Shown piece after piece: positions 1 to 64,000 of a DNA stretch of 64,000 nt. The notes under the pieces were generated by a model, which worked only from the letters and a program-made list of their open reading frames with translations, was not told the DNA's origin and did no database searches. The position numbers and the translations under genes were made by a program. This DNA is from an uncultured Eubacteriales bacterium. GTDB taxonomy: Bacteria; Bacillota; Clostridia; Christensenellales; Aristaeellaceae. The stretch is taken from the NCBI GenBank assembly GCA_900315585.1, contig OMZP01000002.1:1-64000 (forward strand). The letters run 5' to 3'. Position 1 is the stretch's first letter. Each line of letters begins with the position of its first letter.

Positions 1-1
1 G

Positions 2-238
2 TCGGCTGAGGAAGTCATTCAGCGGACAGCCTCCATGCCTAAGTCCCGCGCCGCGTTTGTCAGTGCCATGATGCACACCCACGAGCGGCTGGTGCGCACA
101 AGAGACGAGCACTTCCAGCAGCTTGCGGAGGACTTTGACGCGATCCGCAATACCGTCTTTGAGGTTCCTTCCTCCCTGCGCTCGGTCATGCGGCCGAAAA
201 AGGATTTTTTCTTAATCGATATCAAAACGGTCTCCTAA
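2..238 (+). CDS. C-terminal fragment of an unidentified protein
   Basis: An open frame enters from the left edge with no start codon in the window and ends at a TAA at 236-238, leaving about 78 residues. The visible part is soluble and rich in charged residues, with no membrane segment, and ends in RPKKDFFLIDIKTVS. Its last 27 bases overlap the 3' end of smc on the other strand, so the two genes converge tail to tail without room for a terminator. I do not recognise the family. It could be a shadow of smc readthrough, but most of it lies outside smc. Confidence 0.5.
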   Translation, partial: SAEEVIQRTASMPKSRAAFVSAMMHTHERLVRTRDEHFQQLAEDFDAIRNTVFEVPSSLRSVMRPKKDFFLIDIKTVS

Positions 239-3200
239 CTTCAGAGAGAGCACGCGGGTGATGCCCTGCTCGGGCATCGTAACGCCGTACAGCACGTCGG
301 CGTATTCCATCGTTGCCTTCTGATGTGTGATCAACGCAAATTGGGTTTCGGTAAACTTTCTCAGATAACGGGCGAAACTGTCGATATTCGTCTCGTCCAG
401 CGCGGCTTCCACCTCGTCCAGGATGCAGAACGGGGTCGGCTTCAAATCCAGGATCGCGAACAGGATCGCGATGGCCGTCAGCGCGCGCTCGCCGCCGGAG
501 AGCAGCGACAGCATTTGCAGCTTCTTTCCGGGGGGCTGGGCCACGATGTCGATGCCGCAGTTCAGCGCGTCCTTCGGGTCGGCCAGCCGCAGCTCCGCCT
601 TGCCGCCGCCGAACAGCTTCACGAAGGTGCGCTGGAAATTGTCGTTCATCAGAGCAAACTGCTCCTTGAACTGCTTCTCCATCTTCGTCTCCAGCTCGGC
701 GACGATGCCCTCCAGGTCCGCCTGGGCCTTTAGCAGGTCGTCCCGCTGGCTGGTCATTTCCTCCACGCGCTCCACCGTGCGGCGATACTCGTCCAGGGCC
801 GCCACGTTGACGGTGCCCATGGCGCGGATGCGCTGGCGGATGGCCGTGATGCGCTTTTCCGACTCCGTCAGCTTGAAGTCCGGCTGGCGGAAGGGTTCGG
901 CCCCGGCGTAGGTCAGCTCGTAGTCCTCCCAGATCCGATCCTGAATCTGCTTGAACTCGGCCTCCACGCGGGCCAGCTGCAATTCGCTGCGGTGGTGCTT
1001 GTCGCTGAACTCGTCCAGGTTGGCGCGCAGCTGGTCGATCTGCTCGCCCAGGGTTTGCAGCTGCTTCTGTACGCCGGTGCGCCTGGCGTCGGCCTCGTCG
1101 AAGGCGGCGCGGGCGGCGTCCAGGGCGGTCTTGTTGGCAGAGAGGGTCTCGATGTCGTGCTCCAAAATGGCCGCGTTCTGCTCCAGTTCGGAGAGGCAGT
1201 TCTTCAAAAGGCCTTCCGATTCGGCCAGCAGCTTCTCGGCGTCCTCGGCCTGGCTGGACAGGCGGTCCCGGTCGGCCACGGTGGCCTCCAGGCCGCGCTG
1301 GCGGGAGGCCAGCTGGACGCGCTGGGCGGACACCTCGTCCCGCAGGGCTTCGGTTTCGCCGCGCTTTTTATAGATCTCATCGCTGAGGCGCTTCACCTCG
1401 GCCTGGCGGTCGTCGGTGGAGCTCTCCGCGCTCTGCTGCTGCTCATCCAGGGCGGTGAGGCTCTGGGTCACGTCCTCAAGCTGTACGCGCAGGCGCTCCC
1501 GCTCGGCCTCGGCACGGGCCACGCGCTGGTTGTTGCTGTCCTGCTCGTCCAGGGCGGCGTTCAACTGGGCCTCGGCGCGGGCCACCACGACCTCCTGCTT
1601 GTGCAGCTCGTCGTAGAGCTCGCCGCGCTCCTTTTTCAGGCTGGATCGCTCATCCTCGATGGCGGCGTACTTCTGCCGCGCCTCCTCGAACTGCTCCTCC
1701 AGCTTTTTCAGCGCCTGCTCGCTTTCCTCGATCTCGCGGGTGCGGGAGAGGAGGCTGGTGACGCGGCTCTGCACGCTGCCACCGGTCATGGAGCCGCCGG
1801 AGTGCATCACGTCGCCCTCCAGCGTCACCAGGCGGAACTGATACCGTCCGGCCCGCTGGATGGCGATGCCCGCGGTCAGGTCTTCGGCCACCACGGTGCG
1901 CCCCAGTAGATTGTCGATCACGCCCTGATACTTCGGATCAAACTCCACCAGCTCCGACGCCAGTCCCACGCAGCCCGGCATGGCCAGCACGTTCCGCTCC
2001 TGCTGGGAGAGGGTGCGGCCGCGCACAGAGGAGATTGGGAGGAAGGTGGCCCGGCCGAAGCGGTTCGCGCGCAGATACTCAATCATGCGCTTGGCGTCCT
2101 CGTCCCGGTTCACCACGATGTTTTGAAGGGCTCCGCCCAGCACCATGTCCATGGCGCGCTCCAGGCGGGCGGGCACGTGGATCAGATCGGCCACCACGCC
2201 GTGCACGCCGGCGCTGTCGCCCTGCCTGCGGGCCTGCATCAGCACCTGCTTGACGGAGTTGTTGTAGCCCTCGTAGTCCCGCTGCATCTCCCGAAGGAGC
2301 TTCAGCCGGGAATCCCGCTGCTGCTTCTCGTTCTGCATCCGCATCACGCGGTCCTGCAGGGCGGAGGCCTCGTCGCCCAGCGCCTGCACCCGGGCCTGCA
2401 TCTGGGCCGCCTGCTGATCCAGCTCGCCCTTGCGGGCGTTCTCAGCGTCCAGGATCTCCTGGGCGGATTGCACGTGGGCGTTCAGGGCCTCGGAGCCGGA
2501 CTGCTCCCGCTCCCGGTCGGCCTCCATGTTGTTCAGCTGGTTCTCCAGCGCCGTCTGCATGGCGCTGAGGCGGGCCCGCTGAGAGCGCACGTCGCCCAGG
2601 CGGTTCATGGCCTGGATGATCTGCTGCTTGGCGTTCTCGGAGGCCTCCTCCAAATTGGCGAGGCTGGTCTCCGCCGCCTCCAATTCGCCCTCCCGGGCGG
2701 TCAGCGCCGTCTTGGCCTCAAACAGCGCGGCGGTCTCCTGTTCGATCTCCACGCTCATGCGCTCGATCTGCCTGCGGATGCCCTCGCCGCCCTCCTGGGC
2801 GGAGGCCTGCTGGGCCTGGATGCGGTCCCGCTCCTTTTCGCCCGCGGCGATGCGCTCCCGCATGACCTGCACCGCGCCCTCGGAGGCTTCCACCTCACGG
2901 ATCAGCTGCTGCACGGCCTCGCGCTTTTCGCTGCTGGCGTATTCCAGCTGGTCCAGCTGCTCCTGGGCCTCGTCCCGCAGGGCGCCCTGCTCCTCCAGCT
3001 GCTGGTTGGCCTGGAGGATGGACTCGCCCAGGGTCTCCACGGATTCCTTGAGCTCCTTGATGCGGGCCTCATATCGCTCGGTGCGCACCAAAAAGACGTT
3101 CAAATCCAGCCCCTTCAGCTCGTCCCGAAGGGCCAGGTATTCCCGGGCCTGCTCGCTCTGTTCCTTCAGGGGACCCACACGGTCCTCCAATTCGGACAGG

Positions 3201-3781
3201 ATGTCCTCCACGCGGTTCAGGTTCTCCTGGGTGCGCTGGATGCGCTTCTCGGCATCCAGCTTGCGGGCCTTGTACTTGACGATGCCCGCTGCCTCCTCGA
3301 ACACCTGGCGGCGATCCTCGGATTTGGCGGACAGGATCTCGTCGATGCGGCCCTGTCCGATCAGGGAATAGCCGTCCTTGCCGATACCGGTGTCCCGGAA
3401 CAGGTCCACGATGTCCCGCAGGCGGCAGGCCGCGCCGTTGATCTTGTATTCGCCGTCGCCGTTGCGGTACACCCGGCGGGTGACGGAAACCTCGGCAAAG
3501 TCAATGGCGAGGGCGTGGTCCTCGTTTTCAAAGACCAGCGTCACCTCGCAGTAGGAGAGGCGGCGGCGGCTCTCGGTGCCGTTGAATATGACGTCCTCCA
3601 TCTTCGAACCGCGCAGGCTCTTGGCACTCTGTTCGCCCAGCACCCAGCGCACCGCGTCGGAGATGTTGCTCTTGCCGCAGCCGTTGGGGCCCACCACGCC
3701 GGTGATGCCGTCCTCAAAGGTGATCTCCACGTGGTCCGCAAAGGACTTGAAGCCGTGGAGGATGAGTTTCTTTAGTCGCAA
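212..3781 (-). CDS. smc: chromosome segregation protein SMC
   Basis: Structural maintenance of chromosomes ATPase, which condenses and helps segregate the chromosome with ScpA and ScpB. The 1189-residue length is normal for the family. The Walker A motif GPNGCGKSN lies at about residues 31-39. Two long coiled coils flank a hinge at roughly 520-640. The signature LSGGE is near 1094 and Walker B (FCILDE) near 1120. The start is a TTG that gives the typical N-terminus MRLKKLILHGFKSFA, and a GGAGCG lies upstream. It follows rnc in the order plsX-acpP-rnc-smc known from Firmicutes, so it is probably cotranscribed with them. Confidence 0.97.
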   Translation of the reverse strand: MRLKKLILHGFKSFADHVEITFEDGITGVVGPNGCGKSNISDAVRWVLGEQSAKSLRGSKMEDVIFNGTESRRRLSYCEVTLVFENEDHALAIDFAEVSVTRRVYRNGDGEYKINGAACRLRDIVDLFRDTGIGKDGYSLIGQGRIDEILSAKSEDRRQVFEEAAGIVKYKARKLDAEKRIQRTQENLNRVEDILSELEDRVGPLKEQSEQAREYLALRDELKGLDLNVFLVRTERYEARIKELKESVETLGESILQANQQLEEQGALRDEAQEQLDQLEYASSEKREAVQQLIREVEASEGAVQVMRERIAAGEKERDRIQAQQASAQEGGEGIRRQIERMSVEIEQETAALFEAKTALTAREGELEAAETSLANLEEASENAKQQIIQAMNRLGDVRSQRARLSAMQTALENQLNNMEADREREQSGSEALNAHVQSAQEILDAENARKGELDQQAAQMQARVQALGDEASALQDRVMRMQNEKQQRDSRLKLLREMQRDYEGYNNSVKQVLMQARRQGDSAGVHGVVADLIHVPARLERAMDMVLGGALQNIVVNRDEDAKRMIEYLRANRFGRATFLPISSVRGRTLSQQERNVLAMPGCVGLASELVEFDPKYQGVIDNLLGRTVVAEDLTAGIAIQRAGRYQFRLVTLEGDVMHSGGSMTGGSVQSRVTSLLSRTREIEESEQALKKLEEQFEEARQKYAAIEDERSSLKKERGELYDELHKQEVVVARAEAQLNAALDEQDSNNQRVARAEAERERLRVQLEDVTQSLTALDEQQQSAESSTDDRQAEVKRLSDEIYKKRGETEALRDEVSAQRVQLASRQRGLEATVADRDRLSSQAEDAEKLLAESEGLLKNCLSELEQNAAILEHDIETLSANKTALDAARAAFDEADARRTGVQKQLQTLGEQIDQLRANLDEFSDKHHRSELQLARVEAEFKQIQDRIWEDYELTYAGAEPFRQPDFKLTESEKRITAIRQRIRAMGTVNVAALDEYRRTVERVEEMTSQRDDLLKAQADLEGIVAELETKMEKQFKEQFALMNDNFQRTFVKLFGGGKAELRLADPKDALNCGIDIVAQPPGKKLQMLSLLSGGERALTAIAILFAILDLKPTPFCILDEVEAALDETNIDSFARYLRKFTETQFALITHQKATMEYADVLYGVTMPEQGITRVLSLKLGDRFDID

Positions 3782-3808
3782 TTTATCGATTCGCTCCGAT
3801 CATTTGAA

Positions 3809-3867
3809 TGAGGCATGAGGAATGGGGGAATGCGGCATGCCGGTCGCAATCCATTCCTCATGCCTCA
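3809..3867. repeat. inverted repeat between rnc and smc
   Basis: Perfect 17-bp arms (3809-3825 TGAGGCATGAGGAATGG and 3851-3867) enclose a smaller palindrome CGGCATGCCG at 3833-3842. The right arm covers the rnc stop codon. There is no T-run, so it is more likely a repeat element or an mRNA-processing hairpin than a terminator. The GAGGAAT wording links it to the minirepeats at 4820 and 35532. Confidence 0.7.
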
Positions 3868-4536
3868 CTTTTCATTCCTCATGGCCCGCAGGGCGCTTCG
3901 CGCCGCCTCCTGCTGGGCGTTCTGCTTGCTGGTGCCGTCGCCGATGCCCAGGGTCTGCCCGTTCACGGTCACACTGTAGCGGAACAGCGGGGCGTGGGGC
4001 GGTCCCTCCATGGAGATGAACTCATAGATGGGCATGTCGCCGTCCCGCTGGAGGATCTCCTGCAGGCGGCTCTTGGCGTCCAGATGGTCTTCCAGCATCT
4101 GTGGGCGCAGGTCCTCCGCCAGGGCGCGACGGATCACGTCCACGGCGGAATCAAAGCCCCCGTCGAGGTACACGGCGGCAAGCACCGCTTCCATCACATC
4201 GCAGAGGATGGAGGGCTTGTCCCGGCCGCCGGAGCGATCCTCGCCCACGGACAGCCGCATGAACCGGCCCAGCTCCAGCCGTCTGGCGGCCCGGCACAGG
4301 GTTTCCTCCCGCACCAGACCCGCCCGGATGCGCGTCAGCTTGCCCTCGTCTACCTCCGGGAACTCAAAGTACAGATACCGGCTGATGGCCAGCTCCAGCA
4401 CCGCGTCGCCCAGAAATTCGAGCCGCTGGTAGTGCGGCACATGATGATCCCCCCCGTAGGAGGGATGCGTCAGTGCCGTCTCCAGCAGCTTCATGTCGTG
4501 GAAGGTATAGCCCAGCTTACTGCAAAGTGCCTTCAC
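3865..4536 (-). CDS. rnc: ribonuclease III
   Basis: Double-strand-specific endoribonuclease that processes rRNA precursors and structured mRNAs. The RNase III signature LEFLGDAVL is at residues 39-47 with its metal-binding acidic residues, and the second acidic pair lies in CDVMEAV (D113, E116). A double-stranded RNA-binding domain occupies about 150-222. The 223-residue length is usual. The start is a GTG two bases after the acpP stop, with AGAAGGG as ribosome site inside the end of acpP, which suggests translational coupling. Confidence 0.96.
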   Translation of the reverse strand: MKALCSKLGYTFHDMKLLETALTHPSYGGDHHVPHYQRLEFLGDAVLELAISRYLYFEFPEVDEGKLTRIRAGLVREETLCRAARRLELGRFMRLSVGEDRSGGRDKPSILCDVMEAVLAAVYLDGGFDSAVDVIRRALAEDLRPQMLEDHLDAKSRLQEILQRDGDMPIYEFISMEGPPHAPLFRYSVTVNGQTLGIGDGTSKQNAQQEAARSALRAMRNEK

Positions 4537-4538
4537 TA

Positions 4539-4784
4539 TTAGCCCTTCTTCTGGATGTAGTCCACGATGTCGCCCACGGTGCGGATGGTGCCCAGGGCGT
4601 CGTCCTCGACGGTCATGTTGAACTCGGTCTCCAGATCCATGATCAGCATCATCAGGTTCGCGCTGTCGGCGCCCAGGTCCTCCACCATGTTGGCGTTCTC
4701 GGTGACCTTGCTGTCGTCCACGGGCAGCTGCATCAGAATGTACTCCTTCACCTTGTCGAAAATAGCGTTGCGATCCACTTCCAT
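4539..4784 (-). CDS. acpP: acyl carrier protein
   Basis: Carries growing acyl chains in fatty acid synthesis on a 4'-phosphopantetheine arm. The 81-residue acidic helical protein has the attachment motif DLGADS, with Ser41 as the modified residue. The usual residues after the serine (LDTVEL) are here ANLMML, still compatible with helix II. The start at 4784 follows a strong AGGAGG. It sits between plsX and rnc. The fabD and fabG genes often found between plsX and acpP are absent here. Confidence 0.93.
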   Translation of the reverse strand: MEVDRNAIFDKVKEYILMQLPVDDSKVTENANMVEDLGADSANLMMLIMDLETEFNMTVEDDALGTIRTVGDIVDYIQKKG

Positions 4785-4819
4785 CTACCTCCTGGAATCA
4801 TAGTGTGTTCGTAATATAA

Positions 4820-4897
4820 TGAGGAATGAGGAGTGAGGAATGAGGAATGAAAAGTGGTCGCACTGTCAAATCCTGATTCCTCAATCCTGATTCCTAA
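4820..4897. repeat. GAGGAAT minirepeat spacer
   Basis: The 113-bp spacer between plsX and acpP holds four tandem near-copies of GAGGAATGA (4820-4850), then partly complementary CCTGATTCCTCAA units to 4897. The same wording recurs at 35532-35570. It can fold back on itself in the polycistronic mRNA, but no T-run follows. Confidence 0.65.
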
Positions 4898-5908
4898 TTA
4901 GTCGGAAAGCCCTGAAAGTCCTTCCCGGATCTTGCCGGTTACGTCGCCCACGAGCATCTCCCGCGCCTGGCGCAGGGCGTTCATGATGGCCTGCTCGCCG
5001 GAGGAGCCGTGGGCCTTGACCACCGCGCCCTCCACGCCCAGCAGGGGAGCGCCGCCGTAGGCGTTGTAGTCCATGCTGCGCTTGAACTTGCGGAAGGCGG
5101 GGCGGGCGAGGGTCGCGCCCACCTTGCTGACCTTCGAGGTGGACAGGTAGCTCTTCAGCATGCCCATCATCGCGCCCACGATGCCCTCGGTGTACTTGAG
5201 GATGATGTTGCCGTCGAAGCCGTCGGCCACCACCACGTCGAAGTCGCCGGTGGGGATGTCCCGCGCCTCGGCGTTGCCGGCGAAGCGATAGCTGGTCTGC
5301 CTGGACATCAGCTGATAGGTCTCCTTCGTCAGCTTGTTGCCCTTCTCGGCCTCCGCGCCGATGTTCACCAGTCCCACGGCGGGGTCCCGCACGCCCATGA
5401 CGCTGCGCATGTACACCGAGCCCATCAGTCCGAACTGCTCCAGGTACTTGGGCTGGCAGTCCACATTGGCGCCGGCGTCGATGAGCAGGAAGGGCTTCTT
5501 CGCGCCGGGGATGACCGGGGCCAGCGCCGGGCGCTCGATGCCCGGGATGCGCCCGATGCGCAGCATGCCGCCTGCCAGCACCGCGCCGGTGTTTCCGGCG
5601 GAGACCACGGCCTGGGCCCGCTTCTCACGGACGGCCATCATGGCCTGCACCATCGAGGAATTGACCTTTTTGCGCACGGCCAGCATCGGCGATTCGTCCA
5701 TGCCGATCACGTCCTCCGCAGGCAGGATCTCCACCCGGCCGCGCACGTCGCCATCGTCCTCAAGCAGGGCGTTCAGCCGCGCCTCGGGGCCCGCCAGAAG
5801 TATGCGAATGTCGCCATAGCGCCTCAGCGCGGCCACGGCTCCCGCGACGATGGCATCCGGCGCGTTGTCGCCGCCCATGGCGTCCAGGGCAATGATGTAC
5901 TCGCTCAT
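4898..5908 (-). CDS. plsX: phosphate acyltransferase PlsX
   Basis: Makes acyl-phosphate from acyl-ACP as the first committed step of phospholipid synthesis; PlsY then uses the acyl-phosphate. The protein begins MSEYIIALDAMGGDNAP, with the family hallmark DAMGGD, and is 336 residues long, as expected. The frame is open to 5950, but the ATG at 5906-5908 has GGGAGG six bases upstream and fits the family start. It is the first gene of the plsX-acpP-rnc-smc operon, and a promoter is seen just upstream. Confidence 0.95.
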   Translation of the reverse strand: MSEYIIALDAMGGDNAPDAIVAGAVAALRRYGDIRILLAGPEARLNALLEDDGDVRGRVEILPAEDVIGMDESPMLAVRKKVNSSMVQAMMAVREKRAQAVVSAGNTGAVLAGGMLRIGRIPGIERPALAPVIPGAKKPFLLIDAGANVDCQPKYLEQFGLMGSVYMRSVMGVRDPAVGLVNIGAEAEKGNKLTKETYQLMSRQTSYRFAGNAEARDIPTGDFDVVVADGFDGNIILKYTEGIVGAMMGMLKSYLSTSKVSKVGATLARPAFRKFKRSMDYNAYGGAPLLGVEGAVVKAHGSSGEQAIMNALRQAREMLVGDVTGKIREGLSGLSD

Positions 5909-5969
5909 CCAAGACCTCCCACAATGCTTGGAGCGCCAGGGGCCCTCCAAATCAATAAATACCTAAAAT

Positions 5970-5998
5970 ATTGTATCAAATGGAATGTAAATTCGCAA
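5970..5998 (-). promoter_or_regulatory. promoter of the plsX operon
   Basis: On the minus strand, TTGCGA (5993-5998) and TACAAT (5970-5975) are separated by 17 bp and point at plsX, 62 bases away. No clear FapR operator was recognised. Confidence 0.6.
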
Positions 5999-6080
5999 GC
6001 ACCTCCGCCCGAATGCCGCCCCAAATGTGCTCAGAATTAATAATATTTTGAAAAATCGGTGTCATTTTCCTCATCAGCCC

Positions 6081-6109
6081 TTGCCATTTTGGGAAAGATG
6101 GGCTATAAT
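6081..6109 (+). promoter_or_regulatory. promoter of tRNA-Arg
   Basis: TTGCCA (6081-6086), 17-bp spacer, then TATAAT (6104-6109). The mature tRNA begins 16 bases after the -10 box. Confidence 0.8.
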
Positions 6110-6125
6110 AGTCCATGCTGCTCGT

Positions 6126-6202
6126 GTACCCGTAGCGAAGCTGGATATCGCGTCAGACTCCGACTCTGAAGACCGTGGGTTCGAATCCCGCCGGGTACGC
6201 CA
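6126..6202 (+). tRNA. tRNA-Arg (anticodon CCG)
   Basis: Cloverleaf read by eye. The 7-bp acceptor stem is GTACCCG with CGGGTAC, the D stem is GCGA with TCGC, and the anticodon stem is TCAGA with TCTGA around loop CTCCGAC, giving anticodon CCG (codon CGG). The T arm is GTGGG-TTCGAAT-CCCGC. The discriminator is G, and the CCA end is encoded at 6200-6202. It has its own promoter. Confidence 0.95.
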
Positions 6203-6322
6203 CACTCACCCTATACAAACCCCGACCTGATAGGAAGGGGTTTGTATAAGGGCAAATCAGGTACGCCAAAGGAAAAGCCACCCAATTTGGGTGGCTTTTC
6301 CTTTGGCGTACCCGGCGGGATT
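6184..6322. repeat. inverted copy of the tRNA-Arg 3' end
   Basis: The last 19 bases of the tRNA gene including CCA (6184-6202) recur perfectly in inverted orientation at 6304-6322, where they overlap the first two bases of the TTA that is the glgA stop on the minus strand. A shorter direct copy (GTACGCCA) is at 6261-6268. Between them lies another hairpin with 12-bp arms (6212-6223 and 6237-6248, TATACAAACCCC). Confidence 0.85.
6261..6311. terminator. bidirectional terminator between tRNA-Arg and glgA
   Basis: A near-perfect 25-bp stem (6261-6285 with 6287-6311) has the core AAAAGCCACCC / GGGTGGCTTTT. That gives a GC stem followed by a T-run on either strand, so it can end both the tRNA and the convergent glgA transcript. 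Confidence 0.85.
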
Positions 6323-7784
6323 ACTCCGCCAGTTCCTCGTACAGCGCCATGTACTCGCTGGCGGACTTTTCCCAGGAAACGTCCTTGTCCATGTCGCGGC
6401 GGACCATCTCGTCCCAGCGGCCGCGGTCCTCGAAGTACAGCTCCTTGGCACTCTGGATGGCCTTGAGCAGCAGGCCCGCCTCGTAGTAGTCGAAGGTGAA
6501 GCCGTTGCCGCTGTTTTCCTCGGCGTTGTAGGGCGCGACGGTGTCCTTCAGGCCGCCGGTCTCGCGCACGATGGGCACGGTACCGTAGCGCATGGCGATC
6601 AGCTGGGTCAGGCCGCAGGGCTCGAACAGGCTGGGCACCAGCAGGGCGTCGCTGCCCGCGTAGATCTTGTGGGCCAGGCCCTCGTTGTACTGGATGTAGC
6701 TGCAAACGCTGCCCTTGTTCACGCTCTCGTAGTAGCGGAACGCGCCCTCATAGCGGGGATCGCCGGTGCCCAGCAGCGCGAACTGGGTGTTCTCGTCCAT
6801 GATCTGCTGGAAGATGGCGTTCACAAGGTCCAGGCCCTTCTGGTCCGTCAGGCGGGACACCAGGCCGATGACGAACTTGTTCTCGTCCACGTCCAGGCCC
6901 AGGGCTTCCTGCAGCGCCCGCTTGTTCTCCTTTTTCTTTTCAATGACGTTGAACATGTCGTAGGGCGCGGCCAGCAGGGAATCGGCGGCGCTGTTCCAGA
7001 TGTCCACGTCGATGCCGTTGACAATGCCCTTCAGCTTCGGGCTGTGATAGCGCAGGTGGGCGTCCAGGCCTTCGCCGTAGAAGCCGGTCTGAATCTCCTC
7101 GGCGTAGGTGGCGGACACGGTGGTGATGCGGTCGGCGAAGGCCAGGCCGCCCTTGAACATGTTGGCCTCGGTGTCGTTCACCTTGAACACCGGATAGTTG
7201 AACAGATAGTCCGGCAGGCCCGACCAGTACTTCAGATGATCGATGGAGCAGATGCCCTGGAAGCGCAGGTTGTGGATGGTGAGCACGCTCTTGGCCTGGC
7301 CCACGGGGGTGGGGGCGAAGCGGGTGCGCAGGTAGACCGGCGTCAGCGCGGCCTGCCAGTCGTGGCAGTGGATGACATCCGGGATCCACTCCAGGAAGTT
7401 CAGCGCCGCCAGCACCGCCTTGGAGAAGTAGCAGTACTTGGGAATATCCTCCCACAGGCCGGTGTAGGGATTGCCCCAATCGAAGAACTCCCGGTTCTCG
7501 ATGAAGTTGTAGGTGACGCCGTCCAGCTCCGTCTCCATGATGCCCACGAAGTAGGTGTGGCCGTCCTGGCACAGGTCCATCATGAAGGAGCCCAGGAACT
7601 TCATCTGGCTCTTGAACTTCTCCGGGATGCAGGCGTAGTAGGGCATGATCACCCGCACGTCGGCGCCCTGGCGGGTCAGGGCCCTGGGCAGGGCGTACAT
7701 CACGTCGCCCAGGCCGCCGGTCTTCACGAAGGGATAGCACTCCGAGCCGACGAAGGCGATCTTCCGCTGCGCATTTTCAGACAT
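6321..7784 (-). CDS. glgA: glycogen synthase (ADP-glucose type)
   Basis: Glycosyltransferase family 5 enzyme that adds glucose from ADP-glucose to the non-reducing end of alpha-1,4-glucan. The N-terminal KTGGLGD motif at residues 21-27 binds the nucleotide sugar. The catalytic C-terminal half contains LVPSLFEPCGLTQLIAMRYG, with the conserved E-x7-E type region, followed by a TGGL-like segment (RETGGLKDTV). At 487 residues it is normal. AAGGAG lies before the ATG at 7784. No other glg gene is in the window, so it stands apart from any glycogen operon visible here. Confidence 0.95.
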   Translation of the reverse strand: MSENAQRKIAFVGSECYPFVKTGGLGDVMYALPRALTRQGADVRVIMPYYACIPEKFKSQMKFLGSFMMDLCQDGHTYFVGIMETELDGVTYNFIENREFFDWGNPYTGLWEDIPKYCYFSKAVLAALNFLEWIPDVIHCHDWQAALTPVYLRTRFAPTPVGQAKSVLTIHNLRFQGICSIDHLKYWSGLPDYLFNYPVFKVNDTEANMFKGGLAFADRITTVSATYAEEIQTGFYGEGLDAHLRYHSPKLKGIVNGIDVDIWNSAADSLLAAPYDMFNVIEKKKENKRALQEALGLDVDENKFVIGLVSRLTDQKGLDLVNAIFQQIMDENTQFALLGTGDPRYEGAFRYYESVNKGSVCSYIQYNEGLAHKIYAGSDALLVPSLFEPCGLTQLIAMRYGTVPIVRETGGLKDTVAPYNAEENSGNGFTFDYYEAGLLLKAIQSAKELYFEDRGRWDEMVRRDMDKDVSWEKSASEYMALYEELAE

Positions 7785-7818
7785 GGTTATCGCTCCTTAT
7801 CCTTATCATTTATACAAA

Positions 7819-7832
7819 CCGGAACGTTCCGG
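7819..7832. promoter_or_regulatory. 14-bp perfect palindrome upstream of glgA
   Basis: CCGGAACGTTCCGG lies 35 bases upstream of the glgA start. It could be an operator or a small repeat. The four-base gap of a Firmicutes LexA box (GAAC-N4-GTTC) is missing, so it is not a LexA site. Confidence 0.3.
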
Positions 7833-7858
7833 CGGGGTTCCTCGTATCAGAGCCTGTA

Positions 7859-8131
7859 TCAGTCGTCGATCAGGCAGACGTTTTCATAGTGGGTCATGTA
7901 GGTCTTCCCGGCGATGGTCACCATCACGGCGTCACTGTCCGGGTAGTCCAGCCAGGAGGAGACCTTGCCCTCCACGACCTCGTCGTTGGGCAGGCGCAGA
8001 ATGGCGCGGTCAAAGCGGTTCTTGGTGTCCACCAGGCGGCGGTTGCCGTGGGACAGCTCCCAGTAGACCAGGAAGCCCGCCAGGCACAGCACCAGTATGA
8101 TGACGATGGCGATGATGATCTTCTTCTTCAT
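7859..8131 (-). CDS. small membrane-anchored protein of unknown function
   Basis: A 90-residue protein with an N-terminal membrane helix (MKKKIIIAIVIILVLCLAGF, about residues 4-24) and a 65-residue extracytoplasmic or cytoplasmic tail rich in charged residues and beta-type sequence (RAILRLPNDEVVEGKV, AVMVTIAGKTYMTH). The frame is open upstream to 8179, but the ATG at 8131 has GAGGAGG before it. It has its own promoter and lies between glgA and the lysozyme-like gene, all on the minus strand. I cannot assign a function. Confidence 0.7.
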   Translation of the reverse strand: MKKKIIIAIVIILVLCLAGFLVYWELSHGNRRLVDTKNRFDRAILRLPNDEVVEGKVSSWLDYPDSDAVMVTIAGKTYMTHYENVCLIDD

Positions 8132-8169
8132 GATGCCCTCCTCGACGCTCTGTAACGATTGACAACCAT

Positions 8170-8198
8170 ATTTTAACATAGAACGGCGCGTTTGTCCA
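8170..8198 (-). promoter_or_regulatory. promoter of the small membrane protein gene
   Basis: On the minus strand TGGACA (8193-8198) and TAAAAT (8170-8175) are 17 bp apart, 38 bases ahead of the start at 8131. Confidence 0.6.
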
Positions 8199-8212
8199 TA
8201 GATATGCGTTTT

Positions 8213-9256
8213 TCAGATGATCTTTGTGACCCGCAAAATCCACAAAACCAGCTCGAAGGCGACCTCCGGTGCGGTCTTGCCGGTGTAGGCGAGGGGAACG
8301 GTGCGCACGACCTTGTCCGCGTTGTAGATCTCAAAGCGCGCCTCCCAGTCCCGGACCCAGGGCAGGGCCTTCCGGTGCAGCCGCACGGAGGTCTCCCCAG
8401 CATAGCCGCAGGGATAGCTTTCCCAGGTCTCCGGGTCGTAGGGGCTCGTGCACTCGACCTTAAGCCATTCCGGCAGCCGGATCCGCCAGTAGTAGTTGCT
8501 TGTGACGGAAAATGCGCAGCCCTCGTCCAGGCTCAGTGCGTCCGCGCTGACCTCGAAGGACAGCTCCGGCTCCTCATAGGGCCTGCCCACGTGGGCCTCG
8601 TAGATCTGCAAGGCGATCTCATACCGGCTGCCCGGCCAGGAGTTGGCGTACTTCTGGCTCGGGCGCTCGAAGTGCAGCACGGCCCACTCCGTGGCGTCAT
8701 ACAGGCTCTCGGTGGCCTTGAGCCCGGGCAGGTTGATGTCCTGGGCCATGTAGCCCATCTGGATGTCGAAGTCCCACACCAGGTTGGCGTCGCCGTGCTC
8801 CACGGCGTATTTTTGTAGGCCGGACTTCCGGGCCTTCGTGGTCCACTGGCAGAGGCCGAAGCCCACGCCGTCGCCGGTGCGGAAGGTGTAGTGGCCGCGG
8901 TCGTCGATGCCGGTGTGGTTCTGGGCGTTGTAGGGGCAGAAGGAACTCTCCAGGTACAGGCTGCTTATCAGTCCCGACGCCTGGAAGTCGTTCAGGCCCC
9001 AACGCCGGGTCAGGATCGACCAGATCTCCCCCTCGAAGTTCACCTTGTCCGCCGGGTAGTTCATGGAGCCTGGCTCCAGCGTGGGCGTCGGGGTGGGCTG
9101 GAGCTCCTCCACCGGCGTCTGCGCGGGCTCCGGCTCCACCGCCAGGGCGAACTCCGTCGTCTCCGGCGCGAGCTCCGCCTCCGGGGCAATCTCCTCCGAC
9201 ACCGCCGGGATGGCCAGCACCAGTAAAAGCAGGGTTGTGATCAACAATCGTTTCAT
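8213..9256 (-). CDS. secreted phage-lysozyme-like cell wall protein
   Basis: Likely secreted muramidase-like enzyme acting on peptidoglycan. Residues 1-20 are a signal peptide, and 40-63 form a Glu/Pro/Thr-rich linker (PTPTPTLEPG). A domain at about 70-220 resembles the phage tail lysozyme family (Phage_lysozyme2): FQASGLISSLYLESSF, with the probable catalytic Glu, then GFGLCQWT and WAVLHFERPS. The C-terminal 120 residues look like a beta-sandwich and were not recognised. GGAGC precedes the ATG. No phage genes surround it, so it is probably a cellular remodelling enzyme. Confidence 0.75.
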   Translation of the reverse strand: MKRLLITTLLLLVLAIPAVSEEIAPEAELAPETTEFALAVEPEPAQTPVEELQPTPTPTLEPGSMNYPADKVNFEGEIWSILTRRWGLNDFQASGLISSLYLESSFCPYNAQNHTGIDDRGHYTFRTGDGVGFGLCQWTTKARKSGLQKYAVEHGDANLVWDFDIQMGYMAQDINLPGLKATESLYDATEWAVLHFERPSQKYANSWPGSRYEIALQIYEAHVGRPYEEPELSFEVSADALSLDEGCAFSVTSNYYWRIRLPEWLKVECTSPYDPETWESYPCGYAGETSVRLHRKALPWVRDWEARFEIYNADKVVRTVPLAYTGKTAPEVAFELVLWILRVTKII

Positions 9257-9392
9257 GATGCGCTCCGTTTGATGGAATCCATCTATAGTGTAACATGCCT
9301 GTCAAACCACAAAAGTTAATGTTCCCATCGGTTTACAAAGGCGTTTCATGGGGTGTATACTGCATACAAACCAAGGATACGAGGATATGCGG

Positions 9393-10319
9393 ATGAACGA
9401 CACTGAAAAGACGCAAAAATCCGGCGGCAGGATGCTGGGCAACCTGCTGCTGACGCTGACGGCCCTGATCTGGGGCACCGCCTTCGTGGGCCAGCGGGCG
9501 GGCATGGATTCCATCGAGCCCATCACCTTCTGCGCCTCGCGGATGTGGCTGTCCGCGGCGGCGGTGGGCCTGGTGGCCTGGCTGACGGGGCGGGGGGAGA
9601 AGGCCCTGACTGCCGGGGCGAGGGCCGAGCGGAACCGGAACACCCTGCTGGGCGGCCTGGGCTGCGGCTTCTTCCTGGCCACGGCCACCATCTTCCAGCA
9701 GATGGGCCTCGTCACCACCTCGGCGGGCAAGGCCGGGTTCATCACGGCCATGTACATGCTGCTGGTGCCCATCATCGGCTTCGTGCTGTTCAGGCAGAAG
9801 AACACCTGGCTGGTGTGGCTGGCGGTATTGATCGGCGTGGCGGGCATGTACCTGCTGTGCATCACGGAGGGCTTCAGCCTCACCACCGGCGACGCGCTGG
9901 TGTGCGCCTGCGCGGTGCTGTTCAGCGGACACATCCTCTGCTGCGACCACTTCGCGCCCAGGGCCAACCCGGTGCGCATGTCGGCGATCCAGTTCCTGGT
10001 GGCCGCGGTGATCTCCACCGTCGCGGCCTTCATCGCCGAGCAGCCCAGCTGGGACAAGGTGGCCTCCGCGGCCGTGCCGATCCTCTACTGCGGGCTGATG
10101 TCCGGCGGCGTGGGCTACACGCTGCAAATCGTGGCCCAGCGATGGACCGACCCCACCGTGGCCTCGCTGCTGATGAGCCTGGAGGCGGTGTTCGCAGCCC
10201 TGGCCGGGGCGCTGATCCTGGGGGAGCGCATGACCAGCCGTGAGCTGATCGGCTGCGCGGTGATGTTCCTGGCCATCATACTGGTGCAGATCCCGCTGCC
10301 CAATCGCAAAGACGCTTAG
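9393..10319 (+). CDS. DMT (EamA) family transporter
   Basis: Ten-helix drug/metabolite transporter family member of about 308 residues, a tandem duplication of a five-helix EamA unit. The first repeat opens with LLLTLTALIWGTAFVGQRAG and the second with DALVCACAVLFSGHILCCDHFA, ending in the typical SLLMSLEAVFAALAGALILGE. The substrate cannot be told from sequence. Two in-frame ATGs (9387 and 9393) are possible. The second has GAGG at a better distance. It is read away from the lysozyme gene and is followed 15 bases later by a small gene. Confidence 0.88.
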   Translation: MNDTEKTQKSGGRMLGNLLLTLTALIWGTAFVGQRAGMDSIEPITFCASRMWLSAAAVGLVAWLTGRGEKALTAGARAERNRNTLLGGLGCGFFLATATIFQQMGLVTTSAGKAGFITAMYMLLVPIIGFVLFRQKNTWLVWLAVLIGVAGMYLLCITEGFSLTTGDALVCACAVLFSGHILCCDHFAPRANPVRMSAIQFLVAAVISTVAAFIAEQPSWDKVASAAVPILYCGLMSGGVGYTLQIVAQRWTDPTVASLLMSLEAVFAALAGALILGERMTSRELIGCAVMFLAIILVQIPLPNRKDA

Positions 10320-10334
10320 ACAGGAGTTGAGAGT

Positions 10335-10556
10335 ATGTCCATCTTCCATCGCAAGAACCGGAAACCGGCCCTTCCATACGACCCCGAGACCCAGCAGCCC
10401 GCGGTGCGCAAGAGCATCTGCACCGGGGAGATGACGGCGGGCTTCATCGACAGGCAGACCGGGAAGTTCACCGACCTGATGCGCCTGGACGGCCAGGCGG
10501 GCCTGGAGCAGTTCAAGAAGGACACGGGCGCGGAGGAGATCAAGGAGATCTACTAG
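10335..10556 (+). CDS. conserved small soluble protein
   Basis: A 73-residue protein beginning MSIFHRKNRKPALPYDPETQ, with the segment AVRKSICTGEMTAGFIDRQTGKF and ending AEEIKEIY. I recall similar short proteins in many Clostridia (CTGE followed by AGF and GKF), but no function is known to me. No membrane segment is present. CAGGAG lies ten bases before the ATG, and it is probably cotranscribed with the DMT transporter gene just upstream. Confidence 0.75.
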   Translation: MSIFHRKNRKPALPYDPETQQPAVRKSICTGEMTAGFIDRQTGKFTDLMRLDGQAGLEQFKKDTGAEEIKEIY

Positions 10557-10586
10557 AATCGGGATAGATCACATATACGCCATGTA

Positions 10587-10655
10587 CAGATCCTTCGCTT
10601 CGCTCAGGATGACTACGGTCGATTCCATGTCATCCTGAGCGGAGCGAAGGATCTG
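10587..10655. repeat. palindromic intergenic repeat, family A copy 1
   Basis: Two 27-base arms (10587-10613 and 10629-10655) around a 15-base loop are complementary except for one position. The core is AGATCCTTCGCTTCGCTC. The same element is at 42701, 56308 and 61914, always between genes. It may also act as a terminator-like hairpin after the 10335 gene. Confidence 0.85.
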
Positions 10656-10769
10656 TAGTTGTTTGAAATATCATTATTTGTTAAATTTGTGAAATGAAGC
10701 AATATGCCGCGCTGTCAAATCGTCTCTATAGTGTAATTACAGAATGACGGCCGTCAGGAGCGTGTTTCC

Positions 10770-11243
10770 ATGAACGACAACGAGTACATGCGGCGGGTCC
10801 GGCTAATGGAGGACCGGCTCTACCGCATCGCCCAGGCCATGCTGTGGCGAGAGGCCGACAGCGTGGACGCGGTGCAGGAGGCGGTCTTCCGGGGCTGGCT
10901 GAAAAAGGACAGCCTGTCGGACGACGATCGCCTGGAGCCCTGGCTGGTGCGCATCCTGGTGAACGAGTGCCGGGACGCCCTGCGAAGGCGGAAGCGGGAA
11001 CCGGCGGAGCTGGTCGAGGCCATCACGGAAGACGACCGGCTCTGCGAGGATCTGCAGCTTCGGCTGGCGATGAAGCAGCTGCCGGAGAAGTATCGCCTGC
11101 CGCTGGTGCTGCACCACATGGAGGGCTACCGGGTCTCGGAGGTGGCCCAGATGCTGCGCCTGCCAGGAAAGCTGGTCGCGTCGAGGCTGCATCAGGCCCG
11201 GAAAGCCCTGAGAAGCCTGTTGGACGGAGGTGATGAAGTATGA
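10770..11243 (+). CDS. RNA polymerase sigma factor, sigma-70 (ECF-like)
   Basis: A 157-residue protein with region 2 at about residues 12-75 (LYRIAQAMLWREADSVDAVQ, then FRGWLKK) and region 4 at about 100-150 (LPEKYRLPLVLHHMEGYRVSEVAQMLRLPGKLVASRLHQARKAL, broken here only by length of the motif). Such short sigma factors direct RNA polymerase to stress or envelope promoters. CAGGAG precedes the ATG. Its stop overlaps the start of the next gene as ATGA, so the two are translationally coupled, as is usual for a sigma factor and its membrane-bound partner. Confidence 0.88.
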   Translation: MNDNEYMRRVRLMEDRLYRIAQAMLWREADSVDAVQEAVFRGWLKKDSLSDDDRLEPWLVRILVNECRDALRRRKREPAELVEAITEDDRLCEDLQLRLAMKQLPEKYRLPLVLHHMEGYRVSEVAQMLRLPGKLVASRLHQARKALRSLLDGGDEV

Positions 11244-12508
11244 AAAAGGACTTCCCGCGCCTGGAGCGTGCGTTCACGGAAGCGCCCTCTTATCTTTCAA
11301 TGGAGATCGAACGGACCTTCAAGAGAGGAGAGGCGGAAATGAAGAGAAGACATAAACTGTATACGGCCCTGACGGCGGTGGCGGCCTGCGCGATCCTGAT
11401 GGCGGGGTTGGCCTTTGCCACGGGCCGGATGACAAAGCCAAAGCCCGACCGCGTAGTGACGGAGCAGGGCGGCCACGGCGCGCCGGAAGCGGACGAGAAC
11501 ATCCTGCCGGAGATCACGCCGGAGCCCACGCCCACGCCGGAAGTCACCCCGATACCGACGGCAACCCCGGAGGTTACGCCGGAGCCGACCCCCACGCCGG
11601 AGGTCACTCCGGAGCCGACCCCGACCCCGGAGCTGGCCGGGGAACTGGAGATCGTCTACACCCAGCCCGAAAGCAACTATTACCACAGCGTGCAGGACTG
11701 CTCCGGCATGGTGGGCGCGATCGAGTGGACGAAGGCCTCGGCCATCTCCGTGGGCAAGCAGCCCTGCCCGGTGTGCGTCACCGGCGAGGTTACAATCACG
11801 GCTCCGAACACCCGCGCGCCGGAATCGGACGAACCCTGCGAAGCGCCGGTTTACTACACGGCGGGCGGCGTGTACTACCACGGCAACGATCAGTGCTCCG
11901 GCATGTTGAACGCGCAGGAGCACACCCTCGCCGAAGCGGAGGCCGACGGCAAGCTTCGCTGCCCGACCTGCCAGCCGGTGGAGCCGGATCACTACGATCT
12001 GTTCAAGCAGGCCTTCGGGCAGGGGCTAGAGGCGCTGATACCGGGCTATGCCTACGCATACTGCGGCGATGCAACCAGATTCTTTGACGAGGGTAACTGG
12101 CACGTCACCGACGGCGAGGAGGTTTTCCCAATCTGCCAGGCCTCCAGCTTTCTAAAGGCGGACGGCGGCGAATACCGCACCCGCATGGGCAGCACGGTGT
12201 TTGAGGACGTGCTTTGCATCAGCTTCTTCTCGGAAAAGCTGGACAACCTGTGGCCCTTCCTCTCCGGGTCGGAGGCAGGCGCGCTTGCCCTTGCCGAAAA
12301 GGACGAAGCTGTGGAGGATATGATTGAAAAGTTGAACTATGCCGGGCCGTTGAACCTGGAAGAAGGCAACGTCTGGGTTGCCATCGGTTCGGACGGCGTG
12401 ATCAAGGAACTGGAGGTGTACTACGTCGATGCTGACAGCGATGTCACAGTGACGCTTGCCTGGACGCTGACCGACGGCGAATACGTGTTTGCGGGCACCG
12501 TGGAATGA
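11240..12508 (+). CDS. membrane protein with duplicated Cys domain, putative anti-sigma factor
   Basis: 422 residues. Residues 1-39 form a short charged cytoplasmic head, 41-62 are one membrane helix, and about 93-133 are an outer Pro/Thr/Glu linker made of TPEPTPTPEVTP units. Two homologous repeats follow (about 138-187 and 200-250), each with the pattern YYH-x4-CSGM, a Thr-rich stretch and CPxC. About 170 residues of unrecognised domain come last. The position directly after a sigma gene with a 4-base overlap suggests it holds or senses for that sigma factor. The cytoplasmic head is too short for a classical zinc anti-sigma domain, so this role is inferred. Confidence 0.7.
   Translation: MKKDFPRLERAFTEAPSYLSMEIERTFKRGEAEMKRRHKLYTALTAVAACAILMAGLAFATGRMTKPKPDRVVTEQGGHGAPEADENILPEITPEPTPTPEVTPIPTATPEVTPEPTPTPEVTPEPTPTPELAGELEIVYTQPESNYYHSVQDCSGMVGAIEWTKASAISVGKQPCPVCVTGEVTITAPNTRAPESDEPCEAPVYYTAGGVYYHGNDQCSGMLNAQEHTLAEAEADGKLRCPTCQPVEPDHYDLFKQAFGQGLEALIPGYAYAYCGDATRFFDEGNWHVTDGEEVFPICQASSFLKADGGEYRTRMGSTVFEDVLCISFFSEKLDNLWPFLSGSEAGALALAEKDEAVEDMIEKLNYAGPLNLEEGNVWVAIGSDGVIKELEVYYVDADSDVTVTLAWTLTDGEYVFAGTVE
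11510..11637 (+). repeat. in-gene tandem repeat coding the Pro/Thr linker
   Basis: Imperfect 12- to 30-bp units coding PEPTPTPEVTP and PIPTATPEVTP repeat about four times. They encode the extended linker between the membrane helix and the outer Cys domains. Such tracts can vary in length by slippage. Confidence 0.8.
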
Positions 12509-12516
12509 TAGATCGA

Positions 12517-12544
12517 GGGCCGACGGCGTTGCCGTCGGCCCTTT
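12517..12544. terminator. terminator between the sigma operon and uvrA
   Basis: An 11-bp perfect GC stem GGGCCGACGGC (12517-12527) pairs with 12531-12541 around a 3-base loop, followed by TTTGTGT on the plus strand. It ends the sigma operon. The convergent uvrA stop codon at 12552 is close by, but the minus side lacks a T-run. Confidence 0.75.
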
Positions 12545-12551
12545 GTGTCGT

Positions 12552-15392
<2,841 letters not shown>

Positions 15393-15409
15393 AGCTTGTA
15401 CCTCTTTTT

Positions 15410-15445
15410 AGGCAATAGTCAATAGGGAATAGGCAATAGGATAAG
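15410..15445. repeat. GGCAATAG minirepeat
   Basis: About four tandem near-copies of GGCAATAGGGAATA lie directly upstream of the uvrA ribosome site. The same minirepeat occurs at 38267-38293 after mutS. Confidence 0.7.
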
Positions 15446-15493
15446 TGGCTGCCGCGCAGTCCGACAGGGGCGGTGCAGTGTCGCACGACAGAG

Positions 15494-15633
15494 CCTTCCC
15501 CTTCAGGGGAAGGTGGCCGAGCGAAGCGAGGTCGGAAGAGGTCGTTCTCTTTTTATTTGGTTCTTCACGGAAAGTTGGGGGATGACAAACACCTCATCCG
15601 CCCCTTCGGGGCACCTTCCCCTCAAGGGGAAGG
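15494..15633. repeat. CCTTCCCC hairpins in the uvrA-ridA spacer
   Basis: The 325-bp spacer contains no gene. Two small palindromes with CCTTCCCC / GGGGAAGG arms lie at 15494-15513 and 15614-15633, with a related, degenerate copy near 35595. They look like pieces of one dispersed element. Confidence 0.65.
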
Positions 15634-15712
15634 CTTAGCGCAGAAAGGCTTCCCCCTAAGCTGTCACCGTAGGTGACTGATGAGGGGGAAATCCCACAAC
15701 TTTCCGTGAAGA
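15562..15712. repeat. 151-bp element with 16-bp terminal inverted repeats
   Basis: TCTTCACGGAAAGTTG (15562-15577) is perfectly inverted at 15697-15712. The 119-base interior holds CCTTCCCC hairpins and the pair CACCTCATC / GATGAGG. It ends five bases before the ridA stop. The size and ends resemble a miniature inverted-repeat element, but no target duplication is clear. Confidence 0.5.
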
Positions 15713-15717
15713 GCCTT

Positions 15718-16086
15718 TTATTTTCCGTCATACGCGATGCCGTCCAGCTGGAACAGCAGCCCGTCCTCACCGCCCACGTGGGCGAACTCAGTCTGGATGG
15801 ACTTGCGCACCGGGTATTTCCCGTGGAAGCGTTCCTTGATGACCTTCTCCATGACGGGGATGTTCCAGACATCCCGAAACAGGCAGTCCATCTGCACCAC
15901 ATGCTCCAGCCCCAAGCCTACCATGGCAAGCCGCTTCTCCATCTCGTCGATGGCGCCGTTGACCTGGGCTTCAATGGGCTGGCCCACGTTGCCCGCGCAG
16001 TAATTGAGGAAGACCAGGTTCCCGGCCCTGATGACGCCGGAATGGGCCCACTCCTCGTTCACGTCGTAACGCTCGATATCGCTCAT
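15718..16086 (-). CDS. RidA/YjgF-family protein
   Basis: Probable member of the trimeric RidA superfamily, which hydrolyses reactive enamine/imine intermediates from amino acid metabolism. The 122 residues include AGNLVFLNYCAGNVG, the helix EAQVNGAIDEMEKRL and PVRKSIQTEFA, where the Arg is the usual ligand of substrate carboxylate. The frame is open upstream, but the ATG at 16086 has GGAGGAGG before it and overlaps the stop of the preceding gene (ATGA), so the two form an operon. Which RidA subgroup it belongs to is unclear. Confidence 0.82.
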   Translation of the reverse strand: MSDIERYDVNEEWAHSGVIRAGNLVFLNYCAGNVGQPIEAQVNGAIDEMEKRLAMVGLGLEHVVQMDCLFRDVWNIPVMEKVIKERFHGKYPVRKSIQTEFAHVGGEDGLLFQLDGIAYDGK

Positions 16087-16397
16087 GTCGAGTCCTCCTC
16101 CATGGTTTCGATCAAAAAGCTCACCGGACGGAAGCCGTCGTTGCAGGAGATCATGGCGGATTTCGGGTCCTTCATCCAGCCGTCGTAGAGGTTCTCCCCG
16201 CCGTGGGCCAGGGTCATTACGAAGGGGGAGAGGGTCTCCCAGGCGCTGTCGCACATGTCCTCGGGCCGTGCCCAGCCGTTGCAGAGGAAGGTCTGCCCCA
16301 GCCGCATCGAACAGGCGTGCTCGATAGGGTTTTCGTACCGCTCCATCAGGTCGTCATAGTGCGCCATGCGCACGACGGTGATCTTGACCTTTTTCAT
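16083..16397 (-). CDS. TIGR04076 family protein
   Basis: A 104-residue protein starting MKKVKITVVRMAHYDDLMERY. It has the family pattern of GQTF, NGWARPEDMCDSAWETLSPFV and, near the end, SCNDGFRPVSFLIE. The conserved cysteines (EHACSM, EDMC and SCNDG) suggest metal or redox chemistry, but the function is unknown. The ATG at 16397 has GGAGG six bases upstream. It overlaps ridA by four bases. In other Clostridia small proteins of this type accompany oxidoreductases; here the partner is a RidA protein. Confidence 0.8.
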   Translation of the reverse strand: MKKVKITVVRMAHYDDLMERYENPIEHACSMRLGQTFLCNGWARPEDMCDSAWETLSPFVMTLAHGGENLYDGWMKDPKSAMISCNDGFRPVSFLIETMEEDST

Positions 16398-16715
16398 GGT
16401 CGCCTCCATGATCAATGAATTGGCGCATTGCGCCATGATTTGCGCTTTGCGCATGAATTCTCTCTTTCCTCCATGATTTGAATTGCGCCACATGCGCCGC
16501 GGCGCAATTCACGACCGACAGGTCTATTCACGCGCCGTCAGGCGCAATTCATTTTCAAATATGCCTGCCGGGCAAGCGTATTTGAAATCAACCCGGATTC
16601 CGGTGCGTCATCTTCTCCCTACGGCTGCGCCGACCCGCAAGAAGTCGTCGCAGCTACGCGGCGGCACAGCCGGTGTGCACGCCGCCAGTCGGCGCGATGC
16701 GCCTTCCTCCGGGGC
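16398..16715. repeat. repeat-rich spacer between uvrB and the TIGR04076 gene
   Basis: 318 bases without a gene. They contain GAATTGCGCC (16480-16489) inverted at 16501-16510 and repeated directly at 16541-16550, a hairpin with arms TTTCAAATA / TATTTGAAA (16553-16587), and a 31-bp copy of the uvrB 3' end at 16590-16620. It appears to be a patchwork of small insertions and duplications. Confidence 0.65.
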
Positions 16716-16748
16716 CTAACCCGGATTCCGGTGCGTCATCTTCTCCCT
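16590..16748. repeat. 31-bp direct duplication of the uvrB 3' end
   Basis: Bases 16590-16620 repeat 16718-16748 exactly. On the minus strand the repeated piece encodes the last ten residues of UvrB ([10 protein letters not shown]). The copies start 128 bp apart, so an ancestral uvrB may have ended at the distal copy, or a 128-bp tandem duplication later decayed. Confidence 0.85.
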
Positions 16749-18740
16749 GCGCCGTCTTCTCTGTCTCGACTGTTCGTTGTTCGCCATGACCTTTTCGCCC
16801 TTCAATGCCAGCATCTCGTCGCGGTACCTGGCGGCCTTCTCGAAGTCCAGATTGTTGGCGGCCTGGAGCATCAGCTCCTCCAGCCGCTCGATGGCCATGC
16901 GCTTCTCTTCCTCGTCGAGGCCCGCGGCGGCGTCCGCGTCGTCGGGCTTGCGGGTGACCTCCATCAGCTCGCGGATGGCGGTGCGGATGGTCTGCGGCTC
17001 GATGTGGTGCTCCTCGTTGTACTTCTGCTGGATCTCCCGGCGGCGGTTGGTCTCGGTGATGGCGCGCTGCATGGAGTCAGTGATTTCATCCGCGTACATG
17101 ATGACCCGCCCGTCCACGTTCCGCGCCGCGCGCCCGATGGTCTGGATCAGGCTGGTCTCGCTGCGCAGGAAGCCCTCCTTGTCCGCGTCCAGGATGCAGA
17201 CGAGGGAGACCTCCGGCATGTCCAGACCCTCGCGAAGCAGGTTGATGCCCACCAGCACGTCAAATTCGCCGCTGCGCAGGCCGTGGATCAGCTTGATGCG
17301 CTCCAGCGTCTCGATGTCTGAGTGCAGGTACTCCACCCGCACGTCCAGTTCCTTCAGGTACTGAGTCAGGCTCTCGGCCATGCGCTTGGTGAGGGTCGTC
17401 ACCAGCACACGCCCGCCATCGCCAGTCACCTTGTTGATCTCGCCGATCAAATCGTCCACCTGGCCGGTGGCGGGGCGCACGACGATCTCCGGGTCGATCA
17501 GGCCCGTGGGACGGATGATCTGCTCCACCACCTGGTCCGCCCGTTCCAATTCATAGGGCCCCGGGGTGGCGGAGACGTAGATGGTCTGCCCGGCCCGCTC
17601 CTCAAACTCGTGGAATTTCAGCGGCCGGTTGTCGTAGGCGGCGGGCAGGCGAAAGCCGTAGTCCACCAGCGTGCGCTTTCTGGCGAAGTCGCCGTTGTAC
17701 ATGGCGCGGATCTGGGGCACGGTCACGTGGGCCTCGTCAATGAAGATCAGGAAATCCTTTGGGAAGTAGTCCAGCAGGGTAAAGGGGGCCTGGCCGGGCT
17801 GGCGGCCGTCAAAGTAGCGGGAGTAGTTCTCGATGCCGCTGCAATAGCCGATCTCGCGCATCATCTCGATGTCGTAGTGCACCCGCTGCTCCAGCCTCTG
17901 GGCCTCCAGCAGCCGCCCGGACTGTCGGAAGTCGTTCAGCCGCTGCTCCAGGTCGTTTTCGATGTTCACGATGCAGCGGTCCAGCTTGTCCTTGCTGGTG
18001 GCGTAGTGGCTGGCGGGGAAGATGAGCACGTGGTTCATCAGCCGAAGCACCTTGCCCGTCACCATGTCGATCTCGCTGATGCGCTCGATCTCGTCCCCGA
18101 AGAACTCCACCCGCACGCCCCGCTTCTCCGACGCGGCAGGGATGATCTCGATGACCTCGCCCCGCACCCGGAAGGTGCCGCGCTCGGGCTCAAAATCGTT
18201 GCGGGTAAACTGGATGTCCACCAGCTGACGCAGCAAATCGTCCCGGTCGATCTCCTGGCCCTCCCGCAGGGAAACGGACAGCCCCTCGTATTCCTCCGGG
18301 TCGCCCAGGCCGTAGATGCAGCTGACGGAGGCGACGATCACCACGTCCCGCCGCTCGGACAGCCAGCTCGTGGCGCTGTGGCGCATGCGGTCGATCTCGT
18401 CGTTGATGGAGGCGTCCTTCTCGATGAAGGTGTCCGTGGAGGGAATGTAGGCCTCCGGCTGGTAGTAGTCGTAGTATGACACGAAGTAGCCCACGGCGTT
18501 TTCCGGGAAGAACTCCCGGAACTCCGCCGCCAGCTGGGCCGCCAGGGTCTTGTTGTGGGCGATCACCAGCGCGGGACGGCCCGCGTTTTTGATGATGTTC
18601 GCCATGGTGAAGGTCTTGCCGGAGCCGGTGACGCCCAGCAGCACCTGGTGCCTGTAGCCCTTTTCCAGGCCCTCGGTCAGCTTTTGGATGGCCTGGGGCT
18701 GGTCGCCGGTGGGCTGGTAGTCGGAATGAAGCTGGAACAT
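16716..18740 (-). CDS. uvrB: excinuclease ABC subunit B
   Basis: Damage-verifying helicase-like subunit of nucleotide excision repair that accepts DNA from UvrA and recruits UvrC. It has 674 residues, with Walker A GVTGSGKT near 39-46, the beta-hairpin region around [10 protein letters not shown], helicase motifs (LIFIDEAH-type [14 protein letters not shown], and QTIGRAARN) and a C-terminal UVR motif ([20 protein letters not shown]). The ATG at 18740 has GAGG eight bases ahead. A promoter and a candidate LexA box lie upstream. Its 3' end is duplicated downstream. Confidence 0.97.
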
Positions 18741-18773
18741 GGTGAAAACCTCTGCGTTAAGTCGTTGTATTCC

Positions 18774-18802
18774 ATTATAGCACCACTGTTTTTAATTGAA
18801 AA
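18774..18802 (-). promoter_or_regulatory. promoter of uvrB
   Basis: On the minus strand TATAAT (18774-18779) has a weak -35 TTTTCA (18797-18802) at 17 bp. The start codon is 34 bases beyond the -10. Confidence 0.55.
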
Positions 18803-18820
18803 CAGGCAAACCAAAGATTT

Positions 18821-18832
18821 AAACATGTGTTC
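18821..18832. promoter_or_regulatory. candidate LexA (SOS) box
   Basis: AAACATGTGTTC differs by one base from the Firmicutes core GAAC-N4-GTTC and is followed by G, as in the full consensus. It lies about 42 bp upstream of the uvrB -10 and 60 bp before the endolysin-like gene, in their shared divergent region. Confidence 0.45.
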
Positions 18833-18891
18833 GATAACCTCCGCACGGCGTGCGCATTCCCGGCATAGTGTGCACAGAAGGAGGGATCGGT

Positions 18892-19893
18892 ATGGCGATC
18901 AAGAGGATGCCTGCGGCGCTGTTCGCCGAGGAGCTGGGCAAGGCGTATGAACGGCGTGACGGCTATATCATGGGCGCGACGGGGCAGGACCCGAAGAAGT
19001 GGGCGGTGAACAGCCATTGGTTTACCCAGTACACCGGCGCCCAGCGCACGAAGGCCCTGTGGTGGCGGGACCATGCCCAGAGGGTTTGGGACTGCAACGG
19101 CCTGGCCGAGGGACTGTACAAGGATTACACGGGCGTGAACATCGACAGCAAGGCCCGCTACAACTACGCCCAGTGGTGCTCGCCCAAGGGTGCGGGGGTG
19201 ATCCCGCCGAAGTACAGGACGGCGGGCGCGGCGGTTTTCTGGGGCGACAGCGCCTCGGACATCACCCACGTGGCCTTCCTGTACCGGCCGGTGGATGCAA
19301 GCAAGCCCCGCGGGGACTGGTACCTGATCGAGGCGCGAGGCGTGATGAGCGGCGTGGTGGAGACCCGGCTTCTCAGCCGCAAGCCGGACTTCTGGGGCCT
19401 GATGACGAAGTACTTCGACTATCCGGGCATCGAGGCACAGGGCGACCAGTTGGGCGACAGATTGCTCAGGAACGGCTGCGAGGGCGAGGACGTGAAGCAG
19501 CTGCAAACGGACCTCATCCGCCTGAGCTACGACTGCGGGAAATGGGGCGCTGACGGGGATTTCGGCGACGGTACGGAGCTGGCGGTGAAGGCCTTCCAGC
19601 GGGACCACGGCCTGTCCGCCGACGGCATCGCCGGGCCAAAGACCCTCGCGGCCCTGGAAAAGGCCTTGGCGAAGGCGGACGCGCCAGTCAGTAAACCAAA
19701 GCTGGTTGAGATCGTGGGCGGGAACTGCTACGTGCGCACCGCTCCAAACAGGGACGCGGAGAAGCTGGGTGTCGCCCACGCCGGAGACCGGCTTACCTGG
19801 CTCGGCGAGATCGACGAGGCCACCCGCTGGCTGAAGGTGGATTACGAGGGCCGCGAGGGCTGGGTGTCCGGGAAGTACGGGAGGCTGATCTGA
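18892..19893 (+). CDS. endolysin-like cell wall hydrolase (NlpC/P60-like, PG-binding, SH3)
   Basis: A 333-residue modular hydrolase without a signal peptide. Residues 1-190 look like an NlpC/P60 or CHAP-type cysteine peptidase: WDCNGLAEGL with Cys68, and ITHVAFLY with His126. Residues about 195-260 are a peptidoglycan-binding repeat (GCEGEDVKQLQTDLIRLSYD, then FGDGTELAVKAFQ). Residues 275-333 form an SH3-like domain (CYVRTAPNRDAEKLGVA). This architecture is typical of phage lysins. The ATG at 18892 has GGAGGG ahead. No holin or structural phage gene is nearby, so it is an isolated or domesticated lysin. Confidence 0.8.
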   Translation: MAIKRMPAALFAEELGKAYERRDGYIMGATGQDPKKWAVNSHWFTQYTGAQRTKALWWRDHAQRVWDCNGLAEGLYKDYTGVNIDSKARYNYAQWCSPKGAGVIPPKYRTAGAAVFWGDSASDITHVAFLYRPVDASKPRGDWYLIEARGVMSGVVETRLLSRKPDFWGLMTKYFDYPGIEAQGDQLGDRLLRNGCEGEDVKQLQTDLIRLSYDCGKWGADGDFGDGTELAVKAFQRDHGLSADGIAGPKTLAALEKALAKADAPVSKPKLVEIVGGNCYVRTAPNRDAEKLGVAHAGDRLTWLGEIDEATRWLKVDYEGREGWVSGKYGRLI

Positions 19894-19978
19894 AACAAGC
19901 ACAAGGACCAGTCGCCGCAGATAAGCCTCACTTTACCGTTGGGACAGCATTGTGCCGCCGCCCGCTTCGAATCCGCCC

Positions 19979-20007
19979 TTGTAACCCCGCCCAAAAGCTG
20001 TTATAAT
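19979..20007 (+). promoter_or_regulatory. promoter of the DNA methyltransferase gene
   Basis: TTGTAA (19979-19984), 17 bp, TATAAT (20002-20007), 33 bases before the ATG at 20040. Confidence 0.65.
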
Positions 20008-20039
20008 AGGAGACAGCGAACGGACAAAGGGTGGTAGGT

Positions 20040-21290
20040 ATGGCGCTGGAGCAGATTCGGGTCACCACGGAATGGCACCCGGCCAACGGCGGCGTGAAGG
20101 GCATGTTCCTGCTGGGCGACGCCATCGAACGGATGGAATCTCTGCTGGGCGAATGGGAGGGAAAGATCAAGCTGATCTACATGGACCCGCCCTTTATGAC
20201 CGGCGACAGGTTCTTCATGCGCGTGCGCGTGGGCGAAGAGCAGTGGCGGCGGGGCAAGGGCGACTATGCCCTGGAGAGCTTCTCCGATAAGCTGAGCAGG
20301 GAGGAATACCTGGCCATGATGCGCCGCGTTCTGGATCTGTCCAGGCGGCTGCTCTCCGACGACGGCATGATCTTCGTACACCTGGACTACCGCGCCCATC
20401 CCCACGTGCGCCTGCTGATGGACGAGATCTTCGGCGAGGACAACCTGCTCAACGAGATCGTCTGGGTCTACCAGAGCGGCGGGCGCAGCATCCACCATTT
20501 CAGCCGCAAGCACGACGTGATCCTTTTCTACCGCAAGACAGAGGCCTACGACTTCAACATCGACGCGGTGAAGGCCCCGCGGGAAAAGCCCCGCAGCAGC
20601 CACATGCGCCGCCACGTGGACCCGGACGGACGCATCTACCGCTCCATCCGCTCCAACGGGCGGGTGTACACCTACTACGACGACGATCCCGTCGCTCCCA
20701 CGGACGTGTGGCAGGACCTGGCGCATCTGCAACAAAAGGACCCGGAGCGCACCGGCTACGACGTGCAAAAGCCGCTTTCGCTGCTGGATCGCATCGTGAA
20801 GTGCGCCTCCCGCCCGGGCGACTGGGTGCTGGACCCCTTCGCAGGCAGCGGCACCACGCTGGAGGCGGCGAAGCTGAACGGGCGCAACTTCATCGGCATC
20901 GACCGCAGCCCGCTGACGCTGAACATCGTCCGTCGGCGTCTCAAGGGCGCGGATTACCGGATTTTGACATGCGATAGTCTTAATAACAAACCGGCGTCGG
21001 TATGTAATGCTGAAATACAGACCGGGGTCGGGTTCTATCACGTGTTTCTTGAGAACTTCGAGGCGGAGATCCCGAATCCGCCGGAGGGTGTACAGCCCCT
21101 GGACATCGTGGATAACTGGTCCGTGGGCTACCTGCGCCCGGAGGGCTACCGGGTGATGGCGGAATTTGCCCGCAGCCGCCGGGAGGGCGCGCTTCAAACG
21201 GAGCTGGCAGTTCCAGCCTATGCAGGGGAGCTGGCCCTGTGCATCGGCGACATCACCGGCGGCAGCCATTTCTTCGCCCTGCCGAGATAG
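20040..21290 (+). CDS. orphan DNA methyltransferase (N6-adenine or N4-cytosine, beta class)
   Basis: S-adenosylmethionine-dependent amino-methyltransferase of 416 residues. The catalytic motif IV is DPPF (49-52) and the cofactor motif I is DPFAGSGTT (265-273). Motif IV before motif I marks the beta group, as in type III Mod subunits. The middle (RSIHHFSRKHDVILFY) also matches that group. No restriction gene or specificity subunit is adjacent, so it is probably solitary. The region from about residue 316, coded at 20988-21030, contains an in-frame copy of a dispersed palindrome. The C-terminal 100 residues are unrecognised. The start is the ATG at 20040, preceded by GGGTGG. Confidence 0.88.
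   Translation: MALEQIRVTTEWHPANGGVKGMFLLGDAIERMESLLGEWEGKIKLIYMDPPFMTGDRFFMRVRVGEEQWRRGKGDYALESFSDKLSREEYLAMMRRVLDLSRRLLSDDGMIFVHLDYRAHPHVRLLMDEIFGEDNLLNEIVWVYQSGGRSIHHFSRKHDVILFYRKTEAYDFNIDAVKAPREKPRSSHMRRHVDPDGRIYRSIRSNGRVYTYYDDDPVAPTDVWQDLAHLQQKDPERTGYDVQKPLSLLDRIVKCASRPGDWVLDPFAGSGTTLEAAKLNGRNFIGIDRSPLTLNIVRRRLKGADYRILTCDSLNNKPASVCNAEIQTGVGFYHVFLENFEAEIPNPPEGVQPLDIVDNWSVGYLRPEGYRVMAEFARSRREGALQTELAVPAYAGELALCIGDITGGSHFFALPR
20988..21005. repeat. dispersed palindrome copy inside the methyltransferase gene
   Basis: AAACCGGCGTCGGTATGT differs by one base from 24401-24418 and lies in frame, coding KPASVC. A related ACCGGGGTCGG follows at about 21020. Confidence 0.6.
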
Positions 21291-21359
21291 CCGAAATTAT
21301 TGTAAAATTCACACTGAGGCAATATTTATCCCCTATAATACGGCATGGGAGGCGAGAGG

Positions 21360-21557
21360 ATGCTTCTGCACGTGGGCGATCTCGTGAAGATGCGCAAGGC
21401 GCATCCCTGCGGCAACGACCTGTGGCGCATCACCTACGTGGGCGCGGACATCAAGATGCGGTGCGAAAAGTGCGAGCGCATCGTGATGCTGGAGCGCCCG
21501 GTGTTTGAAAAGCGCATGAAGAAGCTGGTGGAGAGCGCCGACGAGGCGGAGGCGTGA
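21360..21557 (+). CDS. DUF951 family protein
   Basis: A 65-residue protein with the conserved pattern HVGDLVKMRKAHPCGNDLW, GADIKMRCEKC and a basic tail FEKRMKKL. The CEKC pair together with the earlier HPCG suggests a zinc knuckle, possibly for nucleic acid binding, as the fold is small and basic. Its role is not established. The start at 21360 is chosen because GGAGG lies seven bases before it. An upstream ATG at 21345 lacks a site. Its stop overlaps the GTG start of the signal peptidase gene. A -10-like TATAAT is at 21334-21339. Confidence 0.85.
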   Translation: MLLHVGDLVKMRKAHPCGNDLWRITYVGADIKMRCEKCERIVMLERPVFEKRMKKLVESADEAEA

Positions 21558-22048
21558 GACGCCGTCTTACCATCGCGCTGCTGACCATTGCGCTGGCCGC
21601 GGCGGCGGGGCTGCTGCTTCGGCACTATGCCGTCGGCACGGTCCGCGTGGCGGGGTCCTCCATGGAGGCGACTCTCATGGGCGGGGACCTGGCGCTGGTG
21701 ACCCGCGAAACGGGGAGCCCCGGCCGGGGAGACGTGGTGGAATGCCGCTTTCCCGGGCGCACGGGCACCTATGTCAAGCGCATCGTGGCCCTGCCGGGGG
21801 ATTCCGTAGTGTTTTCAGGCGGGCAGCTGTCGATCAACGGGGAAGCCGTGGACGAGCCCTACGCTTCATCTGCGACGGAGGATTACGCCGTCCAACTGGG
21901 CGAAAACGAGTATTTGGCCCTGGGCGACAACCGACAGGAGAGCTACGACAGCCGCATGGAGGACATGGGCCCCATTGTCCGGGAGGACATACTGGGCCGG
22001 GTTCGCTGGATACTCTATCCGCTGAACCGGTTCGGCCCGATCCAATAG
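21554..22048 (+). CDS. signal peptidase I (short form)
   Basis: Membrane-anchored serine peptidase that removes signal peptides outside the membrane. The 164 residues include one N-terminal helix (7-23), the nucleophile in GSSMEATL (Ser36), the general base in YVKRIVALPGD (Lys75), and the box E-like LGDNRQESYDSR. It starts with GTG overlapping the DUF951 stop (GTGA). The ribosome site is weak, which suggests coupling. A second, longer signal peptidase follows 24 bases later. Confidence 0.93.
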   Translation: MRRRLTIALLTIALAAAAGLLLRHYAVGTVRVAGSSMEATLMGGDLALVTRETGSPGRGDVVECRFPGRTGTYVKRIVALPGDSVVFSGGQLSINGEAVDEPYASSATEDYAVQLGENEYLALGDNRQESYDSRMEDMGPIVREDILGRVRWILYPLNRFGPIQ

Positions 22049-22072
22049 ATATTCAAGGCGAGGAGAGGCAAA

Positions 22073-22837
22073 ATGGACGAGAACAACAGCAAGCCGCTGG
22101 AGAATACGGAAGAACAGACCACAGTCGATAAAGCCGAAGTGAAACAGACCGAAGTCGAGAAGAAAATCACCGAGGTCGAGGACAAGGTGAAGGCCCGCAA
22201 GGCCAAGGTCAAGAAGGAAGTGCGGGAGTGGATCGTGGCGCTGGTTTGCGCGATCCTGATCGTCACGGTGATCCAGGCCTTCCTGTTCCGCATCATCCGC
22301 GTGGACGGCACCAGCATGAACGACACCCTGGCGGACGGCGAACGGCTGTTCGTGACGGTCACGGACGTGAAGTTCGGTGACGTGGCGCGGGATACCGTGG
22401 TGATCTGCCATTATCCGGGGCGCTACCACGACTGGTTCAACCTGGGGATACTTAAGACCAAGGAATACTTCGTCAAGCGCGTGGTGGCTGTTCCCGGCGA
22501 CACCATCTACTGCGAAAACGGCGCGACACACGTGCTCTACGAGAAGGACGGGGAGCAGGTGGACGAGGTGCTGGATCAGCGGTTCAGCGAGTTCTACGGC
22601 TACGGCAGCCCCTTTGACTACGAGGCCTACACGCTGAGCGAGGATGAGTACTTCGTGGTGGGCGACAACCGCTACAACAGCCACGACTCCCGCGACTGGA
22701 ACGGACCGGGCGTGGAGGGCGAGGGCGGCAACGATGGCAACACCGCCAACAACGTCGGCCCGATCTCCAAGAGCATGATCGTGGGCCGCGTCCGCGAGGT
22801 CATCTGGCCGCTGGGCAAGATCCGCGGCGTGAATTGA
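22073..22837 (+). CDS. signal peptidase I (long form)
   Basis: A 254-residue type I signal peptidase. Residues 1-50 are a charged cytoplasmic head rich in Glu, Lys and Val repeats. One membrane helix spans 53-73. Ser81 (DGTSMNDTL) and Lys135 (YFVKRVVAVPGD) form the catalytic dyad. VGDNRYNSHDSRDW is the conserved C-terminal box. The insertion between the dyad residues (FNLGILKTKEYF) is longer than in the preceding paralogue, so they probably differ in substrates. GAGGAGAGG lies upstream. It is cotranscribed with the M1-like gene that follows. Confidence 0.94.
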   Translation: MDENNSKPLENTEEQTTVDKAEVKQTEVEKKITEVEDKVKARKAKVKKEVREWIVALVCAILIVTVIQAFLFRIIRVDGTSMNDTLADGERLFVTVTDVKFGDVARDTVVICHYPGRYHDWFNLGILKTKEYFVKRVVAVPGDTIYCENGATHVLYEKDGEQVDEVLDQRFSEFYGYGSPFDYEAYTLSEDEYFVVGDNRYNSHDSRDWNGPGVEGEGGNDGNTANNVGPISKSMIVGRVREVIWPLGKIRGVN

Positions 22838-22847
22838 GGTTGAGCCC

Positions 22848-24350
22848 ATGAGAAACAAGAAGCTCATTCGCATCGTGGCCATCGTGCTGGCGATCCTGCT
22901 GGCCGGCGGCGTGGTGGTCGGCGCGCTGGTGAGCGCGCTGGCGGAGGAACCGACCGAAGTCGGTGCAATGCCGCGGGATCGATACGCGATCTCAATGGAA
23001 TACCTGGCCGATGAACAGGCGCTGCACATCACGCAGCGCCTCATCTATATCAATCCCTCCGACGAGCCCCTGAGCGCCGTAGTGTTCTACGCCGCGGGGA
23101 ACCAGTTTCGCCGGGAGCACGCCCTGATGTACGACAACGACGACCTGGCGGCCGTGTTCTTCAACGGCTACGCCCCGGCGGGGATCGACCTGCAATCGGT
23201 GACCTTCAATGGAGAACCGACCGGATTCGGCTTTCAGGACGAGGAGGAAATCTATCTTCGGGTGGACTGCGACCTTCCGGCGAGGGGCCAGGGCGCCTTT
23301 GAGTTCGACTATTACCTGCTGCTGATGAACTGCGGGGCCTTCCAGGGCGCCTCCGACACCGACGTGCGCCTCAGCGCCTTCTATTTCGCTCCGGGCCGGT
23401 ATCATGATCAGTACGGCGAGTTCGCCATGAAGCGGCCCGTCGCCCACACCCGCTGGCTGGACACCGCCGCGGCGGACTTCGACGTGGCCCTGACCCTGCC
23501 GGAGGGCTGGATGCCCGCCGGGACGGGGGAGACCGTGCGGGAGGGGGAGACGTGGCGCATACAGGCGGAAAACGTCCGGGAGCTGGCGCTGTCCTTCTCC
23601 AAGCGTTGGCGCGTAAATGAGCGGGTGACGGCCTCCGGGGTGACCCTCCGGGTGCTTTCCAATGCGCGAAGCGGCGCGAAGCGGGCGCTGGATGTGGCGG
23701 AGGCCGCGGTCAACCTCTGCGAGAGTTGGTTCGGCCCGTTCCCGGTGAAGCAGCTGGACATTGCCCAGAGTGACTACCCGCTGGGCGCGATGGCCTTTCC
23801 AGGCGCGGTGTGGCTGTCCTCCGATCTGTTTGAAGGGAAGCATGCCGGCGAACTGGCCCATCGCCTGCGCTTTGTCGCGGCCCAGCAGTACTTCGGACTC
23901 GCCGCCTGGGTGGAGCCGTCGGCGGACGCATGGCTCAGCGATTCCCTTTGCGAATACGTGTCCTACCTGCTCCTGGAGGCCGATGAAGGGCACGATGCCT
24001 TTCTGAAGGCGGTCAACCGGGACTGGGTGAGTGCCCTGCAGCAGACGGTGCCCGGAGGCCTGCGGATCACCAGCGATGCCTCGCTGTTCGACGGCAGGAC
24101 CTACGACCTGGTGGTGTTGAAGCGCGGGGCGGTGGTGTTCCACGAGCTGCGGGAGGCCATGGGGCTTGAAAACCTGCTTGCGGGCCTCAAAAACTTCTAC
24201 GACATGGGTGCAGATAGCCACACCCTCACGGAGATGGAGCTGGTGGAGGCCCTGAACGCCGCGGACGGCGGCGACTGGGAGGCCTTCCTCACCGACTGGG
24301 TGTTCAATGTGGGCGACTACGCCAATCAGATGATCGACTGGTTTGAATAG
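22848..24350 (+). CDS. M1-like secreted protein without the zinc motif (predicted pseudo-peptidase)
   Basis: 500 residues with an N-terminal signal or anchor helix (7-31). The layout follows M1 aminopeptidases: an N-terminal beta domain, then QLDIAQSDYPLGAMAFPGAVWLSSDLF (in place of GAMEN) and a helical catalytic-like domain. Where HExxH is expected the sequence reads RFVAA (341-345), followed by QQYFG, so both His and the Glu are lost. The third ligand Glu is kept (WLSDSLCEY, Glu369). It probably binds peptides or another protein rather than cleaving. It follows two signal peptidase genes by 10 bases, as the last gene of an operon. Confidence 0.8.
   Translation: MRNKKLIRIVAIVLAILLAGGVVVGALVSALAEEPTEVGAMPRDRYAISMEYLADEQALHITQRLIYINPSDEPLSAVVFYAAGNQFRREHALMYDNDDLAAVFFNGYAPAGIDLQSVTFNGEPTGFGFQDEEEIYLRVDCDLPARGQGAFEFDYYLLLMNCGAFQGASDTDVRLSAFYFAPGRYHDQYGEFAMKRPVAHTRWLDTAAADFDVALTLPEGWMPAGTGETVREGETWRIQAENVRELALSFSKRWRVNERVTASGVTLRVLSNARSGAKRALDVAEAAVNLCESWFGPFPVKQLDIAQSDYPLGAMAFPGAVWLSSDLFEGKHAGELAHRLRFVAAQQYFGLAAWVEPSADAWLSDSLCEYVSYLLLEADEGHDAFLKAVNRDWVSALQQTVPGGLRITSDASLFDGRTYDLVVLKRGAVVFHELREAMGLENLLAGLKNFYDMGADSHTLTEMELVEALNAADGGDWEAFLTDWVFNVGDYANQMIDWFE
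22949..22964. repeat. variant of the ACCGAC...GTCGGT palindrome in the M1-like gene
   Basis: ACCGAC, four bases, GTCGGT, coding PTEVG just after the membrane segment. It shares the half-sites of the dispersed palindrome but has an enlarged spacer. Confidence 0.35.
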
Positions 24351-24366
24351 GGGTTTGGGCATGATA

Positions 24367-24398
24367 AAAGGCGCATGGAAGGATTTCCATGCGCCTTT
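24367..24398. terminator. terminator between the signal peptidase operon and xpaC
   Basis: 14-bp perfect arms AAAGGCGCATGGAA (24367-24380) and 24385-24398 around GGAT. A-runs and T-runs flank it on both sides, so it can serve both convergent transcripts. Confidence 0.8.
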
Positions 24399-24400
24399 AT

Positions 24401-24418
24401 AAACCGACGTCGGTATGT
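24401..24418. repeat. dispersed palindrome, intergenic copy
   Basis: AAACCGACGTCGGTATGT contains the perfect 12-bp palindrome ACCGACGTCGGT and abuts the xpaC stop codon. The first 15 bases recur exactly at 39709-39723 in mutL and with one change at 20988 in the methyltransferase gene. Confidence 0.75.
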
Positions 24419-25375
24419 TTAATGTCCGCCGCCTGTCCTCAGTTCGCCCTCCTGCTGGATCAGGCCGTCGCTGGCCATCATGGTCTCCAGCACGCTGATG
24501 TCGGCCTCCACGTCCAGGGCCTCGGTCCGGAACAGGCGGTCCTGCTGCTGCTCGAAGGCGTGGATCAGGGTATCCAGCACGTCCTCGATCTTCTTGCGGG
24601 AGGCCTGGATGTTCTCGCCCTGATAGCTCTGCTTCTCCATCAGACTGTAGGATTTCAGCAGCTTGAGGGTGGTGGGCAGGTAGTAATTCATGAACTTGCG
24701 CACCTCTTCGGCGTGTTCCGGCTTCTCCCGGACCACCCGGAAGATGCTGGCGGTGAGCTCGCCGATGCGGTCGATGCGGTCGGAAACGGCCGTGTCTTCG
24801 ATCTCGTCGTTGATCTGGCGGATCTCCCGCAGCTTGGCTTCGAAGTTTTCGTCCTCCAGGCCGGTCTTCTTCGCCGGAGCGGCCTTCGGGGCCTCGTCCC
24901 TGGCGGCTTCCTGCGTCTGGGTCGCTTTGGCGACCTCCACCGTGCGGGCGCGGTCCTCCTGGTTCACGAACACGTTCACTACGGGGCTCACGAACTCGGT
25001 CTCGACCGTCTCATGGGCCGAATCGTCCAGGTGCAGGGTCATGTGGCTGCGATCGATGTAGGCGTTGCCGCTGATCATGCCCTCGTCGATCATGGTCTGC
25101 AGATCGGTAGCCACCACGCCGGTGGACATGCCCATTTCCGCCGCCAGGCCCCGGATGCTCACCGTGGCGCGGCTGCCGATGGCGTTGGCATAGCGCCGGT
25201 ACAGCTGGTAGCGTTTGCGCGTGTACTCCGCCCGCAGGCGCTTGAAGCCCAGGTACAGGCCGATGAACGTGGTGACCGGCGGCGCGACGACCAGCAGAAT
25301 GCCGATCGCCAAAAGCGAGGGCTTCTGCTCCGGGTCGCGGGGAACGCGGATCGTGCCGAACTTATTCTTCGCCAT
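24419..25375 (-). CDS. XpaC-like 5-bromo-4-chloroindolyl phosphate hydrolysis family protein
   Basis: 318 residues with an N-terminal membrane hairpin (LLAIGILLVVAPPVTTFIGLYLGF, about 20-43), a winged-helix-like segment at about 50-115 (TVSIRGLAAEMGMSTGVVATDLQTMI) and a C-terminal helical XpaC-type domain (170-300: ETLREI-like heptads, FMNYYLPTTLKLLKSY). XpaC proteins are often next to toxic-anion resistance TelA genes, but no telA is seen here. The biochemical role is unclear despite the family name. The ATG at 25375 has a GAGGTGTG site, and a clear promoter lies upstream. Confidence 0.75.
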   Translation of the reverse strand: MAKNKFGTIRVPRDPEQKPSLLAIGILLVVAPPVTTFIGLYLGFKRLRAEYTRKRYQLYRRYANAIGSRATVSIRGLAAEMGMSTGVVATDLQTMIDEGMISGNAYIDRSHMTLHLDDSAHETVETEFVSPVVNVFVNQEDRARTVEVAKATQTQEAARDEAPKAAPAKKTGLEDENFEAKLREIRQINDEIEDTAVSDRIDRIGELTASIFRVVREKPEHAEEVRKFMNYYLPTTLKLLKSYSLMEKQSYQGENIQASRKKIEDVLDTLIHAFEQQQDRLFRTEALDVEADISVLETMMASDGLIQQEGELRTGGGH

Positions 25376-25396
25376 TTATTCACACCTCATGGCTAG

Positions 25397-25425
25397 ATTA
25401 TAGCATATACAAACGCCGCATTCAA
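25397..25425 (-). promoter_or_regulatory. promoter of the xpaC-like gene
   Basis: Minus-strand TTGAAT (25420-25425), 17 bp, TATAAT (25397-25402). The -35 lies in an imperfect hairpin (GCATTCAAGGGCG at 25418 against 25443-25456). Confidence 0.65.
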
Positions 25426-25500
25426 GGGCGCGGCGATCAAAAACCGCCCTCTGAATGCTCAAAAGTCGTCCAAACCACCCCGAAAACCCCTGCCAGCGCC

Positions 25501-25529
25501 TTGACGGAAGCGTGCGTTTCAGTTAAAAT
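25501..25529 (+). promoter_or_regulatory. promoter of the 57-residue protein and barnase-barstar unit
   Basis: TTGACG (25501-25506), 17 bp, TAAAAT (25524-25529). Transcription from here would exclude a start at 25501 for the downstream gene and supports the ATG at 25582. Confidence 0.65.
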
Positions 25530-25581
25530 AGAGTTATACGAGCACCGCCTTCCGGGCAAACTGGCCATGGGAGGTGGTTGT

Positions 25582-25755
25582 ATGAACCGGGAAGATAAGC
25601 CCTTTGAGGGCGTGGAGGAGGTCGCCTCGGCCACGGAGTGCACCGGACTGATGCCTGCGCTGCCCGTGAACGACGAGGCGGACGCAGCCAGCGCCGCTCT
25701 CTACGTCATCCACGCCGCCAAGGGCTCCCGAGCCAAGCGATACCGCAGGAAATGA
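25582..25755 (+). CDS. small conserved protein of unknown function
   Basis: A 57-residue protein from the ATG at 25582, which has GGGAGGTGG ahead. The middle, ATECTGLMPALPVNDEADAA, and the tail, LYVIHAAKGSRAKRYRRK, resemble short proteins I recall from other Clostridia with an ECTGL-P motif. No membrane segment is present and the C-terminus is strongly basic. It is the first gene downstream of a good promoter and is followed 35 bases later by the barnase-like gene. No function is known. Confidence 0.7.
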   Translation: MNREDKPFEGVEEVASATECTGLMPALPVNDEADAASAALYVIHAAKGSRAKRYRRK

Positions 25756-25790
25756 CGGGCCGACGGCCCGGACAGGAGGGGATTATACCA

Positions 25791-26336
25791 ATGCAAAGGC
25801 ACATCAGGCGGCTCGCGGCGCTGCTGCTGGCGCTGCTGATCGCGCTGTCGGCGTCGACCTGCGCCGTCGCGGAGGACTGGCGGGACCTGCTCCGGGGCCT
25901 CTATGGGCTGACGGAGGACTACGAGGTCGAGGAGTCCCAGGAAGAGGAGCCCCAGACCGAGGGCGAGGAGCTGCCCTCGAAGGAGGACTTTGAGCTTCCG
26001 GTCACGGACCCGCAGCAGATCGTCGACTACCTGGAATACTTCGGCGAGCTGCCGGAGAACTTCATCACGAAGAACGAGGCCAGGAAGCTGGGCTGGGACA
26101 GCCGGTACAACTACGTGGGCGAGGTGGCCCCGGGCAAGAGCATCGGCGGCGACCGCTTCGGCAACTACGAGGGCCAGCTGCCCGAAAAGAAGGGGCGCAC
26201 CTGGTATGAGTGCGACGCCAACTACCGGGGCAGGAAGCGGGGCACGGAGCGCGTGCTCTACAGCAGCGACGGCCTCTACTACTACACCGACGACCACTAC
26301 CAGACCTTTACCGAAATGTTTCCGGGGGATTATTGA
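25791..26336 (+). CDS. secreted ribonuclease of the barnase family
   Basis: Extracellular guanyl-preferring RNase, 181 residues. A signal peptide covers 1-27 (cleavage likely after AVA). An acidic Glu-rich stretch (43-65) follows, then the RNase domain from about 70. The active site is complete by alignment with barnase: Glu140 in WYECD, Arg150 and Arg154 in RKRGTER, and His169 in DDHYQTF. AGGAGGGG precedes the ATG at 25791. The barstar-like inhibitor gene begins immediately at the next base after the stop. The acidic pro-region is unusual and may keep the basic RNase quiet before export. Confidence 0.92.
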   Translation: MQRHIRRLAALLLALLIALSASTCAVAEDWRDLLRGLYGLTEDYEVEESQEEEPQTEGEELPSKEDFELPVTDPQQIVDYLEYFGELPENFITKNEARKLGWDSRYNYVGEVAPGKSIGGDRFGNYEGQLPEKKGRTWYECDANYRGRKRGTERVLYSSDGLYYYTDDHYQTFTEMFPGDY

Positions 26337-26585
26337 ATGATTGTATTGAATGGAAAGCGCATGGAGAGCCGCGGGGAGATCCACGCGGAGCTGAAGGAAA
26401 AGCTGGATTTGCCGGACTACTACGGCAGCAACCTGGACGCCCTGAACGACTGCCTGGGCGAGAGATCGGAGCGGGAGCTGGTGGTGATCGAGGACGCCGG
26501 AACCCTGCTGGAGGCGGACGGCGCCTACGCGGCAAAGCTGCTGCGGGTGTTCTCGGACAACGGCATGCAGGTACTCCTGGACTGA
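26337..26585 (+). CDS. barstar family RNase inhibitor
   Basis: An 82-residue cytoplasmic inhibitor that plugs the active site of barnase-type RNases. The key helix DYYGSNLDALNDCL matches barstar, with Asp34 and Asp38 at the positions that contact the enzyme. MIVLNGKRM and the final VLLD strand also fit. The start codon follows the barnase stop with no gap, and no separate ribosome site is obvious (GGGGGAT lies upstream inside barnase). The two are therefore coupled, giving the producer immunity. Confidence 0.93.
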   Translation: MIVLNGKRMESRGEIHAELKEKLDLPDYYGSNLDALNDCLGERSERELVVIEDAGTLLEADGAYAAKLLRVFSDNGMQVLLD

Positions 26586-26609
26586 TATTAACATAGCGGA
26601 GGTACGACT

Positions 26610-27323
26610 ATGAGCAACATTCCCACCCCTCACATCAACGCCCCGGAGGGCGCGTTCGCCCGCACGGTGCTGATGCCCGGCGACCCGCTTCGCTCGAAGT
26701 TCATCGCCGAAACCTATCTGGAGAATCCCGTGCTGGTGAACAACGTGCGCGGCGTGCAGGGCTACACCGGCGAGTACAAGGGCAAGAAGGTGTCGGTGAT
26801 GGCCTCCGGCATGGGCATGCCCGCCATCGGCATCTATTCCTATGAGCTGTTCAACTATTACGGCGTGGAGAACATCATCCGCATCGGCTCCGCCGGAGCC
26901 CTGACCGACAAGCTGAAGCTGCGGGACGTGGTGGCCGGCATGAGCGCCTACACCGATTCCAACTACGGCGAGCAGTTCAGCTTCCACGGGACCCTCGCGC
27001 CCTGCTGCTCCTATGAGCTGCTCAAGGCGGCCTGCGACGCGGCGGAGAAGCTGGGCCAGCGGCTGGTGCCCGGCCCGATCTACTCCAGCGACACCTTCTA
27101 TGGCCAGGGCAGCTACAGCGCCACGCCGATCCTGCAACAGCTGGGCGTGATGTGCGTGGAGATGGAGGCCTACGCCCTCTACCTGAACGCAGCGGCGGCG
27201 GGGAAGAACGCCCTGGCGCTGCTGACGATCTCCGACAGCCTGGTGACCGGCGAGAGCCTGCCCGCCGAGGACCGGCAGAACACCTTCACGAAGATGATGG
27301 AGATCGCGCTGGAGATCGCGTAA
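26610..27323 (+). CDS. deoD: purine-nucleoside phosphorylase (DeoD type)
   Basis: Splits purine (deoxy)ribonucleosides with phosphate to free base and sugar 1-phosphate in salvage. The 237 residues start MSNIPTPHINAPEGAFARTV. They include the phosphate site VLMPGDPLRSKF, RIGSAGAL, and the substrate segment CVEMEAYALY with the nucleoside-binding Glu pair, then LTISDSL with the general acid Asp. CGGAGG lies before the ATG. It may be read with barnase-barstar 24 bases upstream, which would place nucleoside salvage next to an RNase, though that link is only suggestive. Confidence 0.96.
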   Translation: MSNIPTPHINAPEGAFARTVLMPGDPLRSKFIAETYLENPVLVNNVRGVQGYTGEYKGKKVSVMASGMGMPAIGIYSYELFNYYGVENIIRIGSAGALTDKLKLRDVVAGMSAYTDSNYGEQFSFHGTLAPCCSYELLKAACDAAEKLGQRLVPGPIYSSDTFYGQGSYSATPILQQLGVMCVEMEAYALYLNAAAAGKNALALLTISDSLVTGESLPAEDRQNTFTKMMEIALEIA

Positions 27324-27331
27324 GCCAAATC

Positions 27332-27361
27332 AAAATGAGCGGCGAACATGCCGCTCATTTT
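27332..27361. terminator. bidirectional terminator between deoD and trmO
   Basis: 12-bp arms AAAATGAGCGGC (27332-27343) and 27350-27361 around GAACAT, with TTTT ending the plus side and a reverse T-run on the minus side. The trmO stop codon lies within it. Confidence 0.85.
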
Positions 27362-28047
27362 TGATGTAAACTCTCGATTTCAACCACGCTCAGCGTGTCG
27401 CCGTCCACCGTGAACCGCACGTCGTATCCGGCGAACTCCACGCCATAGCGCCTCTCGTCCCCGTCATGGCGATAGCCGGGGCGCGGGTCCTGGGCGAGCA
27501 CCTCGATCAGCGCCTCCCGCTTCTCCGGGGGGATCCGGTTCAGAAGTGTCTCCGGGAAGTCCACCCTCAGGCGAGCGTAGTCGATCCCGTCGGTGAAGCC
27601 GCCACGGGCGTCCGGATGGCTGTCCACATAGGGCAGGTAGGGCTTGATGTCGTAGATGGGCGTGCCGTTGAGCAGGTCCGCGCCCGCCACATGCAGCACC
27701 GGGCCGTTGGGGGTGCTCAGCTCCACGCCCTCCAGCTTCACACAGGACAGCCCCAGCGGGTTGGGCCGGAAGGGGGAGCGGGTGGCGAACACGCCCATCC
27801 GGCGGTTGCCGCCCAGCCTTGGCGGCTTGACCGTGGGGGAGAATCGCTCCGTGACGCTCTCGGAGAACTGCCAGATCAGCCACAGGTGGCTGTAGCCCTC
27901 GATGCCCCGCAGGGCGCTGGCGTCCCGGTACTTTTCGGTGAACACGATCTCGCCCTTCAGCGCGTCGATCAGCCCGCTCTGCCGGGGGATGCCGAACTTC
28001 GAGGAGAAATCCGTGCGGATGTGGGCGATCACGTCCAGCGTCTGCAT
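27355..28047 (-). CDS. trmO: TrmO/TsaA-like tRNA N6-methyltransferase
   Basis: Likely methylates the N6-threonylcarbamoyl group of t6A37 in certain tRNAs. The 230 residues have the family core LWLIWQFSES, then RRMGVFATRSPFRPNPLGLSCVKLEG (with the SAM-binding RPNP), and the C-terminal DIKPYLPYVD. Some annotations name this family TsaA. It begins six bases after the degV stop and is probably cotranscribed with it. No dedicated ribosome site is strong (AGCGAGCG), consistent with coupling. Confidence 0.9.
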   Translation of the reverse strand: MQTLDVIAHIRTDFSSKFGIPRQSGLIDALKGEIVFTEKYRDASALRGIEGYSHLWLIWQFSESVTERFSPTVKPPRLGGNRRMGVFATRSPFRPNPLGLSCVKLEGVELSTPNGPVLHVAGADLLNGTPIYDIKPYLPYVDSHPDARGGFTDGIDYARLRVDFPETLLNRIPPEKREALIEVLAQDPRPGYRHDGDERRYGVEFAGYDVRFTVDGDTLSVVEIESLHQK

Positions 28048-28053
28048 GGCCGC

Positions 28054-28926
28054 TTAACGCTCGCTGCCCAGGAAGAACAGCGCCACCGTGCCGGGGCCGG
28101 AGTGGGCGCCGATGACCGGGCCGACGTAGGAGATCACCACGTCCTTCACGCCGAAGCGGGTGCGCATAATGTCCGCCAGGTAGTTGGCGTCGTCGATGCA
28201 GTCCCCGTGGGAGATGAACACGGTCTGATCACTCAGGTTGTAGCCCAGCTTCCCGGCCTTGTCTGCCAGGGCCTTGATGGAGGCCTTGCGGCCGCGGGCG
28301 GTGTCCACCTTGATCAGGTGTCCGTCGTTGTCCACGTGCATGACGGGCTTGATGCTGAGCATGCTGCCCACCACCGCCGTCGCGCCGGACACGCGCCCGC
28401 CGCGCTTGAGGAACATCAGATCGTCGATGGTGAACCAGTGGCACAGGTGCAGCTTCGTCTGCTCGGTGAAGTCGCGCACCTGCTCGATGGTCGCGCCCTT
28501 CCGCTTCTCATTCCATGCGTGCCAGACCAGCAGGCCTTGGCCCATGGAGGCGCAGAGGGAATCCACCGTGTAGATCTTGCGCTCCGGATACTTTTCGGAA
28601 AGCTCCCGCGCCGCCAGCACGCCGGCGTTGTAGGTACCGCTGAGCCCGGAGGAGAAACCGATGTAGAGCACGTCCTTCCCGGCGGCAAGCAGGCTCTCCA
28701 TGGGCTCCATGAAGTCGTTCATGTTCACCGCGGAGGTCTTCGCCGGGCACTTGGTGCGCAGCTTGGCATAGATTTCTGCGAAGGAGATCTCCCGCTCGTC
28801 CAGATAATTGGTATATTTCTGGCCGTCCACGTCCACGTACAGCGGCAGGACAGTCAGCTCCATCTCCTCGGCCAGGGCGGCCGGCAGATCGCAGGAAGAA
28901 TCCGTCATAATGACAAAATCGCTCAT
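28054..28926 (-). CDS. DegV family fatty-acid-binding protein
   Basis: DegV (FakB-like) proteins bind a fatty acid and present it to the kinase FakA. The 290 residues start MSDFVIMTDSSCDLP, with the hallmark TDSSCDL, then AKTSAVNMNDF and IGFSSGLSGTYN, which binds the carboxylate, and a C-terminal YVGPVIGAHSGPGT with the conserved His. The open frame runs to 29070, but the ATG at 28926 has a strong AAGGAGGG. No fakA is in the window. It is the first gene of a two-gene operon with trmO. Confidence 0.93.
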   Translation of the reverse strand: MSDFVIMTDSSCDLPAALAEEMELTVLPLYVDVDGQKYTNYLDEREISFAEIYAKLRTKCPAKTSAVNMNDFMEPMESLLAAGKDVLYIGFSSGLSGTYNAGVLAARELSEKYPERKIYTVDSLCASMGQGLLVWHAWNEKRKGATIEQVRDFTEQTKLHLCHWFTIDDLMFLKRGGRVSGATAVVGSMLSIKPVMHVDNDGHLIKVDTARGRKASIKALADKAGKLGYNLSDQTVFISHGDCIDDANYLADIMRTRFGVKDVVISYVGPVIGAHSGPGTVALFFLGSER

Positions 28927-28977
28927 GTTTCGTCCCTCCTTCGGGATTTCGCGTCGCATATCAGCTGCGCTCAATAT

Positions 28978-29006
28978 ATTATAACATGGAAACCGACCGC
29001 TGTCGC
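28978..29006 (-). promoter_or_regulatory. promoter of degV-trmO
   Basis: Minus-strand GCGACA (29001-29006), 17 bp, TATAAT (28978-28983), about 50 bases before the start. Confidence 0.5.
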
Positions 29007-29097
29007 CGGATTCCGCGGGATTTAAAATTTTTTTAATGTCCGGATGCTCCCGCGCTCGACCCGTGGTCAATTCACGTTAATTTTCCCTGAAAGGGTA

Positions 29098-29126
29098 TTG
29101 CATTTGACGGCTCCTTGTGCTATAAT
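29098..29126 (+). promoter_or_regulatory. promoter of tRNA-Ser
   Basis: TTGCAT (29098-29103), 17 bp, TATAAT (29121-29126). The tRNA begins at 29183. A second TTGACG at 29104 would give too short a spacer. Confidence 0.7.
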
Positions 29127-29182
29127 ACCAGCTGTTGACTGATTCGGAACTGACCCTTCCGGACCGCACAACTGAATATCAT

Positions 29183-29275
29183 GGAGAAGTCGCCTAGCTT
29201 GGTCGAGGGCGCACGACTGGAAATCGTGTAGGCGTCAAAAGCGTCTCGAGGGTTCGAATCCCTCCTTCTCCGCCA
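29183..29275 (+). tRNA. tRNA-Ser (anticodon GGA)
   Basis: Acceptor GGAGAAG pairs with CTTCTCC. The anticodon stem CACGA / TCGTG surrounds loop CTGGAAA, giving anticodon GGA (codons TCC and TCT). A long variable arm (TAGGCGTCAAAAGCGTCTC) marks it as class II, and the T arm is GAGGG-TTCGAAT-CCCTC. The discriminator is G and CCA is encoded at 29273-29275. Confidence 0.96.
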
Positions 29276-29402
29276 TAGGAACGGACCCCAAAGGGTCCGT
29301 TTTCTTGTGGTGGGAAGGAGGGATAATCGAGTCCTCTTGTGAAAGGCAACGGGTTCGGCGAAGCCGCGGCGCGCCAGCGATGCCATTCCTCCTTCTCCGC
29401 CA
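29261..29402. repeat. direct copy of the tRNA-Ser 3' end
   Basis: The final 15 bases of the tRNA (29261-29275, CCTCCTTCTCCGCCA) recur at 29388-29402. The 112 bases between them hold the tRNA terminator and no recognisable gene. This resembles the att duplication left by integration and excision at a tRNA. Confidence 0.8.
29280..29304 (+). terminator. terminator of tRNA-Ser
   Basis: AACGGACCC (29280-29288) pairs with GGGTCCGTT (29293-29301) around CAAA, followed by TTCTT. Confidence 0.85.
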
Positions 29403-29443
29403 CAGAATGAGTTGTCCAGAACACTTCATCCCATCACATCTCG

Positions 29444-29497
29444 CCGTAGGGGCGGCATTCTTGCCGCCCGCGGACGCCATAAATGGCGTCCCTACGG
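29444..29497. repeat. double-hairpin intergenic repeat, family B copy 1
   Basis: Terminal CCGTAGGG / CCCTACGG enclose two hairpins (GGCGGCA-TTCT-TGCCGCC and GGACGCCAT-AA-ATGGCGTCC). Related single hairpins are at 33652, 38295, 50332 and 61994. The remaining 29403-29654 spacer shows no gene. Confidence 0.75.
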
Positions 29498-29654
29498 TTG
29501 AAATCGTGCGCTTCGATAGCTTTTTTCGATAGCCTGTTATATCGCATCTGGACAGGAGAGCACAGTAGACATATTTAACATCCAAACGTTGAAGAAACCA
29601 ATGATCCGTGATAGAATTTATTCGGATAGGTTTGCACAACAGGAGGATGAGGTT

Positions 29655-31496
29655 TTGTCCCTTTCTGATCGCATAGAAAAGCTGCTGATGAGCGTGCAGA
29701 AGCCGGTTCGGTACATGGGCGGCGAGTTCAACGCCGTGATGAAGGACGCGGACGCGGTGGACGTGCGCTATGCCTTTTTGTTCCCGGACACCTACGAGGT
29801 GGGCATGAGCCACCTGGGCATGAAGATACTCTATCACGCCATCAACGCCCGCGACGACTGCTGGTGCGAGCGGGCGTTTTCTCCGTGGGTGGACATGGCG
29901 GAGCTGATGCGTCGGGACAATATCCCGCTGTTTTCCCTGGAATCCCGGACGCCGGTGAAGGAATTTGACCTGCTGGGCATCACGCTTCAATATGAGATGA
30001 GCTTCACCAACATCCTGGAGGCACTGGATCTGGCGGGGATTCCGCTCAGGAGCGCGGAGAGGACCGAGGGCCCGTTCGTGATCGTCGGCGGCCCCTGCGC
30101 CTTCAACCCGGAGCCGCTGGTGCCCTTCGTGGACTTGGTGGCCCTGGGCGACGGGGAGGAGGAGACCCTGCAGACCATCGACGTGTACCAGCAGTGGAAG
30201 GTCAGCGGCCTGCCGAGGAGCGAGTATTTGAAGATGGCGGCGAAGATCCCCGGCATCTACGTGCCCTCCCTCTACGACGTGGCCTACAACGACGACGGCA
30301 CCGTGCGATCCGTCACCCCCAAGCCCGGCAGCGGCGCGCCGGAGGTGGTGATGAAGGCCATGGTGAAGGATTTGGACAGTGCCGTGTACCCGGAGAAGCT
30401 GATCGTGCCCTACGGGGAGATCGTGCACAACCGCATCATGCTGGAGATCTTCCGGGGCTGCACCCGCGGCTGCCGCTTCTGCCAGGCGGGCATGATCTAC
30501 CGGCCCGTCCGGGAGCGGAGCATCGAGCGGCTGATGGCGCTGGCGGAGAAGCTGGTGTCCTCCACCGGCTACGACGAAATATCCCTGATGAGCCTTTCCA
30601 GCGGCGATTATTCGTGCCTGCCGGAACTGGCCCACAGGATGGTGGAAAAGTTTGCGGCCAAGCGGGTGCGCATTGCGCTGCCCTCCCAGCGCATCGACAA
30701 CGTGCTGACGGACACCCTGAAGGAGACCCAGAAAGTCAAGAAGACGGCCCTGACCCTGGCCCCGGAGGCGGGCACCCAGCGGCTTCGGGACGTGATCAAC
30801 AAGGGTGTCACCGAGGCGGACCTGATGCGCTCCGTCACCGACGCCTTCGACCAGGGCTGGTCCGCTGTGAAGCTCTACTTCATGCTGGGCCTGCCCACCG
30901 AGACTGACGAGGACGTGCTGGGCATCGCGGACCTGGCAGAGAAGGTGCGCAAGTGCTATTTCTCCATCCCCAAGGAGCGCCGCGCGCCCGGACTGCGCAT
31001 CACGGTGAGCGCGTCGGTGTTCGTGCCGAAGAACGACACGCCCTTCCAGTGGTCGCCCCAGCTGGACTACGATACGGTGGTCCATCGCCAGCAGCTGCTC
31101 CGGCAGGCGCTGAGCAGGCTCAAGGGCGTGGACTTCAAGTACCACGCGCCGGACATCAGCTACATCGAGGCCGTGTTCGCCCGGGGGGATCGCCGGCTGG
31201 GCGAGGCGCTGGAGCGGGCCTGGCGGCTCGGGTGCCGCTTCGACGGGTGGAGCGACCAGTTCAAATACGACATGTGGCTCCAGGCCTTCGCAGACGAGGG
31301 CCTGGACCCGGACTTCTACGCCACCCGCGAACGTCCGCTGGACGAGGTGTTCCCCTGGGACCACCTGGACTGCGGCGTGACGAAGCAGTATTTCCTGCGG
31401 GAGTGGGCCAAGGCCCAGCGGGCGGAGTGCACCCACGACTGCCGCAAGGGCTGCACCGGCTGCGGCATGAAGCGATATGAGGGGGCGTGCGTATGA
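29655..31496 (+). CDS. TIGR03960 family B12-binding/radical SAM protein
   Basis: 613 residues. The N-terminal half resembles a B12-binding-like domain (AFLFPDTYEVGMSHLGMKILYHAIN, then VIVGGPCAFNPEP). The radical SAM domain has Cys269, Cys273 and Cys276 (CTRGCRFC). A C-terminal Cys cluster (ECTHDCRKGCTGCG) could bind another iron-sulfur cluster. The frame is open from 29589, but a TTG at 29655 has AGGAGG eight bases ahead and gives the familiar N-terminus SLSDRIEKLLMSVQKPVRY. The DUF2344 gene that follows is its constant partner, and the pair precedes RNase G. The reaction is unknown; tRNA or ribosome modification is often suspected. Confidence 0.9.
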   Translation: MSLSDRIEKLLMSVQKPVRYMGGEFNAVMKDADAVDVRYAFLFPDTYEVGMSHLGMKILYHAINARDDCWCERAFSPWVDMAELMRRDNIPLFSLESRTPVKEFDLLGITLQYEMSFTNILEALDLAGIPLRSAERTEGPFVIVGGPCAFNPEPLVPFVDLVALGDGEEETLQTIDVYQQWKVSGLPRSEYLKMAAKIPGIYVPSLYDVAYNDDGTVRSVTPKPGSGAPEVVMKAMVKDLDSAVYPEKLIVPYGEIVHNRIMLEIFRGCTRGCRFCQAGMIYRPVRERSIERLMALAEKLVSSTGYDEISLMSLSSGDYSCLPELAHRMVEKFAAKRVRIALPSQRIDNVLTDTLKETQKVKKTALTLAPEAGTQRLRDVINKGVTEADLMRSVTDAFDQGWSAVKLYFMLGLPTETDEDVLGIADLAEKVRKCYFSIPKERRAPGLRITVSASVFVPKNDTPFQWSPQLDYDTVVHRQQLLRQALSRLKGVDFKYHAPDISYIEAVFARGDRRLGEALERAWRLGCRFDGWSDQFKYDMWLQAFADEGLDPDFYATRERPLDEVFPWDHLDCGVTKQYFLREWAKAQRAECTHDCRKGCTGCGMKRYEGACV

Positions 31497-32161
31497 GGGC
31501 CATGATCCGCTTTGGCAAGCAGCCCCGGCTGCGCTTCATCTCCCATCTGGATTTGCAGCGTTTCTTCCAGCGGGCCGTGAACCGCACGGGGCTGCCCATT
31601 GCCTGGTCCCAGGGCTTCAACCCCCATCCGGTGATGTCCTTCGGCTCGGCGCTGGCGCTGGGCTGGACCAGCGAATATGAGATCATCGACATCAAGCTCT
31701 CCGCGCCCATGGGCCGAAAGCGCACCGAGGACGCCATTCGCGCCGCCCTGCCTGAGGATCTGCCGGTGCTGGAGGTGCGCATGGTGGACGACCGCCACGC
31801 CGCGCCGATGGCGCTGGTGAAAATGGCGGACTACCGCGTGGACCTGGAGGGGGAGAGCGCCCCGGCGGTGCTGGAGCAGATCCCGGCCTTCATGGCGCGG
31901 GAGACCGTTACGGCCATGAAGAAGACCAAGTCCGGCGAGAAGGAGATCAACGCCCGGCCGATGGTGATCGAGCTGACCCCAGATGACACTGGCTTCAACG
32001 CCCGGCTGATGCTTACGGAGCGGGAGTCCATCAAGCCGGATCTTCTGGTGGCGCTGCTGGCCGAGATGGCGGGTGTGGAACCGCCGGAGGCGCGAATCCA
32101 CCGGCTCATGCTGCTGGGAGAGGACGCGGAGGGGCGGCTCAGGCCGCTGATGGAGCTTTGA
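31493..32161 (+). CDS. TIGR03936 / DUF2344 radical-SAM-associated protein
   Basis: 222 residues beginning MRAMIRFGKQPRLRFISHLDLQRF, with RAVNRTGLPIAWSQGFNPHPVMSFG, the hallmark of the DUF2344 family. It is usually fused to or adjacent to the TIGR03960 radical SAM protein, as here, where the two genes overlap by ATGA. Its function is not established. The start at 31493 has GAGGGGG upstream. The RNase G gene starts at the last base of this gene (TGATG), so the three form a translationally coupled unit. Confidence 0.9.
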   Translation: MRAMIRFGKQPRLRFISHLDLQRFFQRAVNRTGLPIAWSQGFNPHPVMSFGSALALGWTSEYEIIDIKLSAPMGRKRTEDAIRAALPEDLPVLEVRMVDDRHAAPMALVKMADYRVDLEGESAPAVLEQIPAFMARETVTAMKKTKSGEKEINARPMVIELTPDDTGFNARLMLTERESIKPDLLVALLAEMAGVEPPEARIHRLMLLGEDAEGRLRPLMEL

Positions 32162-33645
32162 TGAAGGCTCAGACTTTGTTGATCGAGCGCGTGCGAGACG
32201 AGACGCGGCTGGCGGTGATCGAGGACGGCCGGCTCATGGAGCTGTACGTCCAGCGCCCCGGCATGGAAAACTTCACCGGCAGCATCTACCTGGGCCGGGT
32301 GGAGCGCGTGCTCCCCGGCATGAACGCCGCGTTCGTCGAGCTGGGCATGGAAAAGAACGGCTACCTGGCCGCCGGGGACATTGCCGCGCCCGCCGGAGAC
32401 GCCGCCCTCGCGTCGGCGCTTCGGGACGCCGATCCCTTGAAGCAGGCCAGGCCCGGACAGGCGATGCTCACCCAGGTGGTGAAGTCCCAGCCCGGCGGCA
32501 AGGGCCCGCGGCTCTCCGGCCATGTAACCCTGCCGGGGCGGCTGATGGCGCTTCTGACGGACGTTCAATATGTGGGCGTGTCCCGGAAGATCGCGGATAA
32601 AGAGGAACGCGAGCGCCTGCACGGCCTCGGAAAGCGGCTGATGGGGGAAGGCGGCCCCGGGATGATCCTGCGCACGGCTGCCGAGGGCGCTTCCGAGGAA
32701 GCCCTGCGGGCCGAATATGAGCGGCTGTGCCGTTGGTGGGAAGGCCTCAGAACCCGCGCAGAGCATGTCATCCCGCCGAAGCTGCTCCACGATGACAATG
32801 CGCTGCCCATGCGGGCGGTGCGGGACAGGCTGGGGGAGCGCACGGAAGCCCTCTGGGCGGACGGCGAAAGCCTGTATGGCGAAGTGCTTGAACTGGCGAA
32901 GGCGCTGGCCCCGGCATGGACGGAGCGCGTCCGAAGGCACGACAGTCCGACGCCCCTGTTCGATCTGTATAAGGTGGATGCCCAGGCGGACAAGGCCCTT
33001 CAAAAGTACGTGTGGCTCAAAAGCGGCGGTTCGCTGGTGATCGAGGAGACCGAGGCGCTGACCGTCGTGGATGTGAACACCGGCAAGAACGTGGGCAAGC
33101 GGGACGCCGAGGATACGATCTTCAAAGCCAACTGCGAGGCGGCGAAGGAAATGATGCGGCAGCTCCGCCTGCGGGACATCGGCGGCATCGTCGTGGCGGA
33201 CTTCATCGACATGAAGCGCGAGGAGCACAATCAGGCCCTGCTGGAACTGCTGCGGGAGCTGGCCAAAGAGGACGCCACCCGGGTGAACGTCGTGGGCATG
33301 ACCGGCTTGGGGCTGGTGGAGCTGACCCGCAAGAAGGAGCGCCAGAGCCTGTCCCGGCAGCTTTTGCACACCTGCTCCGACTGCGACGGCAACGGCGCGG
33401 TACCCTCCCACGAGACCACGGCCCGGCGGATCGTGCGGGAGATCGCCCGCAGCCGCCGCGCAGGGGATGCGGGCGCGAAGCTGATCGAGGCCAGTGGCAA
33501 GGTCACGGGCTGGATCAGGACCATCGGCCTGCCGGAGGGCGGCGTGGCCTACCTTCTGGCCGATGAGACTTTCAAGGCGGGAGAGTACCGCGTCAGCCCG
33601 GTGGACGAAGGCCATTTGCCGGAGAACGCCAAGCGCGTGAAATAG
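32161..33645 (+). CDS. rng: ribonuclease G (Rne/Rng family)
   Basis: Endoribonuclease of the RNase E/G family that cleaves single-stranded AU-rich RNA and matures rRNA 5' ends. The 494 residues have an S1 RNA-binding domain at about 35-120 (IYLGRVERVLPGMNAAFVELG), a catalytic DNase I-like part with Mg2+ ligands in VVDVNTGKN and VVADFIDMK, and the zinc-link cysteines CSDCDGNG. It lacks the long C-terminal scaffold of RNase E. The start ATG at 32161 overlaps the preceding stop. Confidence 0.93.
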   Translation: MKAQTLLIERVRDETRLAVIEDGRLMELYVQRPGMENFTGSIYLGRVERVLPGMNAAFVELGMEKNGYLAAGDIAAPAGDAALASALRDADPLKQARPGQAMLTQVVKSQPGGKGPRLSGHVTLPGRLMALLTDVQYVGVSRKIADKEERERLHGLGKRLMGEGGPGMILRTAAEGASEEALRAEYERLCRWWEGLRTRAEHVIPPKLLHDDNALPMRAVRDRLGERTEALWADGESLYGEVLELAKALAPAWTERVRRHDSPTPLFDLYKVDAQADKALQKYVWLKSGGSLVIEETEALTVVDVNTGKNVGKRDAEDTIFKANCEAAKEMMRQLRLRDIGGIVVADFIDMKREEHNQALLELLRELAKEDATRVNVVGMTGLGLVELTRKKERQSLSRQLLHTCSDCDGNGAVPSHETTARRIVREIARSRRAGDAGAKLIEASGKVTGWIRTIGLPEGGVAYLLADETFKAGEYRVSPVDEGHLPENAKRVK

Positions 33646-33651
33646 GGGATT

Positions 33652-33702
33652 CCGTAGGGACGCCATTTATGGCGTCCGTGGATGGCATAAACGCCGTCTC
33701 AA
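33652..33702. repeat. family B hairpin repeat, copy 2
   Basis: CCGTAGGGACGCCATTTATG at 33652 forms a hairpin with GGCGTCC (33671-33677), followed by a degenerate second unit (GGCATAAACGCC). It fills most of the rng-miaB spacer. Confidence 0.65.
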
Positions 33703-33726
33703 CGACCAACAGAATGGAGTAAATCT

Positions 33727-35124
33727 ATGAAGGAACGGCCGATCGTCTCCGAGCAGGAGATGCAGCGCCAGCGGGAGTTCATGGAGCTGGTGAAGGCGAT
33801 GGGGGAGCGCCCCCGCCGCTACCATATCGTGTCCATGGGCTGCCAGATGAACGAGCGGGATTCGGAGTCCATCGCGGGCATGCTGAACGCCATGGGCATG
33901 GAGCAGGAGGCAGTGCGCGAACAGGCGGATCTGATCCTGTACAACACCTGCTGCGTGCGGGAGAACGCCGAAAACAAGGCGCTGGGCAACGTGATCTGGC
34001 TGAAGGAGCTCAAGAAGGACAAGCCGGATCTGATGATCTGCGTGGGCGGCTGCATGACCCAGGAGAAGGGCATGGCCGAGATGATGAAGAAACGCTATCC
34101 CTTCATCGACCTGATCTACGGCACCCACAACCTCTACAAGCTGCCGGAGTACATCTATCGCGCCCTCTCCCAGCGCCAGCCCGTCATCGAGGTCATGGAC
34201 ATCGACGGCGAGGTGGTGGAGGGGATGCCCGAGGCGCGGAAGAACCGCTTCAACGCCTTCGTGAACATCATGTACGGCTGCGACAACTTCTGCACCTACT
34301 GCATCGTGCCCTATGTGCGCGGGCGGGAGCGTTCCCGCACGCCGGAGGCGGTGCTGGAGGAGTGCGCGCGGCTTCGGGACGAGGGTGCCAAGGAGATCAT
34401 GCTGCTGGGGCAGAACGTCAACTCCTACCGGGGCGGCGGGGCCGAGTTCGCGGAGCTGCTGCGCCGGGTGAACGACCTGGGCATTTCCCGGATCCGGTTC
34501 ATGACCTCCCACCCGAAGGACCTGTCCGACGAGTTGATCGCGGCCTTCGGGGAACTGGAGCACCTGATGCCCCAGCTGCACCTGCCGGTGCAGGCCGGGA
34601 GCAACGAGGTGCTGCGCCGCATGAACCGCAGCTATACCCGGGAACACTACCTGGAGCTGGTGAAGAAGCTTCGCAGGGTGTGCCCGGAGATCGGCCTCAC
34701 CAGCGACATCATCGTCGGCTTCCCCGGCGAGACGCTGGAGCAATTCGAGGAGACCATGAGCCTGGTCGAGGAAGTGCGCTTTGACGCCGCCTACACCTTC
34801 ATCTATTCGCCCCGCAAGGGCACCCGCGCCGCCACCTACCCGGACGACACGCCCTATGAGGTCAAGAGCGAGCGCATCCAGCGGCTCATCGACCGTCAGC
34901 AGGCCATCGCCCTGGAGGTATTGGAGCAGCAGGTGGGGAAGGCGGAGCGCGTGCTGGTGGAGGCCGTCTCCACCCGGGACGCCGCCAGCGTCGGCGGCAA
35001 GACCCCGCGGGGCCACATGGTGAACTTCGCAGGCCCCGCCTCGCTGATCGGGAAGTTTGTGGACGTAGAAATCACCTCCGCCGGGCGGAATACCCTGCGC
35101 GGCAGGCGGATCACGGAGGAATAA
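33727..35124 (+). CDS. miaB: tRNA-2-methylthio-N6-dimethylallyladenosine synthase
   Basis: Methylthiolates i6A37 of tRNAs reading U-starting codons; miaA, which makes i6A, is 5 kb downstream. The 465 residues hold the N-terminal UPF0004 domain with three cluster cysteines (MGCQMN, YNTCCVRE, VGGCM), the radical SAM motif CDNFCTYC, and a C-terminal TRAM domain. They also carry an N-terminal extension of about 40 residues, as in many Clostridia. No ribosome site stands out beyond GGAG at 33714. It is followed four bases later by ylbF. Confidence 0.96.
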   Translation: MKERPIVSEQEMQRQREFMELVKAMGERPRRYHIVSMGCQMNERDSESIAGMLNAMGMEQEAVREQADLILYNTCCVRENAENKALGNVIWLKELKKDKPDLMICVGGCMTQEKGMAEMMKKRYPFIDLIYGTHNLYKLPEYIYRALSQRQPVIEVMDIDGEVVEGMPEARKNRFNAFVNIMYGCDNFCTYCIVPYVRGRERSRTPEAVLEECARLRDEGAKEIMLLGQNVNSYRGGGAEFAELLRRVNDLGISRIRFMTSHPKDLSDELIAAFGELEHLMPQLHLPVQAGSNEVLRRMNRSYTREHYLELVKKLRRVCPEIGLTSDIIVGFPGETLEQFEETMSLVEEVRFDAAYTFIYSPRKGTRAATYPDDTPYEVKSERIQRLIDRQQAIALEVLEQQVGKAERVLVEAVSTRDAASVGGKTPRGHMVNFAGPASLIGKFVDVEITSAGRNTLRGRRITEE

Positions 35125-35127
35125 ACT

Positions 35128-35526
35128 ATGGACAAGGTATTTGAGAAGACCCGCGAGCTGGGCCAGGCGTTGCTGGAGTGCGAGACCTACCTGCGCCTGA
35201 AGGAAGCCGAGGACAGGGCCATGGGCAACGCCGAGGCCGCCGCGGCCATGACGGAATATCTGGAAAAGCGCACGGAGCTGCAGGCCATGGTGCAGGGCGA
35301 GAACCCGGACCCCGGCGCGCTGAAGCGCCTGTCCGACGAGATGGACGAGGCCCAGCAGCGCCTTCAGATGATGGACGACATCGTGGCGCTGAACGAGGCC
35401 CGCAACGAGTTCAACGGCCTGATCGGCCAGGTGAACCAGGTGCTGCAGTTCATCGTCACCGGCAACATGGAGGAGCCCGCGGGCGGCTGCACCGGCAGCT
35501 GCGCCACCTGCTCCGGCTGCCATTGA
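35128..35526 (+). CDS. YlbF family regulator with a C-terminal Cys cluster
   Basis: 132 residues: a helical YlbF/YmcA-type domain (VFEKTRELGQALLECETYLRLKEAEDRA-like start, 1-115) and a tail with Cys121, 125, 128 and 131 (CTGSCATCSGC). In Bacillus the YlbF-YmcA-YaaT complex supports Spo0A activation and mRNA processing by RNase Y, and iron-sulfur clusters have been reported for it. The tail could ligate such a cluster. It is 3 bases after miaB, so an operon of RNA-related genes is likely. A ribosome site lies at GGAGGAATAA over the miaB stop. Confidence 0.88.
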   Translation: MDKVFEKTRELGQALLECETYLRLKEAEDRAMGNAEAAAAMTEYLEKRTELQAMVQGENPDPGALKRLSDEMDEAQQRLQMMDDIVALNEARNEFNGLIGQVNQVLQFIVTGNMEEPAGGCTGSCATCSGCH

Positions 35527-35531
35527 AACAA

Positions 35532-35570
35532 TGTGGAATTAGGAATTAGGAATGAGGAATGAGGAATTGA
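35532..35570. repeat. GAATTAGGAAT minirepeat before mutS
   Basis: Tandem GGAATTAGGAATTAGGAATG and GAGGAATGAGGAATTG units, the same family as 4820-4850. A degenerate CCTTCCCC hairpin follows near 35595, and the mutS ribosome site AAGAGAGG begins at 35663. Confidence 0.65.
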
Positions 35571-35679
35571 AGCTGCCTGTATCTTCATTCCTCGCCTTCC
35601 CCTCTGGGAAGGTGAGCGCGGCGAAGCCGAAGCCGCCGACAGTTATAACCCCCGCGAAACACAAGAGAGGTGAATCCCC

Positions 35680-38268
35680 ATGCCCGTGACGCCGATGATG
35701 CAGCAATACCTGAACATCAAGGAGCAGTACCCCGGCACGATACTCTTCTATCGCCTGGGCGACTTCTACGAGATGTTCTTTGACGACGCCAAGCTGGTGT
35801 CCCGCGAGCTGGAGCTGACGCTGACGGGCAAGGACTGCGGCCTCTCCGAGCGCGCGCCCATGTGCGGCGTGCCCTTCCACGCGGTGGACACGTACCTTCA
35901 AAAGCTGATCGAGAAGGGTTACAAGGTGGCCATCTGCGAGCAGATGACGGACCCGGCCACCACCAAGGGGCTGGTGGAGCGGGAGGTCATCCGCGTGGTG
36001 ACCCCCGGCACGGTGATCGAGAGCAACATGCTCCAGGACCGCAAGGCCAACTACATCGCCTCCCTGTGCCTGCGCAAGAACCAGGCGGGCTGCGCCTTTT
36101 GTGACGTGTCCACCGGCGAGTTCTACCTCTATCAGATCGCGGATGTTCGCGCGAGCCTCTCCGACGAGCTGGCCCGGCTGGACCCCAGCGAGATCATCGT
36201 CAACGACCGGCAGGCCCTTTCCGAGTACGAGCCGGAGCGCGCCCAAAAGGCGGAGGTGCTGGACGAGGAGGCCTTCCAGTACGCCGTGGCCGCGAAGGTT
36301 ATGCAGGCCCACTTCTCCAAGAAGGTGGGGGACATGGGCTTCGAGGGGCAGCGGCTGGCCGTCAGCGCGGCGGGAGCCCTGCTGGGCTATTTGACCCAGA
36401 CTCAGAAGAACGCCCTGGGCCACATCCTAACCGCCAAGCCCTATGAGAGCGCCCGCTACATGGCGCTGGACCGGGTGGCCCTGAGGAACCTGGAGCTGGT
36501 GGAGACCGCTCGGGGCAAGACCCGCCGGGGCTCCCTGCTCTGGATCCTGGACAAGACCCGCACCACCATGGGCAGCCGCCTGCTCCGCGCCTGGATCGAG
36601 CGCCCGCTGAAGGAAAAGCCGATGATCGAGCAGCGCCTGGACGCGGTGGAGCAGCTGGTGAATGACCCGATGACCGCCGGGAGCCTGCGGGAGGTGTTCG
36701 ACAGCGTCTACGACGTGGAACGCCTTCTGAGCAAGATCGCCTACGACAGCGTGAACGCCCGGGACTGCCTGGCGATGGTGGCGACGCTTGAGACCATTCC
36801 GCTGATCAAGGACTACGCGAGCCGCCTCACCGCGCCGCTGATCTTGCAGACCCTGGACATGCTGGACCCGATGACGGAGCTGACCAACACGTTGCGCCGC
36901 GCCATATCGCCGGACGCGCCCATCTCCGTGCGGGACGGCGGCATGATCGCCCAGGGCTATAATGATGAGCTGGACGAGCTTCGTCAGATCGGCAGCCACG
37001 GCAAGGAGTATCTGACGGGCCTGGAAGCCCGGGAGCGGGAGCGCACCGGCATCAAGACGCTGAAGGTGGGCTACAACCGGGTCTTCGGCTATTACATCGA
37101 GGTCACCAAGTCCTTTTACGACCAGGTGCCCTACGACTACGTGCGCAAGCAGACTCTGGCCAACGCCGAGCGGTTCATCACCGACGAGCTCAAGACGCTG
37201 GAAAGCAAGATCCTGGGCGCGGAGGAGAACGCCATGCGCCTGGAATACCAGCTTTTCTGCGAGCTGCGGGAGCTTTTGAAGGAAAACCTGACCCGGCTGC
37301 AGGGCACGGTCACCGGCCTCAAGACCATGGACGCGCTGCTGTCCCTGGCCGCCGCGGCCTCGGAATACGGCTACGTGCGCCCGGCCATCAACGACGAGGG
37401 CCGCTATCACATCGAGAACGGCCGCCATCCGGTGGTGGAAGAATCCATCGGCCGGGAGCGGTTCGTGCCCAACGACACGGACCTGACCGAGAGCGAGCGC
37501 GTGATGATCATCACCGGCCCGAACATGGCGGGCAAGTCCACCTACATGCGCCAGGTGGCATTGATCGTGCTGATGGCCCACATGGGCTCCTTCGTTCCCG
37601 CCACGGCGGCGGACATCGCCATCACCGACCGCATCTTCACCCGCATCGGCGCTTCTGACGACCTCTACGGCGGCCAGTCCACCTTCATGGTGGAGATGAG
37701 CGAAATGGCCACCATCCTGAAATTCGCCACGCCCCGAAGCCTGTTGATCCTGGACGAGGTGGGGCGCGGCACCTCCACCTTCGACGGTCTGTCCATCGCC
37801 TGGGCGGCGGTGGAGTACATCGCCGGGGAGAAGTGCGGCGCACGGACGCTGTTCGCCACCCACTACCACGAGCTGTCCGAACTGGAGGGCCAGTTGCCCG
37901 GCGTGGTGAACTTCCGCATCACCGCCAAGGAGCAGGGGGAGGACGTGATCTTCCTGCGCAAGATCGTCCGCGGCGGCGCGGACCGCAGCTACGGCGTGTC
38001 CGTGGCGCGGCTGGCGGGGCTGCCGAAGTCGCTGATCGCCCGGGCGCGGCAGATCATGGCGCGGCTGGAGGTGGACGACGAGGAGCGGGGAAACCTGGGC
38101 AAGAACATCCTGGACGAACACAAGACCAAGGACCGCCAGGTGGGGCTTCTGGACTTCAAGCCCATGGAGCTGGCTCAGGAGATCGCCCAGCTGGACGTGG
38201 TGAGCATGACGCCCATCGACGCGCTGAACAAGCTGTTTGAATTGAACGAGAAGGCCAAGAGGATATAG
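35680..38268 (+). CDS. mutS: DNA mismatch repair protein MutS
   Basis: Recognises mismatches and small loops and recruits MutL. The 862 residues include the N-terminal mismatch-binding motif GDFYEMFFDDA, with the Phe and Glu that contact the mismatch, the ATPase Walker A GPNMAGKSTYMRQ, Walker B LLILDEVGRGTSTFDG, and the C-terminal helix-turn-helix (PIDALNKLFEL). AGAGAGG lies before the ATG. mutL follows after a 68-base spacer containing two repeats, giving the classic mutSL arrangement. Confidence 0.97.
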   Translation: MPVTPMMQQYLNIKEQYPGTILFYRLGDFYEMFFDDAKLVSRELELTLTGKDCGLSERAPMCGVPFHAVDTYLQKLIEKGYKVAICEQMTDPATTKGLVEREVIRVVTPGTVIESNMLQDRKANYIASLCLRKNQAGCAFCDVSTGEFYLYQIADVRASLSDELARLDPSEIIVNDRQALSEYEPERAQKAEVLDEEAFQYAVAAKVMQAHFSKKVGDMGFEGQRLAVSAAGALLGYLTQTQKNALGHILTAKPYESARYMALDRVALRNLELVETARGKTRRGSLLWILDKTRTTMGSRLLRAWIERPLKEKPMIEQRLDAVEQLVNDPMTAGSLREVFDSVYDVERLLSKIAYDSVNARDCLAMVATLETIPLIKDYASRLTAPLILQTLDMLDPMTELTNTLRRAISPDAPISVRDGGMIAQGYNDELDELRQIGSHGKEYLTGLEARERERTGIKTLKVGYNRVFGYYIEVTKSFYDQVPYDYVRKQTLANAERFITDELKTLESKILGAEENAMRLEYQLFCELRELLKENLTRLQGTVTGLKTMDALLSLAAAASEYGYVRPAINDEGRYHIENGRHPVVEESIGRERFVPNDTDLTESERVMIITGPNMAGKSTYMRQVALIVLMAHMGSFVPATAADIAITDRIFTRIGASDDLYGGQSTFMVEMSEMATILKFATPRSLLILDEVGRGTSTFDGLSIAWAAVEYIAGEKCGARTLFATHYHELSELEGQLPGVVNFRITAKEQGEDVIFLRKIVRGGADRSYGVSVARLAGLPKSLIARARQIMARLEVDDEERGNLGKNILDEHKTKDRQVGLLDFKPMELAQEIAQLDVVSMTPIDALNKLFELNEKAKRI

Positions 38269-38319
38269 GCAATAGGGAACAGGCAATAGGAAGTGTAGGG
38301 GCGGCGTTGCGCCGCCCGC
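38267..38319. repeat. GGCAATAG minirepeat plus family B hairpin between mutS and mutL
   Basis: AGGCAATAGGGAACAGGCAA at 38267 begins inside the mutS stop codon. At 38295-38319 GTAGGGGCGGCG pairs with CGCCGCCCGC. Both lie inside an operon, so they do not block its transcription. Confidence 0.7.
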
Positions 38320-38336
38320 TCAAATGGAGGTAGACC

Positions 38337-40355
38337 ATGCCCATTCGCATACTGGACGCCGCCACCGTCGGGCGGATCGCCGCCGGCGAGGTGGTGGAGC
38401 GCCCCAGTTCCGTGGTGAAGGAGCTGATGGAGAACGCCATCGACGCCGGGGCCACGGCCATCACCGTGGAGATCAAGGGCGGCGGCATCGAATACATGCG
38501 CGTGACGGACAACGGCTGCGGCATCGAGCCGAACCAGGTGCGCCTGGCCTTTGAAAACCACGCCACCAGCAAGCTGCAGACTGCCGAACAGCTGGACGAC
38601 ATCCGCACGCTGGGCTTCCGCGGCGAGGCGCTGCCCTCCATCGCCTCCGTCTCCCACGTGGAGATGACCACCCGTGCCCGCGGCGCGGACACCGGCGTGA
38701 AGCTGAACATCGACGGCGGCGCGGACCTGCGCGTGAAGGAGACCGGCTGCCCGGAGGGCACCACCTTCGTGATGAAGGACCTGTTCTACAACATCCCCGT
38801 GCGGCAGGCGTTTTTGAAGAAGCCCGCCTATGAGGGCGGCCTCGTGGGCGATGTCGTGGCGCGGATGATCCTGGGAAACCCCGGCGTGGCCGTGCGCTAC
38901 ATCAACGGCGGCGCAAACGTCTACCACAGCTTCGGCGACGGCAAGCTGCGCCATGCGGTGTTCGCCGTATACGGCAAGGCCACCGCCGAGCAGATGGTGG
39001 AGGTGGACGCCTCCGAGGGCGGCACCCGCATCTGGGGCCTCATCGGCGTGGGCGAGCTGGCCAAGTCCACCCGCGCCCACCAGGCGTTCTTCATCAACGG
39101 ACGGGCCGTGCGCTGTCCGATGCTGTCCCGGGCTCTGGAGGAGGTCTGCCGCAGCCGCGTGACCATCGGCATGTATCCGATGTGCGCGCTGAATCTGGTG
39201 ATCCCGCCCACCAGCGTGAACGTCAACGTGCACCCGAACAAGCTGGAGGTGCGCTTCAAGGACGAGATCACCATGCGCACCGCCTGCGAACGGCTGCTGA
39301 ACACAGCCTTTGAGGGGGAACACGTGCTCCAGCTGGGGTCGGAGCGCCCGGTGAACAAGTCCATCGAGCGCGTGGCCACCGTGCGGGAGATCGTGCCGAC
39401 GCCGGTGACGCCGGATGCCGCGCCGGTTTCTGAAAAGACAGAGCCGGTCAAGCCCTCTGTCGAATCGGCTGAACCTGTAAGCCAGCCCATACAGACGGTC
39501 AACGGCGCCGTGCCAAAACCCGTGGAGCCGGTCCATCCGACGGTCGCCAATCGTCCCGCGGAGCCGGTGCCGGTGAAGCGGGAAAAGCCCGTGCAGCTGG
39601 ACGTGTTCCAGAAGGTCATGCGACAGGAGCTGGAGAAGCTGGGCAGCGCCACCGGGAGCGCACTGCGGGAGGATCGGCTGTCGGAGATTCGGATTCCCAG
39701 CAGCAAACAAACCGACGTCGGTACCGTACAGACCGAGGCCGCAAACAATCCGGAACCGACGCCGGTCGAAAATACGTTCGACAAGCCCCTGTATCGGGTC
39801 ATCGGCGTGGTGCTCAAGACGTATATCCTCATCGAGGCGGACGATTCGCTGGTGATGATCGACCAGCACGCCGCCCACGAGCGCCTGAACTACGAAAAGT
39901 TCATGGCCCAGCTGGAGGCGGGCAGGGGCTCCCAGCAGCTGCTCACGCCGCTGGTGCTGCGGGTCACATCCCGGGAAATGGCGCTGATCCAGGAGAACAT
40001 GGAGGTATTGAAGGATTCCGGTTACGACGTGGAGCCCTTTGGGGAGTTGGACATCCAGGTGCGCGCCGTGCCGTTCATACTGGGCCGGGCGGATTTGAAG
40101 CCCGCCTTCATGGACACCATCAACGCGCTGTACCGGCTGCGCAACGCCACCATCGATCTGCGCCGGGCGGAGGTGGCCCAGATGTCCTGCAAGGCCGCCG
40201 TCAAGGGCGGGGACCCGCTGAGCGAGGGGGAGATCGAATCCCTGATCCGCCAGCTGCTCACCACCGGCGCGCCGCCGACCTGCCCCCACGGGCGGCCCGT
40301 GATGAAGGTCATCTCCCGGCGCGAGCTTGAGAAGATGTTCAAGCGGATACAGTGA
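38337..40355 (+). CDS. mutL: DNA mismatch repair protein MutL
   Basis: Matchmaker and nicking endonuclease of mismatch repair. The GHKL ATPase domain has MENAIDAGAT, DNGCGI and GFRGEALPS. A Pro/Val-rich linker spans about 340-480 (repeated EPVKP/EPVPV wording). The C-terminal domain contains the metal endonuclease motif DQHAAHERLNYE (509-520) and CPHGRPVMK, so it should be a strand-nicking MutL. GGAGG precedes the ATG. The linker contains the dispersed palindrome at 39709. At 672 residues it is slightly long owing to the linker. Confidence 0.97.
   Translation: MPIRILDAATVGRIAAGEVVERPSSVVKELMENAIDAGATAITVEIKGGGIEYMRVTDNGCGIEPNQVRLAFENHATSKLQTAEQLDDIRTLGFRGEALPSIASVSHVEMTTRARGADTGVKLNIDGGADLRVKETGCPEGTTFVMKDLFYNIPVRQAFLKKPAYEGGLVGDVVARMILGNPGVAVRYINGGANVYHSFGDGKLRHAVFAVYGKATAEQMVEVDASEGGTRIWGLIGVGELAKSTRAHQAFFINGRAVRCPMLSRALEEVCRSRVTIGMYPMCALNLVIPPTSVNVNVHPNKLEVRFKDEITMRTACERLLNTAFEGEHVLQLGSERPVNKSIERVATVREIVPTPVTPDAAPVSEKTEPVKPSVESAEPVSQPIQTVNGAVPKPVEPVHPTVANRPAEPVPVKREKPVQLDVFQKVMRQELEKLGSATGSALREDRLSEIRIPSSKQTDVGTVQTEAANNPEPTPVENTFDKPLYRVIGVVLKTYILIEADDSLVMIDQHAAHERLNYEKFMAQLEAGRGSQQLLTPLVLRVTSREMALIQENMEVLKDSGYDVEPFGELDIQVRAVPFILGRADLKPAFMDTINALYRLRNATIDLRRAEVAQMSCKAAVKGGDPLSEGEIESLIRQLLTTGAPPTCPHGRPVMKVISRRELEKMFKRIQ
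39709..39723. repeat. dispersed palindrome copy in the mutL linker
   Basis: AAACCGACGTCGGTA, identical to 24401-24415, codes about residues 458-463 (KQTDVG). It is followed by TACAGACCGAGG, which resembles the sequence after the methyltransferase copy. Confidence 0.75.
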
Positions 40356-41302
40356 TGGAGCGCGATAACAAGCCCATCCTGCCGGTGATCGCCGGCCCGA
40401 CGGCCTCCGGCAAGACCGCCTGCGCCGTGGCGCTGTGCCGATTGATCGGCGGGGAAGTCGTCTCGGCGGACTCCATGCAGATCTATTCCGGCATGGGCGT
40501 GCTCACGGCCATGCCCACGGAAGAAGAGCGCGGCGACGTGCCGCACCACATGATCGGCTGCGTCGATCCTGGCGAGAAGTACACCGCCGACGCCTACCGG
40601 GAGGCCGCCAAGGCCTGCATCCGGGACGTGATCGAACGGGGCAGGACGCCGGTGCTCTGCGGCGGCACGGGGCTGTATATCGACGCCGTGACCCGCCCCA
40701 TGAGCTTCTCCCATAAGAGCGACGAAGCCCTGCACGCGGAGCTTCTGGCCATGGCGGAGGAGCCGGGCGGAAAAGGGCGACTGCACGCAATGCTGGAGGC
40801 CGTGGACCCGGAATCGGCCAAGCGGCTCCACGAAAACGATGTGCGCCGGGTGTCGCGGGCCATCGAAATCTACCGGCTCACCGGCATTACCCAGACCGAG
40901 CACACCCGTCGGGACAGGCTTCGCCAGGGGGATTTCCGGGAAATCATATTCGGTTTGGACTGGCCCCGGGAGGCACTGTATCAGCGCATCGACGCGCGGG
41001 TGGACGCCATGCTGGAAGCTGGCCTTGTGGACGAGGTGCGCGCCCTGATGGCCGACGAGCGCCGCCACCCGACGGCCATGCAGGCCATCGGCTACAAGGA
41101 GATCGCCAAGGCCCTGCGGGGCGAGGCCTCCATGGAGAAGGCGGTGTACTGGACGAAGCAGGCAAGCCGAAACCTGGCCAAGCGGCAGCTGACCTGGTTC
41201 CGGCGGGACGAGCGCGTGATCTGGTTGAAGGCGGAGGGGGAAAGCCCCGAAGCCCTGGTAAACAGGATGAAGGATAGGATCGATGAACGGTTCAAGGCGT
41301 AA
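40355..41302 (+). CDS. miaA: tRNA dimethylallyltransferase
   Basis: Transfers the dimethylallyl group to A37 of tRNAs, providing the substrate of MiaB. The 315 residues start MERDNKPILPVIAGPTASGKT (P-loop GPTASGKT), followed by GGEVVSADSMQIYSGM with the catalytic Asp and substrate contacts, GGTGLYIDAVT, and AIGYKEI near the C-terminus. The ATG at 40355 overlaps the mutL stop (TGATG), giving the mutS-mutL-miaA order common in Firmicutes. Confidence 0.96.
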   Translation: MERDNKPILPVIAGPTASGKTACAVALCRLIGGEVVSADSMQIYSGMGVLTAMPTEEERGDVPHHMIGCVDPGEKYTADAYREAAKACIRDVIERGRTPVLCGGTGLYIDAVTRPMSFSHKSDEALHAELLAMAEEPGGKGRLHAMLEAVDPESAKRLHENDVRRVSRAIEIYRLTGITQTEHTRRDRLRQGDFREIIFGLDWPREALYQRIDARVDAMLEAGLVDEVRALMADERRHPTAMQAIGYKEIAKALRGEASMEKAVYWTKQASRNLAKRQLTWFRRDERVIWLKAEGESPEALVNRMKDRIDERFKA

Positions 41303-42233
41303 GTGGAAGCGGAGCGTTGCCACGCTATTTTTTGTGCTTGCAGTCGCTCTAACAGGCTGTCAAAGGCTCGTAGAGCCGGAAAAACAGTCTATTTCCGTCT
41401 ATGTGACCTTCTGGCCGGTCTACGCGCTGACGGACGCGGTCATGGCGGAGGTGCCGGACGCGACGCTCAGGCTGCTCGTCCAGCCCCAGGACGGATGTCT
41501 GCGGAATTACCAACTCTCCGACTGGGACACGGCGCTGCTGTCCAGAAGCGCGGATGCGGTTATCCTGGGCGGGCGAGGCCTGGAGAGCTTCGAGAGCACG
41601 ATGTTTGGCTGGGGCGACAGCGGCCCGGCGGTCACGGCGGTGCTCTACAATCTGGAGTTATACAACCAGGAAGACCATGCGGACGGCGAGACGGAATCCC
41701 ATCTGAGGGGCGCGAACCCGCACCTGTACCTGTCCCTGGACGGAGCTCAGCACATGATCGAGAGCATTGCCGCGTCGATGCAGTCCCTGGACCCGAAATA
41801 CGCCGAAAAGTACGTCGAAAACACCCAAAAAGCCGTGGAACGACTGGATGCGCAGCTTTCCGAAAGCCGGAAATTGCTCGCGAAATGGGCCGGTCAGAGC
41901 GTCATATTGATGAACGAGACGCTGATCTATCCGGCCTTGGACTACGGCCTGAACGTGGCCGAGTGGATCGACCGAGAAAGCGGCGACAACCTGGTGGACA
42001 GCGAGCTGACGGCCTGCCTGGAGCGCCTGAAGGCGGCGGATGCGCGGGTCATACTGATCGAAAAGCAGGCCCCGCGGCGGCTCGTGGAGGCGCTGGAGGG
42101 CGCGGGCTACGCCGTGGCCAGGCTGGACGTGTTGTCCGACCACGGCGAAAGCGCCGATTTTAACGACTATTTGAGCATACAGAGCGCCAACGCGCGGGCC
42201 ATCGCGCGGGCCTTTGGGGAGGCTGAGGGTTGA
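41283..42233 (+). CDS. ZnuA-like metal-binding lipoprotein with altered ligands
   Basis: A 316-residue lipoprotein (lipobox LTGC, Cys at about 26) related to the cluster A-I solute-binding proteins for Zn2+ or Mn2+. The fold markers are ISVYVTFWPVYALTDAV, ADAVILGG and NPHLYLS, with one conserved His. The first ligand His, expected near QLSDWD, is replaced (CLRNYQLS), and the third is not obvious. A His/Asp/Glu loop (EDHADGETESH) remains. No ABC permease or ATPase gene is adjacent. It overlaps the miaA end by 20 bases and has AAGGATAGG before the ATG. The substrate is uncertain. Confidence 0.78.
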   Translation: MNGSRRKWKRSVATLFFVLAVALTGCQRLVEPEKQSISVYVTFWPVYALTDAVMAEVPDATLRLLVQPQDGCLRNYQLSDWDTALLSRSADAVILGGRGLESFESTMFGWGDSGPAVTAVLYNLELYNQEDHADGETESHLRGANPHLYLSLDGAQHMIESIAASMQSLDPKYAEKYVENTQKAVERLDAQLSESRKLLAKWAGQSVILMNETLIYPALDYGLNVAEWIDRESGDNLVDSELTACLERLKAADARVILIEKQAPRRLVEALEGAGYAVARLDVLSDHGESADFNDYLSIQSANARAIARAFGEAEG

Positions 42234-42676
42234 AACAGGTCATCATCTACACCGACGGCGCCTGCTCCGGCAATCCAGGCCCCGGCGGCTGGGGCGCGAT
42301 ACTGATGTATAAGGATAAGAAGCTGGAGATCTCCGGCTATGAGGCCCACACCACCAACAACCGCATGGAGCTGATGGCGCCGATCCAGGCGCTTTCCAGG
42401 CTCAAGGAGCCCTGCGAGGTGGCGGTGTATTCCGACAGCGCCTACCTGGTGAACGCCTTCAAAAAGGGTTGGCTGGAAAACTGGCAGCGCCGAAATTGGA
42501 TCAAGAGCGACAAAAAACCCGTGGAAAACCAGGATTTGTGGCAGGAAATCCTGAAATTCACGGGCATTCACAGCATTGAGTGGCACAAGGTGAAGGGCCA
42601 CGCGGACAACCCCTACAACAACCGGTGTGACGAATTGGCCACCGGCGAGATCAAGCAGCATAGAATACAGCTATAG
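42230..42676 (+). CDS. rnhA: ribonuclease HI
   Basis: Degrades RNA in RNA-DNA hybrids. The 148 residues carry the full catalytic set: Asp9 in YTDGACSGNPGPGGWG, Glu47 in NNRMELMA, Asp69 in VYSDSAY and the C-terminal Asp in NRCDELA. KGHADNPYN holds the conserved His. The start is TTG overlapping the previous stop (TTGA), with GGGGAGG upstream, so it is coupled to the lipoprotein gene and is the end of the long plus-strand operon. Confidence 0.96.
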   Translation: MKQVIIYTDGACSGNPGPGGWGAILMYKDKKLEISGYEAHTTNNRMELMAPIQALSRLKEPCEVAVYSDSAYLVNAFKKGWLENWQRRNWIKSDKKPVENQDLWQEILKFTGIHSIEWHKVKGHADNPYNNRCDELATGEIKQHRIQL

Positions 42677-42700
42677 TATTATTCTCAAATAAGAAACAGA

Positions 42701-42768
42701 AAAGATCCTTCGCTCCGCTCAGGATGACAAGTACGGCGCTGCCATCCTGAGTGTAGCGAAAAATCTTT
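42701..42768. repeat. palindromic repeat, family A copy 2 (degenerate)
   Basis: The left arm (42701-42728, AAAGATCCTTCGCTCCGCTC) pairs imperfectly with 42741-42768. It separates the convergent rnhA and recombinase genes and may act as a terminator hairpin. Confidence 0.75.
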
Positions 42769-42785
42769 GCTGATGTGATTGGCTT

Positions 42786-43856
42786 CTATTCCTGATCGCT
42801 TTCTTCCTCCGGATCGGTGCGCAGGTGCACCTTCCGGGCGGCCATGCGGCGGCGATCGTCGGACATGGCGGCGTAGTGCCGCCGGGTGGTGTTCACGTCG
42901 CTGTGGCCCAGCACGTCGGCCACCAGGTAGATGTCGCCGGTCTCGTGGTAGAGGTTCGTGCCGAAGGTGCTGCGCAGCTTGTGGGGGCTTAGATGCTTTT
43001 TCAGCGGCGCGGCCAGGGAGGCGTATTTCTTCACCATCAGCTGCACTGCGCGCACCGAGATGCGCTTGTTTTGCAGCGACAGGAACAGCGCGTCCTCGTG
43101 GCCGGGCTGGGGCGTGATCTCCTTGCGCAGCTTCAGATAGTCCTTCAATACCTGGGCGACCTCGTCCGGGAAGTAGAGGATGGCCTGGCTGCCGCCCTTG
43201 CGGGTGACCAGGAAGCCGTTGATGGAGAAGTCCAGATCGTCGATGTTGATGCCCACCAGCTCGCTCACGCGGATGCCGGTGCCCAAAAACAGCGTCAGAA
43301 TGGCCAGATCGCGCTTCCTCGTGTGGTCGTTGTATTTTTTTTGGCGCTCGGAGAGCATGTCGCCGGACTCCACCAGGTCCAGCATGTGGGCCACCTCGTC
43401 GATCTCCAGGCGGATGATCGGCTTGTTGTGGCGCTTCGGCATGTCCACCAGAGCCGCAGGATCGGACTCAATATAGCCATTTTTATACAGAAATTTGTAA
43501 AAACTGCGTAAAGATGACAATTTTCGCATTTTGCCCAGGTCCTGGTTGGAAAACTCAACGTCGTTCTTGATGTAGAGTCCCAGGAAGTCCAGATACATGT
43601 AGATGTCCCGGGAGGAGACCCTGGAAAGGTCCTGAACGTCCAGAGACTGGATCGTTTTGTCCGCGAATTTGGGAAGCTCGCTGACCAGGAATCCGAAGAA
43701 CAGCTTCAAATCGGAAACGTAGGCGTAACGGGTCAACGGCTGGGTCGTGGAGTCGATGGCGTTGATAAAATCGAAGCAGACGTCAGGAAGCTCGCGCAGC
43801 GCGGCGCGGGTCAACATTTGAAGCTCCTTGGCGCGTTCTTCGGCATAGGTGGGCAT
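42786..43856 (-). CDS. Xer-like tyrosine recombinase
   Basis: Site-specific recombinase of 356 residues. The N-terminal SAM-like DNA-binding domain (about 35-145) contains LTRYAYVSDLKLFFGFL. The catalytic domain has the Arg of LFLGTGIRVSEL, Lys of TRKGGSQ, HKLRSTFG, LGHSDVNTTRRHYA with the second His/Trp-box position and the nucleophile Tyr. All six active-site residues appear present. It is XerC/XerD-like in length. GGAGG precedes the ATG at 43856. It could be the chromosomal dimer-resolution enzyme or a dedicated recombinase; the nested inverted repeat in its leader argues for checking the latter. Confidence 0.93.
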   Translation of the reverse strand: MPTYAEERAKELQMLTRAALRELPDVCFDFINAIDSTTQPLTRYAYVSDLKLFFGFLVSELPKFADKTIQSLDVQDLSRVSSRDIYMYLDFLGLYIKNDVEFSNQDLGKMRKLSSLRSFYKFLYKNGYIESDPAALVDMPKRHNKPIIRLEIDEVAHMLDLVESGDMLSERQKKYNDHTRKRDLAILTLFLGTGIRVSELVGINIDDLDFSINGFLVTRKGGSQAILYFPDEVAQVLKDYLKLRKEITPQPGHEDALFLSLQNKRISVRAVQLMVKKYASLAAPLKKHLSPHKLRSTFGTNLYHETGDIYLVADVLGHSDVNTTRRHYAAMSDDRRRMAARKVHLRTDPEEESDQE

Positions 43857-43919
43857 GACTGGGCAAACCTCCGATGGTTTATGAATTGAACATAGCTTTC
43901 GCGGGATAGAAAATAATAG

Positions 43920-43961
43920 TTGTACACAGTCTCTGCGGAATGGATATAATCGATGTGTACA
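43920..43961. promoter_or_regulatory. TGTACAC inverted pair with a -10-like box in the recombinase leader
   Basis: TGTACAC (43921-43927) and GTGTACA (43955-43961) flank TATAAT (43945-43950). These could be operator half-sites. No gene is read rightward from here, so the plus-strand -10 may be fortuitous. Confidence 0.35.
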
Positions 43962-44082
43962 GCTTTTGCGAAATAGATATGCCCGGCGTTTTCGGTCGAC
44001 ATAGCATCTTATGAAGATATCCTATTCATAATTCTCTTATTTTGGGCATATCTTTTCGCAAAAGCTGTCTTTTGCGCAGAGA
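43930..44082. repeat. nested long inverted repeat upstream of the recombinase gene
   Basis: The inner arms are 43959-43984 (ACAGCTTTTGCGAAATAGAT, then ATGCCC) and 44044-44068. They match over 25 bases with one single-base indel. A further outer pair is TCTCTGCG (43930-43937) with CGCAGAGA (44075-44082). The 59-base AT-rich core between the inner arms carries no gene. The element lies in the leader of the recombinase gene. Confidence 0.8.
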
Positions 44083-44140
44083 TACAGATGAAAGGGACCC
44101 CGCCGGAAAACGTCCCCCGGCATCGTCCCTCGTCGGTTTT

Positions 44141-44389
44141 TCAGGGCTTTTCCTCCGGCGGCGTCACGCCGTCGGCCTTTTCCATGTCCCTGCGCAGCTG
44201 CTCGAACACCGCCATGCCGGTGCCGTCGTCGATGATTTCGTCGATCTCGATGGCGTTGTAATCCGCGCCGGTCTTCACGCACTTCATGCAGTTGTCACAG
44301 ATCTTGTTCGGGTCCAGGTCGCAGACGGTGCACTCGCCGCAATCGTCGCAGAGCTTCGTCTCGTCCAGCACGCAATACTTCCGTTCCAT
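44141..44389 (-). CDS. Cys-rich small protein
   Basis: 82 residues with eight clustered cysteines in the first 40 (CVLDETKLCDDCGECTVCD and, shortly after, ICDNCMKC), followed by an acidic tail. The repeated CDxC-x2-C spacing suggests zinc or iron-sulfur binding. No membrane segment is present. It lies 12 bases downstream of the DUF6062 gene and is probably cotranscribed with it. I do not know its function, and the family seems to be restricted to Clostridia. Confidence 0.75.
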   Translation of the reverse strand: MERKYCVLDETKLCDDCGECTVCDLDPNKICDNCMKCVKTGADYNAIEIDEIIDDGTGMAVFEQLRRDMEKADGVTPPEEKP

Positions 44390-44401
44390 GATCTCCCCCG
44401 G

Positions 44402-45157
44402 TCAGTCATCCACGACCACCTGGTGGCCCAGCTTGTTCACGGACCGCTTCACGGCGTCCTTGCTGTTGCCCCAGGGCTTGTCCTGGTTACGATAGTCAAA
44501 CTTGTTGGTGAACCACTCGATCTCGCCCTCCAGGCGCTCAAAGCTTTTCATTTCGATATCCGTCAGCGTGTCCACGAAGTTTTTAAGCAGGTCACCGGAC
44601 AAATGCTTGGGCGCCATTTCGATGGCCTGGGCGTAGTGGCGCAGGCACATGCCCTTGGATTCGGCGAACAGCTTCGGGAATTCCGCCTCGTGCTTGTACA
44701 TGTAGAGCACCGTGTACATATACCGGTCCATGCTCTCGGCGATGCGCTCGCACATCAAACAGGTGTTCTCAAAGGCGCGGATCTCGCCCGCCACTTCGGC
44801 AAGGCCTGCGCCCTTGCTGCCGCCCAGGCGCTTGAAGATGGGCTTTCCGGCCTCCGCCGCGGCGGCGTCCCGGGCGCGCCGGGCGCTCTCCTTCAGGGCT
44901 TTCATGCTCTCCTTCATGTAGGTGTGGGTCATCAGCGCCAGGCCCAGGCGGTTGCCCGCGTCGTACATCATCTTGAAGTGATCGGCGCAAAAGCCCTTCT
45001 TGTTGACCTCCACGCGCTGGCTGGGCTCCATCACGGATTCGCCCAGGAAGTAGTCCACATTCTGGGCCTCCACCTTGGCGTTCAACAGGCACAGCGGGCA
45101 TTCGCAGTCCTGGCGGTAGACCTCCCAGATGGGAGCGGTATCGATGTGCTGCTTCAC
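44402..45157 (-). CDS. DUF6062 family protein
   Basis: 251 residues, helical. Near the N-terminus it has CECPLC, then the segment KKGFCADHFKMMYDAGNRLGLAL. CLMC and GMCLRHYAQAI come later, so paired CxxC and CxxH motifs could bind metal. The family is uncharacterised. The frame is open to 45271, but a GTG at 45157 with AGGAAG seven bases ahead fits the family start (VKQHIDTAPIWEVY). It heads a small unit with the Cys-rich protein. Confidence 0.8.
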   Translation of the reverse strand: MKQHIDTAPIWEVYRQDCECPLCLLNAKVEAQNVDYFLGESVMEPSQRVEVNKKGFCADHFKMMYDAGNRLGLALMTHTYMKESMKALKESARRARDAAAAEAGKPIFKRLGGSKGAGLAEVAGEIRAFENTCLMCERIAESMDRYMYTVLYMYKHEAEFPKLFAESKGMCLRHYAQAIEMAPKHLSGDLLKNFVDTLTDIEMKSFERLEGEIEWFTNKFDYRNQDKPWGNSKDAVKRSVNKLGHQVVVDD

Positions 45158-45240
45158 AAAATCACTTCCTTTTGTCCATTGTAACAGGTTTTGCCCAAAA
45201 ATACAAGAGAGCCGCGTTCCATCGGCTCGCTTGCGTCGAT

Positions 45241-45654
45241 TTATGCCTTCTGCTTGAAGGCGTGGTGGCACTTGCCGCAGGTGACGGTCACCTCACCCAC
45301 CTTCCGGGGCAGGCGCAGACGGGCGTTGCACTGAGGACACTTGAAGTACTTGTACTTCTTCATGTTCTTCACGCGGTTGATGAACTGCTTCAAATTGGAG
45401 CGCCAGCCGCGCCAGAAGGTCAGGAACTTCACGTTCTCCCCGTATCGCTTTTCGATGTTCCGGGAGAACATGCGGAAGATGGACAGGCCGTAGGCCACCA
45501 GCCCGATCAGGTAGAAAAGCCCGATGCGCGTGATGCTGGACAGAAACGACAGGATCACGCCCGCGATCAGCAGCGCCAGGGACAGCTCGTCCGCGCCCCG
45601 GCGGCCGGTCATGAACTTGGCAAGGCTCGCCCGCACCTTTTGAAGAAACGACAT
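45241..45654 (-). CDS. membrane protein with a C-terminal zinc ribbon
   Basis: 137 residues. Two or three membrane helices lie at about 24-62 (LSLALLIAGVILSFLSSI, then IGLFYLIGLVAYGLSIF). A basic linker (NIEKRYGENVKFLTFWRGWRSN) leads to a zinc ribbon with CPQC and CGKC at about 108-132. AGGAGG precedes the ATG. It starts 21 bases after the J-domain gene ends, on the same strand, and is probably cotranscribed with it. The function is unknown; the zinc ribbon on the cytoplasmic side could bind nucleic acid or a client protein. Confidence 0.78.
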   Translation of the reverse strand: MSFLQKVRASLAKFMTGRRGADELSLALLIAGVILSFLSSITRIGLFYLIGLVAYGLSIFRMFSRNIEKRYGENVKFLTFWRGWRSNLKQFINRVKNMKKYKYFKCPQCNARLRLPRKVGEVTVTCGKCHHAFKQKA

Positions 45655-45675
45655 ATTGCAAACCTCCTCGGTGAT

Positions 45676-46344
45676 CTAGTATCGCCAGCCGCCGTAGTAG
45701 CCCCCGCCCCCGCACAGGTTGCAGAGGCAGTTGCACAGCAGGTTGATGGCGCAGCAGCTGATGAGCGGGTTGCCGCAGAGCACCGTCGGCACGGAGAACC
45801 CGCGGCTGGCACCGTTTCGCTGGTAGTACTGCGCGCCGCCCTCCAGCCGGCTCAATAGCGCCCGGTATTCAAAGCGGTTCGGGTCCATGCTCACGGCCTG
45901 CCGGGCGTAGTTCAGCGCCGCCACACGGTTGCCCATGCCCAGGTTGGCCTCGCCGCACAGGTAGTACCACTCCGCGCCGCGCTCCATGATGTCCTCCAGC
46001 ACGTTCATGGCCTCCTGAAAGCGGCCGGACTGGATGTAGTTCCGGGCGGCCTGCATCCGGGGATTGGCGCTGTAGCCGCCGTTGGCCGCGCCATAGCCGC
46101 CGTAGCCACCATATCCGGCATTGCCGTAGCTGCCGGTGCTGCCGTAGCCGCCCGCATTCCCCTCCCGGCGCATCTTCATGACCAGCGAGTAGGCCTCGTT
46201 GACCTCCTTCATCCGCGCCTCCGCCTCGGCGGAGCCGTTGTTCACGTCGGGATGGTATTTTTTTGCGAGGGATCGGTAGGCTTTCTTGATCTCCTCGTCC
46301 GTGGACTGGGGTGAAACGCCCAGCACGCGATAGGGGTCCTGCAT
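45676..46344 (-). CDS. J-domain protein with TPR-like and Cys-rich regions
   Basis: 222 residues. A J domain occupies 1-62 ([13 protein letters not shown] at 31-33), which would stimulate a DnaK-type ATPase. A Gly/Tyr-rich linker (83-112, GGYGGYG wording) follows, then a tetratricopeptide-like pair ([38 protein letters not shown]). The hydrophobic, Cys-rich C-terminus ([20 protein letters not shown]) may be membrane-associated or acylated. It is not a classical DnaJ, as the zinc-finger and client domains are absent. The ATG overlaps the DUF5685 stop (TGATG). Confidence 0.85.
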
Positions 46345-47189
46345 CACTCTGCTCCTTTTCCACGCGGCTTCCGCTTGTTCTGCAGAAACGCATATTTGCT
46401 CCAAATGCCGGAATACAGCACGTTTTCGAGGATGTCGTAGTCCAGCACGATGGGGAGCGTCTCAAATGCCTCGGTGGCTCCGGCAACCATCATTGTCAGC
46501 GCCGAGCGGCAAAGATCCTCGTAATCCTCCCGGTCTCTGAGCCCCTTCAGCGGGTTGTAGCGGCCCTTTTTCAGGTCCTGGGGCAGGTCGTCGTAGGCGT
46601 CCATGAAGTAGATAAACCTGCCCAGGCCGTCGCCCACGGCCCGCAGGGTTTCCGACCAGGTGTCGTCCCCCGGATAGGCGAACAGCTCGCCCAGCAGCCG
46701 TCCGGTGGCGTTCACCGGCGGGTCGATCTCGTTGAGCTGCCTGTCCTCGATGTCGTGGATCTCCCTCAGCCACGCCTCGATGGCCGCGCACTGGTCGGGC
46801 CAATCGGCCTCCACCTTTCGGTAGGCCTTCTTGAGCAGCGCGCCCTCCCCGGCGGACAGCAGGCTCTTGTCGTCCCGCCAGTTGTCCAGGCACTTGTGAT
46901 AGGCCAGGGCCACGTTCATGTCGGCCACATAGTCCATCACCGGGGAAATGGCGTAGTCGTGGGGCCTGGCGGGGTGCGCGGGGCATCGCTCCTTCCCCCG
47001 CTCTTCCCCAGGCTCGTAGAGGGCGTTCAGCAGCAGCGCCAGGAACGTGAGATCGTAGCTCAGCGTGGCGCTGCCCGCCAGCCCGTGCCGCCTTCTCAGG
47101 GTGGCACACAGGCCGCAGTAGACCGCCCGGAATCGCTGCATCCGCTCCTTGGGCAGCTTCTCGGGGTTGGCGACGATGTATCCGAACAC
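46344..47189 (-). CDS. DUF5685 family protein
   Basis: 281 residues, all helical by appearance. It has an N-terminal [15 protein letters not shown], then [13 protein letters not shown] with paired cysteines, [14 protein letters not shown], and [18 protein letters not shown]. The last resembles the Asp-rich motif of isoprenoid synthase folds, although catalysis is not shown. The family co-occurs with J-domain proteins in Clostridia, as far as I recall. It is the first gene of the DUF5685, J-domain and zinc-ribbon unit. The role is unknown. Confidence 0.82.
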
Positions 47190-47258
47190 GCCCTCACCTC
47201 CCCTCGATGGCGACCATTATACCCCGCCAATGTAAACGGAGCATCAACAAAAAGCAAT

Positions 47259-48647
47259 TTATCTTCCGCTGCCGTGGAGCCCCAGCGCCGCGATGGCCTG
47301 GGCCACGGTCTCCACGCCCAGCACCTGGATGCCCTCCGGGACGCGGAGGTTGCGCAGATTGTACTTGGGCAGGATCAGGTGGTCGAACCCCAGCCGGGCG
47401 CACTCGCCGATGCGGCGCTCCGCCTGGGAGATGGCCCGCACCTCCCCGGCCAGGCCCACCTCGCCCATCACCGACCAGCCGCCGCTGATGGGGCGGTTCC
47501 TGTGGGAGGAGGCGATGGCGGCGCAGAGGGCCAGGTCCGCCGCGGGCTCCGTCAGGGACATGCCGCCGGCGATGTTGATGTACACGTCCTGGTCGTACAT
47601 CCGAAGGCCCACCCGCTTCTCCAGCACCGCCAGCAGCAGCGCCAGTCGGCCCTGGTCCACGCCGCTGGCCATGCGCCGGGGATTGCCAAATACCGTGGTG
47701 GACACCAGCGCCTGCACGTCGGTGAGCAGGGGCCGGGAGCCCTCCATGGCGCACATCACCACCGAGCCGCTGGCGTCATGGGCCCGCTCGGAGAGCAGCG
47801 CCTCGCTGGCGTTTTCCACCTCGCGCATGCCCTGCTCGGTCATCTCGAACATGCCCAGCTCGTTCACGGAGCCGAAGCGGTTCTTCACCGCCCGGAGCAG
47901 GCGGTACTGGTGCTGGCGGTCGCCCTCGAAGTACAGCACGGCGTCCACCATGTGCTCCAGGATGCGGGGCCCCGCGATGGAGCCCTCCTTGGTGACGTGG
48001 CCCACCAGGAACACGCTGCACCCGCTGACCTTTGCCAGCCGCATCAGCATGGACGCGCACTCCCGCACCTGGGACACGCTGCCGGGGGCGCTGGCCATCT
48101 CCGGCAGGTACATGGTCTGGATGGAGTCCACGATCATCACCGTGGGCGAAAGCTCCTGCATCCGCTTCTCCACGGTGTTCATGTCGTTTTCGGACAGCAC
48201 GTAGAACCCGGCCTGGTTCGCGCCCAGACGGCGGGCCCGCATCTTGATCTGCCGGGCGGATTCCTCGCCGGACACATAGAGGGCCGTCGCGCCGTCCGAG
48301 GCCATGTTGGCGCAGAGCTGGGTCAGCAGCGTGGACTTTCCGATGCCGGGATCGCCGCCCACCAGGACCAGCGAGCCGTCCACCACGCCGCCGCCCAGCA
48401 CCCGATCCAGTTCCCCGATGCCGCTGGAGCGGCGCTCCATGGTCTCGTCCGGGATCTCGTCCACCCGAACCGCCCGGGCGTCGCTGCCGGGGGCGCGCTT
48501 CAGCTTCTTCTCCTCCGCCTTGAACGCCGGGGCGCTCTCCTGCTCCTCCAGGGTGTTCCAGCTGCCGCAATCCGGGCACTTCCCCATCCACTTGGGCGTC
48601 TCATAGCCGCAAGCGGAGCAAACATACAGCGTCTTTGCCTTTGCCAA
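47259..48647 (-). CDS. radA: DNA repair protein RadA (Sms)
   Basis: RecA-like ATPase that drives branch migration in recombinational repair. The 462 residues have an N-terminal zinc finger (CSACGYETPKWMGKCPDCGSW with four Cys), Walker A GGDPGIGKSTLL, the RadA-specific VKNRFGSVNELG, and a C-terminal Lon-like domain (about 280-455). The start at 48647 gives the common MAKAKTLYVCSACGYE, with GGAGGTAC upstream. It precedes the DUF5685 unit on the same strand with a 69-base gap. Confidence 0.96.
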   Translation of the reverse strand: MAKAKTLYVCSACGYETPKWMGKCPDCGSWNTLEEQESAPAFKAEEKKLKRAPGSDARAVRVDEIPDETMERRSSGIGELDRVLGGGVVDGSLVLVGGDPGIGKSTLLTQLCANMASDGATALYVSGEESARQIKMRARRLGANQAGFYVLSENDMNTVEKRMQELSPTVMIVDSIQTMYLPEMASAPGSVSQVRECASMLMRLAKVSGCSVFLVGHVTKEGSIAGPRILEHMVDAVLYFEGDRQHQYRLLRAVKNRFGSVNELGMFEMTEQGMREVENASEALLSERAHDASGSVVMCAMEGSRPLLTDVQALVSTTVFGNPRRMASGVDQGRLALLLAVLEKRVGLRMYDQDVYINIAGGMSLTEPAADLALCAAIASSHRNRPISGGWSVMGEVGLAGEVRAISQAERRIGECARLGFDHLILPKYNLRNLRVPEGIQVLGVETVAQAIAALGLHGSGR

Positions 48648-48758
48648 AGCCCTGTACCTCCATGATGATCTTGCACTTACCCATCCATTATATCACATTA
48701 TGGCCCGGGTGTGTAGCGTTTGTTTACCTGTTCTTCCAAAAATTGCGCCGGTCTCGAC

Positions 48759-48787
48759 TTGCCAGGCGGCGCAAAAAAACCTATAAT
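48759..48787 (+). promoter_or_regulatory. promoter of the metallophosphoesterase gene
   Basis: TTGCCA (48759-48764), 17 bp, TATAAT (48782-48787), 32 bases before the ATG. Confidence 0.7.
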
Positions 48788-48819
48788 AAAGGGAAAGGTA
48801 CATTTTGAGGAAGTTTGCA

Positions 48820-50289
48820 ATGCCCGAAGTTGAGAACAAGACCCGCGCGGGAAAGAGGGAGATTCCCATTCCGAAGCCCACCACAGGGGCGTCGGAGGAC
48901 GTTCTGCGCGACGAAACCGACCTGTACGGCGACGAGGCGGAGATCGCGCCCCGACGCCGCAAGCGCACGGACGCGCGGGTTCCGATCATGAAGAAGCGGG
49001 GCGAGACCGCCGAAGAGACGGCGGAACCGCCGGAGGAAGACGCAGAGGAAAAGCCGAAGAAGAAAGAGAAGACATCCGGCAAGAGCCTTCCGAAGATCGC
49101 CCCCGCCAAGAAGCAGAAAAAGAAGAAAAAGCCGAAAAAACGCCGCATCTATCGCTCGCTCTACGACCTGATGACCGCCTCCGGCAGCAATGGCCCCATC
49201 AAGCCCATTCGCGTGTTCGGGCGGGAGATCCGCTTCTGGCCGCTGATCATCCTGGCGGCGGTGGCGATCCTGGCGGGCGGCGTGATGCTGAACAACAGCA
49301 ACCTGACCATCACCGAGCAGACCGTGACCGTGGTGGGCCTGCCCAACGAGCTGGAGGGCTATCGCATCGTGGTGCTCTCCGACATGAATGGCAAGCGATT
49401 CGGCGACGAGCAAAGCCTGCTTTTAAGGACGCTGAACGGCCTGAAATACGACGCCATATTCTGTGTGGGCGACATGGTGGGAGCCTCCGGCAACGCCGAG
49501 CCCTTCTGGGAGTTCATCGAGGGCCTGCGAAGCCCTGAGAAGGTCTACTTCATCTGCGGCGACTCCGACCCCGGCCCCTACATCAAGGGCGCGCGGAGCA
49601 CCGAGGGCATCCTCTCCCAGCTGATCCTGGAGGACTGGATCCTGGGCGCCATCGAGCGGGGCGCGAACTATGTGGACGCGCCGAAGCTGATCCAGGTGAA
49701 GGACGCGAAGCTTTGGGTGTCCCCGGCCACGATGCTGAATCTGGAGACCACCTCCACCCTGGAGACCTGGCAGGACCAGACCGACCAGGAGGTGGACGGC
49801 GTGCGCAGCGGCATCAACGACGACTACACCACCCTCCCCCTCACCACCTACCGCACCAAGCTGGCCCAGACCCTCTACGAAGCCCAGCGGGAGATGAGCG
49901 CCGCGGACATCCACATCGCCCTGGCCCACGAGCCGCCCTCGGACGAGTTCATCTACACCAGCGAGGACCATGACCCGTCTGTGGATCGCTTTTTGGCCGC
50001 GCCGGAGCTGGTGGTGGCCGGGCACTACTGCGGCGGCGTCTGGCGGCTGCCGGGCGTGGGCGCGTTCTTCGTGCCGGATGCCACGCTGCCCCGGGGCGGT
50101 TGGTTCCCGGACCAGGCGGACGTGGCCGGGCTGTCCGTGGTGGGCGAGACCCAGAAATACGTCACCCGGGGGCTCTCCACCAACGGCAAGGTGAAGCTTT
50201 TGCCCTTCCGCTTGTTCAACGAGCCGGAGGTGTCCGTGCTGACGCTGACCTCCACGCTGCCGGAGAACATGCTGGAGGCGGGCGGCTGA
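48820..50289 (+). CDS. membrane-anchored metallophosphoesterase-like protein with altered ligands
   Basis: 489 residues. Residues 1-135 are a strongly charged, Lys/Glu-rich cytoplasmic region. One membrane helix covers about 140-160. The outer part resembles calcineurin-like phosphoesterases: VVLSDMNGKRFG (Asp188, with Asn190 in the usual His place), VGDMVGASGN, ICGDSDPG (for GNHD), LAHEPPS and GHYCGG (for GHxHGG). Several metal ligands are thus replaced, so activity is doubtful. The ATG at 48820 has GAGGAAG six bases ahead, while an upstream TTG at 48805 lacks a site. It is the first gene after its own promoter. Confidence 0.78.
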   Translation: MPEVENKTRAGKREIPIPKPTTGASEDVLRDETDLYGDEAEIAPRRRKRTDARVPIMKKRGETAEETAEPPEEDAEEKPKKKEKTSGKSLPKIAPAKKQKKKKKPKKRRIYRSLYDLMTASGSNGPIKPIRVFGREIRFWPLIILAAVAILAGGVMLNNSNLTITEQTVTVVGLPNELEGYRIVVLSDMNGKRFGDEQSLLLRTLNGLKYDAIFCVGDMVGASGNAEPFWEFIEGLRSPEKVYFICGDSDPGPYIKGARSTEGILSQLILEDWILGAIERGANYVDAPKLIQVKDAKLWVSPATMLNLETTSTLETWQDQTDQEVDGVRSGINDDYTTLPLTTYRTKLAQTLYEAQREMSAADIHIALAHEPPSDEFIYTSEDHDPSVDRFLAAPELVVAGHYCGGVWRLPGVGAFFVPDATLPRGGWFPDQADVAGLSVVGETQKYVTRGLSTNGKVKLLPFRLFNEPEVSVLTLTSTLPENMLEAGG

Positions 50290-50331
50290 TTTATACAGTT
50301 TTCAATTCAAACAACGCATCCATACTTGAGC

Positions 50332-50445
50332 GTAGGGGCGCCGTTGCGGCGCCCGCCCCGGGGCATTGCTCCGGACCCCAATTGCTGCCGCGCGGAATCG
50401 CGCGGCACATGAGGGTAAAGGCGGGCGGCGCAACGCCGCCCCTAC
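50332..50445. repeat. 114-bp composite element with family B ends
   Basis: GTAGGGGCGCCGTTGCGGCG at 50332 and its near-complement ending CCGCCCCTAC at 50445 form 25-bp imperfect terminal inverted repeats, each also a hairpin. The core (CCCCGGGGC, GCGCGGAATCGCGCGGC) contains two more palindromes and no gene. It lies in the spacer ahead of gerA. Confidence 0.65.
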
Positions 50446-50518
50446 TCTTTTGTTCTTTTCTCCCGTCCGTATTTTCCTTTGGCCTGCCGTACAAAATACC
50501 CTGGAGGGAGGTGGGCCC

Positions 50519-52012
50519 ATGAGCGGAAACGACGAGGCGCTGCTGCGGTCGGAGCTGTCTACGTCTTTGGAGGAGAACGTCGAGCGATTCAAGGCGCTGC
50601 TGCACGCGGACATCAACAGCGACGCCCAGTTCCGGCCGCTTCAGATGCGCGGGAGACGGCTCTGCGCCGTGTACATCGAGGGCATGGCCGACGACAAGAA
50701 GCTGAGCGACTTCGCCCTCCGGGCCTGCGTGGAGCGGCAGGAGCCGGAGTATTTGACCGTGGACGCGGACACCCTCATGGAGAAGGTCCTTGAGATCGCC
50801 CAGTGCGAAAAGGCGGAGATCGTCGAGGACATCCTGGACAAGGTCGTCACCGGCATGTCTGCGGTGCTGATCGACGGCTGCGGCGAGGCCGTGCTGATGG
50901 AGACCCGGGGCTATCCCTCCCGGCCCGTGGACAAGACCACCAACGAATCCGTGGTGATCGGGGCCCAAGAGGGCTTTGTGGAGAGCCTGCGCACCAACAT
51001 GACGCTGCTTCGTCGCTACGTGCCCTCCCGGCAGCTGATCACCGAATGCCTGTCCGTGGGCCGGGAGGTGCCCTGCCACGTGACGCTGGCCTACCTTGAA
51101 GGCGTGGCGGACGCAGACGTGGTGGACCGCCTGCGCCGGCGGGTCATGTCCATCGACGCTTCAACGGTGCAGGGCCTGGGGGCGATCCAGCAGCACATCG
51201 AGGACAGCCCCTGGGCGCTGCTGCCGCAGATGCTGCAAACCGAACGTCCGGACCGGGCCGCCTCCTGCGTGATGGAGGGACAGGTGGTGCTGCTGGCGGA
51301 CAACTCCCCCTATGCCCTGGCCGCGCCCATCACGCTGTTTCACCAGCTGCACGCCTCGGACGACTCCTTTGCCCGCTGGCAGTACGGCACCTTCCTGCGC
51401 TTGATCCGGGTGATGGGCATGGTCGTCTCGGTGTTCCTGCCGGGGCTCTACGTGGCCCTGACGGACTACCACATGCACCTTCTGCCCCTGAGCCTGCTGG
51501 GCTCCATCGCGGAGGCGCGGGCCAACGTGCCCTTCCCCATCCTCGCGGAGATACTGATTATGGAGTTCTCCTTCTACCTGATCAACGAGGCGGGGACGCG
51601 GCTGCCGAACCAGATCGGCTCGGCGCTGGGCATCGTGGGGGCGCTGATCCTGGGGCAGGCAGCGGTGTCGGCTTCCATCATCAGTCCGATCCTGATCATC
51701 ATCGTGGCCATCACGGGCCTGGGCAACTACGCCATCCCCGATTACGGCTTTGGCATCGGCCTCGTGATCGGCCGCCTGTTCGTGATCCTCTGCGGGGCGG
51801 CACTGGGGCTCTACGGGGTGTGCCTGGCGGCCTTTGCGCTGCTGGTGGGTCTGTGCGGCATGCGTTCCCTGGGCATTCCCTACCTCGCGCCCATTGCCCC
51901 CAAGCGCCCCCACAACCCGGACATCCTGCTCAGGCTTCCGGTGTGGCTCCAGCGCAGGCCGATGTTCTTCGCCAGCCAAAGGGCGCGGACGGAAAGGAAG
52001 GCGGCCGGGTGA
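50519..52012 (+). CDS. gerA: GerA-type spore germination protein, A subunit
   Basis: Subunit of a germinant receptor in the inner spore membrane, which senses nutrients and triggers germination. The 497 residues have a long soluble N-terminal domain (1-270, with the SAVLIDGCGEAVLMETRGYPSR-like beta region) and about five or six membrane helices from 280, including SLLGSIAEARANVPFP and the highly conserved EILIMEFSFYLINEAGTRLPNQIG in shortened form. The ATG at 50519 has GGAGGGAGG. gerB and gerC follow without gaps, so the operon is complete. Confidence 0.95.
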   Translation: MSGNDEALLRSELSTSLEENVERFKALLHADINSDAQFRPLQMRGRRLCAVYIEGMADDKKLSDFALRACVERQEPEYLTVDADTLMEKVLEIAQCEKAEIVEDILDKVVTGMSAVLIDGCGEAVLMETRGYPSRPVDKTTNESVVIGAQEGFVESLRTNMTLLRRYVPSRQLITECLSVGREVPCHVTLAYLEGVADADVVDRLRRRVMSIDASTVQGLGAIQQHIEDSPWALLPQMLQTERPDRAASCVMEGQVVLLADNSPYALAAPITLFHQLHASDDSFARWQYGTFLRLIRVMGMVVSVFLPGLYVALTDYHMHLLPLSLLGSIAEARANVPFPILAEILIMEFSFYLINEAGTRLPNQIGSALGIVGALILGQAAVSASIISPILIIIVAITGLGNYAIPDYGFGIGLVIGRLFVILCGAALGLYGVCLAAFALLVGLCGMRSLGIPYLAPIAPKRPHNPDILLRLPVWLQRRPMFFASQRARTERKAAG

Positions 52013-52989
52013 AGCTGTCGATTTCAACAAGGGCCGCCCGCGCCGCCATGTTCGTCGCCGTGACGGTCCGGCTGTTCCTGGGTCTGGCGGTGGAGCTGCC
52101 CACCACCCACAACGGCGCGTGGATCTCCGCGTTGATCGGGGCGCTGCTGGCCGCGCCGTGGGTGGTCTGCGTGCGTTATGGCAGGTCATCAGGGTTGGTT
52201 CTGATTGCCCTGACCGCGCTGGACGCCGCCTCGGTGCTCGCCTCCATTACCCGCTCCACGGGCTACCTGGCGCTGGACCGGGCGTTGCCGTGGGTGCTGA
52301 CGGTGCCGGTGGCCGCCGCGGCGCTGTGGAGCGTGTGGCGGAACGGGGACGCCATCGGTTATGCCGCTTCCATCGGGGCGAGGCTCGCGCTGCTGTTGCT
52401 GGTGATCGTCGGTTTGCTGCAGGCCCGGGCTTTTCGCCCGGCGTGGCTCGCGCCGGTGCTGGGCAGCGGCTGGCCGTCCATCCTGGAGGGCGGCGTTCGG
52501 GCAGCGGGCTGGATCGCTGTGTCTTCCAGCACCCTGGCCGTGGCGGACGGGGACGATTCTCCCTTGTCCCGCCTGATTCCGCTGGCGGGCGGCGCGCTGG
52601 CGGCGGCGCTCCTCCTGCTCCTCTCCGGTATGATCACGCCCACCCGGCTGGGCGGCGGCTGGCTGAACCGTCTGGACGACCTGCTTTGCAACGGGCGCGC
52701 GCCGCTGTATACGCAGCTGCCGATGATCGTCGTCTGGTTCGCGGGGCTCCTGCACCTGCTGGCGGCCCAGTGCTTCGCCTGCGCGGCGCTTGTGCAGCGG
52801 ACGGCGAACTTGAATGGGAAGTGGATCGGAGCCGCCGTCGTCGCGGCGATTCTTATGGTCTCGCGGCTGCCCGCGCTGAATGAAGCGGCGCTGTGGATCG
52901 CCCGATGGGGATTTCTGGCCGCGGCCATCCCCGTGGCGGCAACGGCTCTATTGGGAGGAGGCGATCGAAAATGCGCATCCGGGGACTGA
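52009..52989 (+). CDS. gerB: GerB-type spore germination permease
   Basis: Membrane subunit of the germinant receptor in the APC-like GerAB family, thought to bind the germinant. The 326 residues form about ten hydrophobic helices with few charged residues. The sequence is divergent, and the ligand cannot be predicted. It starts with GTG overlapping the gerA stop (GTGA) and has AAGGAAGG ahead. It overlaps gerC by 19 bases. The identification rests on the position between gerA and gerC, plus length and helix pattern. Confidence 0.85.
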   Translation: MKLSISTRAARAAMFVAVTVRLFLGLAVELPTTHNGAWISALIGALLAAPWVVCVRYGRSSGLVLIALTALDAASVLASITRSTGYLALDRALPWVLTVPVAAAALWSVWRNGDAIGYAASIGARLALLLLVIVGLLQARAFRPAWLAPVLGSGWPSILEGGVRAAGWIAVSSSTLAVADGDDSPLSRLIPLAGGALAAALLLLLSGMITPTRLGGGWLNRLDDLLCNGRAPLYTQLPMIVVWFAGLLHLLAAQCFACAALVQRTANLNGKWIGAAVVAAILMVSRLPALNEAALWIARWGFLAAAIPVAATALLGGGDRKCASGD

Positions 52990-54071
52990 TCCTTATGCTG
53001 TTGGTCGTGCTGACCCTCTCCGGCTGCAGCGTCACCGGCGAGGTGGAGAACCAGGCCTACGTGCTGGTGCTGGGCGTGGACCGCGTGAACGGCGGCGAGC
53101 TGGAGCTGACCGCCCGCGTGCCCCAGATCGGCAAGGGCTCCGGCGATTCCGAAGAATCCGGCGGTAGCTACCTGACCTTCTCCGCCTCCGGCGTGGACTG
53201 GCCCCGGGCCCTGGAGGCGCTGGAGCAGGCCACGCCCCGGCCCGTCAACCTGAGCCACATCGAGATGCTGGTGGTTTCGGAGGATCTGGCGCGGGAGGTG
53301 GATTTTGCCGCGCTCCTCAACCGGATCGCGGAGACGCCCCACCTGTACACCACAGCCCGCTTCGTGGTCTGCGAGGGCCGCGCCCGGGTGTTTCTACAAG
53401 AGCTCGATACGGTCATCGGAACCCGCCTGTCCTCGGAGATCGACGCCATGCTGGACCACTACGCCCAGCGGGGCTACATCCCAAGATCCAGCCTCGCGGA
53501 CGCCTGCTTCGCCTTCAATTCCATCTACGGCGACGGGGTGGCCATCCTCGGAACGGTGGCTGAGGACACCCGGGCCGCGGTCTCCTTGACGGACCCCGGG
53601 GAGTTGTCGGATGAAGCCTCGCCGATGAAACAGCGGTACGGGGGCGCGGCGCTGTTCAGCGAGGGGAGGATGGTTGGAACGCTGGGCGCGGACCGGGTGA
53701 TGCTGCTGAACCTGCTCCGGGGCGAGAAGTCCGACCTTCCCTTTGAGTGCGAGGGCAGGCACTATACCCTGACCCCCAAGGGCGGCGCAGGCAAGCAGGT
53801 GACCCATGATAACAAGCAAACAATCCTGGTCGTCAACCAACGGTTTACCACTCTGGACGACATCTGCGACGAGGACAAGGAGAGGCTTGAAGCGGAGATC
53901 GAACAGAAGCTCGTCGAAGTCATACAAGCCTGTCAGAGCCTTTCCAGCGATCCCTTCGGCTTCGCAGAGGCCGCGGCGGCGCGCTTTTCGACGGTCCGAA
54001 GCTGGCTGATTTTCGACTGGCGGGAACACTATAAATCAGCCGACATCCGCGTGAATGTGGATGTCGGCTGA
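52971..54071 (+). CDS. gerC: GerC-type spore germination lipoprotein
   Basis: Lipoprotein subunit of the germinant receptor, 366 residues with lipobox LSGC (Cys about 19). The first domain has VLVLGVDRV and PVNLSHIEMLVVSEDLAREV, and the C-terminal Ger(x)C domain has a long helix (DEDKERLEAEIEQKLVEVIQ) and FGFAEAA, as in the family. GGGAGGAGG precedes the ATG inside gerB. An inverted repeat (54037-54048 with 54059-54070) covers its last codons but lacks a T-run. Confidence 0.92.
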   Translation: MRIRGLILMLLVVLTLSGCSVTGEVENQAYVLVLGVDRVNGGELELTARVPQIGKGSGDSEESGGSYLTFSASGVDWPRALEALEQATPRPVNLSHIEMLVVSEDLAREVDFAALLNRIAETPHLYTTARFVVCEGRARVFLQELDTVIGTRLSSEIDAMLDHYAQRGYIPRSSLADACFAFNSIYGDGVAILGTVAEDTRAAVSLTDPGELSDEASPMKQRYGGAALFSEGRMVGTLGADRVMLLNLLRGEKSDLPFECEGRHYTLTPKGGAGKQVTHDNKQTILVVNQRFTTLDDICDEDKERLEAEIEQKLVEVIQACQSLSSDPFGFAEAAAARFSTVRSWLIFDWREHYKSADIRVNVDVG

Positions 54072-54108
54072 CCGGCGTTGCCGTCCATAAGCGTTGGTTC
54101 CGCGTCGA

Positions 54109-54282
54109 TTACTTCCTGGAGTAGCTGCCGCACATGCTTTCGTCGGCGGGCAGGCCGCTGGCGCAGTCCTTGCAGGGCTCTACGCGGATGGCCTTCAGGG
54201 AGCAGTACTCCTCGTCGCCGCAGTGATACTCGCAGCTGTTGACCCGACAGTGGATGCTGGTGTTCGGCTTCGTCTGAGACAT
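54109..54282 (-). CDS. DUF1540 domain protein (57 residues)
   Basis: A short gene read on the minus strand: MSQTKPNTSIHCRVNSCEYH, then CGDEEYCSLKAIRVEPCKDC and a tail ending MCGSYSRK. The pattern of C-x-V-x2-C, then paired cysteines and IxV matches the DUF1540 family of Firmicutes, small probable metal-binding proteins, some present in spores. GGGGGA lies eight bases before the ATG at 54282. It converges with gerC and diverges from the flavodiiron gene. Confidence 0.85.
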   Translation of the reverse strand: MSQTKPNTSIHCRVNSCEYHCGDEEYCSLKAIRVEPCKDCASGLPADESMCGSYSRK

Positions 54283-54361
54283 GGTTCATTCCCCCATCTT
54301 TCAATTTGCGCGTCGCGCAACCTTATTCTTCCCCGCGGGCGACAAATCATACAAGGCGCGA

Positions 54362-54390
54362 TTGCCAGAAGCTGGAATGTATGTTATAAT
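54362..54390 (+). promoter_or_regulatory. promoter of the flavodiiron protein gene
   Basis: TTGCCA (54362-54367), 17 bp, TATAAT (54385-54390), 46 bases before the ATG. Confidence 0.75.
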
Positions 54391-54436
54391 CATAGCATGA
54401 TTTTGCGGGGAAGCCCGCGTAAAAGGAGGACGCAAC

Positions 54437-56281
54437 ATGTATTGCGTGAAGCAGATCACACAGGATATGTACTGGGTGGGCGGCAGCGACCGTCGCCTCG
54501 CCCTGTTTGAGAACGTCTACCCCATCCCCGGCGGCGTGTCCTACAACGCCTATCTGGTGCTGGACGAACAGACGGTGCTGTTTGACACCGTGGACCGGAG
54601 CGTCAGCGAAGTGTTCTTTGAGAACATCGAGCACCTGCTGAACGGAAGGAAGCTGGACTACCTGGTGGTGAACCACATGGAGCCGGACCACTGCGCCACC
54701 ATGAGCGAGCTGGTTCTGCGCCACCCGGAGGTGAAGATCGTCACCAACGCCAAGGCGCTGAACATGATCAAAAACTACTTCACCTTCGACATCGACAGCC
54801 GCGTGACCGTCGTGAAGGAAAAGGACACCCTCACCACGGGCCGCCACACCTTCGCCTTCGTGATGGCCCCGATGGTCCACTGGCCGGAGGTCATGGTCTC
54901 CTACGACTTAACCGACAAGGTGCTCTTTTCCGCGGACGCCTTCGGCACCTTCGGCGCGCTGAACGGCAATATCTTCGCCGACGAGGTGAATTTCGAGACC
55001 GAATGCCTGGACGACGCCCGCCGGTATTACACCAACATCGTCGGCAAGTACGGCACCCAGGTGCAGGCGCTTTTGAAGAAGGCCGCGGACCTGGAGATCC
55101 AATACATCTGCCCGCTGCACGGCCCCGTCTGGCGCAAGGACATCGGCTGGTTCATCGAGAAGTACCAGCTGTGGAGCAGCTACACCCCGGAGGAGGACGG
55201 CGTGATCGTGGCCTATGCCTCCGTCTACGGCCGCACCGAGAACGTGGCCAACATCATCGCCTCCAAGCTGGCGGACGCGGGCGTTCGGAACGTGAAGATG
55301 TACGACGTGTCCGTTACCCATCCCTCCTATATCGTCTCCGAGGCCTTCCGGGTGAGCCACATCGTGTTCGCCTCCACCACCTACAACGCGGGCATCTTCG
55401 TGAACATGGAGAACGCGCTGCACGACCTGGTGGCCCACAACATCCAGAACCGCACCATCGCCATCGTGGAAAACGGCAGCTGGGCGCCCACCGCCGGCGG
55501 GCAGATGCGGGAGCTGCTGGGCAGGCTCAAGAACACCACGATCCTGGAGAACACGCTGACCATCAAGTCCTCCCTGAAGGGCGGGCAGATGGCGGAGCTG
55601 GACGAGCTGGTGGCCGCCATCGTTGACACGCTGCCCAAGGCCGAGGTCATCGAGCACAAGAGCAGCGAGGCTGTGGAGCCCAACGCCCTGTTCAAGTTCA
55701 GCTACGGCCTGTTCGTGCTGACGGCGAAGGACGGCGACAAGGACAACGGCTGCATCATCAACACCGCCGCCCAGCTGACGGACAACCCGAAACGCATCAC
55801 CATCGCCGTGAACAAGGCCAACTACACCCACGACATGATCCTGAAGACGGGGCTGTTCAACGTGTCCGTGCTCACCACCGACGCGCCCTTCGACATCTTC
55901 AAGTATTACGGCTTCCAGTCGGGCCGAGAGGTGAACAAGTTCCCAGGCAGCGGCTTCCCCCGCAGCAAGAACGGCCTGATCTTCATCACCGGCTGCGTGA
56001 ACGCCTTCATCTCCGGCAAGGTGATCGAAGCCCACGACTACGGCACCCACACCCTGTTCGTGGCCGAGGTGACCGAGGCCCAGGTGCTCTCCAGCGCCCC
56101 GTCCGTCACCTACGCCTATTACTTTGACCACATCAAGCCCAAGCCCGCAAAGCCCGTCGAGAAGAAGGTCGGCTGGGTCTGCAAAATCTGCGGCTACGTC
56201 TACGAGGGCGAGGACCTGCCCGCGGACTTCATCTGTCCCCTGTGCAAGCACGGCGCGGCAGATTTTGAGAAGCTGAAGTAG
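54437..56281 (+). CDS. flavodiiron protein fused to flavin reductase and rubredoxin domains
   Basis: 614 residues in four domains. The metallo-beta-lactamase-like diiron domain (1-250) has His80-x-Glu82-x-Asp84-His85 (HMEPDH), MVHWPEVM, SADAFG and LHGP. The flavodoxin domain (255-395) starts IVAYASVYGRTENVA. A flavin-reductase-like domain (about 425-560) starts FKFSYGLFVLTAKDG. A C-terminal rubredoxin has Cys582, 585, 600 and 603. Flavodiiron proteins reduce O2 to water (and in some cases NO), protecting anaerobes; the fused parts would bring electrons from NAD(P)H. AGGAGG lies before the ATG, and it has its own promoter. Confidence 0.95.
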   Translation: MYCVKQITQDMYWVGGSDRRLALFENVYPIPGGVSYNAYLVLDEQTVLFDTVDRSVSEVFFENIEHLLNGRKLDYLVVNHMEPDHCATMSELVLRHPEVKIVTNAKALNMIKNYFTFDIDSRVTVVKEKDTLTTGRHTFAFVMAPMVHWPEVMVSYDLTDKVLFSADAFGTFGALNGNIFADEVNFETECLDDARRYYTNIVGKYGTQVQALLKKAADLEIQYICPLHGPVWRKDIGWFIEKYQLWSSYTPEEDGVIVAYASVYGRTENVANIIASKLADAGVRNVKMYDVSVTHPSYIVSEAFRVSHIVFASTTYNAGIFVNMENALHDLVAHNIQNRTIAIVENGSWAPTAGGQMRELLGRLKNTTILENTLTIKSSLKGGQMAELDELVAAIVDTLPKAEVIEHKSSEAVEPNALFKFSYGLFVLTAKDGDKDNGCIINTAAQLTDNPKRITIAVNKANYTHDMILKTGLFNVSVLTTDAPFDIFKYYGFQSGREVNKFPGSGFPRSKNGLIFITGCVNAFISGKVIEAHDYGTHTLFVAEVTEAQVLSSAPSVTYAYYFDHIKPKPAKPVEKKVGWVCKICGYVYEGEDLPADFICPLCKHGAADFEKLK

Positions 56282-56307
56282 CGATCAGTCCCACGAATAG
56301 GATATAG

Positions 56308-56389
56308 AAAGATCCTTCGCTCCGCTCAGGATGACAACATTTTAGTTCAGACCATTGTCTGTCATCCTGAACGAAGTGAAGGATCTTTT
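56308..56389. repeat. palindromic repeat, family A copy 3
   Basis: The arms 56308-56335 and 56361-56389 have a few mismatches and share the core AAAGATCCTTCGCTCCGCTC. It lies between the convergent flavodiiron and BaiN-like genes and is followed on the plus side by a T-run (TTTT at 56386). Confidence 0.8.
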
Positions 56390-56396
56390 CGCGTCC

Positions 56397-57644
56397 TCAG
56401 ACCTCCGCCGCGCTCTTGCCCGCCAGGGCGCCGGTGGACCAGGCGATTTGCAGGTTGAAGCCGCCGGTGGCCGCGTCCACGTCGATCAGCTCCCCCGCAA
56501 AGTAGAGACCGGGCAGTCGCCTGCTCTCCATGGTGGAGGGGTTGATGTCCTTCACGCTCACGCCGCCGCGGGTGACGATCGCCTCATTATAGCCGCGCAG
56601 GGCTTTGGGGTGCAGCGGGATGGCCTTGAGGGTGTGAAGGAGCGCGGCGCGCTGGGGGGCGGTCACGCTGTTCGTCGGCATCGTGGGCGAAAGCCCCGCC
56701 AGCTTGAGCACCTGCTCCGCCAGGCTGTGGGGTGCGAGACCGTCCGCCACGGTGATCAGCTGTTTGCGGGACATGGACTTAAAATCCCGTAGCAGGCGGG
56801 CGTCCAGCGTCTGTTCGTCCAGCGCGGGCTTCAGGTCGATCTCCAGCCTGACCTGTGAAAGATCCTCCGGGAGAAGGCTGGAGAGGGTCAGCGCCAGGGG
56901 GCCGGAGATGCCGAAGTGGGTAAAGAGCATCTCCCCCATCTCGGAATAGAGCTTCTTTTCCTTCTTGCCGCCCGTCTGGAAGGCGGACAGGCGCACGTTT
57001 TTGAGCGACAGGCCCGCGAGCATCCCCGGCCAGCTCTCCACCGTCTCGATGGGCACCAGGGCCGGAAGGGTCTTCGTCACTCCGTGGCCTGTGACTTCGG
57101 CAAAGGTATGGCCGTCGCCGGTGGAGCCGGTGGAGGGATAGCTGAGGCCGCCGGTGGCGAGGATCACGGCGTCCGCGGACAATCGCGTTCCATCCTCCAT
57201 GAGGACTCCGGCGCAGCGCCCGCCTTCGCCGACCAGTTCCCGGACGCGGGCGTTCAGCCGCACGTCCACGTTTTCACGCTCCAGGGCCCGGCGTAGGGCC
57301 GCGATGATGTCGCTGGCCTTGTCGGACTGAGGGAACACCCGCTCGCCGCGCTCCACCTTCAGAGGAACGCCCTGGCCTTCGATCAGGTCCATCACGCCGC
57401 GGTTGTCCAGGGTCGCGAAGGCGGCGTACATGAAGCGGGGGTTGCGGAAGATGTTGCGCTGGAAGGCCTCCATGTCGGCGGCGTTGGTGAGGTTGCAGCG
57501 GCCCTTGCCGGTGATGTACACCTTCTTGCCCAGCTTCTCGTTGCGCTCCAGGAGGATCACCCTGGCGCCGCCTTTGGCCGCAAAGAGCGCGGCCATCATT
57601 CCGGCCGCGCCTCCGCCTGTGACGATGATTTGCTTCTGATTCAT
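56397..57644 (-). CDS. NAD(P)/FAD-dependent oxidoreductase (HI0933/BaiN family)
   Basis: Flavoprotein of 415 residues. The FAD Rossmann motif is IIVTGGGAAGMMAA at the N-terminus. KVYITGKGRCNLTN is the family signature, and ATGGLSYPSTGSTGDGH and the C-terminal FAGELIDVDAATGGFNLQ complete the FAD site. In gut Clostridia a relative (BaiN) reduces bile acid intermediates, but for most members the substrate is unknown, so no symbol is given. The ATG at 57644 has GGAGC ahead. An upstream ATG at 57659 overlaps the rpiR stop and could be used by coupling. Confidence 0.88.
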   Translation of the reverse strand: MNQKQIIVTGGGAAGMMAALFAAKGGARVILLERNEKLGKKVYITGKGRCNLTNAADMEAFQRNIFRNPRFMYAAFATLDNRGVMDLIEGQGVPLKVERGERVFPQSDKASDIIAALRRALERENVDVRLNARVRELVGEGGRCAGVLMEDGTRLSADAVILATGGLSYPSTGSTGDGHTFAEVTGHGVTKTLPALVPIETVESWPGMLAGLSLKNVRLSAFQTGGKKEKKLYSEMGEMLFTHFGISGPLALTLSSLLPEDLSQVRLEIDLKPALDEQTLDARLLRDFKSMSRKQLITVADGLAPHSLAEQVLKLAGLSPTMPTNSVTAPQRAALLHTLKAIPLHPKALRGYNEAIVTRGGVSVKDINPSTMESRRLPGLYFAGELIDVDAATGGFNLQIAWSTGALAGKSAAEV

Positions 57645-57655
57645 GGTTGCTCCGT

Positions 57656-58522
57656 TCATTCGGTGGTCTTCGCCAGATACACGTCGTACTTGCCCCAGAT
57701 GTCCTCCATGTCCTCGAAGTACTGGGTGACCTCGTGGCGGCGGCGCTGGCCCAGCGCCACGATCAGCGCGTTGATCAGGGACAGCGGCGCGGCGAAGGAG
57801 TCCACAAAGGAAGACATGTCGCTCTTGGCCATCAGACAGGTATCCGCCGTGGCGTGCAGCGGCGAAAGCGGCCCGTCGGTGATGGCGATCAGGGAGGCCC
57901 CGCGGCCCCGGGCGAACTCCATCGCCTCGATGGAACGGGCCGTGTAGCGCGGGAAGGAGATGCCGATGAGCAGGTCTCCGTCGCCGATGCGGGCCAGCTG
58001 CTCAAACACGTCGCTGACGCCGCTGGTGACCACGGTCACGTTCGGGAAGATGAAGCGCAGGTAGTGGCCGAAGAACTCGGCGATGGGCGCGGAGGCGCGC
58101 AGACCCAGCACGTAGATGCTGCGGGCGGCGATGATCTTCTCGATGGCGTCCTCGAAGGCGTTGATGTCCATTTCGTCCAGCGTGGAGCGGATGTTCTGGA
58201 TGTCCGCCTTGAGCACCTTGTTGAGCACCTGGGCGTGGTCCATGTCGGAGGTCATTTCAAATCGCTGGGAGGCCGTCAGGCGGTGCCGGATCAGCTCCTG
58301 CAGCGCCTTTTGAAGGTGCGGATAGCCGCTGTAGCCCAGGGCGGAGGCGAAGCGCACGACGGTGGACTCGGACACGCCCACGTATTCCCCCAGCTTCGAG
58401 GCGGTCATGAACACCACCTTGTCGTAGTGGGTGACGATGCACTCGGCGATGCGCCGGTGGCTTTTTGAAAGTTTTTTGCCGCTGTGATTCAAACGCTGAA
58501 TCAGTTCCTGTGCGTTATCCAT
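57656..58522 (-). CDS. MurR/RpiR family transcriptional regulator
   Basis: 288 residues. The N-terminal helix-turn-helix (about 20-75: SKSHRRIAECIV, MTASKLGEYVGVSESTVVRFASALGYSGYP) binds DNA. The C-terminal SIS domain (about 125-255: IYVLGLRASAPIAEFF, GISFPRYTARSIEAMEFAR) usually senses a sugar phosphate. The ATG at 58522 has AGGAGG ten bases upstream. It precedes the flavoprotein gene with a one- to four-base overlap, so they share an operon. No sugar genes are adjacent and the effector is unknown. Confidence 0.92.
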   Translation of the reverse strand: MDNAQELIQRLNHSGKKLSKSHRRIAECIVTHYDKVVFMTASKLGEYVGVSESTVVRFASALGYSGYPHLQKALQELIRHRLTASQRFEMTSDMDHAQVLNKVLKADIQNIRSTLDEMDINAFEDAIEKIIAARSIYVLGLRASAPIAEFFGHYLRFIFPNVTVVTSGVSDVFEQLARIGDGDLLIGISFPRYTARSIEAMEFARGRGASLIAITDGPLSPLHATADTCLMAKSDMSSFVDSFAAPLSLINALIVALGQRRRHEVTQYFEDMEDIWGKYDVYLAKTTE

Positions 58523-58807
58523 GAGGGCATTTCCTCCTGAATCCGATTCAATGATAAGCCATGTGCTGCAATTATATCCCATACATCGCGGATTTGCAAG
58601 ACATCCCTGCAAATTTATGCATTATTTACGTTGTTTTATGGCATTTTTATACTGACGCGCTATGATTCATTCGCCGGTTTGAGAGCTTCATTCCTGCATT
58701 TTCCCCCGTTTGGATATGCAAAACGACGGGCGCGGGCAGGCGCGGCGCGGCATGAGCGCTGGCGTGGCGTCATATGTTAATCCTGCAATGCTTGGGGAGG
58801 TGAGCGC

Positions 58808-59752
58808 ATGGTTCGATTCAAGGTCGTCCGGGCGTCCCGGCTGCTGCTGGTGGCCGCCATCATCGTGCTTGCGGCGGTTCTGGCGCTGGTGGGCGCGCAG
58901 CTGCTTCGGCGGGACGCGGCCCCCGCGCACAGCGGATCGGCCAACCTGGTGGACGCCGGACGCGAAAACGAGGCAAAGACCCAACTGGTCTTTGCCTCGT
59001 CCGGCGTCAAGGGTGAGCTGCCGCTGGATCCCGGCAATCCGGCAATCCAGGTGGAAGTCGTGGCACAGCCCACTCCCGAGCCCGTGCCCCTGCGTGTGCT
59101 GATCTACCACACCCACACCCACGAGGCCTATGAACAGGTCAAGGACGACCCCTACCAGGCGCTGGAGGCCTGGCGCACCGCTGACGCCGATCACAGCGTC
59201 GTTCGCGTGGGCGAGGAGCTGGCGAAGCGGCTGAGGGCCTGCGGGTTCGACGTGACCCACGACACCACCGATCACGAGGGCGCGGAGCTCTCCACGGCCT
59301 ACACCCGCTCGCTGGCGACCCTCAAGGGCTATGCGCAGCCCTTTGACCTCTACATCGACCTGCACCGGGACGCCTGGAGCGAGGGCGAGATCGAGGCGGT
59401 GGAAAGTGCCTCCGGGGAGCGCCTCGCGCCGCTGATGCTGCTGATCGGCAACGGCAATGGCTTTGAGGAGAAGCCCTATTACGAAGAAAACCTGGCCTTC
59501 GCCCGGGCTCTGGAGAGCCGGATCAACGCCATCGAGCCTGGGCTGTGCAAGCCGACGCTGGTGAAGGACGGGCGCTACAACCAGCACATCGGCGTGTTTT
59601 CGGTGCTGGTAGAGGTGGGCCACAACCAGAATACCCTCCGGGAGGCGCTGAACGCCGTGCCCCCGCTGGCGGAGGCCATCGAAACCCTGCTCATCCGGGA
59701 GCCTGACAGGAGGCTGCTGGAAATGCGGGCGGCCGCCCTCAACGGAAAGTAG
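58808..59752 (+). CDS. spoIIP: stage II sporulation protein P
   Basis: Peptidoglycan amidase/endopeptidase that, with SpoIID and SpoIIM, drives engulfment of the forespore. The 314 residues have one N-terminal membrane helix (12-33), a Pro-rich linker, and the SpoIIP domain with IYHTHTHEAYE, YIDLHRDAW and LVEVGHNQNT, which hold the zinc-binding His and Glu residues. GGGGAGG precedes the ATG. A weak sigma-E-like pair (GCATGA about 15 bp before CATATGTT at 58771-58778) lies upstream, which would fit mother-cell expression but is not secure. Confidence 0.93.
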   Translation: MVRFKVVRASRLLLVAAIIVLAAVLALVGAQLLRRDAAPAHSGSANLVDAGRENEAKTQLVFASSGVKGELPLDPGNPAIQVEVVAQPTPEPVPLRVLIYHTHTHEAYEQVKDDPYQALEAWRTADADHSVVRVGEELAKRLRACGFDVTHDTTDHEGAELSTAYTRSLATLKGYAQPFDLYIDLHRDAWSEGEIEAVESASGERLAPLMLLIGNGNGFEEKPYYEENLAFARALESRINAIEPGLCKPTLVKDGRYNQHIGVFSVLVEVGHNQNTLREALNAVPPLAEAIETLLIREPDRRLLEMRAAALNGK

Positions 59753-59756
59753 CCTG

Positions 59757-60317
59757 TCAGAACGCCATTTGCAGCTGCTCCGGGCCCACCGCACGAACCA
59801 GCACACTGACGTTGTCCGAAAACAGCGGCGTCTCCCCCGCCAGCCAGCGAAGAAGGGAAGGCCTGTCCGGCAGGATCAGAGGCATGCGGTTGTGCACGGG
59901 CTGGATGGCCTTGACCGGCGGCTGGGTGAGCACGACGAACTCCCGGCCCGCCTCCCCCATGCGATAGAGCCCCGCCAGGTAGAACAGGCCCACATCCCGC
60001 AGGTTCACGGCAAACTTCTGCTTGTCCGTCCGCCGCCATTCATAGTACCGGGAGGCGGGCATGGCGCAGCGTTGGCTGTCGGCGATGCCTCGAAACAGCG
60101 GCTTTTCGTGCAGGGTCTCCACCCGGGCGTTGATGACGAGGCCGCCCTGCTCCCTGGAAAAGCCCCAGCGCATGGCCTGGACGCTTTCATCCTCCGACAC
60201 CACCACAGGCGCTTCCATGCCGGGCTGAATCTCTCCGCCGCTGACGCAAGTCCGGTTCAATGCTTCGAGGTCGAATCCGCGAATGGCCTCATCCGCGATG
60301 AAGTAGCGTCCGCACAT
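59757..60317 (-). CDS. SOS response-associated peptidase (SRAP/HMCES family)
   Basis: 186 residues. The protein begins MCGRYFIADEA, so after Met removal Cys2 can cross-link covalently to abasic sites in single-stranded DNA and shield them. Other conserved parts are INARVETLHEKPLF, the Glu in SRYYEW and the His in PVHNRMP. The frame is open upstream, but the ATG at 60317 with GGGAGGG fits the family. The gene diverges from the Spo0A-like regulator gene. No LexA box was seen in its promoter. Confidence 0.92.
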   Translation of the reverse strand: MCGRYFIADEAIRGFDLEALNRTCVSGGEIQPGMEAPVVVSEDESVQAMRWGFSREQGGLVINARVETLHEKPLFRGIADSQRCAMPASRYYEWRRTDKQKFAVNLRDVGLFYLAGLYRMGEAGREFVVLTQPPVKAIQPVHNRMPLILPDRPSLLRWLAGETPLFSDNVSVLVRAVGPEQLQMAF

Positions 60318-60340
60318 GGCTATCCCTCCCGCTACATAAA

Positions 60341-60370
60341 AGTGTAATACTATTGTTTTCGATTTGTCAA
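60341..60370 (-). promoter_or_regulatory. promoter of the SRAP gene
   Basis: Minus-strand TTGACA (60365-60370), 18 bp, TACACT (60341-60346), 24 bases before the start codon. Confidence 0.6.
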
Positions 60371-60373
60371 CCA

Positions 60374-60421
60374 ATATTCCTTGCAAGAATATACTTTTAG
60401 ATATAATATACTACCAATAGT
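60374..60421 (+). promoter_or_regulatory. candidate promoter region of the Spo0A-like gene
   Basis: TATAAT at 60402-60407 with a poor -35 (TTGCAA at 60381, 15 bp). An ATATTC / GAATAT inverted pair (60374-60379 and 60387-60392) overlaps the -35. CAATAGT (60415-60421) mirrors ACTATTG (60348-60354) across the divergent region. Confidence 0.4.
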
Positions 60422-60449
60422 GTATCTACAAATGAGAGGATGTGGCGAC

Positions 60450-61151
60450 ATGGCGAAGCTGTATCTGGCGGACCTGGACGCACAGTTTATGCGGAGCGTG
60501 CGCAAGGCGGTGTCCCGGAACCGTTCCATCGAGGTGGTGGGACAGTCCGGCGACGGCAGGAAGGCCCTGGAGGACGTGCGCCGTTTCCAGCCGGACGTGC
60601 TGCTCACGGACATCCAGCTGCCGGGGATGGACGGCCTTGCCCTGCTGCGGGAGACCCGCCGCCTGCGCCGTTCGCCTTCGGTGATCATCTGCACCCGCTT
60701 CTATCCCGCAAGCTGCATGGACTGGTGCTTTCGCTACGGCGCGTCCTACTTCCTGTGCAAGCCCATCGACTACGACAGGCTCCCGGAGCTGATCCTGGAT
60801 TGCGCGGCGGAGCGCGTCCCTCAACCCGAAGAAGCGTCCGCCGAAGACGACAGTGCCGAGAGCATCCGGGCTCTGCTTTCCGACATGGGCATCTCCTCCC
60901 GGCTGAACGGCAGCGCCTACCTGGTCAATTCCGTGCTCTTTGCCCGGGAGAACGGTTTGCTGATGAAGAATCTCTCCCACGGGCTGTATCGGGAGCTGGC
61001 CAGCCGCATGAACACCACCGTCTCCCGGGTGGAGCGTTCCCTGCGCAACGCCATCGGCGTGGGCTACGAGCGCGGCTCCCTGAAGGACCGCTTTCCTGGC
61101 AAGCCCACCAACCGTCAGTTCATCGAATACCTGCTCCGTGAAACCGAATAA
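60450..61151 (+). CDS. Spo0A-like response regulator
   Basis: 233 residues. The receiver domain (1-115) has phospho-acceptor Asp54 (LLTDIQLPGMDG), Thr82 and Lys104 (LCKPID). The acidic pair after beta-1 reads AD-L-D, so one position differs from classical receivers. Residues about 130-230 resemble the Spo0A DNA-binding domain: LLSDMGISSRLNGSAYL, then ASRMNTTVSRVERSLRNAIGVGYERG and KPTNRQFIEYL. That domain commits cells to sporulation in Firmicutes. Whether this is the main Spo0A or a paralogue cannot be decided here. The ATG at 60450 has AGAGGA nine bases upstream. Confidence 0.85.
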   Translation: MAKLYLADLDAQFMRSVRKAVSRNRSIEVVGQSGDGRKALEDVRRFQPDVLLTDIQLPGMDGLALLRETRRLRRSPSVIICTRFYPASCMDWCFRYGASYFLCKPIDYDRLPELILDCAAERVPQPEEASAEDDSAESIRALLSDMGISSRLNGSAYLVNSVLFARENGLLMKNLSHGLYRELASRMNTTVSRVERSLRNAIGVGYERGSLKDRFPGKPTNRQFIEYLLRETE

Positions 61152-61230
61152 ACTTTCCTACACTGATATTGTAATTGCCCCGCGAGTGTGTTAAACTATT
61201 TATAGAATAACGTCGCGGGAGGATTGCACT

Positions 61231-61848
61231 ATGCTGATCATCGGTATCTGCGGAGCCAGCGGCAGCGGAAAGTCCACGCTGGCCAAGGCGCTGGCGTCCA
61301 GGCTGGAGAAGCCCTGCGTGTACATCAAGCAGGATTCCTACTACAAGGATCACCCCGACATGACCTATGAGGAACGCTGCCTCATCAACTACGACGAGCC
61401 GGAGATCTTCGAGCACGACGTGCTGCGGGAGGACCTGATGAAGTTGCGCAGCGGCCAGGCCATCACCGCCAAGGAATACGACTACACCCAGCACCGCCGC
61501 TGCGACCCCGGCGTGCTGATCGAGCCGGCGGACGTGGTGCTGCTGGAGGGCATCCACGTTTTCTACGATCCCCAGGTGCGGGACCTGCTGGACTTCAAGA
61601 TCTACATCCAGGTGGACCCGGACGTGTGCCTGCTCCGGCGCGTGAAGCGGGATCTGCGGGACCGCGGGCGCACCATCGAGAGCGTGTACCGGCAGTATCT
61701 GGATACGGTTAAGCCCATGTATGAAAAGCACATCCGGAACTACGTGGAGTACGCGGATCTGATCGTCGCCCGGGGCGGCAAGAACGCCCGGATCGTGGAC
61801 ATCCTCGCCCACTACATCAACTCCGGGATGATCGACACGATGGATTGA
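61231..61848 (+). CDS. udk: uridine kinase
   Basis: Phosphorylates uridine and cytidine to UMP and CMP in pyrimidine salvage. The 205 residues begin MLIIGICGASGSGKST (P-loop at 8-16), followed by IKQDSYYKDH with the catalytic Asp, NYDEPEIFEHDVL, YDYTQHRR for base binding, LLEGIHVF and the lid RRVKRDLRDRGRT. GGGAGG lies before the ATG. It stands alone, downstream of the Spo0A-like gene with an 80-base gap. Confidence 0.94.
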   Translation: MLIIGICGASGSGKSTLAKALASRLEKPCVYIKQDSYYKDHPDMTYEERCLINYDEPEIFEHDVLREDLMKLRSGQAITAKEYDYTQHRRCDPGVLIEPADVVLLEGIHVFYDPQVRDLLDFKIYIQVDPDVCLLRRVKRDLRDRGRTIESVYRQYLDTVKPMYEKHIRNYVEYADLIVARGGKNARIVDILAHYINSGMIDTMD

Positions 61849-61913
61849 ATAACATGCAGGCACAATTCACGGCAAGCTGGGATATATAGAAGCGTGTCAG
61901 GCACAGCAATGCA

Positions 61914-62012
61914 CAGATCCTTCGCTTCGCTCAGGATGACAACGCAACAATGTCGTCCTGAGCGAAGCGAAGGATCTTCGGTATCATGGGAATGGGCGGC
62001 GCAACGCCGCCC
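61914..62012. repeat. family A copy 4 joined to a family B hairpin
   Basis: The family A arms 61914-61940 and 61952-61977 (core AGATCCTTCGCTTCGCTC) are followed by GGGCGGCG-CAA-CGCCGCCC (61994-62012). They lie between the convergent udk and recN genes and may serve as terminator hairpins. Confidence 0.8.
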
Positions 62013-62023
62013 CTACACTTATA

Positions 62024-63721
62024 TTATAGTTCTCCCTTGCGCACTTCGGCATCCTTGAGCATGTTCCGTGCGTGGGACAGGCTGCTCTCATTCTCTGACG
62101 CGCCGCCCACCAGCCTCGCCAGCTCGTGAGCCCGGCCCTCGTCGTCCAGCAGGCGCACGTGGGTGTCCGTGCGGTCTTCCCCGGCGATCTTCTCCACCAG
62201 GAAGTGGGCGTCGCCCAGGGCCGCGATCTGCGGCAGATGGGTGATGCTGAGCACCTGCCGGTTGCGGGCGATCAGACACATCTTTTCCCCCACTACCTGG
62301 GCCATGCGCCCGGACACGCCGGTGTCGATCTCGTCGAACACCATGGCGTCCACGCCCTCCGCGTCCACGGAGATGGCCTTCAGCGCCAGCATCACGCGGG
62401 AGATCTCGCCGCCGGAGGCGATGTTCGCCAGGGGCTTCATCGGCTCGCCGGGGTTCGGGGAGATCATGAACTCCACCTTGTCCATGCCGCTCACCGTCGG
62501 CTTCGGCTCCGGCTCCAGGCGCACCTCAAAGCGGGTCTTGCCCATGCCCAGGTCCTTGAGCTGCTTGCAGATCTCCGCCGCCAGCTGTTTAGCGGAATCG
62601 CTGCGCAGGGCCGTCAGCACCCCGCAGGCCTCCCGCAGCCTGCCGTCGGCCTCCTTGTATTGCTTTTTCAGCGCCGCGATGGACTCGTCCCCGCGCTTGA
62701 GCTCGTTCAGGCGGCTCTCCGCAGACTGGCCGAAGGCGATCACTTCCTCCACCGTCGCGCCGTACTTGCGCTCCAGGCGCTTGATCGCGTCCAGCCGCCC
62801 GGCGATCTTGTCCAGCAGCTGGGGTTCGAAGTCCAGATCGTCCATCAGCGCCTGCAGCTCATAGCCCACGTCCTGGGCCCCGTAGTAAAGCTCCCGCAGA
62901 CGCCCCGCCAGCGCGCCGTAGCGTTCGTCCAGGGCCGCGATCCTGTCCATGGCCTCCGCCGAGCGCAGCAGTCCCTCCTGGGCGCTGGGCGAGCGCCCGT
63001 CGCCCTGGTAGACGAGGGTGTAGGCCGCCTCCACGCCCTGGCGGATCTTCTCGCTGTTTTCAAGGACGGACAGCTTCTTCTCCAGCTTCTCCTCCTCGCC
63101 GGGCTTCAGCTTTGCCGCGGCGATCTCCTGCGCCTGGAAGGACAGCATGTCGAAGAGTCGCTCCTTCTCGGACACATCGTTCATCAGCCGCTTGAGCTCG
63201 GAGGCGATCTTGCCCCGCTCGGCGTGGAGCCTGGCCACCTCCTCACGGGCCTGGCGGTGCTTCTCGCCGCCGAAGGCGTCCAGGAAGTCCAAGTGCTTCG
63301 CCGGGTTCATCAGGGCTTGGTGCTCATGCTGGCCGTGGATGTCCATCAGCTGGGTCGTGAGCTTTTTCAGCGTCTGCAGGGGCACGACCACGTCCTGCAC
63401 CCGGCAGATGTTCCGGCCCTCCCGGCTCAGCTCCCGTCGGATGGCGATCACGCCGTCCTCGGCGTCGATGTCCAGTTCCCTTAAAATGTCCTGGGCCTTC
63501 GGGTTCCTGGACACGTCAAACAGCGCCTGCACGGAGGCCTTCTCCGCACCGGTGCGGATCAGGTCCTTGTCCGCGCGGCTGCCCAGGGCCAGGTTGATGC
63601 TGTCCACCACGATGGACTTGCCCGCGCCGGTTTCGCCCGTAAGCACATTGAATCCCTGCGCAAATTCAACGCGCAGCGATTCAATGAGGGCGATGTTTTT
63701 AATTGTCAGTTCAAGCAGCAT
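62024..63721 (-). CDS. recN: DNA repair protein RecN
   Basis: SMC-like ATPase that acts early in double-strand break repair. The 565 residues have the N-terminal MLLELTIKNIALIESLRVEF, Walker A GETGAGKSIVVDSI, a coiled-coil middle (160-380), the signature ASGGEISRVMLALK, and Walker B MVFDEIDTGVSG. The ATG at 63721 follows argR by 12 bases with GGAGC ahead. The argR-recN order is conserved in Firmicutes, where spoIVB and spo0A usually follow; here they do not. Confidence 0.96.
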   Translation of the reverse strand: MLLELTIKNIALIESLRVEFAQGFNVLTGETGAGKSIVVDSINLALGSRADKDLIRTGAEKASVQALFDVSRNPKAQDILRELDIDAEDGVIAIRRELSREGRNICRVQDVVVPLQTLKKLTTQLMDIHGQHEHQALMNPAKHLDFLDAFGGEKHRQAREEVARLHAERGKIASELKRLMNDVSEKERLFDMLSFQAQEIAAAKLKPGEEEKLEKKLSVLENSEKIRQGVEAAYTLVYQGDGRSPSAQEGLLRSAEAMDRIAALDERYGALAGRLRELYYGAQDVGYELQALMDDLDFEPQLLDKIAGRLDAIKRLERKYGATVEEVIAFGQSAESRLNELKRGDESIAALKKQYKEADGRLREACGVLTALRSDSAKQLAAEICKQLKDLGMGKTRFEVRLEPEPKPTVSGMDKVEFMISPNPGEPMKPLANIASGGEISRVMLALKAISVDAEGVDAMVFDEIDTGVSGRMAQVVGEKMCLIARNRQVLSITHLPQIAALGDAHFLVEKIAGEDRTDTHVRLLDDEGRAHELARLVGGASENESSLSHARNMLKDAEVRKGEL

Positions 63722-63733
63722 GGTTGGCTCCGA

Positions 63734-64000
63734 TCAATCGTTCAGCAGAACATTGAATTTTCCCACCAGCGCCTCAGCGGCCTCGTTGGAGCGGGTGATG
63801 ATGAGCAGTGTGTTGTCGCCGGCGATGGTGCCCATGACCTCGCTCCACTTCATGGAGTCGATGGCTTCGCCCGCGGCGTTGGCGCTGGCGGTGAGGGTGT
63901 TCACCACGATCAGGTTGTTGACGGACTCGATATTCACAATGGACTCGGCCAGGATGCGGGCAAAGCGATCGTTCATGCCCTTCTCGGCCCGCTCCACGGT
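63734..64000 (-). CDS. argR: arginine repressor ArgR, C-terminal part (cut by window edge)
   Basis: The last 88 or so residues of ArgR, with the 5' part beyond the window. They form the C-terminal domain, which makes hexamers and binds arginine: FARILAESIVNIESVNNLIVVNTLTASANAAGEAID, then GTIAGDNTLLIITRSNEAAEAL, where GTIAGD(N) contacts arginine. The DNA-binding winged helix is not visible. A GTG at 63997 is internal and not the start. It is the upstream neighbour of recN in the same direction. Confidence 0.93.
   Translation of the reverse strand, partial: TVERAEKGMNDRFARILAESIVNIESVNNLIVVNTLTASANAAGEAIDSMKWSEVMGTIAGDNTLLIITRSNEAAEALVGKFNVLLND

Follow-up and report, generated by a model that had tools for sequence, protein, structure and literature searches.

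A Putative Chromosomal dif Site and Its Inverted Half-Copy beside a Single Xer-Family Recombinase Gene in Gut Clostridia

Background

Xer systems that operate with a single recombinase are known exceptions, found in streptococci and lactococci, in epsilonproteobacteria and in archaea, and the core sites of tyrosine recombinases usually combine conserved arms with a variable centre. Recombinase half-sites arranged as an inverted repeat, able to fold with an extrahelical base, are known from CTXphi attP and integron attC. Phage integration has been described for V. cholerae (PMC4246890). The XerS/difSL system of Streptococcus and Lactococcus (PMC5357621, PMC2731167) uses one recombinase and a 31-bp difSL site having an 11-bp centre and unequal arms (PMC5357621), and XerH/difH of Campylobacter and Helicobacter likewise has a single recombinase (~354-362 aa) that is genetically linked to its site (PMC5357621). 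The XerC/XerD pair (CodV/RipX) of B. subtilis and most Firmicutes acts with FtsK-gamma on one dif site per chromosome, located at the terminus (PMC3025954).

The locus described here lies in a window of 64,000 nucleotides (the whole stretch of DNA that was analysed) and comprises the gene of a Xer-family recombinase together with its leader. A first-pass annotation of the leader had reported a long inverted pair, with one indel, around a 59-bp core, and this repeat is borne out above shuffle expectation; what was overlooked is that 44051-44082 is itself near-palindromic, the right arm of the pair being one of its halves. On the strength of its sequence and setting, this near-palindrome very probably serves a single-recombinase Xer system as its chromosomal dif. 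The features of the locus are collected in Table 1.

Table 1. Features of the recombinase gene, its leader and the adjoining gene, in window coordinates
Feature	Coordinates	Strand	Remarks
Xer-family tyrosine recombinase, 356 aa	42786..43856	-	Pfam Phage_integrase, 111.9 bits; best NCBIfam match XerS
Outer TCTCTGCG match to the left half of the putative dif	43930..43937	.	chance level, unconserved
Inverted copy of the gene-proximal half of the putative dif, with flank	43959..43984	-	one extra base (bulge) at 43974
59-bp loop between the arms	43985..44043	.	largely unalignable across species
Flank outside the putative dif arm (TATGCCC on the minus strand)	44044..44050	-	pairs with the inverted copy; letters vary by species, pairing kept
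dif-like site, TCTCTGCGCAAAAG-ACAG-CTTTTGCGAAAAGA	44051..44082	-	conserved beside orthologues, one per genome, skew turn 14 bp away
Parts of the dif-like site	left half 44069-44082; centre 44065-44068; right half 44051-44064	-	
Upstream gene, cysteine-rich small protein of 82 aa	44141..44389	-	conserved neighbour of the module

The Recombinase and Its Neighbours

The encoded protein carries the motifs GIRVSEL, RKGG, HKLR, LGHSD and RRHY, and thereby the catalytic R-K-H-R-H-Y of a tyrosine recombinase. Its match to the NCBIfam XerS model reaches 181 bits against a cut-off of 267, so that the curated model is not passed, and the scores for the XerC and XerD models lie further below their respective cut-offs. 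Among solved structures in the PDB, the nearest by sequence belong to XerD and to XerC/XerA-like proteins, and XerH is further away (42 bits). Two complete relatives have just one Phage_integrase gene in common, a count that refers to these complete relatives; the window's own genome encodes other integrases besides the recombinase. FtsK-gamma co-occurs with the recombinase, the start of which (43856) is 195 bp from the dif-like site. The cysteine-rich protein encoded upstream (CDDCGECTVCDLDPNKICDNCMKC) has no Pfam or NCBIfam match. In two relatives the orthologous recombinase gene is irregular, being seemingly split in two in one (G017:C171:40822-41900) and represented only by its end in the other (G020:C82:10514-10624), which may reflect assembly error or gene loss.

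Conservation and Uniqueness of the Site

Window bases ~44044-44083 were found by DNA search to be about 80-97% conserved in many of 60 relatives, far above the surrounding leader. When 80 named loci were combined with the loci of relatives, 101 distinct leaders of orthologous recombinases were obtained, about 85 of which have one near-palindrome at most 700 bp upstream of the gene; about 16, mostly from distant relatives, have no convincing site within 700 bp. Conservation of the near-palindrome next to orthologues of the recombinase gene spans the order and reaches the Lachnospiraceae. Its consensus is TCTMTGCGYAAAAG-NCAG-CTTTTGCGAAAAGAT in this genus and ACTATTCGYWAAA-N6-TTTWRCGAATAGT in more distant relatives, with two conserved arms around a short centre that varies from clade to clade. 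Xer/dif systems in general have a near-palindrome of ~28-32 bp with this arrangement of two arms and a short centre. Some Lachnospiraceae (L131, L134, L137, L138) have the site at about -2.6 kb from the recombinase gene. Comparison of the leader in relatives had been suggested as a check, and it did find an arm conserved beside the orthologous genes, namely the right arm, as a half of the putative dif. The related idea that the repeat contains the enzyme's own recombination sites can be kept for the right-hand element, as a single dif, and not for the left, which is a half-site only.

A strict pattern for the site matched 68 of 151 genomes of the order, with exactly one site in each of the 68, and the reversed pattern, used as a control in the same scan, had no matches. 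The window's genome likewise has one site when searched with the pattern fitted to this genus, in agreement with the one site per chromosome of Xer/dif systems. One genome (G075) has no site with either pattern, and in another (G019) the site is accompanied by a further, weak match with 3 mismatches; the genomes compared are nearly all metagenome assemblies.

Position at the Replication Terminus

Cumulative GC skew in the window has its maximum at 44,096, 14 bp from the site, and in a near relative the peak (143,869) and the site (143,905), both on a 299-kb contig, are 36 bp apart. For a complete 3.39-Mb chromosome of the family (G207), with skew sampled in 20 stretches, values are positive until about 1.0 Mb and then negative to about 2.57 Mb, the sign changing at the site (1,018,655). 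Another member of the order, G037, has its site (G037:C2:64303) 54 kb from the recombinase gene, and a skew plateau at about 50-64 kb contains the site and excludes the gene. The site is thus found at the GC-skew turn, or replication terminus, as in known Xer/dif systems.

Because the plateau in G037 follows the site and not the gene, dif is preferred here over a mere operator. The palindrome could be an operator of the recombinase gene with no dif involved, given that it stands in the leader of most relatives and overlaps or adjoins promoters in several; its occurrence once per genome at the skew turn, its separation from the gene by 2.6 kb to 54 kb in some genomes, and the presence of the same site in phage contigs with no such gene nearby, make this highly improbable. 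The autoregulatory operator of the first-pass annotation survives as a possible function, in that consensus sigma-70 promoters adjoin the site in outgroup relatives, although not as the main role of a site that may be separated from the gene by 2.6 kb or 54 kb.

If 44051-44082 is dif, the recombinase would bind its 13-14 bp arms on two sister sites at the septum, with the help of FtsK, and strand exchange within the 4-6 bp centre would convert a dimeric chromosome to monomers. We infer both the recombination activity and its dependence on FtsK.

The Inverted Repeat in the Leader

Positions 43959-43984 and 44044-44068 form 25 pairs around the 59-bp core, with one extra T at 43974, the left arm reading ACAGCTTTTGCGAAA-T-AGATATGCCC. 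When the 284-bp leader was shuffled 500 times with dinucleotides preserved, one shuffle reached the 15 bp of its longest perfect arm, with the further 10 pairs uncounted, and the single-strand fold of the repeat region has a stability far above that of shuffles (z -6.1 and -5.2). A repeated element or MITE was ruled out, as the window's genome has this hairpin just once, and an Rfam search of the region returned no known RNA family, its sole match being a microRNA model hit by chance. Two shorter pairs pointed out earlier, TCTCTGCG/CGCAGAGA (43930-43937 with 44075-44082) and TGTACAC/GTGTACA (43921-43927 with 43955-43961), are present in the sequence but appear chance-like, and they were set aside as pairing with the dif left half in relatives scores at shuffle background. 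A promoter-like match, TGTACA-18-TATAAT (window 43921-43950, + strand), lies on the strand opposite the recombinase and outside the core of the repeat.

Inverted arms that adjoin a tyrosine recombinase gene had also suggested a small invertible segment, with the 59-bp core flipping between inverted sites and so turning a promoter to or from the gene, and a second promoter-like match on the + strand (43996-44023) does lie inside the core. Two complete inverted sites would be expected of such a switch, whereas one complete site is found, the other being a half-site with an extra base. Moreover, wherever the loops of close species can be aligned clearly, they share one orientation, and the second arm is absent in short-leader relatives, most relatives having the site without it. 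Inversion is not supported on these grounds and is considered very unlikely.

The Half-Copy across Species

The left arm corresponds to an inverted half-copy of the putative dif that runs from its centre outwards, includes 5-9 bases beyond the arm, and separates dif from the gene. Of about 35 related species, 9-10 have it, the window's included; the right arm is conserved more widely. Scores of 40-49 were obtained in 9 species, against shuffle maxima of 18-24. The half-copy belongs to a long-leader form, with dif 188-305 bp from the start codon and the half-copy some 30-80 bp further on; none was found in the short-leader set, with dif 61-77 bp from the start codon. The gene tree requires 3 to 6 changes for the long form, which is patchy within the genus, and such a distribution of the half-copy is weak for an important regulator.

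Bases outside the arm differ by species (ATGCCC, ATGGCGC, ATGCCGCG, AGGYCGG, AGGGNGC) and match within each. An alignment of the arms (A1), assembled by hand around the structure, has 94.4% of cells paired, a covariation score of 0.121 (0.039 in shuffles and a maximum of 0.035 in slid controls) and 8 cells changed on both sides (2.7 in shuffles); pairs with double changes number 4, as many being seen in 72 of 500 shuffles. The position of the bulge is identical in all nine copies (9/9), with one or two extra bases (A, C or CC, on the dif-like strand), and the loops are mostly unalignable. Since wobble pairs favour neither strand, nothing in the pattern is specific to RNA. One leader (L072, offsets 70-200 after the site) has two tandem inverted half-copies resulting from a direct leader duplication of ~95 bp.

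In our reading the half-copy belongs to the dif-xer module, where it would form a hairpin in the leader or act as an accessory element. It is predicted to be a cis-acting leader hairpin that tunes recombinase expression, a reading we place just short of probable: in the leader transcript or in single-stranded DNA, the half-copy would pair with the right half of dif in a bulged stem of ~25 bp, which would keep that half out of dif's own hairpin. Any regulation of this kind we infer.

The main rival is a recurrent mutational palindrome, in which a functionless half-copy is remade by template switching or quasi-palindrome correction near the terminus and the arms stay alike without selection. Patchiness among close species, the variable lengths of loop and leader, the tandem second copy in L072, and a location at the terminus, where forks meet, are all consistent with this origin, which is possible though on the less likely side: repeated templated copying should erase a bulge that is found at the same place in all nine copies, the sister species L068 and L069 keep one-sided changes uncorrected, and the arms are 94% paired while the loops mostly cannot be aligned.

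Alternatively, the half-copy could be an accessory half-site where a recombinase monomer, bound beside the promoter, represses the gene that encodes it, in place of the dif-promoter overlap seen in short leaders. Within the copy, the core CTTTTGCGAAA of 11-14 bp varies least and tracks a change of the dif core in L085, and for most copies the distance to the start codon is roughly 60-125 bp. Outgroup relatives, moreover, have consensus sigma-70 promoters directly before or after dif, and these flanking promoters demonstrate the physical proximity of site and gene expression in those relatives. An accessory half-site nevertheless leaves unexplained the copying of 5-9 species-variable bases outside the arm, and no strong promoter on the gene's strand was found in this genus, including beside the window's half-copy; we consider it unlikely. 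A selected, bulged hairpin is favoured with moderate confidence, because the outside bases are superfluous to a half-site operator and would be gone from an old neutral copy, and repeated copying would have erased the bulge.

Phage-Borne Sites

The strict site was also found in 87 stretches of viral contigs (among them L203-L282; e.g., L254:8130, L210:782, L248:10520), many of which presumably come from rumen samples, judging by record numbers. About 50 different centres occur among the 80 viral stretches read; the site is intergenic in 67 of the 80, and several sites lie close to terminase and portal genes or immediately precede them, a layout that resembles phage P1, where lox lies next to pac. 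Dimer resolution or circularisation of the phage is a possible role for these sites. Reliance of the phages on the host enzyme is not demonstrated, as 14 of the 24 viral records checked encode a tyrosine recombinase elsewhere. No named phage or plasmid was matched when the site was used as a BLAST query, which had one fixed centre and is therefore a weak probe.

Comparison with Described Systems

Judged by its sequences, the system would appear to work like XerS/difSL, yet neither the curated model nor the architecture of the site places it in that group. In both, the gene of one 356-aa recombinase directly follows a single dif, putative here, that lies at the terminus, and FtsK is present. 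The site here differs in length (32 bp) and in layout, nearly symmetric arms of 13-14 bp enclosing a centre of 4-6 bp in place of the 31-bp, 11-bp-centre design with unequal arms; the arm sequences differ, and the protein falls short of the XerS cut-off as given above. The likeness to XerH/difH is one of linkage between a single recombinase of similar length and its site; the phylum is a different one, and the protein is distant in sequence, with 42 bits to XerH. Terminus location, one site per chromosome and FtsK-gamma are shared with XerC/XerD and dif, but instead of two recombinases passing both models there is one shared Xer-like gene in the complete relatives, scoring far below the XerC and XerD cut-offs. 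The arms are also unlike the Bacillus subtilis type. As in CTXphi attP and integron attC, inverted half-sites here can fold with an extrahelical base; unlike in those, there is one full site and one half, and no mobile element, cassette or integration was seen. A search of the open-access literature found nothing on this site, or on XerS in these families.

Implications

In summary, this probable single-recombinase dif system is of a little-described kind, with XerS/difSL among its closest known counterparts. A selected leader hairpin with a fixed bulge might serve as a structural switch coupling the state of the dif region to recombinase production, in a single-recombinase lineage of gut Clostridia and Lachnospiraceae whose site is also carried by phages, although we regard this extended proposal as doubtful. 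The findings would add a further bacterial single-recombinase Xer group, in a large order of gut Clostridia and extending into the Lachnospiraceae, with a defined site sequence. Such a group would allow dif to be located where searches based on XerC/XerD do not apply, and the site would serve as a marker of the replication terminus in many genomes, with the half-copy and the phage-borne sites providing leads on how such modules may be regulated and borrowed.
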